From the NCBI GenBank assembly GCA_020404895.1, contig JADBWK010000017.1, positions 1 through 64,000 on the forward strand: a DNA stretch of 64,000 nucleotides, read 5' to 3'. The first letter of the stretch is position 1; each line of letters begins with the position of its first letter. This document shows positions 1 to 64,000 of the stretch, piece by piece. Made by a program: the position numbers and the translations under genes. Origin of the DNA: Pseudanabaena sp. M085S1SP2A07QC (GTDB taxonomy: Bacteria > Cyanobacteriota > Cyanobacteriia > Pseudanabaenales > Pseudanabaenaceae). The notes beneath the pieces were generated by a model, which was not told the origin of the DNA, made no database searches, and saw only the letters and a program-made list of their open reading frames with translations.

Positions 1-10252: not shown

Positions 10253-12664
10253 ATGAGAAAAAGTTTGTCTAAAAAGAAGTCTATCAATTCATTTAAACTA
10301 GGAGATTTTGGGCTTTCTTCTATTGGTACGCGATTATTTTTATCAATAATGACACCAGTTACTATCGGATTAGCTGGATTGGGGACTCTATTTTATTTTA
10401 ATTTGGAAGCTGACAAGCTATATCATTTAACGACAGAAGCGGATCTCAAGGTTAAAGAGATAGACTCGGAGTTGCGTAAGAGTGAGATTTTTTTAAAAAG
10501 TTTAGTCTTAGCAACCATCAATTTACAAAATAACGGGGTGCGATCGCCATCTGCCTATGACCAAATAGTTCTTTCATTTATGTCTGCTCGTCCCAAACTG
10601 ATTACTGGATTTGGCGTGATGCAGACTCCAAATGGCTTGGTAGATCGCCAGTGGTTTGGATCTTTTATCGAAGAGACACAACCAAATCGAGGTGTTAAAC
10701 TTCCCGAAGATGCCAATTATAGTCTGGTGGAACTTTGGCAAGTCGATAAATATCCTGAATTGCAATATTATACCGATGCTGTCAAGGAGAACAAGTTTTT
10801 TTGGTCGAAGCCATATATCAATGCAGTTTATCCTGTTCCATTGGTGACATTTGTGGGACCCATTCGCGATCGCAATGGCAATTTAATTGGAATTGTGAAT
10901 GGTGATATTAACATTAGAGATCTTAACCTTAACGATCAAAGTAAGTCCAAGGAGGGTGGATATTCAGTGTTTGTCACTCAAGAAGGAATACTCTTAGGAT
11001 ATGCTCCTGAACCAAACAAAGTATCTAATCTAGAAAATATTGCATCAATTCCATCATATAAATCTGTTTGGGATGAGATTCAATATGAATTAGCTCAAGG
11101 GAAATCTCAAGGATTTATCGAGTCAACTGCAACACAGAGTTATTGGGTTTATGAGAGAGTGCCGAGTAGTCAATGGGTGATGTTGCAATCTATTCCGTAT
11201 GATATGGTTATCAAGCCTGCGTTATTGCTATCCATCAGTGCCACTCTATCGGCAGCGATCGTCATAGCTTTTGTTGTGGGGATATTTGTCCGTTATCTAA
11301 ACCGTCGATTGCAGCCAATTTTAGAGGCTTGCGAATTAACATCCACAGAAAGCAATGAGCAAATTAGCTCCAAAGATGAAATTAGTCGTTTATCGACAGC
11401 CTTCTTCAGTATGGTGGAGCGCCAAGAATATCTTTTACATCAATTGCAACTAACCAATACTCAACTGATTGAGTCCCATCGGCTAAAGGATAGTTTTTTG
11501 GCAAATATGAGTCACGAACTCCGTACTCCGCTCAATGTCATTTTAGGAATGACGGAAGGACTACAAGATCATATATTTGGTACTGTCAATGATCGCCAAC
11601 TTGACGCATTACAAACTGTCGAAAGGAGCGGTAACCATCTTCTCGAATTGATTAACGACATTTTGGACTTAGCAAAAATTGAGTCTGGACATATCAGGCT
11701 AGATTTTGCGATCGCTTCAATCCCATTGATAGCTCAATCAAGTTTAGAATTTGTGAAGCAGCAAGCCTTAAAAAAACAAATTCAATTGACCATCAAAATT
11801 GCCCCTAACCTCCCTAATCTGCTAATAGATGAACGACGTATTCGTCAAGCATTAATTAATCTCCTCAATAATGCAGTTAAATTTACGCCGACTGGTGGTG
11901 GTTCTGTCACCTTAGAAGTCAAACAACAGCATTTTGTCCTCAATAAAATAACAGATACAACACAGGACTATCTACAGATTTCTATAAGCGATACGGGTAT
12001 AGGTATCGCGCCAGAGAATATTCAGAGACTATTTCAGCCCTTTATTCAAATCGATAGCGCCTTAAATCGTAAATTTGAGGGGACGGGATTGGGGCTAGCG
12101 TTGGTAAAGCGCATTGTGGAGCTTCATGGTGGCTATGTAGATTTAACTAGCGAAGTGGGCGTGGGCAGTTGTTTCACAATCCTGCTACCTTGTCTGACTC
12201 TCCCAAACCCTCAAACTGAAATAGGCTCAAGCAATCGACCAGTTAAGCCCTTAGAAACTGAACTCGCAACCACCTATACAGATGTCAGACAGGATTTTCT
12301 AATATTGATCGTAGACGATGATGAAGTCAATTCTATGACGGTTTCGAGTTACCTTAAAGTTAAGGGTTATCGAGTTCTCTCAGCAAAAGATGGGAAAGAA
12401 GCGATCGCACTTACTAAAGCCCATAAACCCGATCTGATTTTGATGGATATTCAAATGCCTGTCATGGACGGTTTGGAAGCAACTCGGCAGATCCGTCTCG
12501 ATCCAAATCTGGTTGATATTCCAATTATTGCGCTGACGGCTTTAGCAATGGCTGGCGATCGCGAAAGATGTATGGCAGCAGGGGCTAGTGATTATTTAGC
12601 TAAGCCTATTAAGCTAAAAACATTAGCTGATACAATTTGGAGTATTTTAGGCAACAGGAAGTAG
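10253..12664 (+). CDS. Membrane hybrid histidine kinase with a Cache-type sensor
   Basis: An 803-residue protein when started at ATG 10253; a TTG three codons upstream is less likely. A membrane segment near residues 27-50 is followed by a long extracytoplasmic region with features of a double Cache sensor (WFFSKPYINAVYP-like region, VGPIRDRNGNLIGIVNGDI), a second membrane segment near 325-350 and a short HAMP-like linker. HisKA carries His421 in NMSHELRTPL. HATPase is followed by a receiver with Asp732 (LILMDIQMPVMDG). Cache domains usually bind small molecules such as amino or organic acids; the ligand here is unknown. Its core is almost the same as in the upstream 1577-residue kinase, which points to recent duplication. 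Confidence 0.9.
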   Translation: MRKSLSKKKSINSFKLGDFGLSSIGTRLFLSIMTPVTIGLAGLGTLFYFNLEADKLYHLTTEADLKVKEIDSELRKSEIFLKSLVLATINLQNNGVRSPSAYDQIVLSFMSARPKLITGFGVMQTPNGLVDRQWFGSFIEETQPNRGVKLPEDANYSLVELWQVDKYPELQYYTDAVKENKFFWSKPYINAVYPVPLVTFVGPIRDRNGNLIGIVNGDINIRDLNLNDQSKSKEGGYSVFVTQEGILLGYAPEPNKVSNLENIASIPSYKSVWDEIQYELAQGKSQGFIESTATQSYWVYERVPSSQWVMLQSIPYDMVIKPALLLSISATLSAAIVIAFVVGIFVRYLNRRLQPILEACELTSTESNEQISSKDEISRLSTAFFSMVERQEYLLHQLQLTNTQLIESHRLKDSFLANMSHELRTPLNVILGMTEGLQDHIFGTVNDRQLDALQTVERSGNHLLELINDILDLAKIESGHIRLDFAIASIPLIAQSSLEFVKQQALKKQIQLTIKIAPNLPNLLIDERRIRQALINLLNNAVKFTPTGGGSVTLEVKQQHFVLNKITDTTQDYLQISISDTGIGIAPENIQRLFQPFIQIDSALNRKFEGTGLGLALVKRIVELHGGYVDLTSEVGVGSCFTILLPCLTLPNPQTEIGSSNRPVKPLETELATTYTDVRQDFLILIVDDDEVNSMTVSSYLKVKGYRVLSAKDGKEAIALTKAHKPDLILMDIQMPVMDGLEATRQIRLDPNLVDIPIIALTALAMAGDRERCMAAGASDYLAKPIKLKTLADTIWSILGNRK

Positions 12665-12768
12665 AATAGGTAGTGAGCCTTAAGTAGTGATGTTTGAAAT
12701 ATCTGCTATATATAGGTTATAGGGTTTAAGAGTAGAAATTGAATAGCTTGAGTATAGCTCTGATTTAA

Positions 12769-12858
12769 GAGAGAACTTTCGCTTGGCTAGGCAAATATCG
12801 CGGACTCAGCAAGGACTATGAATTTCATGAGAATACCTCAGAGGCTGTCAATTCTTAA
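12769..12858 (+). mobile_element. C-terminal scrap of a DDE transposase
   Basis: Thirty codons read ERTFAWLGKYRGLSKDYEFH and a few more residues to a TAA stop. The block ERTFAWLGxYRxLSKDYE is the well-known C-terminal signature of IS5-type DDE transposases. Nothing upstream continues the frame, so only the tail of an insertion sequence remains. No terminal repeat is recognisable. It lies in a 250-bp gap between the hybrid kinase and the first MITE copy. Confidence 0.8.
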
Positions 12859-12915
12859 ATGCTTTCTTCGGTATCTGAGATCTAATTTTACGACCGAGTT
12901 GCTCAAGCGTAACTA

Positions 12916-13019
12916 TAGCAACGTAAGAGATAGATAGGACAATTCAAAACCCAAAAGATGGCAGAGCGAAGCTCTGCCATCTTTTGGGTTTTATGTCCTA
13001 AGCAAAGCTTACATTGCTA
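12916..13019. mobile_element. 104-bp MITE, copy 1
   Basis: It begins TAGCAACGTAAG and ends CTTACATTGCTA (12-bp terminal inverted repeats, one mismatch) and is flanked by TA on both sides. The inner part is a near-perfect palindrome with arms from AAAACCCAAAAGATGG to the tip GCAGAGC-GAA-GCTCTGC. Copies of the same length occur at 13890, 30784 and 43501. It carries no coding capacity, so it must rely on a transposase elsewhere. TA target duplication is typical of IS630/Tc1-mariner transposases. Confidence 0.88.
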
Positions 13020-13540
13020 TAGAACCGATCTGAGCAGAGTTTGCCGATGCTCGACTAAAATATCTAAGTTAGTAGACATGTACATTATGTCTTTGTAAGC
13101 ATTGTCCAGCAAGGTAAGTAGGGATTGCCAATCACCCGCAATCTCGTTGTAAGATGGGGATCGAGTCTGTTGGAGTAATGAGTCCGCAGAACTAGACTGG
13201 ACAAGCAAAGGATCAGGTTGTCGGCAGGGATTGGAAGGCGATCGCTCTGCCTCTAAATGTTGAATAGTTTGTTGTAAATTTTCAATCACTCCATACATTT
13301 CCATTGGGTCAAAAACCCGTAATAGGCTTGTTTGTGTCACAATTCCTAACCCCTGCCCCCAGTTCCAAGACACCACCAAGCGCCCCACTCGCCTTTTCTG
13401 CATTTGCTGATGAGCCGTCCACAACGAATCCTCAGGACTGAGGAGAAATAGCGGCGTACTCATCACCGTTTGAGCCAGAGTTTTTTGCAGATCGATTTGA
13501 AGCGATTGAAACTGCACAATATCGCGCTCCGTCACAATGT
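13020..13540 (-). pseudogene. Inverted fragment of a CBS-domain sensor gene
   Basis: The leftward frame reads VTERDIVQFQSL, then VMSTPLFLLSPEDSLWTAHQ and VVSWNWGQGLGIVTQTSLL. This is a close match to the fourth CBS domain of the intact kinase at 14436-19859 (ITERDIVQFQSL, GVVTQTSLL), followed by a divergent tail. It has no proper beginning: the frame runs into the oppositely oriented kinase fragment at about 13540. Its stop codon is supplied by the MITE at 13017-13019. In the parent gene CBS and kinase parts face the same way, so this piece has been inverted. Confidence 0.8.
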
Positions 13541-14183
13541 AATGTTGATCGCATGGGAACGTTGATCGAAGACTTATTGTTGCTATCCCGAATATCTAGA
13601 TCGGAAATGCGGTATGACAAGGTTAACCTTAGCGAACTAGTCCAAGAGGTTTCTGGAGATATCCAAGCTGCGCAACCAGAGAGAATAGTGGATCTGAGTG
13701 TTGTGCTAGAAGTCTTTGTTTACGACGATCGCAACCTCATGCGCGTAGTCTTAGAGAATCTTTTGCAGAATGCTTGGAAATTTACCAGTCGTCATCCTAC
13801 GGCTCAGATTAGCTTTGGTATTGCCCAAAATCTAGATCAAACGCTAGCACAAACGACTTATTTTATGCATGATGATGGTGCAGGGTTTATAGCAACGTAA
13901 GAGATAGATAGGACAATTCAAAACCCAAAAGATGGCAGAGCGAAGCTCTGCCATCTTTTGGGTTTTATGTCCTAAGCAAAGCTTACATTGCTATAATATG
14001 GAGCAGAGCTCTAAACTATTTGGAGTATTTCAACGATTACACAGCACCAGTGAATTCCCTGGCACTGGAATTGGCTTGGCAACAGTCCAAAGAATAATTC
14101 ATCGTTATGGAGGCAAAATTTGGGCAGAAGGAGTAATCGAACAGGGAGCTACTTTTGACTTCACCTTACCCAATCCACCTTGA
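13541..14183 (+). pseudogene. Histidine kinase C-terminal fragment interrupted by a MITE
   Basis: From 13541 the frame reads NVDRMGTLIEDLLLLSRISR, then the N box (ENLLQNAWKF) and DDGAGF. The MITE at 13890-13993 interrupts it there. After the element the same protein resumes with [38 protein letters not shown] and a stop at 14181-14183. Removing the element and one TA restores GGG TTT AAT ATG GAG (Gly-Phe-Asn-Met-Glu) in frame. It parallels the end of the intact 1807-residue kinase, for example NVKCMGMLIDDLLRLSRVSR. The HisKA helix with the phospho-His is missing, so it was already a fragment or lost its front in the inversion. Confidence 0.88.
13890..13993. mobile_element. 104-bp MITE, copy 2, inside a kinase fragment
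   Basis: The sequence is essentially the same as copy 1, in the same orientation, with TA at 13888-13889 and again at 13994-13995. The reconstructed empty site restores the reading frame of the surrounding kinase fragment. This defines both ends of the element and its 2-bp target duplication directly. The frame that reads through it (13932-14183) is an artefact of the insertion. Confidence 0.92.
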
Positions 14184-14218
14184 AAGCCCAAAATTAGAAA
14201 CTATTTAAGAATTGTCCA

Positions 14219-14292
14219 GATCCCCCCAGCCCCCCTTAAAAAGGGGAGAGAATTAAATTCTTCCCCCTTTTTAAGGGGGATTGAGGGGGATC
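14219..14292. repeat. G/C-run inverted repeat, copy A
   Basis: A palindrome of roughly GATCCCCCCAGCCCCCCTT...AAGGGGGATTGAGGGGGATC with an inner AATTAAATT. A shorter relative lies at 55899-55959. Such C-run/G-run repeats are widespread in cyanobacterial intergenic DNA. Here it lies between the kinase fragment and the promoter region of the 1807-residue kinase (14293-14435), where no promoter boxes are obvious. Confidence 0.75.
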
Positions 14293-14435
14293 TCTTAAGG
14301 CTTTTTAATGTAAGAAGTAATTCTTAAGTGGTTTCTTAGTTTCAGTAAGGTTTTGGAATTTTCATTTTGCTATAAAGAGCAATCTACCGTTCGTTTCGGA
14401 AAGTAATTTCTATTCACACTACACAGCAACCCGTC

Positions 14436-17400
14436 ATGTCTACGCCCACATCGACACTCACTCAAACTGAATTAAAATCGGCAATCGTGCTTACCCCCCT
14501 AGTCGTCACAGCCGAAACTACTGTGATGGAGGCGATCGCGAAGATGAGCGAGACAAGGACAATCTGCGCCGCCGACCATACAGGAGACTCAGATAACGTC
14601 CACCTCGAAGCAAGATCAAGTTGTGTATTGGTGATGGAAGGGGAAAAAGTTGTCGGTATTATGACTGAACGCGATGTGGTGCGTCTCAGCACCCAACAGC
14701 GCTCGCTTGACACTGTGTCTGTGCGCGAGGTGATGGTCTCGCCCGTGATTACGTTGCGAGAAGCTGACTTTACCGATCTGTTTTCGGTGGTAAATCTGCT
14801 TCAGCAGCGCCGCATTCGCCATCTGCCTATTTTAGATCGTGATGATCACCTTTTGGGCATGATTACCCACGAGAGCTTGAGGCAACTGGCGCGACCTATC
14901 GATTTGTTGCGCTTGCGTTTAGTGTCAGAGGTGATGACAGCAAATGTAGTCTGTGCTGAGCCATCGACATCGATGCTTGCGATCGCCCAAACTATGGCAG
15001 ATCTTCGAGTGGGTTCAGTCTTGATTGTAGAACCCCAAACCGATCCAGAGGGTAACTCCTTGCAAATCCCCTTGGGCATTATCACTGAACGCGATATTGT
15101 CCAGTTTCAATCTCTAGGGCTGCAATTAGAGCGCGTGGAAGTGCAGATGGTGATGAGTGCACCTGTGTTTGCTGTACACCCAAACGATACCCTGATGTTG
15201 GTACAGCAAATCATGGAGCAGCGATCAATCCGCCGATTGGTTGTGATAGGCGATCAGGGTGAACTATTGGGTGTTGTGACTCAGACCAGTTTGTTAAATG
15301 CACTCAATCCATTGGAACTCTATACCCTATCCAAGATTTTGGAGCAAAAGGTTTCGCAGCTAGAGGCAGAGAAACTAAAACTACTGGAAAATTACAATGC
15401 TGAACTAGAGCATCAAGTCGAGCAACGCACGGCTGACCTCCATGCTAAGTTCGAGCGGGAGCAGTTGATCGCCAAGATTTCAACAGGTATTGCGGCTTTA
15501 TTTTGTTTGCCAGAAATTCTCAATGCCGCAGTCCAAGAACTGAGATCATTCCTTGGTTGCGATCGCATGTTAATTTGGCAGTTTGAGTCTGATGGGAGCG
15601 GTGTGATTGTCTCTGAGTCAGTGGGTGCTGGTTGGCGAGCCTCATTGCATGAGGCAATTGACGATCCCTGTTTTCATGGGGATATTACTCTACGATATAG
15701 CGAAGGTCGCACGATTGCGATCGCCAATATCCATCAGGCTCGTTATCCCAACTGTTATGTTGAGATGTTAGAAGCCTATCAAGTTAAGTCCAATCTTGTC
15801 GTCCCAATCCATGTCTCAGGCAAATTATGGGGATTGTTAATTGGTCATCAGTGTGACGATTATCGAGTATGGGAAGATGCAGATTTAATCTTATTAGATG
15901 AGATTTCAGTCCAGATTGCGATCTCGATCCAACAAGCTGCCGCCCATGAGCAAGTCCAAATCGAACAAGCAGAACGGCAACGCACTGAATCTGCTCTCAG
16001 GGAGAGCGAACAAAGATTTCGCGGCATTTTTGACAACATGTTCCAACTTATCGGTCTGTTGTCACCCGCAGGGATTTTGCTAGAGTCCAATCAAGCCTCG
16101 CTAACGGCGGCTGGGATAGAGATAGAAGATGTCGTGGGGCAACCTTTTTGGGAAACTTATTGGTGGCAAGTTTCACCAGAAACACAACTACAATTAAAGC
16201 AAGCGATCGCCCGTGCTGCCAAGGGTGAATTTATACGCTATGAAGTTGAGGTTTTAGGAATAAATCAAACGATTATTCCGATAGACTTCTCATTACGCCC
16301 CATCTTTAATGAATCTGGACAGATCAAGTTATTGATTCCTGAAGGGAGAGATCTCAGGGAGGCAAAACGGCGTGAGTTGGAACTTAAACAGAGTGAACAA
16401 AGATTTACTTCTCTAGCAACTGCTGCCCCTGTCGGGATTTTTCGCACGGATAATGAAGGCAACTGTCTCTATGTAAATAAGCGTTGGTGTGAGATTGCGG
16501 GACTCAGCGCCGCGGATGCCGCAGGATTTGGCTGGATCAGTGGTATCCATCCTAACGATCGCGAACTAGTCTCAGCAGAATGGAATGATGCTGTGCAAGC
16601 TAACCGACCTTTTTATTTAGAATATCGATTTCTAAATAACCAAGGGCAAATTACTTGGGTTCTTGGGCAGGCGGAGGCTGAACGAGACGAGAGGAGCGAA
16701 ATCATCGGCTATGTCGGCACGATTACAGATATTAGCGATCGTAAACAAGCCGAGGCAGCGCTGCAACAACTCAACCAAGAGCTAGAAGCCAAGGTCGAAG
16801 AACGCACCCAAGCACTTTGGCAAGTGAATAGTTTGCAAAAAGCTATTCTTGATGGTGCTGACTATGCATTTATTTCCACCGATTTAAATGGTTTAATTCT
16901 GACCTTTAACGAAGCTGCGGAAAGAATGTTAGGCTATAGCGCTTCTGAAGTAATTGGTAAACTCACACCAGCAATTATTCACGAACCGCAGGAGGTAATT
17001 AAGAAGGCAGCAATACTCTCATTGGAACTAGAGCAAGATATTCCCATCGGCTTTGAGGTGTTTGTCGCCAAGGCACGTCTAGGTATTGCTAGCGAGGACG
17101 AATGGACTTATATACGCAAAGATGGTTCTCGTTTTCCTGTATTGCTATCTGTTACCGCGCTAAAGGATATCAATCAGCAAATTATTGGATTCCTAGGTAT
17201 CGCCCAAGATATAAGCGATCGCAAACAGACAGAACTAGAACGACAGCAGTTACTTCAGGAATTATCTAATTTTAAGATTGCATTGGATCGGTCTGCCATT
17301 GTGGCTATTACCGATGCTAAAGGCATAATGACCAACGTCAACGATCTCCTCTGCGAGATCTCTGGTTACACGCGCGATGAACTACTTGGTCAAACCCATC

Positions 17401-19859
17401 GCATTATCAACTCTGGCTACCATCCCCCTAGCTTTTTTCAAGATCTTTGGCGAACTATTGCTAGTGGTGAAATTTGGCGCGGTGAAATTTGCAATCGCAC
17501 TAAAAATGGCAGTCTGTATTGGATGGAAAGCACGATAGTTCCTTTTTTGGACGAGCAAGGACGACCATTTCAATATCTCGCCATTCGCTTTGACATTACC
17601 CAACGCAAACAAGCTGAGTTAGCTATTCAAGAAAGTGAAACCAGATTCCGCTATTTGGCGGATCATGCGCCTGTGTTAATTTGGATGTCAGGTTTAGATA
17701 AGCTCTGCTTCCACTTTAATAAAACTTGGCTAGACTTTACAGGGCGCACAATGGAGCAGGAATTAGGAAATGGCTGGGTTGAAGGAGTTCATCCTGACGA
17801 TTTTCATTTCTGTTTAGATGTCTACACGACTTCCTTTGATATGCGTCAATCCTTTGAGATGGAATATCGTCTCAGAAGATTTGATGGCGAGTATCGCTGG
17901 ATGCTAGATACGGGTATACCCCGATTTGATGCCGATGGTGAATTTTTAGGCTATATCGGCACTTGTACTGATATCAGCGATCGCAAAGCTGTCGAACAAG
18001 AGATTTTAGAAAAACAAAAATTTATTCAAAAAATTGCCGAAGCATCGCCGAACATTCTCTATCTCTATGACCTACAAGAGCAATGCAACGTATACAGTAA
18101 TCGTGAAATTGCTTCAGTACTTGGCTACACACCCACTGAGATTCAGTCAATGGGAGGGGCTCTATTCGCGAACTTAATGCATCCCGAAGACCTTGCGAAA
18201 ATATCTGACTACTATCAACAAATCAAGGCGGCACAAGAGGGAGAAATCTTTGAAACTGAATATCGGATGCTTCATGCTAATGGCGAATGGCGATGGCTCT
18301 ATAGTCGAGACACAGTATTTAGTCGAGACGATCTCGGACAGATAAAGTTGACCATTGGAACTGCACAGGATATTAGCGATCGCAAGCAATCAGAGCAACA
18401 ACTCAAACAACAACTCACAGCGATCGAAGCGACTGTGGATGGCATTGCGATCCTCAAAGACGACTGCTATATTTACCTAAACTCGTCACATGTTAGTTTA
18501 TTTGGCTATACTCGCCCAGAAGATCTATTGGGCAAAAATTGGAAAATACTCTATTCCCCAGAAGAGTTTCAGCATTTTGAACGCGAAGTGTTCCCAGTCT
18601 TAGGAGCTAACAGACATTGGGAAGGTGAAGCGATCGCTATCCGTAAAGATGGAACTACATTTATTGAGGGGTTATCGCTCACCTTGACAGAAGATGGCTT
18701 GCTGATTTGTGTATGTCGTGATGTTTCCGCACGCAAAGAACAAGAGGAAGAACTGCTAAACCTCTCTACTCGTCTCACCCTAGCAGCAAAGTCAGCCGCG
18801 ATCGGCATTTGGGACTGGGATGTCGTGCAAAATACCCTCACTTGGGATGACCGCATGTATGAGATGTATGGCATCAAATCCAATCAGTTCACGAGTGTCT
18901 ATGAAGCTTGGTCAAACAGCTTACATCCAGACGATCGTAGCGTCAGTGAATTGGCACTTCAACAAGCCATAAAGGGTGAAAAAGACTTTGACCCCGAATT
19001 TCGAGTAGTGCATCCCGATGGAACAATCCGCTATATCCAAGGCTATGCAATGCCGCAGCACAACGCGCAGGGTGAAGTGCAGCGTATGGTTGGAATTAAC
19101 TTTGACATCACCGATCGCAAACTTGCTGAATCTCAAATCTTGCAAACCACTGCACAGCTTCAAGCTTCCAATCAAGAGCTAGAAGCCTTTGCATATTCTG
19201 TCTCTCATGATTTACGTTCGCCACTGCGGGCGATCGATGGCTATAGCAATGCATTAATAGAGGATTATTATGACAAATTTGATGACGAGGCGCGAGATTA
19301 CTTTGAGCGCATCCGTCGCAATGTTAAATGCATGGGAATGTTAATTGATGACTTACTGCGCCTCTCTCGTGTATCGCGATCAGAAATGCAGTATAGCAAT
19401 GTTAACCTGAGTGCATTGGTTCAAGAACAAGTAAGTGAACTACAAGTATTTGAGCCTGAACGAGAAGTAGAAGTAGTCATCCTTCCGAACATATTCGTAT
19501 CGGCTGATCTCACCTTGATGCGAGTTGTGATCAGTAACTTAGTCCAAAATGCTTGGAAATTCACTAGTCATCACGCAACATCATGCATAGAATTTGGCAT
19601 AATGGAGCAAGAAGATCAGTTAATCTACTTTATCCGTGATGATGGTGCAGGATTTGACATGGCATTTGCTAAAATGCTCTTCGGAGTCTTCCAGCGTCTA
19701 CATAACACCAATGAATTTGCAGGTACTGGGATCGGTCTGGCAAGCGTACAGAGAGCAATCCATCGACATGGTGGAAAAGTCTGGGCTGAGGGATTTGTAG
19801 AAAAAGGTGCGACAATTTATTTTACAGTGCCGCATACAACGTCTAGAGCAGGAGGCTAA
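14436..19859 (+). CDS. CBSx4-GAF(bilin-type)-multi-PAS histidine kinase
   Basis: This 1807-residue soluble kinase starts with four CBS domains (about residues 14-290; VMVSPVITL, VMTANVVCAEP, VMSAPVFAVHP), then a short coiled coil and a GAF domain near 345-495. About eight PAS/PAC units follow (repeated DISDRKQAE-type junctions), and then a phytochrome-type core: HisKA with His1591 in SVSHDLRSPLRAIDGY, N box QNAWKF and G box GTGIGLASVQ. The GAF has a DPCF motif (Cys412) and NCYVEML (Cys440), spaced exactly 28 residues as in DXCF cyanobacteriochromes, so bilin binding is plausible. CBS pairs usually bind adenine nucleotides, which would couple energy status with light. It ends 3 bp before an Rcp1-like regulator, its likely phospho-acceptor. 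No receiver is fused. Confidence 0.92.
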   Translation: MSTPTSTLTQTELKSAIVLTPLVVTAETTVMEAIAKMSETRTICAADHTGDSDNVHLEARSSCVLVMEGEKVVGIMTERDVVRLSTQQRSLDTVSVREVMVSPVITLREADFTDLFSVVNLLQQRRIRHLPILDRDDHLLGMITHESLRQLARPIDLLRLRLVSEVMTANVVCAEPSTSMLAIAQTMADLRVGSVLIVEPQTDPEGNSLQIPLGIITERDIVQFQSLGLQLERVEVQMVMSAPVFAVHPNDTLMLVQQIMEQRSIRRLVVIGDQGELLGVVTQTSLLNALNPLELYTLSKILEQKVSQLEAEKLKLLENYNAELEHQVEQRTADLHAKFEREQLIAKISTGIAALFCLPEILNAAVQELRSFLGCDRMLIWQFESDGSGVIVSESVGAGWRASLHEAIDDPCFHGDITLRYSEGRTIAIANIHQARYPNCYVEMLEAYQVKSNLVVPIHVSGKLWGLLIGHQCDDYRVWEDADLILLDEISVQIAISIQQAAAHEQVQIEQAERQRTESALRESEQRFRGIFDNMFQLIGLLSPAGILLESNQASLTAAGIEIEDVVGQPFWETYWWQVSPETQLQLKQAIARAAKGEFIRYEVEVLGINQTIIPIDFSLRPIFNESGQIKLLIPEGRDLREAKRRELELKQSEQRFTSLATAAPVGIFRTDNEGNCLYVNKRWCEIAGLSAADAAGFGWISGIHPNDRELVSAEWNDAVQANRPFYLEYRFLNNQGQITWVLGQAEAERDERSEIIGYVGTITDISDRKQAEAALQQLNQELEAKVEERTQALWQVNSLQKAILDGADYAFISTDLNGLILTFNEAAERMLGYSASEVIGKLTPAIIHEPQEVIKKAAILSLELEQDIPIGFEVFVAKARLGIASEDEWTYIRKDGSRFPVLLSVTALKDINQQIIGFLGIAQDISDRKQTELERQQLLQELSNFKIALDRSAIVAITDAKGIMTNVNDLLCEISGYTRDELLGQTHRIINSGYHPPSFFQDLWRTIASGEIWRGEICNRTKNGSLYWMESTIVPFLDEQGRPFQYLAIRFDITQRKQAELAIQESETRFRYLADHAPVLIWMSGLDKLCFHFNKTWLDFTGRTMEQELGNGWVEGVHPDDFHFCLDVYTTSFDMRQSFEMEYRLRRFDGEYRWMLDTGIPRFDADGEFLGYIGTCTDISDRKAVEQEILEKQKFIQKIAEASPNILYLYDLQEQCNVYSNREIASVLGYTPTEIQSMGGALFANLMHPEDLAKISDYYQQIKAAQEGEIFETEYRMLHANGEWRWLYSRDTVFSRDDLGQIKLTIGTAQDISDRKQSEQQLKQQLTAIEATVDGIAILKDDCYIYLNSSHVSLFGYTRPEDLLGKNWKILYSPEEFQHFEREVFPVLGANRHWEGEAIAIRKDGTTFIEGLSLTLTEDGLLICVCRDVSARKEQEEELLNLSTRLTLAAKSAAIGIWDWDVVQNTLTWDDRMYEMYGIKSNQFTSVYEAWSNSLHPDDRSVSELALQQAIKGEKDFDPEFRVVHPDGTIRYIQGYAMPQHNAQGEVQRMVGINFDITDRKLAESQILQTTAQLQASNQELEAFAYSVSHDLRSPLRAIDGYSNALIEDYYDKFDDEARDYFERIRRNVKCMGMLIDDLLRLSRVSRSEMQYSNVNLSALVQEQVSELQVFEPEREVEVVILPNIFVSADLTLMRVVISNLVQNAWKFTSHHATSCIEFGIMEQEDQLIYFIRDDGAGFDMAFAKMLFGVFQRLHNTNEFAGTGIGLASVQRAIHRHGGKVWAEGFVEKGATIYFTVPHTTSRAGG

Positions 19860-19862
19860 ATC

Positions 19863-20285
19863 ATGGCAATGCAAGCGACCATCTTATTAGTTGAAGATAA
19901 TCCCGATGATGAGCGTTTGGCTGTTAGAGCATTACGTCGAGCCAATATCTCTGCGGAAATCCTCATCGCTCGTAATGGAGAAGAAGCTTTAGCCACAGTT
20001 TTTAATGTAAATTGTCTTCCTATCGTTATGATTTTAGACTTAAAATTGCCAAAAATTGATGGTCTGGATGTTTTAAGAGCTATTCGAGCTAATGCACAAA
20101 CTCGTCTACTACCCGTAGTAATCCTCACTTCATCAAGTGAACAGCGGGATATTATTGACAGCTATGACCTAGGGGCAAATAGCTATGTTCGGAAACCAAT
20201 TGAATTTGATCGATTTACCGACGCTGTGGGGCAATTGGCAATTTACTGGACAAGTATTAATGAACCAATAACTCTAGAAAGATAA
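19863..20285 (+). CDS. Rcp1-like response regulator
   Basis: A 140-residue single-domain receiver with the acidic pair in LLVEDNPDD, acceptor Asp59 in MILDLKLPKIDG, the switch Thr/Ser in VVILTSSSEQRD and the Lys-Pro in VRKPIEFDRF. The ending, with a region like LAIYWTSINEP, is typical of Rcp1-type regulators paired with phytochrome-class kinases. It starts 3 bp after the 1807-residue kinase, so the two are co-translated in effect and should form a phosphorelay. There is no DNA-binding domain, so it must act on another protein or pass phosphate onward. Confidence 0.93.
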   Translation: MAMQATILLVEDNPDDERLAVRALRRANISAEILIARNGEEALATVFNVNCLPIVMILDLKLPKIDGLDVLRAIRANAQTRLLPVVILTSSSEQRDIIDSYDLGANSYVRKPIEFDRFTDAVGQLAIYWTSINEPITLER

Positions 20286-20288
20286 TCC

Positions 20289-20728
20289 ATGGTTGATGTT
20301 CTAAACGTTTTAATAGTTGAAGATAGTGATGATGATGCGCTTCTGGTCGTTCGAGAGTAACATCGTGGAGATTTTAGCGTTGAATGCGAGCGAGTGCAGA
20401 CCTCTGAAACAATTCATCAGGCTCTGAATAAGTGAACTTGGGATGTGCTCATTTCTGATTATCATCTACCTGAAATTACAGCGCCTGAAGTATTCGAGAT
20501 CCTCCAGCAAAGACAGCTCAATCTACCCTTTATCGTCATTTCAGGAAAAATCAATGAATCTCTGGCAATTGAGCTTATGCGGCAAGGGGCGAGTGACTAC
20601 TTGCAAAAAGATAACTTAAAACGACTGCCCGAGTCGGTACGTCGCGGCAAAATTCGCATCCTGATGATCTACAGAAAGCCACCTTGGCTTTAGAACAACG
20701 CCAATTCAATTATGAAATGCAACGATGA
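20289..20728 (+). pseudogene. Broken receiver-domain gene with two stops and a frameshift
   Basis: ATG 20289 opens MVDVLNVLIVEDSDDDALLV, a receiver start, 3 bp after the Rcp1-like gene. TAA interrupts at the VRE-HRGDF position and TGA at NK-TWDV. The frame then reads on through LISDYHLPEITAPEVFEILQ, VISGKINESLAIE and GASDYLQKD. Near 20655 a shift moves the match to DDLQKATLALEQRQFNYEMQ, a coiled-coil linker of the sort that leads into PAS or kinase domains. It was probably the start of a REC-PAS/kinase protein that formed a three-gene relay with the upstream pair and has since decayed. Confidence 0.85.
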
Positions 20729-20738
20729 ATAATATCAA

Positions 20739-20832
20739 TAGGATTTACGCAAAAGCACGCCAATGTAGGGGAAATTCATGAATTGCCCCTACATTGCGAT
20801 AAGGATTTCAATATAGTTTTGCGTAAGTCCTA
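20739..20832. mobile_element. Inverted-repeat element family 2, copy A
   Basis: The ends TAGGATTTACGCAAAA and TTTTGCGTAAGTCCTA are complementary over 16 bp with one mismatch. The interior contains AATTCATGAATTGCCC. A relative of nearly equal length lies at 48874-48966 with the same ends and the same inner motif. Both are flanked by TA, so the true ends may be GGA...TCC with a TA target duplication. It is non-coding. Confidence 0.75.
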
Positions 20833-20847
20833 ACCCAAAGGATTTTA

Positions 20848-20880
20848 AAGTCACAAAATGGCTAAGCCATTTTGTGACTT
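20848..20880. terminator. Palindrome between the REC remnant and the K+ channel gene
   Basis: The arms AAGTCACAAAATGGC and GCCATTTTGTGACTT close on the 3-base loop TAA. It sits 4 bp beyond the stop of the leftward channel gene, where a bidirectional terminator is expected. There is no strong T-run. Confidence 0.5.
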
Positions 20881-20884
20881 GGTA

Positions 20885-21772
20885 TTATATAGCTATCGTT
20901 TCGTGGAAATAAGTGTAATCTAGATAGCGATGTCCATCATTTCCCATATGAATCACATCGACAAAACGGCGATCGAACATGAGGTTGCGTGCTGCATAAA
21001 AGTGTCGAGCGTGAAGCGTACCCTCAACTGTTTCATCCACACCAGTCAGCGACACGAGAATTTGGGCATGTAATCGTTCCATTGATTCTAAAGTCAAACC
21101 ATACAAAGGACTACTTTGATCGATCATATGCATGACTGTCCATGACAGTAAAAAGACAGGAGAATGATCGCGCACTAGTTTTAGTTCATGCAAACGCCGC
21201 ATCATCTGCCCTTCTTCTGTTACTTCATCGATCATTAGATAAACACTCAGTTTCGCTTCGAGAATATTATTGCGTCGCTCGTTAGCAGTACGAAATGTGA
21301 GGGTGGGAATGCCGTTGTAGTCGTGAATTGTCGCGACGCGGCTAAACATTACACGGGAAGAAGATTTAGCAAATCTAGTAAAAGCTATTCCCGTGATCAC
21401 CGCAAATAACATCAAACTTGCGATCGATTCTAGGGTAACCAGCAGATTAGCATAAAGTGTTTGGGGATTCATTACTCCATAGCCAATGGAAGCAAGGGTC
21501 TGAACACTAAAGAAAAAAGCTTCCATAAAGCCTACTTTTGGGATGCCTGCGATCGCATTGGCATCGAGCAAATAGAGAACAGCAAAAAACGCATTGAGGA
21601 AGATATCAAATCCCACCACGATCCCCACAAATCCAATCCAAGGAATTGTTAACAAGAGATGATAAGGATCGCGAAAATAAGAATGCCAAGAGTTTCCGCC
21701 GACAACTTGTAGAACGCCATCACGCTGTTCTAATTTGATTACAGGACGATGGAGGTTACGTTTGATTCTCAT
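20885..21772 (-). CDS. Inward-rectifier (KirBac-type) potassium channel
   Basis: A 295-residue protein with two membrane helices around a pore loop and a C-terminal immunoglobulin-like cytoplasmic domain (TFRTANERRNNILEAKLSVY, LSWTVMHMIDQSSPLYG), which is the layout of bacterial Kir channels. The selectivity filter reads TLASIGYGVMNP; the KirBac1.1 filter is followed by Asp (GYGD), here by Val. Expected to be a tetrameric inner-membrane K+ channel. It is transcribed divergently from sfsA with 85 bp between the starts. The length is close to the family norm. Confidence 0.93.
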   Translation of the reverse strand: MRIKRNLHRPVIKLEQRDGVLQVVGGNSWHSYFRDPYHLLLTIPWIGFVGIVVGFDIFLNAFFAVLYLLDANAIAGIPKVGFMEAFFFSVQTLASIGYGVMNPQTLYANLLVTLESIASLMLFAVITGIAFTRFAKSSSRVMFSRVATIHDYNGIPTLTFRTANERRNNILEAKLSVYLMIDEVTEEGQMMRRLHELKLVRDHSPVFLLSWTVMHMIDQSSPLYGLTLESMERLHAQILVSLTGVDETVEGTLHARHFYAARNLMFDRRFVDVIHMGNDGHRYLDYTYFHETIAI

Positions 21773-21857
21773 ATTAACTTACTGTCAAAGTGACTTTCTC
21801 TTCATGTTAATATGGTCAGCGCCTTGCGCCGTTCATATCAAACTAATTCAACTAAAA

Positions 21858-22571
21858 ATGTCACAAGTCCATACTTACGCTGATCTCATCTCAGGTCGTT
21901 TGGTCAGCCGTTATAAAAGGTTCTTTGCCGATATAGAACTAGATAATGGTGAACTAATTACTGCGCATTGTGCTAATACTGGACCGATGACAGGTGTCTG
22001 CAAAGTTGGCAGTCCTGTTTTGATTTCTCATCATTCCAATCCTAAGCGTAAACTTGCGTATAGTTGGGAAGCAATTTATTTAGATGAACAATGGATTGGG
22101 ATTAATACGAGTCTTCCCAATCATGTGATCGGAAATATGCTCGATCGCCATTTACTTCCAGAGCTAGAAACCTATACCGATGTAAAGGGTGAAGTTAGCT
22201 ATGGTAACGAAAAGAGTCGGATTGATTTCCTCTTGACTGATAGTGCTACTGCTAAAAGAACCTATGTAGAAGTTAAAAATACGACTTGGTGTAAGGGTAA
22301 CTTAGCTTTATTTCCTGATACGGTGACAACAAGAGGACAAAAACATTTACGTGAATTGATGTCAGTGATTACAGAAGATACATCTGCTGCTTTAATTTTC
22401 TTTATCAATCGAGGGGATTGCGATCGCTTTGCCGCAGGAGCAGAAGTCGATCCCGAATATGCAAGGCTTTTAAAAGAAGCGATCGCTAAAGGTGTGAAGG
22501 TATTACCCTGTCGATTTGCGATCGAGCCGACGAAAATTACATACTTAGGCTTAGCAGATTTAGAAATTTAG
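21858..22571 (+). CDS. sfsA: SfsA family protein
   Basis: A 237-residue protein when started at ATG 21858. The longer open frame from 21735 adds residues unrelated to the family and overlaps the divergent channel gene. Family features are clear: SGRLVSRYKRFFADIEL (OB-like N-terminal domain), HCANTGPMTG, the nuclease-like core RIDFLLTD and YVEVKNTTW, FPDTVTTRGQKHL and HLRELM. SfsA is named for sugar-fermentation stimulation in E. coli and combines an OB-like domain with a PD-(D/E)XK-like fold; its precise role is unsettled. The gene stands alone and ends at a pair of palindromes. Confidence 0.95.
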   Translation: MSQVHTYADLISGRLVSRYKRFFADIELDNGELITAHCANTGPMTGVCKVGSPVLISHHSNPKRKLAYSWEAIYLDEQWIGINTSLPNHVIGNMLDRHLLPELETYTDVKGEVSYGNEKSRIDFLLTDSATAKRTYVEVKNTTWCKGNLALFPDTVTTRGQKHLRELMSVITEDTSAALIFFINRGDCDRFAAGAEVDPEYARLLKEAIAKGVKVLPCRFAIEPTKITYLGLADLEI

Positions 22572-22580
22572 CTCAAAAAC

Positions 22581-22619
22581 AGTAGTCATAAGCGACGCTT
22601 CGCGTCGCCTATGACTACT
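22581..22619. repeat. Perfect palindrome with TTC tip downstream of sfsA
   Basis: The arms run from AGTAGTCATA through AGCGACGC to the TTC loop and back as GCGTCGC, CTATGACTACT. The tip is the GCTTCGC heptamer, the complement of the GCGAAGC tip seen in many other palindromes here. It could act in termination of sfsA. Confidence 0.7.
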
Positions 22620-22665
22620 CAAAAAAAATAGAGGAGGCGCAAAGCGTCTCCTCTATTTTTTTGAG
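22618..22665. terminator. Bidirectional terminator hairpin between sfsA and a small leftward ORF
   Basis: CTCAAAAAAA precedes a GC-rich stem (ATAGAGGAGGCGC, loop AAA, GCGTCTCCTCTAT) that ends TTTTTTTGAG. It has A/T runs on both sides of a strong stem, so it fits intrinsic termination from either direction. Confidence 0.75.
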
Positions 22666-22673
22666 TTAAGCAG

Positions 22674-22760
22674 TTACGCATCTGTAAAAGGTTTAACGAT
22701 TTTCCAGAATGTGTAAGGAACACCAAGACTCAAAACAAAACAAACTGCTAGTTCTGCCAT
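22674..22760 (-). CDS. Possible 28-residue single-pass membrane peptide
   Basis: A leftward ATG at 22760 opens 28 codons starting MAELAVCFVLSLGVPYTFWK and ending in a short polar tail (VKPFTDA). It looks like one membrane helix followed by a Trp-Lys boundary, as in the tiny subunits of photosynthetic complexes, but I do not recognise it as any named subunit. It stops 9 bp before a strong terminator on its own strand, which supports a real short transcript. No good Shine-Dalgarno is visible. It is equally possible that this is a chance ORF. Confidence 0.45.
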   Translation of the reverse strand: MAELAVCFVLSLGVPYTFWKIVKPFTDA

Positions 22761-22875
22761 ATGTCAAGAGACAAGTTTTGTATAAGTAAGTTTTTGATCA
22801 ATAGCAGAGGCTGCTAGATAGATCCCTCATGATACAGCCTTTTCTCAATTTTTGCTATATCCAGTTGGGGGATAC

Positions 22876-22999
22876 CAGGGCAACCGCATAAAAAATAGAC
22901 AGCTTACGCAGTAAGGATTTCAATCCTAAGTATTTTTACTCACTGATTTCTAGACTGCCTGATAGTTAAGGATTTCAATTTTTTTATGCGGTTGCCCTG
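22876..22999. mobile_element. 124-bp inverted-repeat element with a 10-bp target duplication
   Basis: The perfect 20-bp ends CAGGGCAACCGCATAAAAAA are present in inverted orientation at both sides. The flanks TGGGGGATAC (22866-22875) and TGGGGGATAC (23000-23009) are identical, a 10-bp target duplication. It is non-coding, so it is a MITE. Ends starting CAGGG and an 8-10 bp duplication fit the ISAs1 group; this assignment is an inference. It lies in the 410-bp gap upstream of the outer-membrane-like gene. Confidence 0.88.
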
Positions 23000-23172
23000 T
23001 GGGGGATACAAAGTGGATCGCACAGCGCTCCACTATATCCACTATATTTGTTGCTAAATTTTTTCGCCAAACTATCCAACTTGTGATAGTCTGTCTCCCT
23101 GACGGGGTTACTCAGAAAACCAAGTAAAAAACTAAGTAAATAAATCGTTTCTCACACAAGGAAGTGATATCA

Positions 23173-23700
23173 ATGAAAAATATAACTAACTTAAATAAAA
23201 TTTTGATCAGCTTGACTGCATTGGGATGCATGTCAGCTATCGCAGCAGTTCCCTCAGCTCAAGCTCAGCCTGCTTATGGCAGCTACGTAGGCGCAGGTGC
23301 TAGTTTTGGCTTTACAAGCGGCAATTCTGCCGCAGGTGAAAGCTCTCGCACCTCTGTTCTAATTTCAGCTCGCTATAAGTTTTTAGAACTCCCTATTTCG
23401 ATCAGAACCCAGATTTTAGTTGGAAATAGCACCGCAGTTGTCCCAACAGTTTCCTTCGATGTGCCATTAAACTTCGATACAGATGTTTATATTGGTGCAG
23501 GTGTAGCGCTTTCTAATACTGTGGATACGACACCTGTTGGTAACAAAAATAGCTTTGTAATTCAACCTGGTATTGACTACACAGTACCTAATAGTAACCT
23601 TGTCCTATTTGGCAATGTGCTCTTTGCCTTCGATGCCTATCGCAATTCGCCTGGAACATCGGCAACTTCTTTACAAACTGGTTTGGGTTTACGATTCTAG
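23173..23700 (+). CDS. Secreted outer-membrane beta-barrel-like protein
   Basis: A 175-residue protein from ATG 23173; the GTG at 23164 is less likely. A signal peptide (MKNITNLNKILISLTALGCM, then AAVPSAQAQ) ends with an Ala-x-Ala site near residue 36. The mature part alternates polar and hydrophobic residues (ILISARYKFLELPISIRTQILVG-like strands) and ends GLGLRF, a C-terminal Phe as in many outer-membrane barrels. It resembles small OmpA/porin-like barrels of eight strands, but no specific family is recognised. A terminator follows at 23733. Confidence 0.75.
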   Translation: MKNITNLNKILISLTALGCMSAIAAVPSAQAQPAYGSYVGAGASFGFTSGNSAAGESSRTSVLISARYKFLELPISIRTQILVGNSTAVVPTVSFDVPLNFDTDVYIGAGVALSNTVDTTPVGNKNSFVIQPGIDYTVPNSNLVLFGNVLFAFDAYRNSPGTSATSLQTGLGLRF

Positions 23701-23732
23701 AAAAGGCTAATTTGATTATGTCGCCAAAAAAC

Positions 23733-23767
23733 AAACTAAAGGCAGCTCCAAGAGCTGCCTTTAGTTT
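23733..23767 (+). terminator. Intrinsic terminator of the barrel-like gene
   Basis: The stem AAACTAAAGGCAGCT / AGCTGCCTTTAGTTT closes on the 5-base loop CCAAG and is 33 bp past the stop codon. Confidence 0.75.
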
Positions 23768-23787
23768 TAGCAATTTTCATTTTTATA

Positions 23788-23874
23788 GTTGTAGTCAATG
23801 GTCTTAGGATAAATCAAAAACCAAGAATTGATTGGCGGCGCGAAGCGCCGCCAATCAATTCTTGGTTTTTGATT
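23788..23874. repeat. GCGAAGC-tipped palindrome unit, copy A
   Basis: A 63-bp palindrome (23812-23874) with the core ATTGGCGGCGC, loop GAA, GCGCCGCCAAT, preceded by a conserved lead GTTGTAGTCA...CTTAG. The same lead and palindrome recur at 39490-39571. Outer arm bases differ between copies but remain complementary. Confidence 0.8.
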
Positions 23875-23908
23875 CACAAAGTGGCGCAGCCTCTTTGTGC
23901 TTAGGTAT

Positions 23909-23963
23909 AAAATCAGTTTTGATTAAAGTCTGCCTTTGGCGGACTTTAATCAAAACTGATTTT
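23909..23963. repeat. 55-bp near-perfect palindrome upstream of hfq
   Basis: The arms AAAATCAGTTTTGATTAAAG and CTTTAATCAAAACTGATTTT flank a TCTGCC-TTT-GGCGGA tip. It belongs to a chain of hairpins filling the 345 bp before hfq (also 23875-23899 and a weaker one near 23964-23995). The stretch after it, AAAATCGGTTTCATAATGA, is the complement of the outer arm of the nested palindrome at 43225. Confidence 0.75.
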
Positions 23964-24046
23964 GGATTTTTTAACGCTGTAGGTACTGAAAAATCCAAAA
24001 TCGGTTTCATAATGATAGTATTCGTAAAACTGCCATAGGTAAGACG

Positions 24047-24271
24047 ATGAGCGCACCAACAGCAACTAAAATCGGACTCAATACGGCGCTGCCAAGTATT
24101 CGCCGCATTCATGCCATTATTCGCGACAAAAACGAAGTCCAAGTCAAGCTAACCACAGGTGATGAATTGCGTGGCAAGCTTGTTTGGATTGACGATCAAT
24201 GTATTTGCATGGATGCATCTGGACATAAGATCGTGATTTGGCAACATGCGATCGCCTTCATCAAAGGCTAA
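24047..24271 (+). CDS. hfq: Hfq-like RNA chaperone
   Basis: A 74-residue Sm-like protein. The Sm1 motif is visible as VQVKLTTGDELRGKLVWIDDQCICM and an Sm2-like stretch as HKIVIWQHAIAFIKG. Cyanobacterial Hfq is short, lacks the disordered tail of the E. coli protein and diverges in its RNA-binding residues; in Synechocystis it is needed for motility through the type IV pilus ATPase. The start follows a chain of hairpins that may regulate its message. A palindrome downstream (24311-24337) probably ends transcription. Confidence 0.9.
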   Translation: MSAPTATKIGLNTALPSIRRIHAIIRDKNEVQVKLTTGDELRGKLVWIDDQCICMDASGHKIVIWQHAIAFIKG

Positions 24272-24310
24272 CTAACTTTTGAGATCTGCGCAAAGCTAGG
24301 TGTAATTGTG

Positions 24311-24337
24311 TAAGGCTCACATGCAGCGTGAGCCTTA
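24311..24337. terminator. Hairpin after hfq
   Basis: TAAGGCTCAC / GTGAGCCTTA form a 10-bp stem 39 bp after the hfq stop. A second small palindrome (CAGCGC-AAA-GCGCTG, 24355-24369) follows. Confidence 0.55.
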
Positions 24338-24391
24338 GCTAGATAATTTGTTAGCAGCGCAAAGCGCTGTAACTAAATAGATTCTTTGAGG

Positions 24392-24523
24392 ATGTATGGT
24401 TGCGACACCACAATCTATTGTGAAATCTCCACTCCTCATCAAGTGGGAAAAATTGGATTAATCCCGATCAATTACCTCAAGCTGAAATCTAATAAGGGCT
24501 GCGCGAAGCGCTGCTCTTATTAA
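24392..24523 (+). CDS. Doubtful 43-codon ORF ending in a palindrome
   Basis: ATG 24392 opens a frame whose middle reads GKIGLIPINYLKL, reminiscent of the end of an SH3-like domain, and whose last codons are the GCGAAGC-tipped palindrome at 24491-24521. It may be a gene remnant captured upstream of the palindrome or chance. No ribosome site is evident. Confidence 0.25.
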   Translation: MYGCDTTIYCEISTPHQVGKIGLIPINYLKLKSNKGCAKRCSY

Positions 24524-24533
24524 CGAGTAAATC

Positions 24534-25649
24534 ATGAAAGTAGAATTTTATTACAGTCAGCGTAAGTATGAATGCATGGTTGTGGTGTTGCCTGATCAGC
24601 AGGGAGAGAAAAAGGAGTTACGCATCCGCAATCACGAAGGTGAAATTTTAGCCATACGGCAAGGTCAAAAAACAGCTCTGCGTGGCAAAAGTCGGGCTAC
24701 TTCGCAGGAAGTAGATATTTTAAAAAATAATTATTACAACCTCATCAAAGCTGCTGTAAATGCTCTTGATCTTGCCGAAAAGCACAAACTCCTTAAGGAC
24801 AAAAACGAAGAAATCCGCTTGCTTAATGCGGAGATTTCTATTTTCAGGGAAAAGGCTAATCTTTCAGAAGCAGAAAGAGGTGAGATATTACAACTCAGAG
24901 ATCAGATCAAAACTTTAGCTAATCAGCAAAATATTCCTATCTTTAATTATGACGAGCAAGAGACGGAAGCGAAACTAATTAAAAGAATAGGAATGAAAGC
25001 TTGGCAAAAGTTAGAAATATCTAGCAAGAATGATCTGTTTAGTGCTTATAAGCATAAGTATTTAGTTGAATCCGACATTTTTACAGAAGATTTCTCAGAC
25101 TACAAGCCATCATGTTTATATATTGCTAGCGTTGTCGAAAGAGAGATTGTGCAGTCTTTTTTTAAGAGTTTCTATCACTTTCTTTGTAAGCAAAATCCGA
25201 TGCGTAAAGACTTTGTGATCGGTGGAGTGATCCTTAAAAACAGAGGGAAATATACAATCGGCAGCTTGCCTTATCTGATTGCGAAGGAATGGGATACTTT
25301 TAGTGACGAAATTTTAAATAGAGATAGTTTATCTATTGCCGATCGCGATCGCCTTTACTATCACAAAGTTAATGATCAGAAAATATCAGCTAACGATCAC
25401 CAATTAGTAAATGAATTTTTAGAGCAGTGGGATCATCCAGTTTCTAACTGGCTCTCAGGCAACCAAAAAGCCGCTAGTAAAATTGACCAAATCGCTAAAT
25501 TACGAAACTTGACGGCGCATCCTATGCCAATATACAAATGGCAATTTACAGAATTATGGCTGCTAGTGATTGGTGGCAAAACTAAAAGCGGTCGGAACCA
25601 GAAGGGTTTGCTCAAGGAAATACACGAGAAATCAAATGCAATCCATTGA
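24534..25649 (+). CDS. Unrecognised coiled-coil protein with HEPN-like Rx4H motif
   Basis: A 371-residue soluble protein that I do not recognise. Residues 1-55 look like a small beta-rich domain (YSQRKYECMVVVLPDQ, LRIRNHEGEILAIRQGQ). Residues about 60-140 are strongly helical and charged, likely a coiled coil. Residues about 185-360 are helical and contain KLRNLTAHP, in which Arg324 and His329 form R-N-x3-H, the signature of HEPN ribonuclease domains. It is preceded by hfq on the same strand (262 bp, with hairpins between) and followed by a large palindrome. An RNA-related or abortive-infection role is possible but unproven; the HEPN match rests on the motif and the helical context only. Confidence 0.8.
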   Translation: MKVEFYYSQRKYECMVVVLPDQQGEKKELRIRNHEGEILAIRQGQKTALRGKSRATSQEVDILKNNYYNLIKAAVNALDLAEKHKLLKDKNEEIRLLNAEISIFREKANLSEAERGEILQLRDQIKTLANQQNIPIFNYDEQETEAKLIKRIGMKAWQKLEISSKNDLFSAYKHKYLVESDIFTEDFSDYKPSCLYIASVVEREIVQSFFKSFYHFLCKQNPMRKDFVIGGVILKNRGKYTIGSLPYLIAKEWDTFSDEILNRDSLSIADRDRLYYHKVNDQKISANDHQLVNEFLEQWDHPVSNWLSGNQKAASKIDQIAKLRNLTAHPMPIYKWQFTELWLLVIGGKTKSGRNQKGLLKEIHEKSNAIH

Positions 25650-25671
25650 AAATAAGTACCTCAGCATAATT

Positions 25672-25732
25672 AAAAACCCAGAGCCAAAATCTGTACCGCC
25701 CGCGCAGCGGGCGGTACAGATTTTGGGTTTTT
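25672..25732. repeat. 61-bp palindrome with GCA tip, likely terminator
   Basis: Arms of the form AAAAACCCA...CAAAATCTGTACCGCCCGC close on GCA and return, with a 4-base asymmetry (gagc). It lies 23 bp after the stop of the coiled-coil gene and ends in TTTTT, so it can serve as terminator. Confidence 0.7.
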
Positions 25733-25824
25733 ATATATAATCCAATTCTGAAGTTAATGCTTATTTTTTAACTACAAGTCCTAGTAATCAAAAATAATTA
25801 AACATTAGTGAGCTACTTTCTTTT

Positions 25825-27702
25825 ATGGCTACATCTTTTCCTCCTTCACAAGCCTCTAGCCTTTGGCAACTCTGGCAACATGGCGCAAAAAATCATCCCG
25901 ATACGATCGCCCTTTACGATCCCCATGTCAATCCGCCCGTCAGAATTTCTTACAAAGACACCTTTGAGCAGATAAATGCATTTGGGGCTGGCTTGCGATC
26001 GCTGGGCATCCAGTTTGGTGAAAAAGTTGCTCTAATTGCCGATAATTCACCGCGTTGGTTAATTGCAGACCAAGGAATTTTAGCGATCGGGGCAGCTAAT
26101 GCCACCCGCAGTTCTCAGGCTGAACGTAGCGAATTGCTATACATCATCGAGCATAGTGATAGCGTCGCGATCGTCGTGGAGAATCTCGCCACCCTCAAAA
26201 AACTCGAACCTGAACTACATACATTACCCGTCAAGCAAATTATTTTGCTCTCAGACGAAACGCCACCCGAAGGCGCGTTTAACTTTCAGCAACTACTGAC
26301 AAGAGGCAGTAGCAAAGACCTAGGCAATGTAGACATCAAGCGCGACACACTGGCGACGCTGATCTACACCTCAGGAACAACAGCTAGACCCAAAGGCGTA
26401 ATGCTCACTCACGGGAATTTCTTGTACGAAGTCGAAGGAGCACAGTCAGTATTGCAACTAAAGGTCGGCGAAAAAGTATTAAGTATCTTACCGACATGGC
26501 ATTCCTACGAGCGCACCTTTGAATATTTCATCTTTTCTCAAGGTTGCACCCAGATTTACACCAATCTTCGCACCATCAAAAAGGATCTCAAAGAGCATAA
26601 ACCTGACTATATGGTTGCTGTGCCCCGCTTATGGGAATCAATCTATGAAGGGGTACAGAAAAATTTTCGGGAGCAACCTGCTAAGAAGCAGCGTTTGGTA
26701 AATTTCTTTCTAAAAACGAGTCAGAAATACATTACCGCCAAGCGAATTGTCCAAGGCGTAAATGTGGAAAATCTCTATCCTTCTTTAGCGGATAAATTGA
26801 AGGCTTCGCTGGTAGTTTTGGGTCTATGGGCAGTCCATAAGCTTGGTAACAAATTGGTTTATCAAAAAGTACGAGAAGCAACGGGCGGGAATTTCAAATA
26901 CATCGTTAGCGGCGGCGGCTCAATCGCAGAACACCTCGAAGACTTCTATGAAATTGTCGGTATCGAGATTTTAGGCGGCTATGGCTTGACCGAAACCTCA
27001 CCGATTACCCATGTGCGTCGTCCAGCTCGCAATATTCGTGGCGGCGATGGGCAGCCATTGCCCAATACCGAAACTCGCATTGTCGATATGTCTACAAGAG
27101 CCGATGTGCCAGTCGGTCAGCAAGGGCTAGTTTTAATTCGTGGTCCACAAGTGATGCAGGGATATTACAAAAATCCTGAAGCCACGGCAAAAGCGATCGA
27201 TCCTCAGGGCTGGTTTGATACAGGGGATTTAGGCTATGTCAGTAAATGGGATGATTTGGTCATCACAGGCCGCGCCAAGGATACGATCGTCTTAACTAAT
27301 GGTGAGAATATTGAGCCGCAGCCGATCGAAGATGCTTGTATCCGTAGTGTCTATATCGATCAGGTAGTACTGGTGGGGCAAGACCAAAAGCAGTTGGGTG
27401 TCTTGATTGTTCCTAATCTATCGGCATTAGAATCCGCAGGTTTAGTTCCTGCTGATTCTAATTTGGTGGATATTTTGCCAATGTTAAATAATCCCAAAAT
27501 TCGTAATCTCTATCGCGACGAACTTAATCGTGAAGTTCAAAACCGCCCAGGATATAGCATCAACGATCGCATCGGTGTTTTCGAGTTCTTGCCTGAGCCT
27601 TTTACCATCGATAATGGGTTCCTAACGCAAACATTCAAGATCCGACGTAACATCGTATTTGAGCGTTATCAAGATATTATTGTCAAAATGTTTACTTCAT
27701 AA
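25825..27702 (+). CDS. aas: Long-chain acyl-ACP/acyl-CoA synthetase
   Basis: A 625-residue ANL-superfamily adenylating enzyme. The AMP-binding P-loop is LIYTSGTTARPKGVM, the A5 motif is GGYGLTETSP, the A7 motif is GWFDTGDLGYV and the hinge region is ITGRAKDTIVLTNGEN. The sequence follows the bacterial long-chain fatty-acid CoA ligase type (an inserted region near residues 290-360), which in cyanobacteria is represented by the single Aas enzyme that re-activates free fatty acids onto acyl carrier protein. It is somewhat shorter than the usual Aas. Its last three codons (ACT TCA TAA) lie inside a 45-bp tandem duplication. Confidence 0.9.
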   Translation: MATSFPPSQASSLWQLWQHGAKNHPDTIALYDPHVNPPVRISYKDTFEQINAFGAGLRSLGIQFGEKVALIADNSPRWLIADQGILAIGAANATRSSQAERSELLYIIEHSDSVAIVVENLATLKKLEPELHTLPVKQIILLSDETPPEGAFNFQQLLTRGSSKDLGNVDIKRDTLATLIYTSGTTARPKGVMLTHGNFLYEVEGAQSVLQLKVGEKVLSILPTWHSYERTFEYFIFSQGCTQIYTNLRTIKKDLKEHKPDYMVAVPRLWESIYEGVQKNFREQPAKKQRLVNFFLKTSQKYITAKRIVQGVNVENLYPSLADKLKASLVVLGLWAVHKLGNKLVYQKVREATGGNFKYIVSGGGSIAEHLEDFYEIVGIEILGGYGLTETSPITHVRRPARNIRGGDGQPLPNTETRIVDMSTRADVPVGQQGLVLIRGPQVMQGYYKNPEATAKAIDPQGWFDTGDLGYVSKWDDLVITGRAKDTIVLTNGENIEPQPIEDACIRSVYIDQVVLVGQDQKQLGVLIVPNLSALESAGLVPADSNLVDILPMLNNPKIRNLYRDELNREVQNRPGYSINDRIGVFEFLPEPFTIDNGFLTQTFKIRRNIVFERYQDIIVKMFTS

Positions 27703-27783
27703 TGTGAAAGCGGCAAAGCCGCCTGCACATTAAAAACTACTTCATAATGTGAAAGCGGCAAAGCCGCTCTCGCATTAAACACT
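27694..27783 (+). repeat. 45-bp tandem duplication spanning a stop codon
   Basis: Unit 1 (27694-27738) and unit 2 (27739-27783) both begin ACTTCATAATGTGAAAGCGG and carry the palindrome AGCGGC-AAA-GCCGC. Unit 1 includes the last codons and stop of the acyl synthetase. The few differences lie after the palindrome. It likely acts as a double hairpin terminator. Confidence 0.85.
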
Positions 27784-27802
27784 ACTAAATTTGGAGATAA
27801 GT

Positions 27803-28267
27803 GTGAATTCGATGGATTTTTCTAATCAGCTTTTATTGCGTCGCACCGCCAATATTCAAGTAATTGTGACGCAGCGCTGGAAAGAGGAAATGCAGCAACA
27901 ACTGCAACAACAAATTGCCCAACTGGATGGTCAAGTTCAGCAAGTCGATGCTCAAGGCTCACGTCAGATTAACGAAATTGAACGCCAAAGCATCAAACCA
28001 TTTTCTGCCGAAGTTTCTAATGCGATCGAAGGTATTCGCGCCGAAATGAATCGAGTCAAGGCAGAATTATTAGAACAAAAGAATCAATTGTTGACCCAAT
28101 TGACTCAAGTTCAAAATCTGGAACTAGAGCAGGAAGTTTCCCAAGGGCAGCTTGACAGCTACTTCCCCGCAGGTAAAGGCGATAACTTGATTGCCCAAAT
28201 GCGTGTAGAAATCGTCCTCCGCGACGGCATCATCGAAGATATCCGTACAGGTTTTCCTGCTGTCTAA
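27803..28267 (+). CDS. YlqD-like coiled-coil protein
   Basis: A 154-residue protein. A GGAG six bases upstream of GTG 27803 favours that start; ATG 27812 is an alternative three codons later. Residues about 20-110 are a long Gln/Glu-rich coiled coil (QQQLQQQIAQLDGQVQQVD), followed by a small conserved C-terminal domain (GDNLIAQMRVEIVLRDGIIE). This organisation fits the YlqD family, which has no established function. It is followed at once by a strong terminator. Confidence 0.75.
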   Translation: MNSMDFSNQLLLRRTANIQVIVTQRWKEEMQQQLQQQIAQLDGQVQQVDAQGSRQINEIERQSIKPFSAEVSNAIEGIRAEMNRVKAELLEQKNQLLTQLTQVQNLELEQEVSQGQLDSYFPAGKGDNLIAQMRVEIVLRDGIIEDIRTGFPAV

Positions 28268-28270
28268 ATT

Positions 28271-28300
28271 AAAAAGCCTGCTGAACACAGCAGGCTTTTT
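28271..28300 (+). terminator. Intrinsic terminator after the YlqD-like gene
   Basis: AAAAAGCCTGCTG / CAGCAGGCTTTTT stem with a 4-base loop and a T-run extending beyond, 3 bp past the stop codon. Confidence 0.9.
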
Positions 28301-28349
28301 TGTATCCGCCCAATTATCCCTAAACGCATGAACGTTCTACTTACTAGCA

Positions 28350-29066
28350 GAACTTGACCGTCTCAATAATACGCGCTCATCTTTGTTTGAAGCTGTCGAA
28401 ACAATTACGAAGACAGGATTGCGGGTAATGGCTGGGTTTATCATTGGGTTTGATGGTGAAAAATCTGGCGCAGGCGATCGCATTGTCCAATGTGTAAAAC
28501 AAACTGGCATTCCTGCCACCACTTTTGCAATGTTGCAAGCGCTGCCTCATACGGCTCTCTCACATCGCCTCGAAAAAGAAGGTCGCTTACGGAGTGGGAA
28601 TGGCAATATCAATCAAACAACCCTGTTGAATTTTGTGCCGACACGCCCTATCGAAGAGATCGCGCGGGAATATGTTGAAGCCTTTTGTGCTATTTATGAG
28701 CCGAATGCATACCTTGATCGGGTTTACAGCTATTACCTGAAGATGGGCGCACCTAGAGTTAAACCACCAGATCGCGCTCCTAGCTAGATCGATCTCAAGG
28801 CTCTGGCGATCGTTATTTGGAGGCAAGGATTTAAACGCAATACTCGTTGGAAGTTCTGGCATCATTTGTTTAGCATGATCAAGAAAAACCCTGCGGTTTG
28901 GGAACAATACCTAACTGTCTGCGCTCACAATGAACATTTTATGGAGTACCGCGATATCGTGCGCAATGAAATCGAAGGACAATTGGCTGTTTATTGGGTA
29001 GAAGAAGAACGTCTGAAAAAACTTCAGGATGTTTCTAAAAAGGAGCTTGATCTTCTTGCTAGCTAA
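28350..29066 (+). pseudogene. C-terminal remnant of a B12-binding radical SAM gene
   Basis: From about 28350 the frame reads TITKTGLRVMAGFIIGFDGE, AGDRIVQ, FAMLQALPHTALSHRL and NFVPTRPIEEIAREYVEAF. It reaches a TAG at about 28785 and continues in the same frame with LAIVIWRQGFKRNTRWKFWH and HFMEYRDIVRNEIEGQLAVY to the stop at 29066. This matches the last 45 percent of the intact gene just downstream. The B12-binding and cysteine-cluster parts are missing. It is a broken tandem paralogue. Confidence 0.88.
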
Positions 29067-29070
29067 GCTC

Positions 29071-29101
29071 ATAAGGGGAGGTGCGAAGCTCCTCCCCTTA
29101 T
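29071..29101. terminator. GCGAAGC-tipped hairpin after the radical SAM remnant
   Basis: ATAAGGGGAGG and CCTCCCCTTAT are complementary around tGC-GAA-GCt. It starts 4 bp after the remnant's stop codon and 49 bp before the intact paralogue. Confidence 0.65.
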
Positions 29102-29149
29102 AATATTTACAGTACAACATTAATCAAACCCAACCCCAAAATATAAATA

Positions 29150-30778
29150 ATGCGTGTTTTACTCGTCTATCCCTTATTCCCTAAAAGCTTTTGGTCGTTT
29201 GAAAAAACTCTAGAATTAGTTGGTTATAAGGCTCAACTCCCACCTCTTGGCATGGTCACGGTTGCCGCGATCTTGCCCCAAGCTTGGGAATTTAAGCTAG
29301 TCGATCGCAATATTCGTGACATCACCGAAGCCGAGTGGCAATGGGCGGAAGTAGTGATCCTCTCGGCAATGATCGTCCAAAAGGAAGATTTCTTAGCCCA
29401 AATTCAAGAAGCCAAGAAACGCGGTAAATTAGTTGCCGTAGGTGGTCCCTACCCCACCGCCCTACCTGAAGAAGCGAAAGTTTCGGGAGCAGATTTCTTA
29501 ATCCTTGATGAAGGCGAAATTACTTTGCCGATGTTTGTCGAAGCGATCGAAAGAGGTGATCGCTCAGGTATTCTCAGAGCTAACGGTGAAAGACCTGCGG
29601 TAACCGAAACGCCGATCCCTCGTTTCGATCTGCTCGAAATGAACCGCTATGCCGAAATGTCAGTACAGTTTTCTCGCGGTTGTCCTTTCCAATGCGAATT
29701 TTGCGACATTATCGTTCTTTATGGACGCAAGCCCCGTACGAAAACCCCCGCGCAAATTCTTGCCGAATTGCAATATCTCTACGATCTCGGCTGGCGACGA
29801 AGTATCTTTATGGTTGATGACAACTTCATTGGCAATAAGCGCAATGTGAAAGTCATGCTCCAAGAGCTAAAACCTTGGATGAAGGAGCGCAATTATCCCT
29901 TCTCCTTTGCCACAGAAGCATCGGTCGATCTTGCCCAAGATCCTGAAATGATGCAGATGATGGTGGAATGTAATTTTGGTTCCGTCTTCCTCGGTATTGA
30001 AACCCCAGACACTGACAGCCTTGCCCTCACCAAGAAGTTCCAAAACAATCGCGATCCTCTCTCAGAATCAGTGATTAACATCGCCAAAGCAGGCATTCGC
30101 GTCATGGCTGGATTTATCATCGGCTTTGATGGTGAGAAAAAAGGTGCAGGCGATCGCATTGTCCAATTTGTTGAAGAAACCGCCGTTCCTACAGCACTAT
30201 TCAGTATGCTGCAAGCTTTGCCCGATACAGGACTATGGCATCGCTTGAATAAAGAAGGGCGGATGATTAAGCAAAACAGCAATGGACATCAAGCCACTTT
30301 GATGAACTTCGTACCTACCCGTCCGCTCGAAGACATCGCAAATGAATATGTTCATGCCTTCTGGACTCTGTACGATCCCTTGGTTTTTCTCAATCGCACC
30401 TATCGCCATTTCTTGATTTTGGGCGAATCACCCTATAAGAGCCTCAAGCGAGAAAAGACTGATAAAAAGAAAAGAACGGAATGGACAGCCATTCGTGCAT
30501 TGTTAATCTTGGCATGGCGACAAGGTTTTGTCCGCAAAACCCGCTTCCAATTCTGGATTAATCTCTTTGACTTGATGAGGCGTTATCCTAACGTGGTCAT
30601 TAGCTATCTATCAGTTTGTTCTCAAGCCGAACATTTCCTCGAATATCGTTTGATCGTCCGTCAACAAATTGAAGCACAGCTCGCTGACTATCTTGCTAAT
30701 CCTCCTATCGTTCAACCGAAGGTTTTATCAAAGGTAGAACCAGTAGAGCAACTGCAAGATTTGCAAGAAGTTAAATAG
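29150..30778 (+). CDS. B12-binding radical SAM protein (DUF4070 type)
   Basis: A 542-residue enzyme. The N-terminal 130 residues resemble a cobalamin-binding Rossmann domain (MRVLLVYPLFPKSFWSFEKT, PLGMVTVAAILP). The radical SAM core carries the cluster motif CPFQCEFC (Cys-x3-Cys-x2-Cys) and glycine-rich stretches (GWRRSIFMVDDNFIGN). A conserved helical C-terminal region ends the protein (NFVPTRPLEDIANEYVHAFW, AEHFLEYRLIVRQQIEAQL). Proteins of this class include methylases acting on lipids and other unactivated carbons, for example hopanoid methylation; the substrate here is not deducible. A truncated paralogue lies directly upstream. Confidence 0.9.
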   Translation: MRVLLVYPLFPKSFWSFEKTLELVGYKAQLPPLGMVTVAAILPQAWEFKLVDRNIRDITEAEWQWAEVVILSAMIVQKEDFLAQIQEAKKRGKLVAVGGPYPTALPEEAKVSGADFLILDEGEITLPMFVEAIERGDRSGILRANGERPAVTETPIPRFDLLEMNRYAEMSVQFSRGCPFQCEFCDIIVLYGRKPRTKTPAQILAELQYLYDLGWRRSIFMVDDNFIGNKRNVKVMLQELKPWMKERNYPFSFATEASVDLAQDPEMMQMMVECNFGSVFLGIETPDTDSLALTKKFQNNRDPLSESVINIAKAGIRVMAGFIIGFDGEKKGAGDRIVQFVEETAVPTALFSMLQALPDTGLWHRLNKEGRMIKQNSNGHQATLMNFVPTRPLEDIANEYVHAFWTLYDPLVFLNRTYRHFLILGESPYKSLKREKTDKKKRTEWTAIRALLILAWRQGFVRKTRFQFWINLFDLMRRYPNVVISYLSVCSQAEHFLEYRLIVRQQIEAQLADYLANPPIVQPKVLSKVEPVEQLQDLQEVK

Positions 30779-30783
30779 TACTA

Positions 30784-30887
30784 TAGCAACGTAAGAGATA
30801 GATAGGACAATTCAAAACCCAAAAGATGGCAGAGCTTCGCTCTGCCATCTTTTGGGTTTTATGTCCTAAGCAAAGCTTACATTGCTA
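30784..30887. mobile_element. 104-bp MITE, copy 3, with flipped tip
   Basis: Same ends (TAGCAACGTAAG...CTTACATTGCTA) and TA flanks as the other copies, in the same outer orientation, but the tip reads GCAGAGC-TTC-GCTCTGC instead of GCAGAGC-GAA-GCTCTGC. It lies a few bases after the radical SAM stop codon and may contribute to termination. Confidence 0.9.
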
Positions 30888-30888
30888 T

Positions 30889-30970
30889 AAATAGCGGTGC
30901 GCGGCAAAGCCGTGCACCGCTATTTTTGAATAAAGAAAAAGCGACGCTTAGCGTCGCTTTTTCTTTATTC
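30889..30970. terminator. Two adjacent palindromes between convergent genes
   Basis: The first (30889-30925) is AAATAGCGGTGC...GCACCGCTATTT with a GC-AAA-GC tip. The second (30928-30970) is GAATAAAGAAAAAGCGACGC-TTA and its complement, with poly-A/poly-T arms. The second overlaps the end of the Uma2 gene, so it is its likely terminator. They fill the space between convergent transcripts. Confidence 0.75.
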
Positions 30971-31561
30971 AAAAATCTGGGCTAAGGGACAAGAGAATTC
31001 TGGTAATAATGGTGAAGTGATTGTATCACTTACAAATAGAGTCATGGTTAGTTTGAGAATACCATTCTCACGGCGATATACTTGGATTTGCTTAGTTCTC
31101 CAATCGGCAATCCAATATTCCAAAACACCCTGAGATGAGTAGAGCTTTAACTTAACTTCGCGATCGCGTCTTTCATTTTCTTTTCCTGAAGATAGGATCT
31201 CGATCGCAAGATCGGGCGCACCCAATAAATGTCCTGACTCATCAATCAAAGCTTCGTATTTTTCTTTGCTGACCCATACCACATCAGGAATAACATCATC
31301 TTTGTCACCAAAGATCACACCTGCTCCCATAGCGGTTTCGCCTAATTTTGTAGCGATCGACCAAATATCTAAAGCAGTAAAAAGTCTGCCGCAAGTTTTT
31401 TGATGCTTCCAGTGAGGCGCTCTAGTCACGCAAAGTTCTCCATTAATAATCTCATAACGGTTGCCGTTTTCAGGTAGTAGCTCTAGGTCAGCGCTTGTCC
31501 AAGGAATGCTATCTTCCTTGACATTGGTTGGTATTTCGGGCAGAGCGATCGCTTGAGTCAT
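30965..31561 (-). CDS. Uma2-family (DUF820) putative nuclease
   Basis: A 198-residue protein of a family hugely expanded in cyanobacteria. Features are the N-terminal region LPENGNRYEIINGELCVTRAP, the PD-(D/E)XK-like active region with VIPDVVWVSKE, the APDLAIEILSSGKENERRDR core and KLKLYSSQGVLEYWIADWR. The fold is of restriction-endonuclease type, but biological roles are unknown. It stands alone, 32 bp downstream of the ccaS-like gene on the same strand, and ends in a palindrome. Confidence 0.92.
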   Translation of the reverse strand: MTQAIALPEIPTNVKEDSIPWTSADLELLPENGNRYEIINGELCVTRAPHWKHQKTCGRLFTALDIWSIATKLGETAMGAGVIFGDKDDVIPDVVWVSKEKYEALIDESGHLLGAPDLAIEILSSGKENERRDREVKLKLYSSQGVLEYWIADWRTKQIQVYRRENGILKLTMTLFVSDTITSPLLPEFSCPLAQIFE

Positions 31562-31593
31562 GATAGTTTTTCCTTGGCAGAGCGATATAGCAA

Positions 31594-34278
31594 TTATAAC
31601 AAGCTAGCCCCATTAAAGGGCTTGGATTTTAAAGGAATATTGATTACACAGGTTGTTCCTCGTCCAACTTCGCTCCTGATGGAAATATTCCCTTGATGTA
31701 AATCCACACATTTTTTGACGACAACTAAACCTAGCCCAGTGCCAGAGATAGTTTTTACATTTTTGCCTCGATGAAAAGGCTCAAACAATTGTTTTTGATC
31801 TTCCATTAAAATACCAATCCCTTGATCTTGAACTTTAATTATGAGGTTGCCTGATTGGAACTGTAGAGAAAGAGAAATATTCCCACCCTGTGGAGAATAT
31901 TTAATGGCGTTAGAAAGTAAATTAGAGAGCATCGATTGCAATAGCTTTTCATCCAGACAAACATGCTGAGACTTTCCTTGACAACTAAAAGTGAGGTGAT
32001 GCAGATTTCCAGCATTGAGTTGCATCTCTTCGACGAAATGACGGCAATATGCCTCTAGTGCTAGGGATTTAGGGTTAAATGCGAGTTTTCCTGTCTCAGC
32101 ACGATTGATTGTCAAAATATCATCCAGTAACTGCACCATATTCCTTACTGAATCTTGAATGCGGTGTAAATTACGCAATCTTTTTTCAGTGTTATCCCAT
32201 TCCTGTTGAGAGTTTTCGAGAACCTGTGCAGCCGCTAGGGCTGTGCTCAATGGCGTGCGAAACTCATGGGATGCCATTGAAAAAAAGCGCGTTTTTAAGG
32301 CACTTAGTTCTTTCTCTCTTTCGAGGGCGAGCCAAATTTCGTCAAGGCGTTTGCGTTCGGTAATGTCACGAGCATTGACCATAACGCGCAAAGTTGCGGC
32401 ACTATCCGCAAAGGGCTGACTAATGGCTTCCAGAATCCGCCAAGAGCCATCTTGATGACGATGCCGAAATTCGAAGGGATTGAGAATTTCGGTTTGATTG
32501 GTATTGGTGAGGCGATCGCGCAATGTCACTTGCGGAAAACTCTGAGAGATAGGCAAATCCTCTGGATGAATAAATGCATTTACATTTGCTCCTACAAGTT
32601 CAGTTACGGCATAACCTAAAACTTTTTCGACAGAAGGACTAACATAGCCAATTGTGCCATCAGGATCGAGGATCATAATAATATCTAAGGCATTTTCGAT
32701 CAGCGATCGGAAACGTTCTTCGCTTTGTCGAAGTGCTTGCTCGACCTGCTTGCGCTCAGTAGTGTCACGCTGCACAGCAATCCAATGGGTGTACCAACCT
32801 TGGGCATTAGCAACGGGCACTAGGCTAAACTCATTCCAAAATTCCGATCCATCTTTACGATAATTAATGACTTCAACCGTGATAGATTGCCATCGAGAGA
32901 GGGCATTACGAACTTTCTGGAGCTGAACCTGATCTGTTTTTGTTCCCTGTAAAATCCTCGGTGTTTGCCCTAATACCTCTTCGGGCTTGTATCCCGTGAT
33001 CCTTGTAAAAGCTTCATTTACATAAAGGATTCTGGGACCTGGAGCATCTATAGGTTCAGCCTCGGTAACGATAATTGCATCATTGGTATTGACTACGACA
33101 GATTGCAATAGCCGCACTTGTTCTGCTTGTCTTTTTTGTTCAGAAATATCAGCAATTACAGCCACAAGTCCGCTGATTTCACCATTTGTATCAGGTAGTG
33201 GCGCGGCAGAAAAAATAATATTAATCTCTTTTCCATCTTTGCGATGACGACATAGCTCCACTCTTGTGTAGGTTTTACCTTGCAGAACACTACCTTGGAT
33301 GGTCGTATAGTCATCAATTGGCTCATCGAGGCTAATCGGACTGGGGCGATCAATAACTTCAGATTCTGTCCAACCAAACATCTGCTCAGCAGCAGGGTTC
33401 CAGATCTTAACATTTCCTTCCAAATCGAGCATCAAGATAGCGCGAGGAGATGCACTAACTAAAGCTTGCAAGGTATCGTTAGTATGACGCAAAGCAATTT
33501 CCGTCTTTTGGCGTTCCGAGATTTCTGCTCGCAGAGAAACATTAACAGTCGCTAGTTCGACTGTACGTTCTTGGACACGCTGTTCTAGTTGAGTATTGAG
33601 ATATTGAAGTTGTTTATAAAGCTCTGATTGTTGAATAGCGATCGCAACTTGAGTAGCAAGTTGCTTCATTAGTTCTACTTCCCAATCTTCCCATTGGCGC
33701 GGGCGATTGCATTGATGAGCAATCAATAATCCCCAGAGATAGGGCTGAGCAGTGTCTGACTCATTCCCTTTACGATTTTCTTGAATAATGGGAACTACTA
33801 ATTTAGCTTGAACTCCAAACTGTTTGACAAAATCTGCAAGACAAGGTTCTACATCAGCCTGCTTAACGTTAGCAATGGAGCGAGCTTTTCCTAAAGAGTA
33901 AGCTTGATGATATTGTTGAGGAAAAACTTCTTCGGGAAATACTTGACCTAAAATACTGAGATAGGGTGGTAAGACTGTTTCATGAATGGCGCTACCAGTA
34001 CCATCATCCCATAGTCGATAAATTAGGACTCGATCAGCTTGCAAAAAAAGTTGGACTTCTCTAACTGTGGTGGCAAGAACTTCGTCAAGATTGAGGGATT
34101 GGCGAATTTGGTGAGCAATTTGGGTAACCAGTCTTTCGCGATCGCTCTGTTGGCGCAATAGCTTTTCTGAACGACGACGACGATTTCCTTCTCTTGTAAA
34201 AAAGAAAAAGCCTAGTAACAGAATTAAAATGCTAAAGAAAACCCCGATTGCATAAAAACTGATCATACTCCCAACCAT
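31594..34278 (-). CDS. ccaS: CcaS-like green/red cyanobacteriochrome histidine kinase
   Basis: 894 residues: one N-terminal membrane helix (about 4-27), a GAF domain (about 50-215), a coiled coil, three PAS domains (about 250-375, 390-510, 515-645), HisKA with His671 in MASHEFRTPL, and HATPase to the end. The GAF has Cys146 at the canonical bilin site followed by Leu147 rather than His, Lys159 thirteen residues later, and Glu116 where most cyanobacteriochromes have the DXCF Asp (the sequence here is EEVF). Glu, Leu and Lys are the residues reported for protochromic green/red sensors of the CcaS/RcaE group. Position, domain order and neighbours (cpcL upstream, ccaR nearby) agree. The second PAS resembles a LOV domain but has GQTPRILQ without the flavin Cys. 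Confidence 0.88.
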   Translation of the reverse strand: MVGSMISFYAIGVFFSILILLLGFFFFTREGNRRRRSEKLLRQQSDRERLVTQIAHQIRQSLNLDEVLATTVREVQLFLQADRVLIYRLWDDGTGSAIHETVLPPYLSILGQVFPEEVFPQQYHQAYSLGKARSIANVKQADVEPCLADFVKQFGVQAKLVVPIIQENRKGNESDTAQPYLWGLLIAHQCNRPRQWEDWEVELMKQLATQVAIAIQQSELYKQLQYLNTQLEQRVQERTVELATVNVSLRAEISERQKTEIALRHTNDTLQALVSASPRAILMLDLEGNVKIWNPAAEQMFGWTESEVIDRPSPISLDEPIDDYTTIQGSVLQGKTYTRVELCRHRKDGKEINIIFSAAPLPDTNGEISGLVAVIADISEQKRQAEQVRLLQSVVVNTNDAIIVTEAEPIDAPGPRILYVNEAFTRITGYKPEEVLGQTPRILQGTKTDQVQLQKVRNALSRWQSITVEVINYRKDGSEFWNEFSLVPVANAQGWYTHWIAVQRDTTERKQVEQALRQSEERFRSLIENALDIIMILDPDGTIGYVSPSVEKVLGYAVTELVGANVNAFIHPEDLPISQSFPQVTLRDRLTNTNQTEILNPFEFRHRHQDGSWRILEAISQPFADSAATLRVMVNARDITERKRLDEIWLALEREKELSALKTRFFSMASHEFRTPLSTALAAAQVLENSQQEWDNTEKRLRNLHRIQDSVRNMVQLLDDILTINRAETGKLAFNPKSLALEAYCRHFVEEMQLNAGNLHHLTFSCQGKSQHVCLDEKLLQSMLSNLLSNAIKYSPQGGNISLSLQFQSGNLIIKVQDQGIGILMEDQKQLFEPFHRGKNVKTISGTGLGLVVVKKCVDLHQGNISIRSEVGRGTTCVINIPLKSKPFNGASLL

Positions 34279-34311
34279 CCTGAAAAGGACGTAGTGCCAA
34301 ACGCTCTAACC

Positions 34312-34360
34312 AAACAATCTTAAAAAAGCCTTGCTTTGCAAGGCTTTTTTAAGATTGTTT
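34312..34360. repeat. Hairpin between cpcL and ccaS
   Basis: AAACAATCTTAAAAAAGCCT closes on GC-TTT-GC and returns, giving 23-bp arms with poly-A/T flanks. It lies 14 bp after the cpcL stop and 33 bp before the ccaS start, so it could terminate or attenuate linker transcription into the kinase gene. Confidence 0.75.
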
Positions 34361-34374
34361 ATAAATTATAAGGT

Positions 34375-35112
34375 TTACAGCCCAAGGAAAACTCCTAATA
34401 TCAAGAAGCCAACAATACCAACTCCAGCATAGGTAATCCCTGCACCAATTTTGCCGATAATTGCGGGTGGGTTTTTCTGCCATTCCCAACGTAGATAATC
34501 GAGTTTTGCAGCACCTTTATTACCTGTAAAGACTTGTTTCGACAAGCGATCGCGATAGTCTGCTCCATAACGAGCCATGTGAGCAAAAGTGACCTCGCCC
34601 TTGGTCTGCTTAGCCAAGATACGGCGACGTTGATAGGGAACAATACTATCGCCAAAGTTATCGAGATATTCTTCGCTATTGAGCAACTCATCAACAAAAG
34701 CTTGAATACCTTTCGTCGCAATTACAATTGACCATGCAATCTTTTCGCGATCGCTATAGACATTACGACCAAGAATTCGCTGGATACAAATCTCGGCAAA
34801 GCGATAGTTGTTATTACTATCAAAGGTCAGTCTTCTGAAGGAATCAGAGAGGACTAAGCCACGAATAAATCCTCTAACCGTAATTTGTCCTGCTCGCAAC
34901 TGAGACTCTAGATTTACTTGGCGATGGCTTTCTAGCATCTGTTGTTCGTTACAGATTTGACGATAGGCAGCTTTGATCAATAGATCTAGCTCAGAGCCAG
35001 ATAGTAAATTGTCAGTACTATAAATCCGAGGTTGCTCATCACCAGCGACTTCAAAACCAGCCACGCGCTGATTTTGAGATGCAGGCTTGTATTCTAATAA
35101 TGGAAGTGACAT
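34375..35112 (-). CDS. cpcL: Rod-core linker CpcL (CpcG2), membrane-anchored
   Basis: A 245-residue phycobilisome linker. The linker domain occupies about residues 30-180 ([59 protein letters not shown]). The last 25 residues are hydrophobic ([18 protein letters not shown]), the anchor that separates CpcL from CpcG1. In Synechocystis and Nostoc, CpcL organises rod-only phycobilisomes linked to photosystem I and is induced by green light through CcaS-CcaR. An AGGAG lies 8 bp upstream of the ATG. It lies between the two-domain linker gene and ccaS in the same orientation. Confidence 0.93.
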
Positions 35113-35144
35113 AAATATTCTCCTAAAAAAGTTTAATTAATTTT

Positions 35145-35175
35145 GTAGAACTTGACGCTTTGCGCCAAGTTCTAC
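35145..35175. repeat. Hairpin between the two-domain linker gene and cpcL
   Basis: GTAGAACTTG...CAAGTTCTAC with a CGC-TTT-GCG tip, 8 bp after the upstream gene's stop and 32 bp before the cpcL start. Likely an intercistronic RNA hairpin. Confidence 0.7.
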
Positions 35176-35183
35176 TTTTTGCG

Positions 35184-36953
35184 TTAACTATTGAAAACGC
35201 GGCTGCGCCATTTGTTCAATCGGGCATCACCGATCGCGGCATATCTCCGCGCATCGGCAATTTGAGCTTGCAGGTTCGCAATCTGTTCAATCTGATTGTC
35301 TGACTGTTGTAATAAAGAGTCAGAAGCATCTCCTTGAACCGAGACAACCGAGGGTTGCCAAGAATTTTTAAGATAAGATGCACCAATAGATGCCGATGGA
35401 CGAAGATCGGCTAGTTGTTTTTGTAAACTTTCGATGATTAGATCTTGATCGAGCAGAGTTTGTCGCAATGCCTGCTCGGCGGCAAAGTTTGCTGATGTCG
35501 CCCAAGGTTGAATTTGCCCGATACCTGATGTTTTTGGCTTAAAGACCTCAGCAAGGATGGCAGCAGTATCGCTGACTTTGAGCTTACCGTAGGGCGAATT
35601 CTGAACGATCGCTCTGGTCAGTTGGGGTTTGTTATTGGTGGCGAGATTTTTATCGCTGCTGGATGCACTTCGCAATAATTGGAACATATTGGTAAATTCC
35701 AACATTGATTGTCCATTCTGAGTGCTGAGCCCTCGGTAATAGGGAACGATCGCTTCACCAAAAGCAGTTTGATACTCATCGCTATCAATATGTGTATCAA
35801 TGTCTGTTTCAAACCCAGAATTGTCCAGAACACTGCTGTGATAGCGCATTTCATCGAAATTGTCTGGCGCACGTCCAAGCAGATGCTTAAAGTTCAACTC
35901 GATCGCCCGATAACGATAGCAGCTATCAAAGAAGCGAGAGCGATACAAGTCCGATTTTGCCAATTGGCGCACAAATTCGCGCACACTCAGTTCACCGCGC
36001 TTAAACTGAGACTCGGCAACAATTAGGCGCTCGCTCTCCATCACATGAGCATTGCCAAATACCTGACGATAAACTGCACGAATCACAACTTCTAAGTCAG
36101 CATCCGAGGAACCAACACAGAATTCAATAGGGGCTGTTTCTTTGAATGGTCGGTATGCTTCATAAAATTGTAGCTGACGTTCTGGTTCGTTAGCCGACTT
36201 GGGCGCAACTGGTTTGAAAGATAGATCGGGAGATCCAGTTCTTAATCCAAAAACCTTGGATAAGAGTTGATTGACATCAGTAGCTGCCGCAGGACGTTGC
36301 CATTGCGAAGGTGCGCCTTTGAGCTGTGCGATCGAGCTGGGGCGATTTCGCAAAATATAACTATTCAGGCGAGAGCGGTTTTGATGTTTCGGATCTTTAT
36401 CGCTGCTAGCCGATCCGCGCAAAAGCTGAAACATGTGTGTAAAACCGACCATTTTCTTACCTGTCTGGGTTTTATGCCCACGATAGTAAGGGACAGTATC
36501 TTCGCCAAAAGCATCCTGATATTCATCGCTATCGATGTAATCATTAATTTCCATCTCGAACCCGCCGTGATCGAGTAACTGTGCATGATCAGCCATCTCT
36601 TCCGCACTATCAGGAGCGCGACCGAGCAAATGTTTGAAGTTAAGTTCAATCGATCGCATTCTTGGACATGGCTCAAAAAACCTAACGCGGTACTGTTCTG
36701 AAAGAGCGATCTGACGAACAAATTCACGCACAGATATATCAGACTGTTTAAGCTGAGATTCGGCGACAGTCAACCGTTCGCTCTCCATCACATGAGCATT
36801 ACCAAGTACTTGACGATAGGCAGCGCGAATGACTAGATCGACATCTGCTTCAGAATGATTTTGCCAAAGTTGAATCGGTGCTGTTTCATCGAATCGGCTA
36901 ACCCCAAGGTTTGCCTCTGGATTAACCAGCGGATTGATAAAAGTACTGACCAT
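35184..36953 (-). CDS. Rod linker with two tandem linker domains
   Basis: A 589-residue protein with two complete phycobilisome linker domains, at about residues 24-195 and 275-440. Both carry AYRQVxGNAHVMESERL-type cores, SVREFVRQ, SIELNFKHLLGRAPD or AIELNFKHLLGRAPD, and IDSDEYQxAFGE followed by VPYYRG. The two halves are near copies, so the gene arose by internal duplication. The C-terminal 120 residues contain a predicted coiled coil (LLDQDLIIESLQKQLADLRP) and no CpcD domain. Ordinary rod linkers have one domain; multi-domain rod linkers are known from Gloeobacter. It would presumably join several hexamers in one rod. It sits in the putative ccaR-controlled operon between cpeR and cpcL. 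Confidence 0.88.
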   Translation of the reverse strand: MVSTFINPLVNPEANLGVSRFDETAPIQLWQNHSEADVDLVIRAAYRQVLGNAHVMESERLTVAESQLKQSDISVREFVRQIALSEQYRVRFFEPCPRMRSIELNFKHLLGRAPDSAEEMADHAQLLDHGGFEMEINDYIDSDEYQDAFGEDTVPYYRGHKTQTGKKMVGFTHMFQLLRGSASSDKDPKHQNRSRLNSYILRNRPSSIAQLKGAPSQWQRPAAATDVNQLLSKVFGLRTGSPDLSFKPVAPKSANEPERQLQFYEAYRPFKETAPIEFCVGSSDADLEVVIRAVYRQVFGNAHVMESERLIVAESQFKRGELSVREFVRQLAKSDLYRSRFFDSCYRYRAIELNFKHLLGRAPDNFDEMRYHSSVLDNSGFETDIDTHIDSDEYQTAFGEAIVPYYRGLSTQNGQSMLEFTNMFQLLRSASSSDKNLATNNKPQLTRAIVQNSPYGKLKVSDTAAILAEVFKPKTSGIGQIQPWATSANFAAEQALRQTLLDQDLIIESLQKQLADLRPSASIGASYLKNSWQPSVVSVQGDASDSLLQQSDNQIEQIANLQAQIADARRYAAIGDARLNKWRSRVFNS

Positions 36954-36995
36954 ATTAAATATCTCTGTACTAAATTAACTTGCGTTTATTTTGAG

Positions 36996-37037
36996 GATTG
37001 TAATTAAAAGAATGTAATTAAAAGAATGTAATTAAAA
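36996..37037. repeat. Three tandem 14-bp repeats
   Basis: GATTGTAATTAAAA, GAATGTAATTAAAA and GAATGTAATTAAAA run head to tail, followed by a partial unit. They lie between the cpeR-like stop (37042) and the start of the two-domain linker gene. They could be an operator, an RNA element or simple slippage. Confidence 0.85.
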
Positions 37038-37041
37038 GTAA

Positions 37042-37401
37042 TTAAGCTTGATCGTCAAATCTTGTTTTAAAACTGCCGTATTTAATCCAATATCGTTTTA
37101 AATCATGGTGGGGAGTATGCAAACTTGCCTTGGCTCGGTGTAAAACTACTTGCCGATGATCGCCAATCCAAACCTTACCGATCGCATCTATAGATATAAC
37201 AGATCCGCCTAAAGCCCGAATCGATGTAGTGAATCTCTCAAGAGCCCCGTAATCAACTGTTTCAAAAACAAAAAAGTTTCCTGAACAAATGACATGACGA
37301 CTGCGAATCCAAGATTGCACTTTCTTTTCAGCGATGGGTGGTAGCATTCCAACGGGGGGAGTAGCGATCGCAAGACTCTGATCGTTCAGGATCTGCAACA
37401 T
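37042..37401 (-). CDS. cpeR: CpeR-like phycoerythrin gene activator
   Basis: A 119-residue soluble protein with the core LPPIAEKKVQSWIRSRHVIC, SGNFFVFETVDYGALERFTT, SIRALGGSVISID, IGKVWIGDHRQVVLHRAKAS and HHDLKRYWIKYGSF. From memory this matches the CpeR family, needed for expression of phycoerythrin genes. The position, behind a cpeC-like gene and beside cpcL, mirrors the Nostoc punctiforme cpeC-cpcG2-cpeR1 operon. Met19 is a possible internal start. A CpcD-like linker fragment was considered because of the LGGSVISI stretch, but the rest does not fit. No phycoerythrin structural genes are in the window. Confidence 0.75.
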   Translation of the reverse strand: MLQILNDQSLAIATPPVGMLPPIAEKKVQSWIRSRHVICSGNFFVFETVDYGALERFTTSIRALGGSVISIDAIGKVWIGDHRQVVLHRAKASLHTPHHDLKRYWIKYGSFKTRFDDQA

Positions 37402-37469
37402 TTGAATTTGATTCTAAATAAATGAAGAACCTGTCTTAGCTACTGTGATTCAAGCGAAATCAAATAACT

Positions 37470-37516
37470 GATTTGTGATTAAAAGTATTGCTTCGCAATA
37501 CTTTTAATCACAAATC
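37470..37516. repeat. Hairpin between the cpeC-like and cpeR-like genes
   Basis: GATTTGTGATTAAAAGTATT then GC-TTC-GC and the perfect complement: 22-bp arms. It lies 44 bp after the cpeC-like stop and may attenuate or stabilise the message. Confidence 0.75.
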
Positions 37517-37560
37517 ATGGATCGTAGATAAGACAGGGAGATTGGAGAAAACATGCGGCG

Positions 37561-38325
37561 TTAAACGACCTCAGTGATGCTGACAATTTTGCCAGAAGTA
37601 CGATTAATCCGTTGGATCTGGGAAGTCATATTGTCCCCTGCAACCAAATAGGTGCTGGTGCTGACACGACGGCGAGTGTCGAACTTAGAACCCTGAACCA
37701 CAATTTTGAATTTCTTTTTGTTGGCTTCGCCCGAACCACCGAGATCGATGCTGGCTGGTGCAATTTTGTTGCTGCTGTTGGTGGCAACTTCAAAAACCAA
37801 CTGTGAAGACTTGACCGCACTGCTAATTTGCGAATCACCGCGATTAAGCGCATACATGCGGTTAAATGTCACTTGGCTTTGTCCTGCTTGGGTATTGCTG
37901 CGACTGAAAGGAACCACATTTTCACCAAAAGCCGTTTGGTATTCGTCACTATCAATGTACGAATCAATTTCGGCCTCGTAGCCCTCGGTTACGCAACGCA
38001 CAATATGCTCAGAAATCTCGGCTTGAGACTGAGGAGGACGACCGAGGAAATGCATGAAGTTCAATTCCACAAAGCGGTAAGGAGCGCATGAGGTAAAGTA
38101 GCGATCTCGATAAAATTCAGATTTACCAATTGCGCGGACAAATTCACGTATCGATAGACTGCGATCGCCTAACTGCGACTCAGCTTTGACAAAGCGCTCG
38201 CTTTCCATCACATGGGGATTGCCTAATACCTGCTTATAAACTGCCCGAATCACAGTCTGAACATCATCGGCGGAACTCGTTTGCCATAGCTCTACCGCAC
38301 TAGCATTGATGACGATACTACCCAT
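37561..38325 (-). CDS. cpeC: Phycobilisome rod linker, CpeC-like
   Basis: A 254-residue linker. The linker domain spans residues about 8-150 (VELWQTSSADDVQTVIRAVY, NPHVMESERFVKAESQ, RFVELNFMHFLGRPPQSQAE, IDSDEYQTAFGE). A C-terminal CpcD-like domain follows (KFKIVVQGSKFDTRRRVSTS, then MTSQIQRINRTSGKIVSI). One linker domain plus CpcD is the layout of CpcC, CpeC and PecC rod linkers. The operon context (cpeR, cpcL, ccaSR) favours the phycoerythrin linker CpeC, but the sequence alone does not separate the three. It has a GGAGA 9 bp before the ATG and is the first gene of the leftward run, facing the CcaR box. Confidence 0.85.
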   Translation of the reverse strand: MGSIVINASAVELWQTSSADDVQTVIRAVYKQVLGNPHVMESERFVKAESQLGDRSLSIREFVRAIGKSEFYRDRYFTSCAPYRFVELNFMHFLGRPPQSQAEISEHIVRCVTEGYEAEIDSYIDSDEYQTAFGENVVPFSRSNTQAGQSQVTFNRMYALNRGDSQISSAVKSSQLVFEVATNSSNKIAPASIDLGGSGEANKKKFKIVVQGSKFDTRRRVSTSTYLVAGDNMTSQIQRINRTSGKIVSITEVV

Positions 38326-38503
38326 TGAAATTCTCCAAATTTAAGTTGTTTATAAATTCATTAAAATGCACAGCACTTTGTGCTGCATATCCTAACTTCA
38401 CAGATCGAAAATGGTTTATTTAAATCGAAGTGATGATGACAATCAAGCCTTTCTCACGATGAATCTAGATAATCCCATACCAAAAGTAAGGAAACTGGTT
38501 AGA

Positions 38504-38525
38504 GAATTGTAAAGAAAACGGAAAG
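38504..38525 (-). promoter_or_regulatory. Putative CcaR binding box (G-box-like direct repeat)
   Basis: On the minus strand the sequence CTTTCCGTTTT is followed directly by CTTTACAATTC: two 11-bp units sharing CTTTnC, close to the CTTTnCnATTT direct repeats that I recall for CcaR targets. It lies about 180 bp upstream of the cpeC-like start and about 220 bp from the ccaR start. A later stretch on the minus strand (TATGGGATTATCT, about 25-35 bp downstream of the box) could hold a -10 element. This is a motif match from memory, not a tested site. Confidence 0.6.
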
Positions 38526-38613
38526 ATTGATCTTAGGCAATAAATCTTGATGTTCTGTTACATTTATTTGGGTGCATAAGCCTCAATCTGTGATAAGTGG
38601 CTGTCGCTATTAT

Positions 38614-38670
38614 CCAAAACCCAAGAAATAATAGCGAAGCAAAGCACCGCAATTATTTCTTGGGTTTTGG
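38614..38670. repeat. Palindrome between the CcaR box and ccaR
   Basis: CCAAAACCCAAGAAATAAT and ATTATTTCTTGGGTTTTGG are perfect arms around an irregular loop containing GCGAAGC. It lies 72 bp upstream of the ccaR start, so it may insulate the divergent promoters or form a leader hairpin. Confidence 0.7.
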
Positions 38671-38742
38671 AATCGGAATTTTGGTAACAAATTTTTGTAG
38701 AATTAGAGAAGTTTGATCGCATCTCCCAAAAAATTCCATCCT

Positions 38743-39432
38743 ATGAGGATTCTTCTAGTTGAAGATGATATCCGCCTTGCCGAAACTTTGGCTGAAGCGC
38801 TAACCGATGAGCGCTATGTTGTAGATATTGCCACTGATGGTGAAACAGGTTGGCATCAAGCTCAGTCCCTAGATTACGATCTGATGCTTTTGGATTTAAT
38901 GCTGCCAGAACTAGATGGTATTAGTCTCTGTCATCGGTTGCGATCGCATGGTTACAGCTTACCAATTTTGATGCTCACTGCTTGCGACACGATCGATCAC
39001 GAAATTAACGGTTTAGATGTAGGAGCCGATGATTATATTGTCAAACCCGTTGATTTACAAAAGCTATTTGCAAGGATTCGCGCCCTATTACGTCGTGGTA
39101 GTCAAATCGCATCGCCAATCTTAGAGTGGGGTGACTTATATCTCAATCCAAGTACTTGCGAAGTTGGCTATGGTGAAAATCCTATCCATTTAACGCCCAA
39201 GGAATATGCTCTTTTAGAATTACTACTTCGGAATGGAAGACGAGTCTTGAGCCGTAGTGTCATGATCGAGCATGTGTGGTCGTTGGAATCACCTCCAGAG
39301 GAGCATACTGTGAAGGTGCATATTCGAGGTTTGCGCCAAAAGATGAAAGCCGTAGGAGCTAACGAAGATTTGATCGAGACAGTTCATAGTATGGGCTATC
39401 GGCTAAATCGGAATTACAGTAAACTTCGCTAA
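38743..39432 (+). CDS. ccaR: OmpR-family response regulator CcaR
   Basis: A 229-residue regulator from ATG 38743; the TTG at 38713 is unlikely. The receiver has acceptor Asp51 (LMLLDLMLPELDG), a switch Thr and KPVDLQKLFARIRALLRRG. The winged helix reads LTPKEYALLELLLRNGRRVL, SLESPPEEHTVKVHIRGLRQ and ETVHSMGYRLN. The sequence is strikingly like Synechocystis CcaR as I remember it, including LESPPEE-TVKVH. It would be phosphorylated by CcaS under green light and activate the divergent linker operon. Confidence 0.9.
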   Translation: MRILLVEDDIRLAETLAEALTDERYVVDIATDGETGWHQAQSLDYDLMLLDLMLPELDGISLCHRLRSHGYSLPILMLTACDTIDHEINGLDVGADDYIVKPVDLQKLFARIRALLRRGSQIASPILEWGDLYLNPSTCEVGYGENPIHLTPKEYALLELLLRNGRRVLSRSVMIEHVWSLESPPEEHTVKVHIRGLRQKMKAVGANEDLIETVHSMGYRLNRNYSKLR

Positions 39433-39435
39433 AAT

Positions 39436-39480
39436 CTAAAAGCTTGTATCGTCTGCTTAGCAAGCGGTACAGGCTTTTAG
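39436..39480 (+). terminator. Imperfect hairpin after ccaR
   Basis: CTAAAAGCTTGTATCG pairs imperfectly with its counterpart ending GGCTTTTAG, 4 bp after the ccaR stop. Confidence 0.6.
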
Positions 39481-39489
39481 GTCTTATGG

Positions 39490-39571
39490 TTGTAGTCACT
39501 CCTCTTAGAACAAATCAAACCCCAAGAATTGATTGGCGGCGCGAAGCGCCGCCAATCAATTCTTGGGGTTT
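39490..39571. repeat. GCGAAGC-tipped palindrome unit, copy B
   Basis: The 55-bp palindrome 39517-39571 has the same ATTGGCGGCGC-GAA-GCGCCGCCAAT core and CCAAGAATTG arms as copy A at 23812. It is preceded by the same GTTGTAGTCA lead. Outermost arm bases differ from copy A but remain paired. Confidence 0.8.
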
Positions 39572-39607
39572 AAACCCTAGTACACTTGGCGACAGCTATA
39601 TGTTTGA

Positions 39608-40912
39608 TTATTTAGGAACGTAAGTTGAACCATCAAAAAAAGTTTCTACTCCTCGTGAAGTTGAAATGGGGATATTGGTATCAGGAACCCCGATCGCTTT
39701 AGCTGCATTTTTCCAAAGGTCTTCACGATTTACGGCATCAATGGTTTCTTTTGTCTCAAACCCAGCAGGCAAAGGATTCCATCGATGATATTCTCTTAGG
39801 AACCAGAGATCATGACTTTTGTATGGATAAGAAACTGAGATGCCATCATTTGACCAATACTTAATAGAATTAATGGAATTGGAGCTATCTATTTTTAGTC
39901 TTTTCATGCTTTGTTTGGGACTGTTTTGAAAAAGCTGAGAGAAGATTTTGATCGGCTCTGATATAAGATTACGGTTTGTAAAACTTAGTGCTAAAAGTGT
40001 ATCTAATTCCTTAGCATTGGCTGGATCATCACACCAAATCTGAGCTTCCATAATTGCCTGAAGTATTGCTTGAGTAGCGATTGGGAATTTATCTACCCAA
40101 TCAGCCCGCATTGCCAAAATCTCCCCTGGGTAATTGCGCCAGATTTCGCCGATCGCGATCGCAGGATCAGCCAAACGTGATTCAATTAATTTGAGCGTTC
40201 GCCAGCTATCTAGACAGAGTAAATCAGCTTTATTTTGTTTAACTTGCGGAATGATCTCATCAAATGGAATCTCCAGAATATCGATATTCTGTTTAGGAAT
40301 TATATCCATCGAAGCCAACCAATATCTTAGCCATAAATCGTAATTACTACCTAATTCTGCGATCGCGCCATGCATTGGCTGACCAAAGAACTTAGCAACA
40401 TCTTGCCAAGGCGAAAAAGTAGCCCGTTTAAGCTGAATGCCAAAAGGCTTGAGCCGTCTAGAAACAACAATATATCCGCCATGAGTATGGAGCCGCATCA
40501 GTACATACATGGCGGTTTTGTGTGGTCGGTTGACTAAGCCCTCATTCATTAATTCAGGTAAAGGACTATAAAAATGTCCGCCATCAATACCATCATCACT
40601 TGTGCCTAATTCAGTTCCAATTGCCGTGCGATCGCAGATATTTTGCCAAGATTTAAATGGAACCAGTTCCACATTAGTCATGCCATATTTGGCAAATAGT
40701 TTTTTATTTTGGGCAACTAAAATTGGCGCAATTTCAAGCGATGGAATTATACCAAGCCGAACTGATTGTACTTCTGGGATGTCAGACACCTTCACTTCAG
40801 GAGTAATCGGCAATGACTGATTTACTGAGGTTTTAGGCGTACAATTACTCAGCAATACTGTACTTGCTGCTACGCCAAAGCTAGTTAGGAGCTTACGTCT
40901 AGAAAGTTGCAT
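39608..40912 (-). CDS. NrtA/CmpA-like solute-binding lipoprotein with Tat signal
   Basis: A 434-residue periplasmic binding protein. The N-terminus SRRKLLTSFGVAASTVLLSN followed by Cys gives a twin-arginine motif and lipobox. The mature part follows the NrtA type: VRLGIIPSLEIAPILVAQNK, DGIDGGHFYSPLPELM, and the C-terminal WFLREYHRWNPLPAGFE. NrtA binds nitrate/nitrite and CmpA bicarbonate; the substrate here is not determined. No permease or ATPase is adjacent, but an orphan ATPase-permease pair of the same transporter class lies at 49.2-52.5 kb. Confidence 0.85.
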   Translation of the reverse strand: MQLSRRKLLTSFGVAASTVLLSNCTPKTSVNQSLPITPEVKVSDIPEVQSVRLGIIPSLEIAPILVAQNKKLFAKYGMTNVELVPFKSWQNICDRTAIGTELGTSDDGIDGGHFYSPLPELMNEGLVNRPHKTAMYVLMRLHTHGGYIVVSRRLKPFGIQLKRATFSPWQDVAKFFGQPMHGAIAELGSNYDLWLRYWLASMDIIPKQNIDILEIPFDEIIPQVKQNKADLLCLDSWRTLKLIESRLADPAIAIGEIWRNYPGEILAMRADWVDKFPIATQAILQAIMEAQIWCDDPANAKELDTLLALSFTNRNLISEPIKIFSQLFQNSPKQSMKRLKIDSSNSINSIKYWSNDGISVSYPYKSHDLWFLREYHRWNPLPAGFETKETIDAVNREDLWKNAAKAIGVPDTNIPISTSRGVETFFDGSTYVPK

Positions 40913-40932
40913 AACATAAAAAGCAGAGATTA

Positions 40933-40997
40933 AGATCTCCGACTTTTTCTAAGCTAGCAAAGGTAATTTGCAAATCCACAAAAAAAGTCGGAGATCT
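40933..40997. repeat. Inverted repeat in the leader of the NrtA-like gene
   Basis: AGATCTCCGACTTTTT (40933-40948) and AAAAAGTCGGAGATCT (40982-40997) are perfect 16-bp complements separated by 33 bp. They lie between the wecB start side and the NrtA-like start at 40912, possibly an operator or a terminator for the upstream wecB transcript. Confidence 0.7.
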
Positions 40998-41059
40998 GGG
41001 CTGTTACAAGTGTCTTCAGTGGGGATCTGCGCCTTTACAGATTTCTTTTACTGACCTAC

Positions 41060-42169
41060 TTAGCTTAAGAATGAACTAACTATATCTAGGATACGCTGAC
41101 TGGATTTACCATCGCCAAAGGGATTAGCAATATTCGCCATTTGGTCGTAGGCATTGCGATCGCTGAGTAGTTTAGAAGCGGCTGCCACAATATCATTAGT
41201 TTCTGTACCGACCAGCTTGCTTGTGCCTGCATCAACCGCTTCTGGACGCTCAGTAGTAGAACGCAATACCAATACTGGTTTACCGAGGCTAGGAGCTTCT
41301 TCTTGTAAGCCACCTGAGTCACTCATGATCAGGTAACAGCGCTGCATCGCCCCAACCAATTGTTCGTAATCCAAAGGTTCCACCAAGAAAATACGTGGAT
41401 GATTGCCTAGTTTCTCTATTAAAGGCTCTCTTACTACAGGATTAAGATGCAGTGGGAGTACCAGAGCCACATCAGAAAAATCTGCCAAAATCTGCAACCA
41501 TGCTTGGATGATTTGAGCTAATGGCTCTCCCCAGTTCTCACGACGATGGACAGTTGCCAAGATCACCCGATGGGCTGCCCAATCTAAGCCCTTAATCTCA
41601 CATTTAGGAGATCGCCCTGAGACATACAACAACGCATCGATGACGGTATTACCTGTATTGTGAATACCCTTTTTTACACCAGAAACTTGGAGGTTTCTAG
41701 CTGAGGCTTGGGTGGGCGCAAAATGAAGTTGGGCAATTTGTGAGACTAAACGACGATTTGCTTCTTCAGGAAATGGATTAAATAGGTTGTCTGTCCGTAG
41801 TCCTGCCTCCACATGACCGACTGGAATTTGCTGATAAAAGGCAGCCAGAGCCGCTGCAAATGCCGTAGTCGTATCACCTTGGACTAAAACAATATTGGGC
41901 TGAATCTCCTTGTATAACTTCTCTAAACCGATCAAACTGCTACAAGTGATTTGGGTGAGAGTTTGCTTAGGCAGCATGATATCTAAGTCATAATCTGCTT
42001 TAAGTTCAAACAACTGCATCACCTGTTCCACCATTTCTCGATGTTGCCCAGTTAAAATCACCGAAGTTTGGAACTTCGGATTATTTCTGAATAGATGAAT
42101 GATCGGCGCAAGTTTAATTGCTTCTGGACGAGTACCTAAAGTAATACAAACATGGAATTGAGTTGACAC
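41060..42169 (-). CDS. wecB: UDP-N-acetylglucosamine 2-epimerase (non-hydrolysing)
   Basis: A 369-residue GT-B fold enzyme starting at GTG 42169, with TAAGGA upstream. Family landmarks are TLGTRPEAIKLAPII, TGQHREMVEQVM, VQGDTTTAFAAALAAFYQ, GHVEAGLRT, FPEEANRRLVSQIAQLHFAP, NTVIDALL, HRRENWG and SDSGGLQEEAPSLGKPVLVL. It interconverts UDP-GlcNAc and UDP-ManNAc, feeding surface polysaccharide synthesis. No glycan cluster surrounds it, which is common in cyanobacteria. Confidence 0.95.
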   Translation of the reverse strand: MSTQFHVCITLGTRPEAIKLAPIIHLFRNNPKFQTSVILTGQHREMVEQVMQLFELKADYDLDIMLPKQTLTQITCSSLIGLEKLYKEIQPNIVLVQGDTTTAFAAALAAFYQQIPVGHVEAGLRTDNLFNPFPEEANRRLVSQIAQLHFAPTQASARNLQVSGVKKGIHNTGNTVIDALLYVSGRSPKCEIKGLDWAAHRVILATVHRRENWGEPLAQIIQAWLQILADFSDVALVLPLHLNPVVREPLIEKLGNHPRIFLVEPLDYEQLVGAMQRCYLIMSDSGGLQEEAPSLGKPVLVLRSTTERPEAVDAGTSKLVGTETNDIVAAASKLLSDRNAYDQMANIANPFGDGKSSQRILDIVSSFLS

Positions 42170-42311
42170 AATAATCCTTACTTAATTATGTTACGCCGAA
42201 CGCAGATGATGAATCTCTTGTTAGTAGCTCAGCAGGGCAACCACGGGGGATTGCCCCTACTTACCTGAATAATTCATGTTCTGTAGGGGCTGCGGGTGGT
42301 GCGTGCCATCC

Positions 42312-43133
42312 TTAAACCTCGTCTATCACAGGAATTATATCTGCGGAAGGTGAGGTAATAATTAATTGTGGTGAAACGGATACAGCTTTAGGTGCTTTGC
42401 TACTGCCAAAGACAGCATGAATCCCTCTTAAGGTGGCAATAATCAGCACACTAACAACAACATATTGAGCAAGCTGAATTGCAAAAATTGGCGTTTTTAG
42501 TAAAGCTTGCAAAGAGATGTTATTGGTGGAAGATGTGGTTCCCAACTGGAAATCGCTATCTTGCGATGAGTGTGTGTTTTCTAAATCAGAATCTAGATAA
42601 TTTGTTGCATGAATATTTGGTAAGGGTTCGAGAAAACTTGTGTCTCCAAACATTTCATCTAGATCAGGACTAGAGGCTGAAGGATTATTTTCGCTATTTG
42701 CGCGATCGCTACGATCATGCATAGATTTTAGTGACAGTACTGGTAAAGGAGGTATTTTAGGACGTTGTCTAGACTCCGTGATTCCGCCATTTTCATTAAT
42801 ATTGAGATCTTCTTGCTCAACCAAATAAATTTCCTCAGTCCATGCAGGTTCATCACATCCTGTTTGCTGCCAAGATACTGAGATTGTCGAAACATTCTTA
42901 ACTTCAAGGGTAATAAACCACTTTTTGAGCATCCCCACTAGTACCTGCCGATTAGGAATTCGCACCTCATCGTCCAACGATCGCAGATCTGACTCAATTA
43001 AAATTTCTAAGCGATCACCCTCACGCTCAACGTTTGCTAGCATTGCTTGAGACTTGAGCAATCGATTCATTAGCGATGCGATCGCATTAACGTTGCCCTG
43101 TTTGGCTTGTTCAACTAGTGGATTTTGTGTCAT
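42312..43133 (-). CDS. Hypothetical cyanobacterial membrane protein
   Basis: A 273-residue protein that I do not recognise. It begins QNPLVEQAKQGNVNAIASLM, a pattern I associate with cyanobacterial proteins of unknown function, then a globular domain up to about 110 (LEILIESDL, VLVGMLKKWFITL). A long Ser/Asn/Asp-rich linker (about 110-215) follows, one membrane helix near 215-240 (FAIQLAQYVVVSVLIIATL) and a short tail. The likely topology is a cytoplasmic domain tethered to a membrane. The 140 bp downstream contain only a diffuse repeat with GGGCAACCAC and GCCCCTAC motifs. Confidence 0.7.
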   Translation of the reverse strand: MTQNPLVEQAKQGNVNAIASLMNRLLKSQAMLANVEREGDRLEILIESDLRSLDDEVRIPNRQVLVGMLKKWFITLEVKNVSTISVSWQQTGCDEPAWTEEIYLVEQEDLNINENGGITESRQRPKIPPLPVLSLKSMHDRSDRANSENNPSASSPDLDEMFGDTSFLEPLPNIHATNYLDSDLENTHSSQDSDFQLGTTSSTNNISLQALLKTPIFAIQLAQYVVVSVLIIATLRGIHAVFGSSKAPKAVSVSPQLIITSPSADIIPVIDEV

Positions 43134-43224
43134 GGCATCAACCTCGGATGCTAATCCTAAAAATTAGTTTTCAAATTAAGCCAAATGTATCAGATATTTG
43201 CACCTATAGCTGTCGCCAAACAGA

Positions 43225-43347
43225 AATTCTCATTATGAAACCGATTTAGGTGTTTCCAGCGCCTTTGGCGCTGGAAACACCTAAATCGGTTATTTGAAAG
43301 CCCGCCTACGGCGGGCTTTCAAATAACCGATTTATATAATGAGAATT
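43225..43347. repeat. Nested palindrome able to form a three-way junction
   Basis: The outer arms AATTCTCATTAT and ATAATGAGAATT enclose two complete hairpins. The first is AACCGATTTAGGTGTTTCCA to its complement with a GCGCC-TTT-GGCGC tip. The second is ATTTGAAAGCCCGCC-TAC and its complement. Copies of AACCGATTT flank both. The layout suggests palindromes inserted into palindromes. Confidence 0.8.
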
Positions 43348-43398
43348 ACTGGTCGCCAAAACTAAAAAGTAAATGAGGGCGATACTCACCCCATTTAC

Positions 43399-43445
43399 AG
43401 CTAAAACATAGAGTGGGCGCTTTGCGCCCACTCTATGTTTTAGCT
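43399..43445. repeat. Perfect 47-bp palindrome
   Basis: AGCTAAAACATAGAGTGG then GCGC-TTT-GCGC and the exact complement. It is part of the 700-bp gene-free stretch 43134-43849, which is almost entirely hairpins plus one MITE. Confidence 0.75.
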
Positions 43446-43500
43446 AGAAGCTACCGCGCATGACTTTATTTAGCATTGTCTCAACCTGTGAGGCAATATA

Positions 43501-43604
43501 TAGCAACGTAAGAGATAGATAGGACAATTCAAAACCCAAAAGATGGCAGAGCGAAGCTCTGCCATCTTTTGGGTTTTATGTCCTAAGCAAAGCTTACATT
43601 GCTA
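43501..43604. mobile_element. 104-bp MITE, copy 4
   Basis: The same 104-bp sequence and TA flanks as copies 1 and 2 with the GAA tip. It lies in intergenic DNA among unrelated palindromes. Confidence 0.9.
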
Positions 43605-43659
43605 TAGATAATATCCGTACCCAAAATAATCTATCTCAAACTCACCCATAGGATTATCA

Positions 43660-43714
43660 AACCGAACTTTGAGACTTGCCTCACCTTCGTCGAGGCAAGT
43701 CCCAAAGTTCGGTT
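43660..43714. repeat. 55-bp palindrome with 9-base loop
   Basis: AACCGAACTTTG...CAAAGTTCGGTT with inner GACTTGCCTC/GAGGCAAGTC. The following CATTATGAATTTCTC resembles the outer arm of the nested palindrome at 43225. Confidence 0.7.
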
Positions 43715-43849
43715 CATTATGAATTTCTCCTAAGGAGATTTTCAAGAGAAAATATACCCATGCGTATTGGCAGGTTTTGGAATAAATCTATAGGTAAGCC
43801 ATTGACTTATAACTAAACCTGCCAATACAGGGATTTTATTTTAGGGAAA

Positions 43850-44611
43850 TTACCTAAATTCAATTTGCTGTTTAATGGAAACTGCCTGATTAAGGGCTAA
43901 AGAATTCCAAAAGGAACGAATTTGATTACTGACTGTTTGCCACTGTGAATAATGAAAGAAATGCTTTCCCTGATCACTCAACCAAAGACGATCCCTATCT
44001 TTAAGATACAATCTCCATTTTTGGTAGGCATTTTCGCCACCAATAACATAGTCGTCTAATGCACCACAAACTAACATTGGCACAGCAATCGGTGTGGGTG
44101 CGATATATATAGGTGCATAGAGAGAATGGGGAACAAAAGAATTATCGAGATCTTGTTTCAGTAAATTGGCTAGCCAAGACAACATCGCTTGATCGCGATA
44201 GCCAAATAGATAAAAGGCTGTGCGCATTAGCATTGTTTCACGGCTACAGCCCATTAACTGACGTTGCTCGTAATAGTGACTATGCCAGCTAGTTGCTAAG
44301 TTAACTCCCACTGATAACAAAGTGAGCGATCGCACCTGTTCAGGATATTTCTTGGCATAGAGCCATCCGACCAAACCTGCAATGCCATGACCAACTAAAT
44401 GGACGGAGCCTTTACAAGTTTGTAAGTATTCGTGCAATGTAGCGATCGCTATATCTAGATCGATTGCTTCGTCAGGGTTTTGGCAATATTCCCACTGGGC
44501 GATCTCATATTGTCGCGATAGCGATCGCAATAGTTGTAAGTCAAAACGGCGTAAGGATTGACTGGTGCAAATACCAACAACTTCAGGTGATGTGGACTGT
44601 TTAAAGGTCAT
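43850..44611 (-). CDS. Alpha/beta-hydrolase-fold protein lacking the nucleophile Ser
   Basis: A 253-residue protein with the central hydrolase layout. The strand-nucleophile elbow-helix reads VHLVGHGIAGLVGWLYAKKY, followed by EQVRSLTLLSVGVNL and later VPMLVCGALDDYVIGG (the Asp strand) and DQGKHFFHYSQW (the His loop). The elbow GxSxG has Gly76 where Ser should be, so classical esterase chemistry is unlikely. My impression is that cyanobacterial relatives also have GHG here, suggesting a retained non-hydrolytic role. The gene stands alone. Confidence 0.82.
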   Translation of the reverse strand: MTFKQSTSPEVVGICTSQSLRRFDLQLLRSLSRQYEIAQWEYCQNPDEAIDLDIAIATLHEYLQTCKGSVHLVGHGIAGLVGWLYAKKYPEQVRSLTLLSVGVNLATSWHSHYYEQRQLMGCSRETMLMRTAFYLFGYRDQAMLSWLANLLKQDLDNSFVPHSLYAPIYIAPTPIAVPMLVCGALDDYVIGGENAYQKWRLYLKDRDRLWLSDQGKHFFHYSQWQTVSNQIRSFWNSLALNQAVSIKQQIEFR

Positions 44612-44866
44612 ATGGGGATAATTTTATTGCTATTAATTATTATTAAGATTTTAAATATTGATTGTTATTCCATCTAGAGAAAAGAAAGGAGTGAATGACA
44701 AAATGGTTACTTTTACTAAAATCCATGTCAGTAATCCCTGTAAAAAAGCATTTCGCCACGCACTCCTGCCAACGCATTTGAACTATGTGAAATGAAGCAT
44801 GCTGAGTCAAGCCGCATCAGAACATAATCGACACTCTAGCACTATTGATAATAATAATCAATAGTA

Positions 44867-44905
44867 TAAAAATAAAAGCGGCGCATAGCGCCGCTTTTAT
44901 TTTTA
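44867..44905. terminator. Palindrome at the end of the WD40 kinase gene
   Basis: TAAAAATAAAAGCGGCGC-ATA and its complement form an 18-bp stem with A/T-rich base, overlapping the kinase stop codon. A smaller palindrome, CTATTGAT...ATCAATAG, lies at 44842-44864. The rest of the 290-bp gap shows nothing else clear. Confidence 0.75.
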
Positions 44906-46867
44906 TTTAGGTTGTAATTGCCAGACCTTGACTGTGCGATCGGCACTACCACTGACTAGGGTTTCATCCTTAGGATTAAAACTGAGTGACAGAACTGGAG
45001 CCTCATGTTGATTGAGGATTTGCATCGATTTACCTGTTTTTACGTCCCAAATTTGAATTGTTTTATCAATTCCACCTGAGGCGATCACGCTGCCATCGCG
45101 ATTAAAGTCAACCGCTAACACCCCGCCTACATGCCCAGAGAGAGTACGAATGACTTTGCCAGTGCTCACATCCCAGATTTTTACGGTTTGATCCTGACTA
45201 CCACTGACCAGTAATTTGCCATCAGGGCTAAAGGCGATCGCATTTACAGGCGCAGCATGTCCAGTCATGCTACGAATTGATTTACCTGTATTCACGTCCC
45301 AGATTTTAATAGTTTTGTCAAAACTGGCACTGGCGATTCTTTTACCATCTGGATAAAAAGCGACAGAGACGACCTTATCTTGATGACCTTCAAAAGTTTG
45401 TAATAGTTCACTTTTACGCCAATTCCAAAGCTTGAGGGTTTTATCAGCACTGGCGCTAACTAAAGTATTTCCATCAGGACTATAGGCAACACTGTAGACC
45501 TGTCCACTATGTGCTTCGATGTTCCTTACTGGTTTACCACTACGGAAGTTCCATAATTTGACTGATTTATCTATACAGGCAATAGCAAAAGTACTTCCAT
45601 TGGGATGTACAGCGATCGCATTAATTCCCGAAATCGAGCCAAGGTGATTTGATAAAGTTCCAAAAGACTGATTATCACGGGTATTCCATAACTTTAAAGT
45701 GCGATCGTAACTACCACTAGCAAGACTAAATCCATTAGGGAAAAAAGCTACAGCTCTCACCCAACCTGTATGCCCTTTGAGAATCTGCCGTAATATATAA
45801 TTAGAAGTTACAGGCGCAGGCTCAGTAACGGTAGGAGTCGGGGTAGGAGTAACGGCTAGTTTGGGGAAATATTGAGAGAAATTGATCACCCCCCAACTAA
45901 TTCCTGCAATGCAGACTAGTGCGATCGTCCAACGATTCGTATTTTGACTAAAAGTAAATGTGGGCATTTGGAAACTTTCAGCATCTTGCATGGGCAAGTT
46001 ATCAAGATCGTAGAGAACTTCTTGAGCAGTCTGATAGCGATCTTCAGGATGATGCTTGACCATGCGATTGAGAATGAGCGCTAATTTAGGATGAATTGTT
46101 GAACCCATCTGCCAGTCAAGCAAATTCAGATCTTCGCGGCGCACTAGCTGGCTAGGATGTAAACCCGTGAGTAGTTGTATCGCAGTTAAGCCAAGGGCGT
46201 AAATATCACAACTAGGAGTAAAATTTCCAAGGGCTTGCTCAAAAGGCATATAGCTAGGCGTGCCGAGGACGACTCCATTCTGAGCTGCCGTTGCATAGAT
46301 CCCTTTGAGAACTGCAAAATTAGTGAGTACAAAATGCTGTTCATTGTCATTGGCAAATTGATTAACACTCTGGTTATCTCTGGGATTCTGTTTACGACGA
46401 ATTAGATTCCTCGGACAAATATCTCCATGCACCATATTAGAGCTATGGGCAGTATGCAGGCTAGTCAACAATTGCCGCAGAAATTGAATTACTTCTGACT
46501 CGCTATAGAGTTTCCCTGCCGCAGTTTCATCGCTAAGACGAGTTCCATTGATCGCTTCTTCTACGATATAAAATTCCTCCTCTTGTTCAAAATAGGTTGT
46601 AATCTTTGGAAAGTCAGTACTGCGATCACTAAGTTGTTGCAATTTAGGAACTTGATTGCGAAATAGCGATCGCGCCCAGTCAAGTTGCAGATTAGTTTTA
46701 TTAATCAGACAAAAACTTTTCGCAATCCAGCGCGGCATTTCCGCAGCAACGGTATCTTCAACTAAGTAGGTTTGCCCATAGGAATCATCAGCAATCGTTT
46801 GTACAACTCGAAAGCGTCCGCCCAACAGATTTCCAAACGCTTTACCTATCGTTTGTGATGTCGCCAT
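44903..46867 (-). CDS. Ser/Thr kinase-like protein with seven WD40 repeats
   Basis: A 654-residue protein from ATG 46867; the upstream GTG at 46891 is less likely. The kinase domain spans about 8-290: glycine loop RFRVVQTIADDSYGQTYLVE, Lys in WIAKSF, catalytic loop MVHGDICPRNLI, and DIYALGLTAIQLLTG. A membrane helix follows (WTIALVCIAGISWGVINF), then a Pro/Thr linker, then seven WD40 repeats (for example LASGSYDRTLKLWN, LVSGSQDQTVKIWD) forming a complete propeller. The DFG position reads LTNFAVLK, replacing the metal-binding Asp with Asn and Gly with Ala, and the catalytic loop has HGD for HRD. It may be a weak or inactive kinase acting as a scaffold. The propeller is probably extracytoplasmic. 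Confidence 0.9.
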   Translation of the reverse strand: MATSQTIGKAFGNLLGGRFRVVQTIADDSYGQTYLVEDTVAAEMPRWIAKSFCLINKTNLQLDWARSLFRNQVPKLQQLSDRSTDFPKITTYFEQEEEFYIVEEAINGTRLSDETAAGKLYSESEVIQFLRQLLTSLHTAHSSNMVHGDICPRNLIRRKQNPRDNQSVNQFANDNEQHFVLTNFAVLKGIYATAAQNGVVLGTPSYMPFEQALGNFTPSCDIYALGLTAIQLLTGLHPSQLVRREDLNLLDWQMGSTIHPKLALILNRMVKHHPEDRYQTAQEVLYDLDNLPMQDAESFQMPTFTFSQNTNRWTIALVCIAGISWGVINFSQYFPKLAVTPTPTPTVTEPAPVTSNYILRQILKGHTGWVRAVAFFPNGFSLASGSYDRTLKLWNTRDNQSFGTLSNHLGSISGINAIAVHPNGSTFAIACIDKSVKLWNFRSGKPVRNIEAHSGQVYSVAYSPDGNTLVSASADKTLKLWNWRKSELLQTFEGHQDKVVSVAFYPDGKRIASASFDKTIKIWDVNTGKSIRSMTGHAAPVNAIAFSPDGKLLVSGSQDQTVKIWDVSTGKVIRTLSGHVGGVLAVDFNRDGSVIASGGIDKTIQIWDVKTGKSMQILNQHEAPVLSLSFNPKDETLVSGSADRTVKVWQLQPK

Positions 46868-46967
46868 GAGAACCTTACTCCAACCACACAACTTGTTTAA
46901 TTATAATCTAGCTTTACCCCGCCTTCGACGGGATAAAACTAACTATTCTTAGGTATTCAGATTATAA

Positions 46968-47507
46968 CTAGCCCTTTGATGTTGGCACAACATAGAGAAT
47001 GCCAGAAATTAACGTAAGTGCGACTGCGATCCAGAAAAAGGCGATCGCATAGGGAATTTTGACCAATAAAGCAGCGATCGCCACGATTTGCATTACGGTT
47101 TTTGCTTTCCCCCAAAAATTTGCGCCGATAATTTGCGGTTTACTGGTTTCACCAGAAGCTTCCTGACTCGCAGTACTCGGCGCACCACGCCAAGCCGTGA
47201 TCAATAGTTCTCGCGTAATAATTAAAAATACGGCCCAAGCAGGAACCTGACCAAGTTCAATGAACAACAAAAATAAGGCGATCGTCAGAACTTTATCGAC
47301 AAGGGGATCAAGAAATTTCCCCAGTTCAGTTATTTGATTAAGTTTTCTTGCTAAATACCCATCCAGCCAATCGGTAATTGCGGCGATTATAAATACACTT
47401 AAAGCAATTAAGCGACTAAGTTCGCTATCTTGCCAAAGAAACAGTCCAAAAATAATCGGGATAGCAATTAATCTCGATAAAGTTACCCAAGTAGGCAATG
47501 TAATCAT
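46968..47507 (-). CDS. pgsA: Phosphatidylglycerophosphate synthase
   Basis: A 179-residue membrane enzyme when started at ATG 47507 (MITLPTWVTLSRLIAIPIIF). The CDP-alcohol phosphotransferase signature is complete: DWLDGYLARKLNQITELGKF then LDPLVDK. It makes phosphatidylglycerophosphate from CDP-diacylglycerol and glycerol-3-phosphate, the committed step to phosphatidylglycerol, which thylakoids require. It lies 48 bp downstream of a glycosyltransferase gene with a strong hairpin between them. Confidence 0.93.
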   Translation of the reverse strand: MITLPTWVTLSRLIAIPIIFGLFLWQDSELSRLIALSVFIIAAITDWLDGYLARKLNQITELGKFLDPLVDKVLTIALFLLFIELGQVPAWAVFLIITRELLITAWRGAPSTASQEASGETSKPQIIGANFWGKAKTVMQIVAIAALLVKIPYAIAFFWIAVALTLISGILYVVPTSKG

Positions 47508-47511
47508 AAAT

Positions 47512-47564
47512 AACCAAATAATATATAAATTGCTGCTAAGCAGCACTTTATATATTATTTGGTT
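47512..47564. repeat. Palindrome spanning the glycosyltransferase stop and the pgsA leader
   Basis: AACCAAATAATATATAAA and TTTATATATTATTTGGTT are arms with an inner TTGCTGC-TAA-GCAGCA tip. It encodes the last codons of the upstream gene and ends 5 bp before the pgsA start, so it may occlude the pgsA ribosome site or terminate part of the transcripts. Confidence 0.7.
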
Positions 47565-48814
47565 TGGGTGACTCTCCAGCTAAGTTTGAGATTAAACCAG
47601 AAGTTCCAAATTGTGACGATCGCGATCGCGATGAGATTAGCGAGATATTTATTTATATGTAAATTGTTATAAAGAAAATTGAGAATAATTAAATTTAATC
47701 CAATTCCCACTAAACAAATAAGATTGAACTTCACAAATCGCTTAATTAATTTTCTCCGCCCAAATTGTTGCTGAGCAAGATCCCGAAATGTCCAAAGATC
47801 ATTCCAAAGGAAATTATTGAGAACTGCCACTTCAGCCGCAATTATCTTACTGCGTGTTAGTCCCCATCCCATAGTAGAAGCATCGCTAAGTAAATAGAAG
47901 ATTGCCATATCGACAAATACGCCACTAAAGCCAACAAGTCCAAATTTGAGAAAACGTTTGACAGGAACTCGTAATTTTTCACGTAGTTTGGTAATTCGAC
48001 CACGCGATCGCAAGCGCAATAGATGCAAAATATAATCCACATATTGTCGCCAAGTTACCTTGCTCTCGCCTTCTTGCCGTTCTTGAAATACATAGCCAAC
48101 CTCAGCAACAGAGCCAATATTGCCGCGACCAAGTACTTCGATCAAAATTTTGTAACCTAAAGGATTCATCGGGTAATTTGCGATCGCGCTACGCCTGACC
48201 ATAAAATAGCCACTCATCGGATCGGAAACTCGACCGATTACATTAGGAAGAATGAGCAACCCTAGCATCTGTGCGCCCCTTGATAGAACCCGCCGCATAA
48301 ATCCCCAATCACTGACACCACCTCCCTCAACATGGCGACTAGCCACCACTAAGTCTGCTCCATTCACCATCTCATCAAGCATCTTAATCAGCGTTTCTGG
48401 CGGATGTTGTAAGTCTCCATCAATTACACCTAAAATCTCTCCCTGCGAAGCTTGCCAACCACGAATCACTGCTGTCGAAAGCCCTTTTTCTCCTTGCCGA
48501 CGCATTACGCGCAATTGAGGATAGTTTGGCATGAGATCTAGTCCAACTTGCCAAGTCAAATCTGGACTATCATCATCAACGATAATTAACTCATAGTTTT
48601 CTTGGAAATAATTATTTAATAGCTGAGTCAGGATTTCCACTAACTTTGCTAAATTCTTGCTCTCATTGTAAGTGGGTACAATTAGTGAAAATTTAACTGA
48701 TTTCTCCAGTAGCTGAGAAACTTGATCAAAATTTGACTCATCTACACTTTCAGCGAAGAGAAGTTCATTAACTTGAAATGTGCCCAGAGGAACAGAGATG
48801 AGAGAGTAGGACAT
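47555..48814 (-). CDS. GT2 glycosyltransferase (dolichol-phosphate mannosyltransferase-like) fused to GtrA-like domain
   Basis: A 419-residue protein. The catalytic domain (about 40-275) has FSLIVPTYNESKNLAKLVEI, the DxD-type region LIIVDDDSPDLTW, GVIDGDLQHPPETL and SRHVEGGGVSDWG. The C-terminal 130 residues contain four membrane helices in the GtrA arrangement (FLKFGLVGFSGVFVDMAIFY, FLWNDLWTFRD, LICLVGIGLNLIILNFLY). Such fusions transfer a sugar from a nucleotide donor to a polyprenyl phosphate and may help move it across the membrane. The sugar is unknown. Confidence 0.92.
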   Translation of the reverse strand: MSYSLISVPLGTFQVNELLFAESVDESNFDQVSQLLEKSVKFSLIVPTYNESKNLAKLVEILTQLLNNYFQENYELIIVDDDSPDLTWQVGLDLMPNYPQLRVMRRQGEKGLSTAVIRGWQASQGEILGVIDGDLQHPPETLIKMLDEMVNGADLVVASRHVEGGGVSDWGFMRRVLSRGAQMLGLLILPNVIGRVSDPMSGYFMVRRSAIANYPMNPLGYKILIEVLGRGNIGSVAEVGYVFQERQEGESKVTWRQYVDYILHLLRLRSRGRITKLREKLRVPVKRFLKFGLVGFSGVFVDMAIFYLLSDASTMGWGLTRSKIIAAEVAVLNNFLWNDLWTFRDLAQQQFGRRKLIKRFVKFNLICLVGIGLNLIILNFLYNNLHINKYLANLIAIAIVTIWNFWFNLKLSWRVTQTK

Positions 48815-48873
48815 TATCTAACAATTAAAAAGAATTTTATGGCGATCCAATCTAAGGAATTGGGTGATTATTT

Positions 48874-48966
48874 TAGGACTTACGCAAAAGAACGAGATGC
48901 AGGGGCAATTCATGAATTGCCCTTACGGTAAAATGAGGATTTTAGGGCATTTTTGCGTAAGTCCTA
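48874..48966. mobile_element. Inverted-repeat element family 2, copy B
   Basis: The ends TAGGACTTACGCAAAA and TTTTGCGTAAGTCCTA are a perfect 16-bp inverted repeat and the interior has CAATTCATGAATTGCCC, as in copy A at 20739-20832. TA lies at both borders. It occupies the 400-bp gap between the divergent glycosyltransferase and ABC ATPase genes. Confidence 0.78.
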
Positions 48967-49045
48967 TATTTGCTATATCTACAGTGGACTTTAGACTAAC
49001 TTACAACAAGTTGTGAATAAGCGAACCAATATATTTTTATAAAAT

Positions 49046-49090
49046 ATATTTTTATAAAAGCCATGCGAAGCATAGCTATTATAAAAATAT
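49046..49090. repeat. GCGAAGC-tipped palindrome in the ABC ATPase leader
   Basis: ATATTTTTATAA...TTATAAAAATAT with inner AGCCATGC-GAA-GCATAGCT. A direct copy of ATATTTTTATAAA stands just before it. It lies 134 bp upstream of the ATPase start. Confidence 0.7.
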
Positions 49091-49223
49091 AGATTAAGCC
49101 ATCCCAAGTTCATGAGAAATATATGTAGTGTAAATTCTGAGCGTTCTTAGTTGATAATGTATTGGGTTGGGTAGCGAAAACTTCCCTATCTATGTAGCTC
49201 AAAATACCTGCACAGATAACATT

Positions 49224-50570
49224 ATGGTTCAAAAAGCAGCAAAAAATAGCTTTGTTGCCTTAGAGGGTGTCGGTAAGTCTTACTTACAACCAAATGGGCA
49301 GACTATTTCGATTATTGAAAATATTAATTGTCAGTTGCAAGTAGGTGAAATTATTGCTTTGTTAGGACCATCAGGCTCAGGCAAATCAACATTAATGCGA
49401 ATGATTGCAGGTTTAATTCCACCTTCTACTGGGAAAGTACTTTATTACAATCGCCCATTAGTAGGATTAAATCCAGGAGTAGCAATCGTTTTTCAAAATT
49501 TTGCGCTGTATCCTTGGTTAACTGTTCTAGAGAATGTAGAACTTGGACTGAAGGCGAAAGGAGAAGCAAAGGATACCAGAGAGCAAAAAGCACTTCGGAT
49601 GATTGATGTGATTGGTCTAGACGGATTTGAAAATGCTTACCCCAAGGAACTGTCGGGGGGGATGCGCCAGCGGGTTGGCTTTGCCAGAGCTTTGGCGGTT
49701 GAGCCAGAACTGTTATGTATGGATGAGCCATTTTCGGCATTAGATGTATTAACAGCAGAAAACTTACGCTTTGAATTGCTTGACCTTTGGTTAGAAAAAC
49801 GTATTCCCACTAAGTCAATTTTGATTGTGACCCATGGGATCGAAGAGGCTGTGACATTAGCCGATCGCGTGATTGTGCTAGGTCGTAACCCTGGGCGGAT
49901 TCGTGCTGATTTGCCGATTACTTTACCCCATTATCGCGATCGCAAAAGTCCTGAATTCCAAGTTTTAGTTGACCAAGTTTACAAGATCTTGACAAATCCT
50001 GATCTGCCAGATTTATCAACTCAGGCTGCCACCACCACGACTTCCACTTCTGAGCCTAAAGCTCAAGTAAAATATCAATCTCTTCCCCATGTTCGCATTG
50101 GCTCAGTAGCTGGTTTATTGGAACTTCTAGAAGGTCGTCAAGATAAAGACCTATATCGAATTGCTCAAGAACTTTTATTGGAAGTCGATGATATATTGCC
50201 AATTGTGGACGCTAGCAAACTAATGGAACTAGTTGCGGTCACGGAGGGTGACATTCAACTATCAGCGATCGGTGAGAATTTTATTAATAGTAATATTGAT
50301 GAGCGCAAAGCCATTATCCGCGATCTCTTGCAAAAGAATATTCGCTTAGTCCAACAAATATGTCAGCTTTTGCAAGCCAAGCGAAATCATCGTATTTCTG
50401 AGGAATTAGTTCTTGATATTTTAGAGAATCATTTCACTAGTAAAGAAGCTCATCGCCAACTTAGGACAGCCATGGACTGGGGTCGCTATGCTGAATTATT
50501 TAGCTATGACGAACCTTCAGGTGAAATCTTCATTGAAGAGAGTACTACAGAAACGGAAGAGTCCGAATAA
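49224..50570 (+). CDS. NitT/TauT-type ABC transporter ATPase with AAA-associated C-terminal domain
   Basis: A 448-residue protein from ATG 49224. The ATPase half has Walker [10 protein letters not shown], the signature LSGGMRQRVGFARAL, Walker B LLCMDEPFSAL and the switch His in LIVTHGIEEA; the type is that of NrtD/SsuB/TauB. The C-terminal 170 residues (PHVRIGSVAGLLELLEGRQD, LVAVTEGDIQLSAIGE, REAHRQL-like helices) form the AAA-associated domain found when the partner permease is duplicated. The partner follows at 50748. No binding protein is adjacent. Confidence 0.92.
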   Translation: MVQKAAKNSFVALEGVGKSYLQPNGQTISIIENINCQLQVGEIIALLGPSGSGKSTLMRMIAGLIPPSTGKVLYYNRPLVGLNPGVAIVFQNFALYPWLTVLENVELGLKAKGEAKDTREQKALRMIDVIGLDGFENAYPKELSGGMRQRVGFARALAVEPELLCMDEPFSALDVLTAENLRFELLDLWLEKRIPTKSILIVTHGIEEAVTLADRVIVLGRNPGRIRADLPITLPHYRDRKSPEFQVLVDQVYKILTNPDLPDLSTQAATTTTSTSEPKAQVKYQSLPHVRIGSVAGLLELLEGRQDKDLYRIAQELLLEVDDILPIVDASKLMELVAVTEGDIQLSAIGENFINSNIDERKAIIRDLLQKNIRLVQQICQLLQAKRNHRISEELVLDILENHFTSKEAHRQLRTAMDWGRYAELFSYDEPSGEIFIEESTTETEESE

Positions 50571-50631
50571 ATTAAGGTAGGCAGCGTAAAGAGCCGTCTA
50601 CCTTACAGCGCTTTGTGCTCAAACCCAAACC

Positions 50632-50680
50632 AATAAATTCTTGAAAAGTGTTGCTTCGCAACACTTTTCAAGAATTTATT
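50632..50680. repeat. Perfect palindrome between ATPase and permease genes
   Basis: AATAAATTCTTGAAAAGTGT then TGC-TTC-GCA and the exact complement (23-bp arms). It lies 62 bp after the ATPase stop and could set the ratio of ATPase to permease message. Confidence 0.75.
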
Positions 50681-50747
50681 GTGGTTCGTTTGATCGTAAA
50701 TTACTGTAAATGCAAATCACCCAATTCATTTTTAGTCTGGATTGCTT

Positions 50748-52478
50748 ATGTATCAGCCCACTATCGATCCCAAATCAAAATTTAGCGTACGTTGGAGCCT
50801 TGGTGATGTCTTACTGCCTTTGGCGATTATTGCTTTTATATTCATCATTGTGCAGACTGCTAGGAATTTTACAGGTACATACGAAAGTGGCTATGTAGTT
50901 AATCTATCGCTGAGCTTTTTACCAAGCTATACATTACAGACATTAGTAAGAATGCTAGCTGCCTATTTAGTATCCTTAGCGTTTAGCCTTTTGTATGCCT
51001 ATGTTGCTTATCGGTCAACTTTATGGTCAAAGGTGCTTATTCCTCTATTAGATATTCTGCAATCAATTCCTGTACTGTCATTTTTGCCTGCGGTTGTACT
51101 TGCTTTGGTCGGTTTATTTCCTAGACAGAGATTGGGAATCGAAATTGCTTCAATCTTGCTGATTTTTACGGGTATGACTTGGAATATGACCTTTAGTTTC
51201 TATCAATCCCTAAGTAGTATTCCCAAAGAATTGATCGAAGCAAGTCAAGTTTATCGACTTGGGGCATGGCAGCGTTTCTGGACTTTAGAACTTCCTTCGG
51301 GGGTAGTGGGTTTAGTGTGGAATAGTGTGATGTCCGTAGCTGGTGGCTGGTTCTTTTTGATGCAAACAGAATCATTTACGCTCTCCAATCGCGACTTTAC
51401 GCTTCCCGGACTCGGCTCCTTTTTGAAGGCGGCAGCGGATGCAGGGGATGATTTGGCGATTTTTAGTGGGTTAGCAGTTTTAATTGGCATAATTACGATT
51501 ATTGATTATTTTGTGTGGCGACCGCTAATTGCTTGGGCGGAGAAGTTCAAGAATGAGACAGTTGAAGCGGCTCAAGTACCAGAATCGCGAGTGTTAGATT
51601 TTTTAAGGCGATCGCCTACGATGCGAATTATGAGCGATCGCTTGTTTATGCCAATCTCTGAAGCTGTTAATCATAGCTTTAGGCGTAAAGCTCCAAGCTC
51701 TCTGATCAGCCAGCATAAAACATCGAAATGGATCAATTGGTTTAACTGGCTATTAGTTGGGCTAGCTGGTTTTATAGTTTTGAGCGGTGTATCAAGTGCG
51801 ATCGCGTTACTGAGTAGTATGCCATTGAACTCATGGAAACAAGTAGCGATCGGCGCTTTGTTCACTGCTATTCGGGTATTTATCGTCTTGATTATTTCAT
51901 TGATTATTACGGTTCCCATTGGCGTATCGATCGGTCGCAATCCCAAACTAGCCCAATTTTTACAACCAATTGTCCAAATAGCCGCTTCAGTTCCTGCGAC
52001 GGCTTTATTTCCGATTCTATTATTGTATTTAGGAAATATGGCAGGTGGTCTGGACATTGGCGCAGTGATTCTGATGACTTTAGGAAGTATGTGGTACATC
52101 CTTTTCAATGTTATTGCGGGGGCGCAAGCCATTCCCTCGGAACTTTTTGAAGCTGCGCGAGTGTATAAACTTTCGCCCTTGCAACGTTGGAACACTCTAA
52201 TTCTGCCAGGGATTTTTCCGTATTTAGTGACGGGGATCATTACGGCTGTTGGTGGAGCATGGAACGCGAGTATCGCAGGTGAATATGTCAAGTTTCAAGG
52301 CAGGTTGCTGACAGCAACAGGATTAGGCTCGACGATTACGCAAGCCTCTGATGTGGGTGATTTTCCGCTTTTATTGGCTTCGACAATTGTGATGTCATTG
52401 CTAGTTGTGATGACCAATCGCTTGGTATGGCGACCACTGTATCGATTAGCTCAGGTCAAATATCAATTAGTTGTTTAA
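50748..52478 (+). CDS. Double-domain NitT/TauT-type ABC permease
   Basis: A 576-residue protein from ATG 50748 with two permease modules, each about six helices, joined by a cytoplasmic linker near 270-340. Both carry EAA loops: ELIEASQVYRLGAWQRFWTL, with LPSGVVGLVW after it, in the first, and LFEAARVYKLSPLQRWNTL, with LPGIFPYLVTG, in the second. A single polypeptide thus supplies both transmembrane halves of the importer. The upstream ATPase is the obvious partner. The substrate could be an anion such as nitrate, sulfonate or bicarbonate; sequence alone does not decide. Confidence 0.92.
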   Translation: MYQPTIDPKSKFSVRWSLGDVLLPLAIIAFIFIIVQTARNFTGTYESGYVVNLSLSFLPSYTLQTLVRMLAAYLVSLAFSLLYAYVAYRSTLWSKVLIPLLDILQSIPVLSFLPAVVLALVGLFPRQRLGIEIASILLIFTGMTWNMTFSFYQSLSSIPKELIEASQVYRLGAWQRFWTLELPSGVVGLVWNSVMSVAGGWFFLMQTESFTLSNRDFTLPGLGSFLKAAADAGDDLAIFSGLAVLIGIITIIDYFVWRPLIAWAEKFKNETVEAAQVPESRVLDFLRRSPTMRIMSDRLFMPISEAVNHSFRRKAPSSLISQHKTSKWINWFNWLLVGLAGFIVLSGVSSAIALLSSMPLNSWKQVAIGALFTAIRVFIVLIISLIITVPIGVSIGRNPKLAQFLQPIVQIAASVPATALFPILLLYLGNMAGGLDIGAVILMTLGSMWYILFNVIAGAQAIPSELFEAARVYKLSPLQRWNTLILPGIFPYLVTGIITAVGGAWNASIAGEYVKFQGRLLTATGLGSTITQASDVGDFPLLLASTIVMSLLVVMTNRLVWRPLYRLAQVKYQLVV

Positions 52479-52487
52479 TAGTTGTCT

Positions 52488-52524
52488 AAAAAGAGAGAGG
52501 CCGCTCAGCAGCCTCTCTCTTTTT
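52488..52524 (+). terminator. Intrinsic terminator after the permease
   Basis: AAAAAGAGAGAGGC / GCCTCTCTCTTTTT with a short loop, 10 bp past the stop, ending in a T-run. Confidence 0.9.
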
Positions 52525-52540
52525 GGTTACAAAACTTTGC

Positions 52541-52569
52541 TTGACATTATATATATGTATAAGGTTTAG
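52541..52569 (+). promoter_or_regulatory. Putative promoter/operator of the micro-oxic tetrapyrrole cluster
   Basis: A consensus -35 TTGACA (52541-52546) overlaps the small inverted repeat ACAT-TATATAT-ATGT (52544-52558). The downstream TATAAGGTTTAGG has no ideal -10. In Synechocystis the matching operon is activated by the MarR-type regulator ChlR under low oxygen, so this repeat is a candidate site. This is an inference from position and symmetry. Confidence 0.45.
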
Positions 52570-52600
52570 GATGCAGTGATTAAGTTTCGTGAGTATACCA

Positions 52601-53344
52601 ATGACTAGTCACTTAGCTACCCGTCTGCGCGAAGGTACACAAAAGTCCCATACTGTCACTGAGAACACTGCATTTATGAAGTGCTTTCTCAAGGGTATTG
52701 TGGAAATTGTTCCTTTTAGAAAATTATTGGCTAATCTCTATCTTGTTTACAGTACGCTCGAAGTAGAATTAAAGCATCATTCTGAACATCCAATCGTTGG
52801 CAAGATCTATTTCCCAGAACTCGAGCGCCAGTCAAGCTTAGAGAAAGATTTAGCTTTTTATTATGGTGACGATTGGCAATTGGATAATTGGCGATCGCAC
52901 ATCGTCCCACTTAAGGCAGGACAAGTTTATGTTGATCGCCTCAAGGAAATTTCTAATACTGATCCGCTCCTTTTGATTGCCCATTCCTATACACGCTATA
53001 TGGGTGATTTGTCGGGCGGACAAGCCTTGAAGCTTATTATTCGTTCGGCTCTAGATCTGCCAAGCGATCGCGGTACGACTTTCTATGAATTTGAGCAGTT
53101 GCCTACCATTGAGGCAAAAAAAGATTTTAAAGAGAAGTATCGTCAAGCACTAGATTCTCTAGTTATTGATGAATCTACAATTTTAAGAATTGTGGAAGAG
53201 GCGAACTATGCTTTTACACTTAATCGGAATGTAGTAGATGAGCTAGAAGCTGATGTCAGAGCCGTCCTCGATCCCCATGTTTTTGAACTGCTCACCAAGC
53301 AGGATCGGGCTGGTAGTACTGAGCGTCACAGTCATGCGGCTTAG
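52601..53344 (+). CDS. ho2: Heme oxygenase (probable low-oxygen isoform)
   Basis: A 247-residue protein starting at ATG 52601. The proximal His is in LREGTQKSHTVTENTAFM (His17), and the distal helix glycines are in HSYTRYMGDLSGGQALKLI. It opens heme to biliverdin IX-alpha with ferredoxin, giving the precursor of phycobilins and bilin chromophores. It is the first gene of a run with hemN and acsF, the arrangement of the Synechocystis chlAII-ho2-hemN operon, so it is probably the micro-oxic isoform HO2 rather than HO1. The isoform call is contextual. Confidence 0.92.
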   Translation: MTSHLATRLREGTQKSHTVTENTAFMKCFLKGIVEIVPFRKLLANLYLVYSTLEVELKHHSEHPIVGKIYFPELERQSSLEKDLAFYYGDDWQLDNWRSHIVPLKAGQVYVDRLKEISNTDPLLLIAHSYTRYMGDLSGGQALKLIIRSALDLPSDRGTTFYEFEQLPTIEAKKDFKEKYRQALDSLVIDESTILRIVEEANYAFTLNRNVVDELEADVRAVLDPHVFELLTKQDRAGSTERHSHAA

Positions 53345-53437
53345 ATAAAACATTTCGCTTAAAAATAAAACTTTACGGTTTTGAATTTGTTTTAGTCAAA
53401 TTCAAAATCAATATATAAAAATACAAGGATTCAGTGG

Positions 53438-54835
53438 ATGAGTACGTCACAAGCGGTCAAATTTGATATTAATTTATTACATAAGTATAATCAGCCAGTT
53501 CCACGCTATACCAGTTACCCACCTGCAACAGAGTTAAGCGAAAATTTTGATGAGATGGATTTTCGAGGAGTGATCGCATCAGGTAATTTACAGAAGACTC
53601 CTTTATCTCTCTATGCTCATATTCCCTTTTGTGATGCACCCTGTTATTTTTGTGGCTGCAACACTGTAATTAGTACTCGCAAAGAAATTGCCGAACCATA
53701 TCTAGGCTACTTGATGCGACATATTGAGCAGGTTGCGGCAACGGTAGATCGCGATCGCTTAGTACAACAAATGCATTGGGGAGGCGGTACTCCCAATTAT
53801 TTCTCTTTCGATCAAGTGGAACGTCTGTGGCATTGTCTGCAAGAGCGTTTTACCTTTGCAGCCGATGCAGAAATCTCCATCGAAGTAAATCCGCGATCGC
53901 TAACTAAGGAATATTTGCAAGGTTTAAAAAATCTTGGATTTAATCGCATTAGCTTTGGCATTCAGGATTTTAATCTCAAAGTGCAAGAAGCTGTCAATCG
54001 GATTCAGCCAGAAGAGATGCTCTTTGATGGAATGCGTTGGATGCGCGAAGTGGGGTTTGAAGGGGTGAATGTGGATTTAATCTATGGATTACCATATCAA
54101 ACCCTAGAGACATTTCGCGAAACCCTTGACAAAACTATCGCCCTTAATCCCGATCGCATTGCGGTATTTAACTTCGCCTATGTGCCTTGGCTGAAGCCAT
54201 TACAAAAGAAGAAAATTGATCCCGAAACTTTGCCATCTCCTGAAGAGAAGTTGCAAATTATGCAAATGACGATTGAAACTTTAACCACTCATGGTTATGT
54301 GTTTATCGGTATGGATCACTTTGCTAAGCCTAATGACGAACTAGCGATCGCTCAGCGTGAAGGCAATTTGCACCGTAACTTTCAGGGTTATACCACTAAG
54401 CCTGAATCTGACCTCTTGGGCTTTGGCATGACTTCCATCAGCATGTTACAAAATGTCTATACCCAAAACTATAAAGGTTTACAGGACTTTTACAAAGCAA
54501 TTGATGCATGCGAATTGCCAATCGAACGTGGTGTCACCCTCAATGCCGATGATATTTTGCGTCGTTCCATAATTATGGAACTGATGTGTCAATTTGAACT
54601 CTCACAGGATGAGATTGAATCTAAATATCATTTGACCTGCGATCGCGACTTTGGCAAATACTTTGATTCAGAGCGTGTGAAATTGCGTCAGTTACAGGCA
54701 GATGGCTTGCTCAACATAGACCACGATCGCATTGAGGTCACTCCTGTAGGACGCTTGTTAATCCGTAATATTGCCTCAGTGTTTGATGCATACCTTAAAA
54801 AGCAAAATATTGAGAAATTCTCAAAAGCAGTCTAG
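53438..54835 (+). CDS. hemN: Oxygen-independent coproporphyrinogen III oxidase
   Basis: A 465-residue radical SAM enzyme. The cluster motif is YAHIPFCDAPCYFCGC (Cys-x3-Cys-x2-Cys plus the extra Cys of HemN). Other landmarks are MHWGGGTPNYFS, ISIEVNPRSLTKEYL, RISFGIQDFNLKVQEAVNRI and VNVDLIYGLPYQTLE. The C-terminal HemN domain is present (RRSIIMELMCQFELS), and length and sequence fit true HemN rather than HemW. It decarboxylates coproporphyrinogen III to protoporphyrinogen IX without oxygen, replacing HemF when oxygen is low. It lies 93 bp downstream of the heme oxygenase gene. Confidence 0.95.
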   Translation: MSTSQAVKFDINLLHKYNQPVPRYTSYPPATELSENFDEMDFRGVIASGNLQKTPLSLYAHIPFCDAPCYFCGCNTVISTRKEIAEPYLGYLMRHIEQVAATVDRDRLVQQMHWGGGTPNYFSFDQVERLWHCLQERFTFAADAEISIEVNPRSLTKEYLQGLKNLGFNRISFGIQDFNLKVQEAVNRIQPEEMLFDGMRWMREVGFEGVNVDLIYGLPYQTLETFRETLDKTIALNPDRIAVFNFAYVPWLKPLQKKKIDPETLPSPEEKLQIMQMTIETLTTHGYVFIGMDHFAKPNDELAIAQREGNLHRNFQGYTTKPESDLLGFGMTSISMLQNVYTQNYKGLQDFYKAIDACELPIERGVTLNADDILRRSIIMELMCQFELSQDEIESKYHLTCDRDFGKYFDSERVKLRQLQADGLLNIDHDRIEVTPVGRLLIRNIASVFDAYLKKQNIEKFSKAV

Positions 54836-54871
54836 CTAAGCTTGAGATCGAAGCAACATTAGAGGTTAATC

Positions 54872-55462
54872 ATGACACCACAACTCAATATCATGGGCTA
54901 TCTTAATCGTTCTGAGGTAAATGGACCTGGTTGTCGTGCTGTGGTTTGGGTACAGGGTTGCTGGCGCGAATGTCCAGACTGCTTTAATCCAGCCTCTTGG
55001 TCTTTAGCCGTTAATCAACTCGTGTCAGTGGAGGAACTCGCAGAACGAATTCTCAGCGAACCAGCCAATCAAGGAGTCACCTTTTCTGGAGGTGAGCCAT
55101 TTTTGCAGGCAACTGCTCTAGCAGACCTAGCAAGGCAGGTCAAAGCCGCAGGACTGAATGTAATGTCTTTTACTGGGTACACATTATCGGAACTGCGATC
55201 GCCTAGTGCTCCTGAGGGAGTCGAGGATCTCCTCGACCAACTGGATATTTTGATCGATGGACCCTATGTTTCTGCTCTTGCCATTCATAAACCCGATTCT
55301 CCTGTTTCGTCTCGCAATCAGCGGTTACATATTTTTAATCCTGCTTTTGCCGACAAAATTGATTGGGCAAGCGATCAAACAGAAATTCATGTTCTTAAGG
55401 ATGGCACTTACGTTTTTACAGGATTTCGAGGACAAATGGATTTCGATATCCATAACACATAA
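54872..55462 (+). CDS. NrdG-like 4Fe-4S radical SAM activase
   Basis: A 196-residue short radical SAM protein of the anaerobic ribonucleotide-reductase activase type. The cluster motif is WVQGCWRECPDCFNP (Cys-x3-Cys-x2-Cys), followed by GVTFSGGEPFLQATAL and VMSFTGYTLSEL, then DILIDGPYV and SSNQR-like NQRLHIF. NrdG normally activates NrdD, but no nrdD lies here. Its position 36 bp after hemN and 17 bp before a hemerythrin suggests a role in low-oxygen metabolism with this cluster; the target is unknown. Confidence 0.85.
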   Translation: MTPQLNIMGYLNRSEVNGPGCRAVVWVQGCWRECPDCFNPASWSLAVNQLVSVEELAERILSEPANQGVTFSGGEPFLQATALADLARQVKAAGLNVMSFTGYTLSELRSPSAPEGVEDLLDQLDILIDGPYVSALAIHKPDSPVSSRNQRLHIFNPAFADKIDWASDQTEIHVLKDGTYVFTGFRGQMDFDIHNT

Positions 55463-55479
55463 ATTCTTTCTATAAATCT

Positions 55480-55899
55480 ATGCTTTCTACTTTGACTAAA
55501 CCGATCGCTTATTGGCAACAGGAATACAACACTGGCAACTCACAGGTCGATGGACAACATCAACATCTATTTGAGATTGTTAATGCCCTCCATGATGCTG
55601 TTGTCACCAGAAAAGATACTTATACAATGCAAGTGCTTCTGGAATGTCTAGCTAATCACACCATCGAGCATTTTCAAACAGAAGAAGCTTTGATGATGAG
55701 GGTAGACTATCCTGATTACGATCGCCACAAGCAAACTCACGATTGTCTCTTGTCCAAAGTCGATAATTTGCTGCTGAAATTTCGCGATCGCAATACCGAA
55801 GCGGTAACAACAGAAATTACGCAATTTCTCACTGAATGGTTGGCTCACCATATCAAGGGTGAAGACAAAAAGATGGTTCAGTTTTTTCAAAATCAATAG
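55480..55899 (+). CDS. Bacteriohemerythrin
   Basis: A 139-residue four-helix protein with the diiron ligand pattern: His in VDGQHQHLF, His and Glu in NHTIEHFQTEEALM, His pairs in DRHKQTHDCL, and HHIKGEDKKM at the end. Hemerythrins bind oxygen reversibly. In this low-oxygen tetrapyrrole cluster it may deliver oxygen to the AcsF cyclase and heme oxygenase, or shield the two radical SAM enzymes from oxygen (inference). Its stop codon touches the repeat at 55899. Confidence 0.92.
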   Translation: MLSTLTKPIAYWQQEYNTGNSQVDGQHQHLFEIVNALHDAVVTRKDTYTMQVLLECLANHTIEHFQTEEALMMRVDYPDYDRHKQTHDCLLSKVDNLLLKFRDRNTEAVTTEITQFLTEWLAHHIKGEDKKMVQFFQNQ

Positions 55900-55959
55900 A
55901 TCCCCTTGTAAAGGGGGGAGAATTTAATTCTTCCTTTACAAGGGGGATTGAGGGGGATC
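55899..55959. repeat. G/C-run inverted repeat, copy B
   Basis: GATCCCCTTGTAAAGGGGGG, AATTTAATTC and CCTTTACAAGGGGGATTGAG, then GGGGATC. It is related to the repeat at 14219-14292 and lies between the hemerythrin and acsF genes. Confidence 0.75.
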
Positions 55960-56003
55960 AAAAATCTCTAACTTTATAAAAAAATCTAAAACTAATTACT
56001 ACT

Positions 56004-57080
56004 ATGGTTTCAATTCAATCTAGACCCGAACCAGAACTCCTCCATGATGGCATCAAAGTTCCTGTTAAAGAAACTCTATTAACTCCAAGGTTCTACACCA
56101 CTGACTATGATGCAGTTGCCAAGATGGATGTCTCGTCGCAACAGGCGGAACTGGAAGCTGTAGTTGAAGAGCTTCGCACCGACTACAATCGCTATCACTA
56201 CAAACGGGATCAAGAATTTTTACAATCTTGGGAACATATTGACGGTGAAACCCGCGCTGCTTTTATTGATTTTCTAGAACGCTCTTGCACTTCAGAGTTC
56301 TCTGGATTTCTGCTATTTAAAGAATTGTCTCGTCAACTAGGCGATCGCAGTCCACTCCTCGCTGAAGCCTTCAGCCTTATGGCAAGGGATGAAGCACGTC
56401 ATGCAGGATTTTTGAATAAAGCGATGAAGGATTTTAATCTGTCGTTGGACTTGGTGAATATGACCAAAAAACGCAGTTATACTTTCTTTAAACCAGAATG
56501 GGTGATCTATTCTGTTTATCTATCAGAGAAAATTGGCTACTGGCGCTATATTCTCGTGCATTACCATTTGAAGGATCATCCTGAAAATCAATTCTATCCA
56601 CTTTTCAAATACTTTGAAAGCTGGTGTCAAGATGAGAATCGTCATGGTGATTTCTTTAAGGTGTTGTTGCGATCGCAGCCAGCGCTATGGGGTACATGGA
56701 AGGCTAAACTATGGGCGCGTTTTTTCCTGTTGACAGTATTTGCGACGCATACGATTACCGTATTTGAACGGGCTGATTTCTATAAATCTATTGGTTTAGA
56801 TGCTCGTGAATATAACAAGCAAGTTGTGGTCAATACTAATCACACTGCGATTAGTGCGTTTCCTGCGGTGCTTGATACCAGTCATCCCGACTTTTTCCCT
56901 AGATTAGAGAAATGTGCTGATTACAATTTTAAGCTGACGGCAATTAATGATAGCGATCTCCCTCAGTTTGTGAAGACCTTGCAGAAGTTGCCTTTATTTG
57001 TGGCGATTTTCTGGCAGTTGCTACTGGTGTATTTCACCAAACCTATTGATGCTGAAGCCAAACGCGGCGAGGTTCATTAG
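56004..57080 (+). CDS. acsF: Mg-protoporphyrin IX monomethyl ester oxidative cyclase
   Basis: A 358-residue diiron oxygenase. Ligand motifs are SCTSEFSGFLLFKEL, ARDEARHAGF (ExxH) and WCQDENRHGDFFKV (ExxH). It forms the isocyclic ring of chlorophyll from Mg-protoporphyrin IX monomethyl ester using oxygen. Cyanobacteria often carry two: ChlAI for oxic growth and ChlAII for micro-oxic growth, the latter encoded with ho2 and hemN as here. The gene is therefore most likely the ChlAII type, called from context. Confidence 0.95.
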   Translation: MVSIQSRPEPELLHDGIKVPVKETLLTPRFYTTDYDAVAKMDVSSQQAELEAVVEELRTDYNRYHYKRDQEFLQSWEHIDGETRAAFIDFLERSCTSEFSGFLLFKELSRQLGDRSPLLAEAFSLMARDEARHAGFLNKAMKDFNLSLDLVNMTKKRSYTFFKPEWVIYSVYLSEKIGYWRYILVHYHLKDHPENQFYPLFKYFESWCQDENRHGDFFKVLLRSQPALWGTWKAKLWARFFLLTVFATHTITVFERADFYKSIGLDAREYNKQVVVNTNHTAISAFPAVLDTSHPDFFPRLEKCADYNFKLTAINDSDLPQFVKTLQKLPLFVAIFWQLLLVYFTKPIDAEAKRGEVH

Positions 57081-57107
57081 TATTTTTAGCAATTAAATAA
57101 GAATCAC

Positions 57108-57155
57108 TAGCTCAAGCTCGTAGAAATCTGTTTGGATTTCTGTGAGCTTGAGCTA
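57108..57155 (+). terminator. Hairpin after acsF
   Basis: TAGCTCAAGCTC...GAGCTTGAGCTA with an inner AGAAATC/GATTTCT stem, 28 bp after the acsF stop. Confidence 0.7.
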
Positions 57156-57175
57156 TATTTGCAGGGCGATCGCCT

Positions 57176-57205
57176 AAATCCTTAATATCTAATCGCTCTA
57201 CAAAA
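57176..57205 (+). repeat. 30-bp direct repeat, left copy, beside the toxin gene
   Basis: AAATCCTTAATATCTAATCG and CTCTACAAAA. A 28/30 match stands at 57964-57993 on the other side of the toxin-antitoxin pair, in the same orientation. Confidence 0.85.
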
Positions 57206-57257
57206 TTTAACAGTTGATCGAAAGAGGGTTTTAGCTAATAATCACTATTTCAGCAAA

Positions 57258-57695
57258 TCAAAAGGAGCTAGGTTCAAGTTGAAATCCTAAGCCGACTTGG
57301 GTAAAATGTGCATCTTCTGTCAAGATGCGATAGATATCAAATTCTTGCATAATTAACATTGAAGTTAAGTCTGTAAAAGAGATTTGGGGTTTGTCGAGAT
57401 ATTTTAAACGCAACATTTGAGTTTGAGTAAAGCGAAATTCATCTATTTGAATTAGTTCAAATTGCTCTGTAGAAAATGCTTCAGATAGTTGGAGCATTGC
57501 TTGTTTGGCTTGGAAGGAGTTGAGGCGCTTAAAAAATAATGTAAATGTTTCATCTAGAACGAAGGTGCTGGTATAGATGGGTGTTCTTTCTGCTATTAAG
57601 GTTTGATAAAGATTTGCGACTTCTCTATGTCTGCGTTCTCTTGCATCGTTTAGGGTGAGCCATCCCCATGTATCGATGAATATGGCGTTACTCAT
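57258..57695 (-). CDS. PIN-domain toxin (VapC-type)
   Basis: A 145-residue protein starting at ATG 57695, which overlaps the antitoxin stop (ATGAGTAA). PIN-domain acidic residues are in FIDTWGWLTL, STFVLDETFTLF, ISFTDLTSMLIM and LTEDAHFTQVGL. VapC-type proteins are Mg-dependent ribonucleases held inactive by the cognate antitoxin. The pair lies on the strand opposite its neighbours' operon and between direct repeats, suggesting arrival as a cassette. Confidence 0.9.
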   Translation of the reverse strand: MSNAIFIDTWGWLTLNDARERRHREVANLYQTLIAERTPIYTSTFVLDETFTLFFKRLNSFQAKQAMLQLSEAFSTEQFELIQIDEFRFTQTQMLRLKYLDKPQISFTDLTSMLIMQEFDIYRILTEDAHFTQVGLGFQLEPSSF

Positions 57696-57900
57696 AGAGG
57701 TCTTGGTCAATTTGTTGGGCGAGATTGCCGTGATTGGTAGCTCCAGTAAAGTTTGCTAGTGGATCGAATGGTGTAGAAGTTGGGTTAGAGAGCTTTTTGG
57801 GTTGCAGTGTTTGAATAAATCGTAAAACTATCTGGATCTGCTGCTGGCTAAGTTCACTGATCGCTTCTAAGATTTGTTGGTTTTGGTTTGTGGAATACAT
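57688..57900 (-). CDS. Antitoxin of the PIN-domain pair
   Basis: A 70-residue acidic protein (ILEAISELSQQQIQIVLRFI, then DPLANFTGATNHGNLAQQID). The N-terminal part is helical; the C-terminal part is the type of disordered, charged tail that wraps a PIN toxin. I see no named DNA-binding fold. It precedes the toxin with an 8-nt overlap, the usual order and coupling of vapBC-like modules. Confidence 0.8.
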   Translation of the reverse strand: MYSTNQNQQILEAISELSQQQIQIVLRFIQTLQPKKLSNPTSTPFDPLANFTGATNHGNLAQQIDQDLYE

Positions 57901-57963
57901 GGTGAGTCAATGTATCTATATTTTTTCAGTGTAGCAAATTTTGAATGTTGATGTAGTGTCCTA

Positions 57964-57993
57964 AAATCCTCAGTATCTAATCGCTCTACAAAA
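57964..57993 (+). repeat. 30-bp direct repeat, right copy, beside the antitoxin gene
   Basis: AAATCCTCAGTATCTAATCG and CTCTACAAAA, differing at two positions from the left copy at 57176-57205. GCGATCGCC lies next to both copies but on opposite sides. Confidence 0.85.
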
Positions 57994-58097
57994 CTTGGAG
58001 GCGATCGCCAAATCTCAACAAAATCCTAATGTATATCCAGATCCCCGATTTTTTTGTTAATGTCATTATTTGTTCACGCCCATAGAGTCGAACTGTA

Positions 58098-58274
58098 GGG
58101 GCAGTGCATTCCCGCAGGAATTTATAAATTTTTAGATCGTCTTCTTTTGGGAATGCACTGCCCCAAACTTCGCAACGCAGGGACAAATTGTCTGTAAAAG
58201 CAGAGAGGGGATAGCATTTGCGGATCGAGATTTCTGTGATGGGTTTTAAAGTTGTGGCGCAAATGCTATGCCCC
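58098..58274. repeat. Two large hairpins downstream of the STAND gene
   Basis: GGGGCAGTGCATTCCC (58098-58113) pairs perfectly with GGGAATGCACTGCCCC (58149-58164). GGGGATAGCATTTGCG (58207-58222) pairs with CGCAAATGCTATGCCCC ending at 58274 with one bulge. The second ends 3 bp before the STAND gene's stop codon. They could be a compound terminator or a degenerate mobile repeat. They fill the 377-bp gap together with the right direct repeat. Confidence 0.7.
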
Positions 58275-58277
58275 CAC

Positions 58278-60980
58278 TTATTGCGCTTTCTCAATCGCCT
58301 GACGCAGCATCTCAATCACAGTGTCAATGCCCTCAAGTTTAGTAGGAAATTGCGCTATAAGTTCTGCATCTTTAAGAACATCTGACAGAATACCCAATGG
58401 CGGTTTCTCTGTTTCTAAAATCTCTCGTAAGCAGTTTGTACCGCGCTCGATTTCACCAATGCCAATTTCATGTAATGCTCGAAAGAGGCGATCGTTTTGA
58501 GAATTACCAGTAAGAATTTCTAATCCTTGTTTCCATAAGGTAATTGCTTCTTCTTGGTTGCCTTGTAATCCACTAACAAAACCAAGATTCATCACATATA
58601 CCCAAGATTTAGAATCAAGATTAACTGCCTCAATGCACTCAGACTTGGCTTTTTCAAGATTTCCTTGAGACAAATATAAATATCCTAAACAGCTTCGGGT
58701 AGAGGCAAGTTGTGAGTCGAGGTCAATCGCCTTTTGATAGGATGCAATCGCTAATTCGTGCTTACCTTGATATTGGTAGACATTGCCCAAATAGGTGTGG
58801 GGATAGGCAGATTTTGGATCAAGATTAATCGCTTTTTTTAAGGAATCAATCGCTAATTCATACTGTTCCAATTTACAGTAATTAATGCCTAAATCTCGCC
58901 ATGCACTGTAATTATCAGGATTTAATAAAACAGAACTTTGATAAGCCATCTGTGCTTCAAGCGATGCGATTGGATGATCATCTTCCCAAAGAAATTTATA
59001 GCCAATTTTACTAAATTCTTCTGCTAAATATTTTCGTAAATGTAGTGCAGTTTCAGAGAGTTGTTTTTCTGCTTCAATATATATCCGAAGACATTCTGAA
59101 TAGCGTTCCAGTTCATAAAGTAATCGCCCACGTTGTAAAAAGAGAATTGCCATGCGTTCGTTTTTACGATCGCCATCAAGCCAACCCCGTTTTGCCAATT
59201 TCTCCAACTCATCCAGTAAAACCTTCCGATTATCATCTATATCAAACAAGTAGTAACCTAAAGCTTTAGCAAAGATTTGTAAACGCTTTTTACTATCCCC
59301 ATCAAACCGCACCTGAAAAGCCTCAATAATTCCCAAAAGTTGCTTTTGCCAATCGCGGTTATATTGCCAACTCTCCACAAAAAGCGGCACTGCATAGCAC
59401 CAGCCAACCTCCACATCTTGCCAAAACTTAAACTGCACCAAATCCAACAACCCATTCGCAATCCGATCCGACTCGAAATAATCCGCCGTATCCGTAAACT
59501 CCTGAGTCCATTCACCCAAACGCGGTTCCAAATAAGCCACAGCCCGATCGCTCAACTCCCGCACCATAGGCGACTGTCCCGCCAACCCAGAACGCAGATA
59601 ATCTTGCAAAAAGCTCTCTAGCTTGTCATGTAGCCGAATGCCCTTACCCTCTAGCAACACAAACGAATGCCTTGCCTTCAACGATCGCATCTCTGGCTCA
59701 AGGTCAGTCACCCCCAGCATCGCCTTTAATAACTCATTATCAGGACGACGCATCATCGCCATCGCATACACCGCCTTTTGGTCATGCTCATCCAAGCAAT
59801 ACCGCAAAAAGCGATCGCTCGTTGCCCTGACCACCGCCTCACGGGGCGACTCATCATCCCGATCCGCCGATGGAGCGCTGAGAATCGTTGCCAGCTCGAT
59901 CCCCTGTTGACGCATCGCCGCAATTTGCTGCACAACAAAGGGAATCCCCAAACTAAACTGCTTAACCGACTCCGCCGCCTCATCACTCAGAGGCACATCG
60001 ATCTCAGGATGCGCGAAATATTCACTCACCTGCTCCCGACTAAACTCACTCATCGGATAAACATAGAGATTTTCCGAAAACACATCCCGATAGCCCTGAA
60101 AATAATCCTGAAATACTTTTTTGCTATCCGCCAGATTTTGCCGACCCGCGATCGCCCAAACCACTCGCCGACCCGCCGCCTTAATTACCATCCGCAACAC
60201 GCGATCGCACTCAAGGCGATCGACAATCTCATAGGTATCCAACAACAGCACCAAAGGTTTCTGCGCGGAAATCGCCTGTAAACCATGCCCCAATGCCTCA
60301 GCCAATTGCCGATGCGGTGTCGCAAAAATCCTACGTTCCTCCAAGGACAACCGCTTTTTCATCAAACCTACTAAAGCACTCACTGCACTATCCGCGATCG
60401 CCTCATCCACCTTGCCATCACCCGCCCCCAGCAGCACTTCCACCTGTGGCAATTTCCGCAAGGCTCCCAACGACCAACTTAAACCCTTTTTCAAAATCGG
60501 CGCATATTCCGCTCCCTCTCCCTGCCTTGCTTGCAGTTCCTTATCGACCTTATCCTCAATTTGCTTCAGCGTTTTCTCCACCTGCCGATATTTCTCAAAA
60601 ATCCCCTCATGCCCCTTACTCACCGTCAAATAAATCGTCTCCAATACCGATTCAGGACGAATTGATTCATGTCCCACATTCAGCGATGGATACTCATTCT
60701 TTGCCTCTTCCCAATCTAACCGCAACACCTGAAAGCGATCGGGAAACTCTTCCCTAGTCAAATCACAAAACCTCCGCCCCAGACTCGTTTTCCCCATTCC
60801 CCCTTCGCCATAGAGCAAGAAAATATGTGGTGATGTACTGACCGTTTCTTTTTTCGCAGGTAAATATTTCGCCACCGTCGGCAAATTTTGCGAGAGCCAT
60901 CCAACATTTGGTTGCAGCGATCGTAACACTTCGCGAAATCTTTTCTGCTCCTCAGTCCTCGCCAAAAAAATCCTTGCCAT
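58278..60980 (-). CDS. STAND-type P-loop NTPase with TPR repeats
   Basis: A 900-residue protein. Walker A is LLYGEGGMGKTSL (Lys64), Walker B is PLVLLLDTYE, a sensor-like Arg lies in VVWAIAGRQNL, and the helical region after it (VKQFSLGIPFVVQQIAAM) fits AP-ATPase/STAND signalling NTPases. Residues about 640-860 contain TPR units such as AWRDLGINYCKLEQYELAID and YLGNVYQYQGKHELAIASYQ. There is no clear N-terminal effector domain; the NTPase begins near residue 50. STAND proteins act as ligand-triggered switches, including in antiphage defence, but nothing beside this gene supplies an effector, so its role is open. Confidence 0.85.
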   Translation of the reverse strand: MARIFLARTEEQKRFREVLRSLQPNVGWLSQNLPTVAKYLPAKKETVSTSPHIFLLYGEGGMGKTSLGRRFCDLTREEFPDRFQVLRLDWEEAKNEYPSLNVGHESIRPESVLETIYLTVSKGHEGIFEKYRQVEKTLKQIEDKVDKELQARQGEGAEYAPILKKGLSWSLGALRKLPQVEVLLGAGDGKVDEAIADSAVSALVGLMKKRLSLEERRIFATPHRQLAEALGHGLQAISAQKPLVLLLDTYEIVDRLECDRVLRMVIKAAGRRVVWAIAGRQNLADSKKVFQDYFQGYRDVFSENLYVYPMSEFSREQVSEYFAHPEIDVPLSDEAAESVKQFSLGIPFVVQQIAAMRQQGIELATILSAPSADRDDESPREAVVRATSDRFLRYCLDEHDQKAVYAMAMMRRPDNELLKAMLGVTDLEPEMRSLKARHSFVLLEGKGIRLHDKLESFLQDYLRSGLAGQSPMVRELSDRAVAYLEPRLGEWTQEFTDTADYFESDRIANGLLDLVQFKFWQDVEVGWCYAVPLFVESWQYNRDWQKQLLGIIEAFQVRFDGDSKKRLQIFAKALGYYLFDIDDNRKVLLDELEKLAKRGWLDGDRKNERMAILFLQRGRLLYELERYSECLRIYIEAEKQLSETALHLRKYLAEEFSKIGYKFLWEDDHPIASLEAQMAYQSSVLLNPDNYSAWRDLGINYCKLEQYELAIDSLKKAINLDPKSAYPHTYLGNVYQYQGKHELAIASYQKAIDLDSQLASTRSCLGYLYLSQGNLEKAKSECIEAVNLDSKSWVYVMNLGFVSGLQGNQEEAITLWKQGLEILTGNSQNDRLFRALHEIGIGEIERGTNCLREILETEKPPLGILSDVLKDAELIAQFPTKLEGIDTVIEMLRQAIEKAQ

Positions 60981-61087
60981 GAATCAGCATCCTCCACATC
61001 TGTTGCTATTCTAACGAAAACTTTTACCGATCAAGCTAAGGGCTGGGCGATATAGAATAGAATAAGCGATCGCTTATTCTATTCAAC

Positions 61088-62641
61088 TCATGGAAGTAGT
61101 CCACCACCACTACCAATACCCAGACGCTCGGCAACGCCAGAAGTAAGTGGAAGCAAAGTAATCAACATCCAAAAAAGTGCCACTACACCCAAAGCTTCGC
61201 GATCGCCATCGAGTTCTGAAAGTTCATTTAGCATTGGACGCTCCAGATCTCGCAATAGAATCAAGATAATGCCACCCCAATAGAGCGCAAGGGGATTTAT
61301 CACTGTAGCAATCACCAAGAAAATCAACGTTAATACCGTCGTCCAGCTTGCCGTGCGTCTTCCATAAATTGATTGCACGATTCGACCACCATCTAACTGG
61401 CCTGCGGGCATCAAGTTCAATGCGGTGATAGCCGAGCCGAGCCAGCCTAGAACCACTAATGGATGAATCGAAATAAAACTCGTATGTAAAGCATCACCAA
61501 GGAAGAGTTTCGCCAAGGTTCCTGCAAGTACCGAAGCTTGGAAAATTTGACTAGGAATATCGATACTTCCCATACCAATCGCAGATAGACGTAAACCAAC
61601 TAGCAGCATGAGCAAAGATAGTACCCCACTTGCCAATGCTGGTGCGATCGCAATATCAAACAGAGACAGACGATGGGGTAATGGCGAAGAAATCCGACTA
61701 AATGCACCAAAAGAACCTAATTGTGATGAAGGCAATAGAAACGGTAAACTCATATTTACTTTGTATTTCTTTGCCATCAAACGCATAGCCAACTCACGCA
61801 CCCCTAAAATTATCCCAAGCCCAATAGCAAAGGGAAGTCCTGCTAAATATTGTTGAGGTTCTTGGACTACAGGAATACCCGCAACTAAAGCACCCAAATT
61901 CAATGCTGTATAAGCATTTGCGACAACCAACACCCAAATTAGTATTCTTTGAGGAATTGTATTGTTATCGACATTACTAACTCGGCTAGGCAGAACAATC
62001 ACCACTGGTTTACGATCTTGACCTTCCACCAAAAATAGATTGTATTTATCGCTAAGGCGATCGCTCAGAGATTTAGTTAGGCGTTTATGGACGACATCAG
62101 GCTCACCACGCAAATTACCTTTAAAAATGGCTCCTTCTTGATAGGGAATCGTTTCGGTGACGTAATAGGTCTCAATCCCAAAGATCCCCTGTATCAGCTT
62201 CATATCTTCCGCAGGAAGAGCCTTAAACAGCTTTAGCTGCGTCTTTCCCTGAGACATAGCCACAGCGATCGGACTATTAACAGGTGGCTTATTGGTTGAG
62301 TTATCGACAGAATTAGGGCGATCGCTAGCTGCATCCAGATCATGTTTTAGCTTTTGCTCGATCGCCGATCTTTCCTCCGATACAGCTTTGCGTAATTGAT
62401 TACTGATTGCTACATAAGCGATCGTGGAACCGAGCAATAGGAATAATAGCGTTGTGAAATTTATAAAAACACCCGACACAAACAAGCCAAAGTAAACTAG
62501 CCAAGGTGACATGAGAGCAACAAATTGCAGCCAAGACAGTAACCCAAGCTTGCCAAACTTGCGGGAGCGAAAATATCCCCAACCCAGCAACGCGAGGGTG
62601 AGTATAAATACGGCGATCGGAAGAAGTGGAGTTGATATCAT
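61088..62641 (-). CDS. Site-2 protease (M50) family membrane protein lacking HExxH
   Basis: A 517-residue protein with two N-terminal membrane helices, a soluble region (about 75-225, with GIFGIETYYVTETIPYQEGA and a GNLRGEP motif) and a polytopic C-terminal half. The architecture is that of EGY/S2P-like proteases of cyanobacteria and plants (LLPSSQLGSFGAFSRISSPL, NLMPAGQLDGGRIVQSIYG). The zinc motif should be HExxH; here it is R282-E-L-A-M286, so both His ligands are replaced while the Asp motif (LDGG) remains. This resembles the inactive EGY3-like group. It may be a non-catalytic membrane factor. Confidence 0.88.
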   Translation of the reverse strand: MISTPLLPIAVFILTLALLGWGYFRSRKFGKLGLLSWLQFVALMSPWLVYFGLFVSGVFINFTTLLFLLLGSTIAYVAISNQLRKAVSEERSAIEQKLKHDLDAASDRPNSVDNSTNKPPVNSPIAVAMSQGKTQLKLFKALPAEDMKLIQGIFGIETYYVTETIPYQEGAIFKGNLRGEPDVVHKRLTKSLSDRLSDKYNLFLVEGQDRKPVVIVLPSRVSNVDNNTIPQRILIWVLVVANAYTALNLGALVAGIPVVQEPQQYLAGLPFAIGLGIILGVRELAMRLMAKKYKVNMSLPFLLPSSQLGSFGAFSRISSPLPHRLSLFDIAIAPALASGVLSLLMLLVGLRLSAIGMGSIDIPSQIFQASVLAGTLAKLFLGDALHTSFISIHPLVVLGWLGSAITALNLMPAGQLDGGRIVQSIYGRRTASWTTVLTLIFLVIATVINPLALYWGGIILILLRDLERPMLNELSELDGDREALGVVALFWMLITLLPLTSGVAERLGIGSGGGLLP

Positions 62642-63141
62642 AAAAATAAATTACAGGAAATCCTAGGAATTCTCGACGACAAGCCATAATCCCCTACAAT
62701 TTCTTAGTAGTTTGGCGGTGTTTTGTATATCCACTTTAGCGATAAACCGTAATCTCATGTTCAGAAAGTTTTATAAAGAACTTGCAACACAAGCTATAAG
62801 TAGCTTTATGGAATTAACCTAAGCAAACTGTGCCGACCTCTTAGCGGGCGGCATAGTTTACTTGGGTGTGCTTTTATAAATTTTCTATTTTTTCTAGCAG
62901 CGCGAAGTACTGTAATATATGATTATATTTAATCAACGGTAAACACATAGATTAACTGTGGATTTAAAAAGCTTTTATGAGTAGCTAAGCTCAATTAAAT
63001 ATAAAACGCCAAAACCATTGCCGCCCAATGCGCAAGCTGTGATGGTTTGGCTCTAGTTTTTTAATTTATGTCTGGTTACTTAAAAGTATTTGTAAAAGCG
63101 ATCACATCGGTCATGTTTAGACAATTTGAGGTAAGTGCAAC
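62642..63141. other. 500-bp gene-free stretch between divergent genes
   Basis: It should hold the promoters of the leftward M50 gene and rightward cysA. One imperfect hairpin is visible at about 62830-62862 (AAACTGTGCCG...CGGCATAGTTT). No tRNA, repeat copy or convincing ORF was seen. No clear -35/-10 pair could be assigned. Confidence 0.5.
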
Positions 63142-64000
63142 GTGGGCATTGTTGTAGAAAATGTAGTTAAGCAATTTGGTGATTTTTTAGCCCTAGACAA
63201 TATCAATCTTGAGGTCAAAACTGGCTCATTGGTAGCGTTACTAGGTCCATCAGGTTCTGGTAAGTCCACCCTATTAAGATTGATCGCAGGGCTAGAAACT
63301 CCCGATCGCGGCAAAATCTTTTTGACGGGCAAGGATGCCACCGATCAAGATGTACGCGATCGCAATATTGGCTTTGTATTTCAGCACTATGCTCTCTTCA
63401 AACACATGAACATCCGTAAAAATATTGCTTTTGGTCTAGAAATCCGCAAAGAACCGAAAGCAAAAATTGCCGAGCGTGTGGAAGAATTGTTAGAACTAAT
63501 CCAGCTCAAAGGCTTAGGCAATCGCTACCCCTCACAACTATCTGGTGGTCAACGTCAACGAGTTGCCCTCGCCCGTGCCCTCGCTGTGCAGCCAAGCGTA
63601 TTGCTTCTTGATGAACCATTTGGAGCGCTGGATGCAAAAGTCCGTAAAGAACTACGGGCTTGGTTGCGTCGCCTCCATGATGAAGTCCATGTCACCAGTG
63701 TATTTGTCACCCACGACCAAGAAGAAGCGATGGAAGTATCTGATGTGATCGTGGTGATGAATAAAGGGAAGATCGAGCAAATTGGCACACCTGCCGAAGT
63801 TTACGATAATCCTGCGACTCCGTTTGTGATGAGTTTTATTGGTCCCGTGAATGTACTTCCCGCCAATCGCGATCGCATTAGTGAATTCTCTAAAATCCAT
63901 AGTGCTAGTGAAGATGTGTATATTCGTCCTCGCGATATTTTGATTGAGACAGAAGCAACAAGCACATCGGTATCGGCACGCATCACAAGGTTAATTCATC
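63142..64000 (+). CDS. cysA: Sulfate/thiosulfate ABC transporter ATPase, cut by the window edge
   Basis: From GTG 63142, with GAGG about 10 bp upstream, 286 codons run to the window end without a stop. Walker A is [11 protein letters not shown], the Q loop is [19 protein letters not shown], the signature is [15 protein letters not shown], Walker B is [20 protein letters not shown] and the switch His is in [11 protein letters not shown]. The C-terminal regulatory part ([28 protein letters not shown]) fits CysA of sulfate importers. The cysTW/sbpA partners would lie outside the window. Confidence 0.9.

Follow-up and report, generated by a model that had tools for sequence, protein, structure and literature searches.

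Sensor kinases of the CcaS kind bind phycocyanobilin (PCB) covalently, run a photocycle of about 535/672 nm and, when activated by green light, bring about phosphorylation of the response regulator CcaR; in Nostoc punctiforme, a phycoerythrin linker and cpeR are also present in the CcaS regulon. The published CcaR-binding site reads CTTTCCGATTTCTTTACGATTT, and CcaS is green-activated, while RcaC, the regulator of the RcaE pathway, activates cpc2 and pcyA through direct sites in red light and represses a green-light operon through an inverted one (PMC8256508). In Geminocystis NIES-3708 and NIES-3709, which display Type 2 CA, CcaS-CcaR occurs with a light-regulated cpeC/E-cpeR operon (PMC4424290, PMC4417701). 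Among 65 genomes, three Calothrix strains have been reported earlier to have both CcaS and RcaE (PMC9415938), and Pseudanabaena SR411 has been published as a CA3 strain on the basis of RcaE/F/C, in a paper in which the term CcaS is absent (PMC11377992).

Here, we analysed a window of 64,000 nucleotides from Pseudanabaena sp. M085S1SP2A07QC, which encodes a sensor kinase at positions 31594..34278 (minus strand). Judged by its sequence, the sensor is an ordinary, well-supported new CcaS within a known sensor family, and we consider it highly probable that it is a CcaS orthologue which drives a green-light linker regulon through CcaR and the G-box. Of more interest beyond this locus are two green/red systems in parallel and a CcaS regulon that has been trimmed within a single genus.

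The ccaS gene cluster and its variation in Pseudanabaena

The ccaS gene, assigned by domain search and tree clade, is an intact reading frame for an 894-aa sensor kinase with the domain order TM-GAF-PAS-PAS-PAS-HisKA-HATPase_c (Pfam domains; the N-terminal TM helix from sequence), so that the N-terminal TM, GAF, PAS and histidine kinase parts of CcaS are all present; the H-box, SHEFRTPL, lies at residue 670 in the HisKA domain. The second PAS domain (residues 388-520, about 32719-33117, minus strand) is LOV-like and matches the structure of a LOV fusion at an E value of about 1e-28. A LOV function was rejected, as Pro replaces the flavin-adduct Cys (GQTPRILQG at residue 437 versus GxNCRFLQ).

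Just upstream of ccaS and on the same strand lies cpcL (34375..35112), which encodes a rod-membrane linker with a PF00427 domain and a hydrophobic C-terminal helix. It is preceded by genes for a 589-aa CpeC-like tandem rod linker that has two PF00427 domains and lacks a CpcD domain (35184..36953), for a homologue of the phycoerythrin gene activator CpeR (37042..37401), and for a CpeD-like phycoerythrin rod linker with PF00427 and CpcD domains (37561..38325), all on the minus strand. The cpeR product matched no Pfam or NCBIfam model but has homologues which end cpeC-type operons; both the CpeR and the CpeD names rest on RcaE-bearing loci with a full cpeC operon (e.g. L105), where the order is cpeC, cpeD, cpeE, cpeR. 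Full-length relatives of the tandem linker were found only in Pseudanabaena sp. UWO311 and in an uncultured Synechococcales contig (L056) in a phylum survey in which three candidates per genome were scored. Divergent from these genes is ccaR (38743..39432, plus strand), encoding an OmpR-type response regulator with receiver and Trans_reg_C domains, whose product matches the response regulators at other CcaS loci at 70-98%. The five minus-strand genes are predicted to form an operon, CpeD-like, cpeR, tandem linker, cpcL and ccaS, which would represent a CA2-type regulon plus CpcL. Perfect hairpins with arms of about 20 bp and GCAAAGC/GCGAAGC tips are located between cpcL and ccaS (34315-34357) and between the CpeD-like gene and cpeR (37472-37514). 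They are terminator-like, being either terminators or dispersed palindromes, and because they lie inside the cluster the five genes may not share one transcript.

A predicted CcaR G-box, CTTTCCGTTTTCTTTACAATTC, is located at 38504-38525 (minus strand), where it points toward the operon and precedes cpcL and the other phycobilisome linker genes; it matches the published site at 19 of 22 bases and departs from it at three. The G-box adjoins ccaR in 31 of the 32 CcaS loci in which ccaR was located, and ccaR, cpcL and the G-box are kept across the CcaS clade. Domains, residues, clade, neighbours, DNA sites and co-occurrence can all be read from the sequence. With up to three mismatches allowed, a search of the genome gave the G-box of the window plus a doubtful second site, against four sites in the reversed control; no convincing further CcaR target was found in the genome, the other site having three mismatches and being no better than the reversed control. 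Upstream of ccaR, at 38614-38670, there is also a perfect 19-bp inverted repeat with a 19-base spacer. Compared with the window, Pseudanabaena UWO311 (L047) carries this spacer in the opposite orientation, which looks like a flip of the hairpin loop.

Among 26 Pseudanabaena genomes, CcaS was identified in 12, RcaE in 15 and both in 10, a co-occurrence with a one-sided hypergeometric P of 0.019 if the kinship of the genomes is ignored. In the genus, 11 CcaS clusters were readable, and their comparison revealed four forms of the G-box operon. The source genome (G000) and UWO311 carry the CpeD-like gene, cpeR, tandem linker, cpcL and ccaS; G003 has the CpeD-like gene, cpeR, cpcL and ccaS; G012, G020 and G014 have a single linker, cpcL and ccaS; and G001, G005, G008, G010 and G019 have cpcL and ccaS alone. 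The single linker is chimeric: in the tandem linker, the counterpart of its residues 1 to about 210 is the first repeat, and that of the remainder is the second repeat and tail, as would be expected from recombination between the two repeats. In G014, the opening codons of the CpeD-like gene run directly into the final 26 codons of cpeR, and this remnant shows that the strain lost the cpeD-cpeR pair by deletion.

The alternative that has to be taken most seriously, even though we regard it as unlikely, is that the photosensor works while its G-box regulon is shrinking in the genus, so that any effect on phycoerythrin would be small beside that of RcaE. The five of 11 readable clusters that are reduced to cpcL-ccaS, the deletion scar in G014 and the presence of RcaE in 10 of the 12 CcaS carriers all speak for such a loss; however, the source strain and UWO311 retain every gene of the cluster intact, at 92-99% identity between the two. 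For the strain analysed here, we prefer a CcaS orthologue which would still drive the full linker set.

Protochromic residues of the GAF domain

The bilin-binding GAF domain spans residues 63-215 (33634..34092, minus strand), as delimited by Pfam, an AlphaFold2 model and the match to RcaE structure 8k9o. The model (mean pLDDT 85.7, pTM 0.84) superimposes on the Pg state of RcaE (8k9o) with a Z score of 23.8 and 58% identity over 150 residues, and it also resembles 6oap and 6ob8, green-light states of a dual sensor kinase; by sequence, the best solved relatives of the kinase are the RcaE GAF structures 8k9o and 7ckv, at 51-58% identity. From residue 62 onward, kinase and RcaE align without gaps across FP(E/Q)EVFP, and RcaE has a two-residue insertion ahead of the Cys. 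RcaE numbering was taken from PDB entry 8k9o, in which residue 21 of our model (protein residue 59) corresponds to 159 and model residue 182 to 317. On this basis, Glu117 (33928-33930) equals RcaE Glu217, Cys146 (33841-33843), the predicted bilin attachment site, equals residue 248, Leu147 (33838-33840) equals Leu249 and Lys159 (33802-33804) equals Lys261, with all codons on the minus strand. The protochromic triad of RcaE is reportedly Glu217/Leu249/Lys261 (attributed to Hirose 2013 and Nagae 2021), in agreement with the PDB numbering as checked here, and these numbers land on Glu, Leu and Lys only if Glu117 is chosen. A Leu adjoining the bilin Cys is described for CcaS and RcaE (PMC9415938), and the kinase shows the residue set of CcaS, Cys146 followed by Leu147, together with Glu117 and Lys159.

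A first-pass annotation of this DNA had placed Cys146-Leu147 at the bilin site and Lys159 in the triad, and the confirmed codons and the alignment with RcaE 248-249 and Lys261 bear out both placements. It had also named Glu116, standing where the DXCF Asp normally stands, as the Glu of the triad. The residue exists (33931-33933, minus strand) and its assignment to the DXCF-Asp column is right, which is what speaks for a triad of Glu116, Leu147 and Lys159; yet the alignment with RcaE proposed as a check, in which Cys146, Leu147 and Lys159 match, pairs F-P-E116-E117-V-F-P with F-P-Q216-E217-V-F-P, so that the triad Glu is one residue further on. RcaE, a structurally solved protochromic sensor, thus has Gln at this position, and column 116 varies among the relatives (E, Q, P, A or V) while the other residues are kept. 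Column 117, in contrast, is Glu in 37/37 CcaS and 40/40 RcaE-side relatives; across these 77, columns 117, 146 and 159 are invariant and column 147 nearly so. As one of the two words used to search for relatives (FPxEVFP) included Glu117, the count was repeated on the 35 relatives found without that word, and all 35 carry Glu at column 117. The conservation of Glu117 is far beyond chance, a triad built on Glu116 is very improbable, and the target for mutagenesis is settled as Glu117.

Slightly less probable still is a two-Cys, DXCF-like blue/green GAF domain, for which the broadly shared fold of cyanobacteriochrome GAF domains and the TePixJ structures among the structural matches could be cited. 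Val118 (33925-33927, minus strand) occupies the second-Cys column, as the first-pass annotation had noted correctly, and the only further Cys in residues 1-300, Cys190, is one that RcaE also keeps invariantly. The motif Cys of the DXCF-type kinases encoded by this genome falls into column 118 and their Asp, where present, into column 116; other kinases in the window show the DXCF Cys in the same alignment, which is therefore able to discriminate two-Cys GAF domains. The protochromic green/red photocycle which had been predicted in place of a two-Cys blue/green cycle is well supported by sequence comparison, through the conservation of the triad, the lack of a DXCF Cys and the RcaE Pg/Pr structures, and additionally through the CcaS clade and the neighbouring CcaR, G-box and cpcL.

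Elsewhere in the window, two more proteins with cyanobacteriochrome GAF domains are encoded at 182-3178 (minus strand) and 14436-19859 (plus strand). Their second Cys lies in DEHCF and DDPCF, respectively, and they probably have two-Cys photocycles.

A second green/red system in the same genome

A maximum-likelihood tree built from 88 GAF domains places that of the window kinase in a 38-member CcaS clade (support 100/99), apart from another clade formed by RcaE and its orthologues. Leptolyngbya PCC 6406 and Calothrix brevissima NIES-22, both CcaS strains in the literature, are members of the CcaS clade. The nearest named genome is that of Pseudanabaena sp. UWO311, with a GAF domain of 100% identity. 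At a threshold of E <= 1e-62, which no RcaE-type match reached within Pseudanabaena, a CcaS-like GAF domain occurs in 22 of 386 cyanobacterial genomes. The window also holds a DUF4070 radical SAM gene fragment (28383-28787) just upstream of an intact copy (29150-30778); in UWO311, the neighbouring copy is intact (529 aa).

That the window kinase is itself the RcaE-type (CA3) sensor of the organism, as the same triad and an identity of about 52% to the RcaE GAF domain might suggest, is contradicted by the tree, which places it outside the RcaE clade, and by its gene context of ccaR, cpcL and G-box, and is highly improbable given a separate RcaE on C120 and RcaF-RcaC on C101. This RcaE orthologue matches the RcaE GAF domain at 76% and lies inside the RcaE clade, and with RcaF and RcaC the set RcaE-RcaF-RcaC is complete. 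A third protein with the protochromic Glu, Cys-Leu and Lys (1218 aa; G000 contig C60:26178-29834, L036:6179-9835) is encoded among response-regulator genes and belongs neither to CcaS nor to RcaE in the tree, where it groups with proteins of Microcoleus and Argonema.

Sites for RcaC were scored with the motif TTGCACAN4TTGCACA, which we take to be the L-box. Five L-box-like sites with one mismatch were found in the genome, three of which precede cpcBA, pcyA and, in inverted orientation and at a distance of about 220 bases, the cpeC-type operon on C117; this arrangement matches the pattern described for RcaC. With up to two mismatches 34 sites were found versus 8 in the control, so that single sites are leads rather than proof. 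The genome of SR411 likewise contains a CcaS-CcaR-cpcL cluster (L085) besides RcaE (L113). We lean, with some caution, towards two protochromic systems that would run in parallel in Pseudanabaena with non-overlapping regulons and an accessory linker set that would be a swappable module, trimmed by deletion from a CA2-like to a CA1-like form in the course of the genus. As part of this moderately favoured reading, the targets reached by RcaEFC via L-boxes would be phycocyanin, pcyA and the cpeC operon, and those reached by CcaSR via one G-box would be the CpeD-like linker, CpeR, tandem linker and CpcL. CA1-like, CA2-like and CA3 parts coexist in Pseudanabaena and differ among close relatives, which raises the question of what a second green/red sensor adds to a cell already equipped with one.

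Proposed working and comparison with known systems

CpeA, CpeB and PcyA are encoded in the genome, with NCBIfam cut-offs passed, so that phycoerythrin and PCB are available. The GAF domain would bind phycocyanobilin at Cys146, and C15 Z/E isomerisation would toggle green- and red-absorbing forms, with Glu117, Leu147 and Lys159 controlling protonation and deprotonation of the bilin. By analogy to Synechocystis CcaS, green light would activate the kinase and lead to phosphorylation of CcaR, which would then bind the G-box at 38504-38525 and turn on the CpeD-like linker, CpeR, the tandem CpeC-like linker and CpcL; this linker set would give longer phycoerythrin rods and membrane CpcL rods. PCB attachment, green/red absorption, proton transfer, the sign of the response, the effect on the phycobilisome and co-transcription are what we infer from membership of the family and from the gene order.

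The closest likeness is to the CcaS/CcaR systems (CA1/CA2) of Synechocystis PCC 6803, N. punctiforme and Leptolyngbya PCC 6406, with which the locus shares the TM-GAF-PAS-HK architecture, the triad, CcaR, the G-box and cpcL as a target. It differs from these in the three PAS domains of the kinase, in a regulon to which the CpeD-like and tandem CpeC-like linkers are added and in three of the 22 G-box bases. The operon of Geminocystis lacks cpcL, whereas that of the window includes both cpcL and the tandem linker. With Fremyella diplosiphon RcaE (CA3; 7ckv, 8k9o), the kinase has the GAF fold, Cys-Leu, Glu and Lys in common and, as predicted here, the protochromic cycle; in contrast, RcaE belongs to a separate clade and acts through RcaF/RcaC and L-boxes, and the source genome possesses an RcaE of its own.
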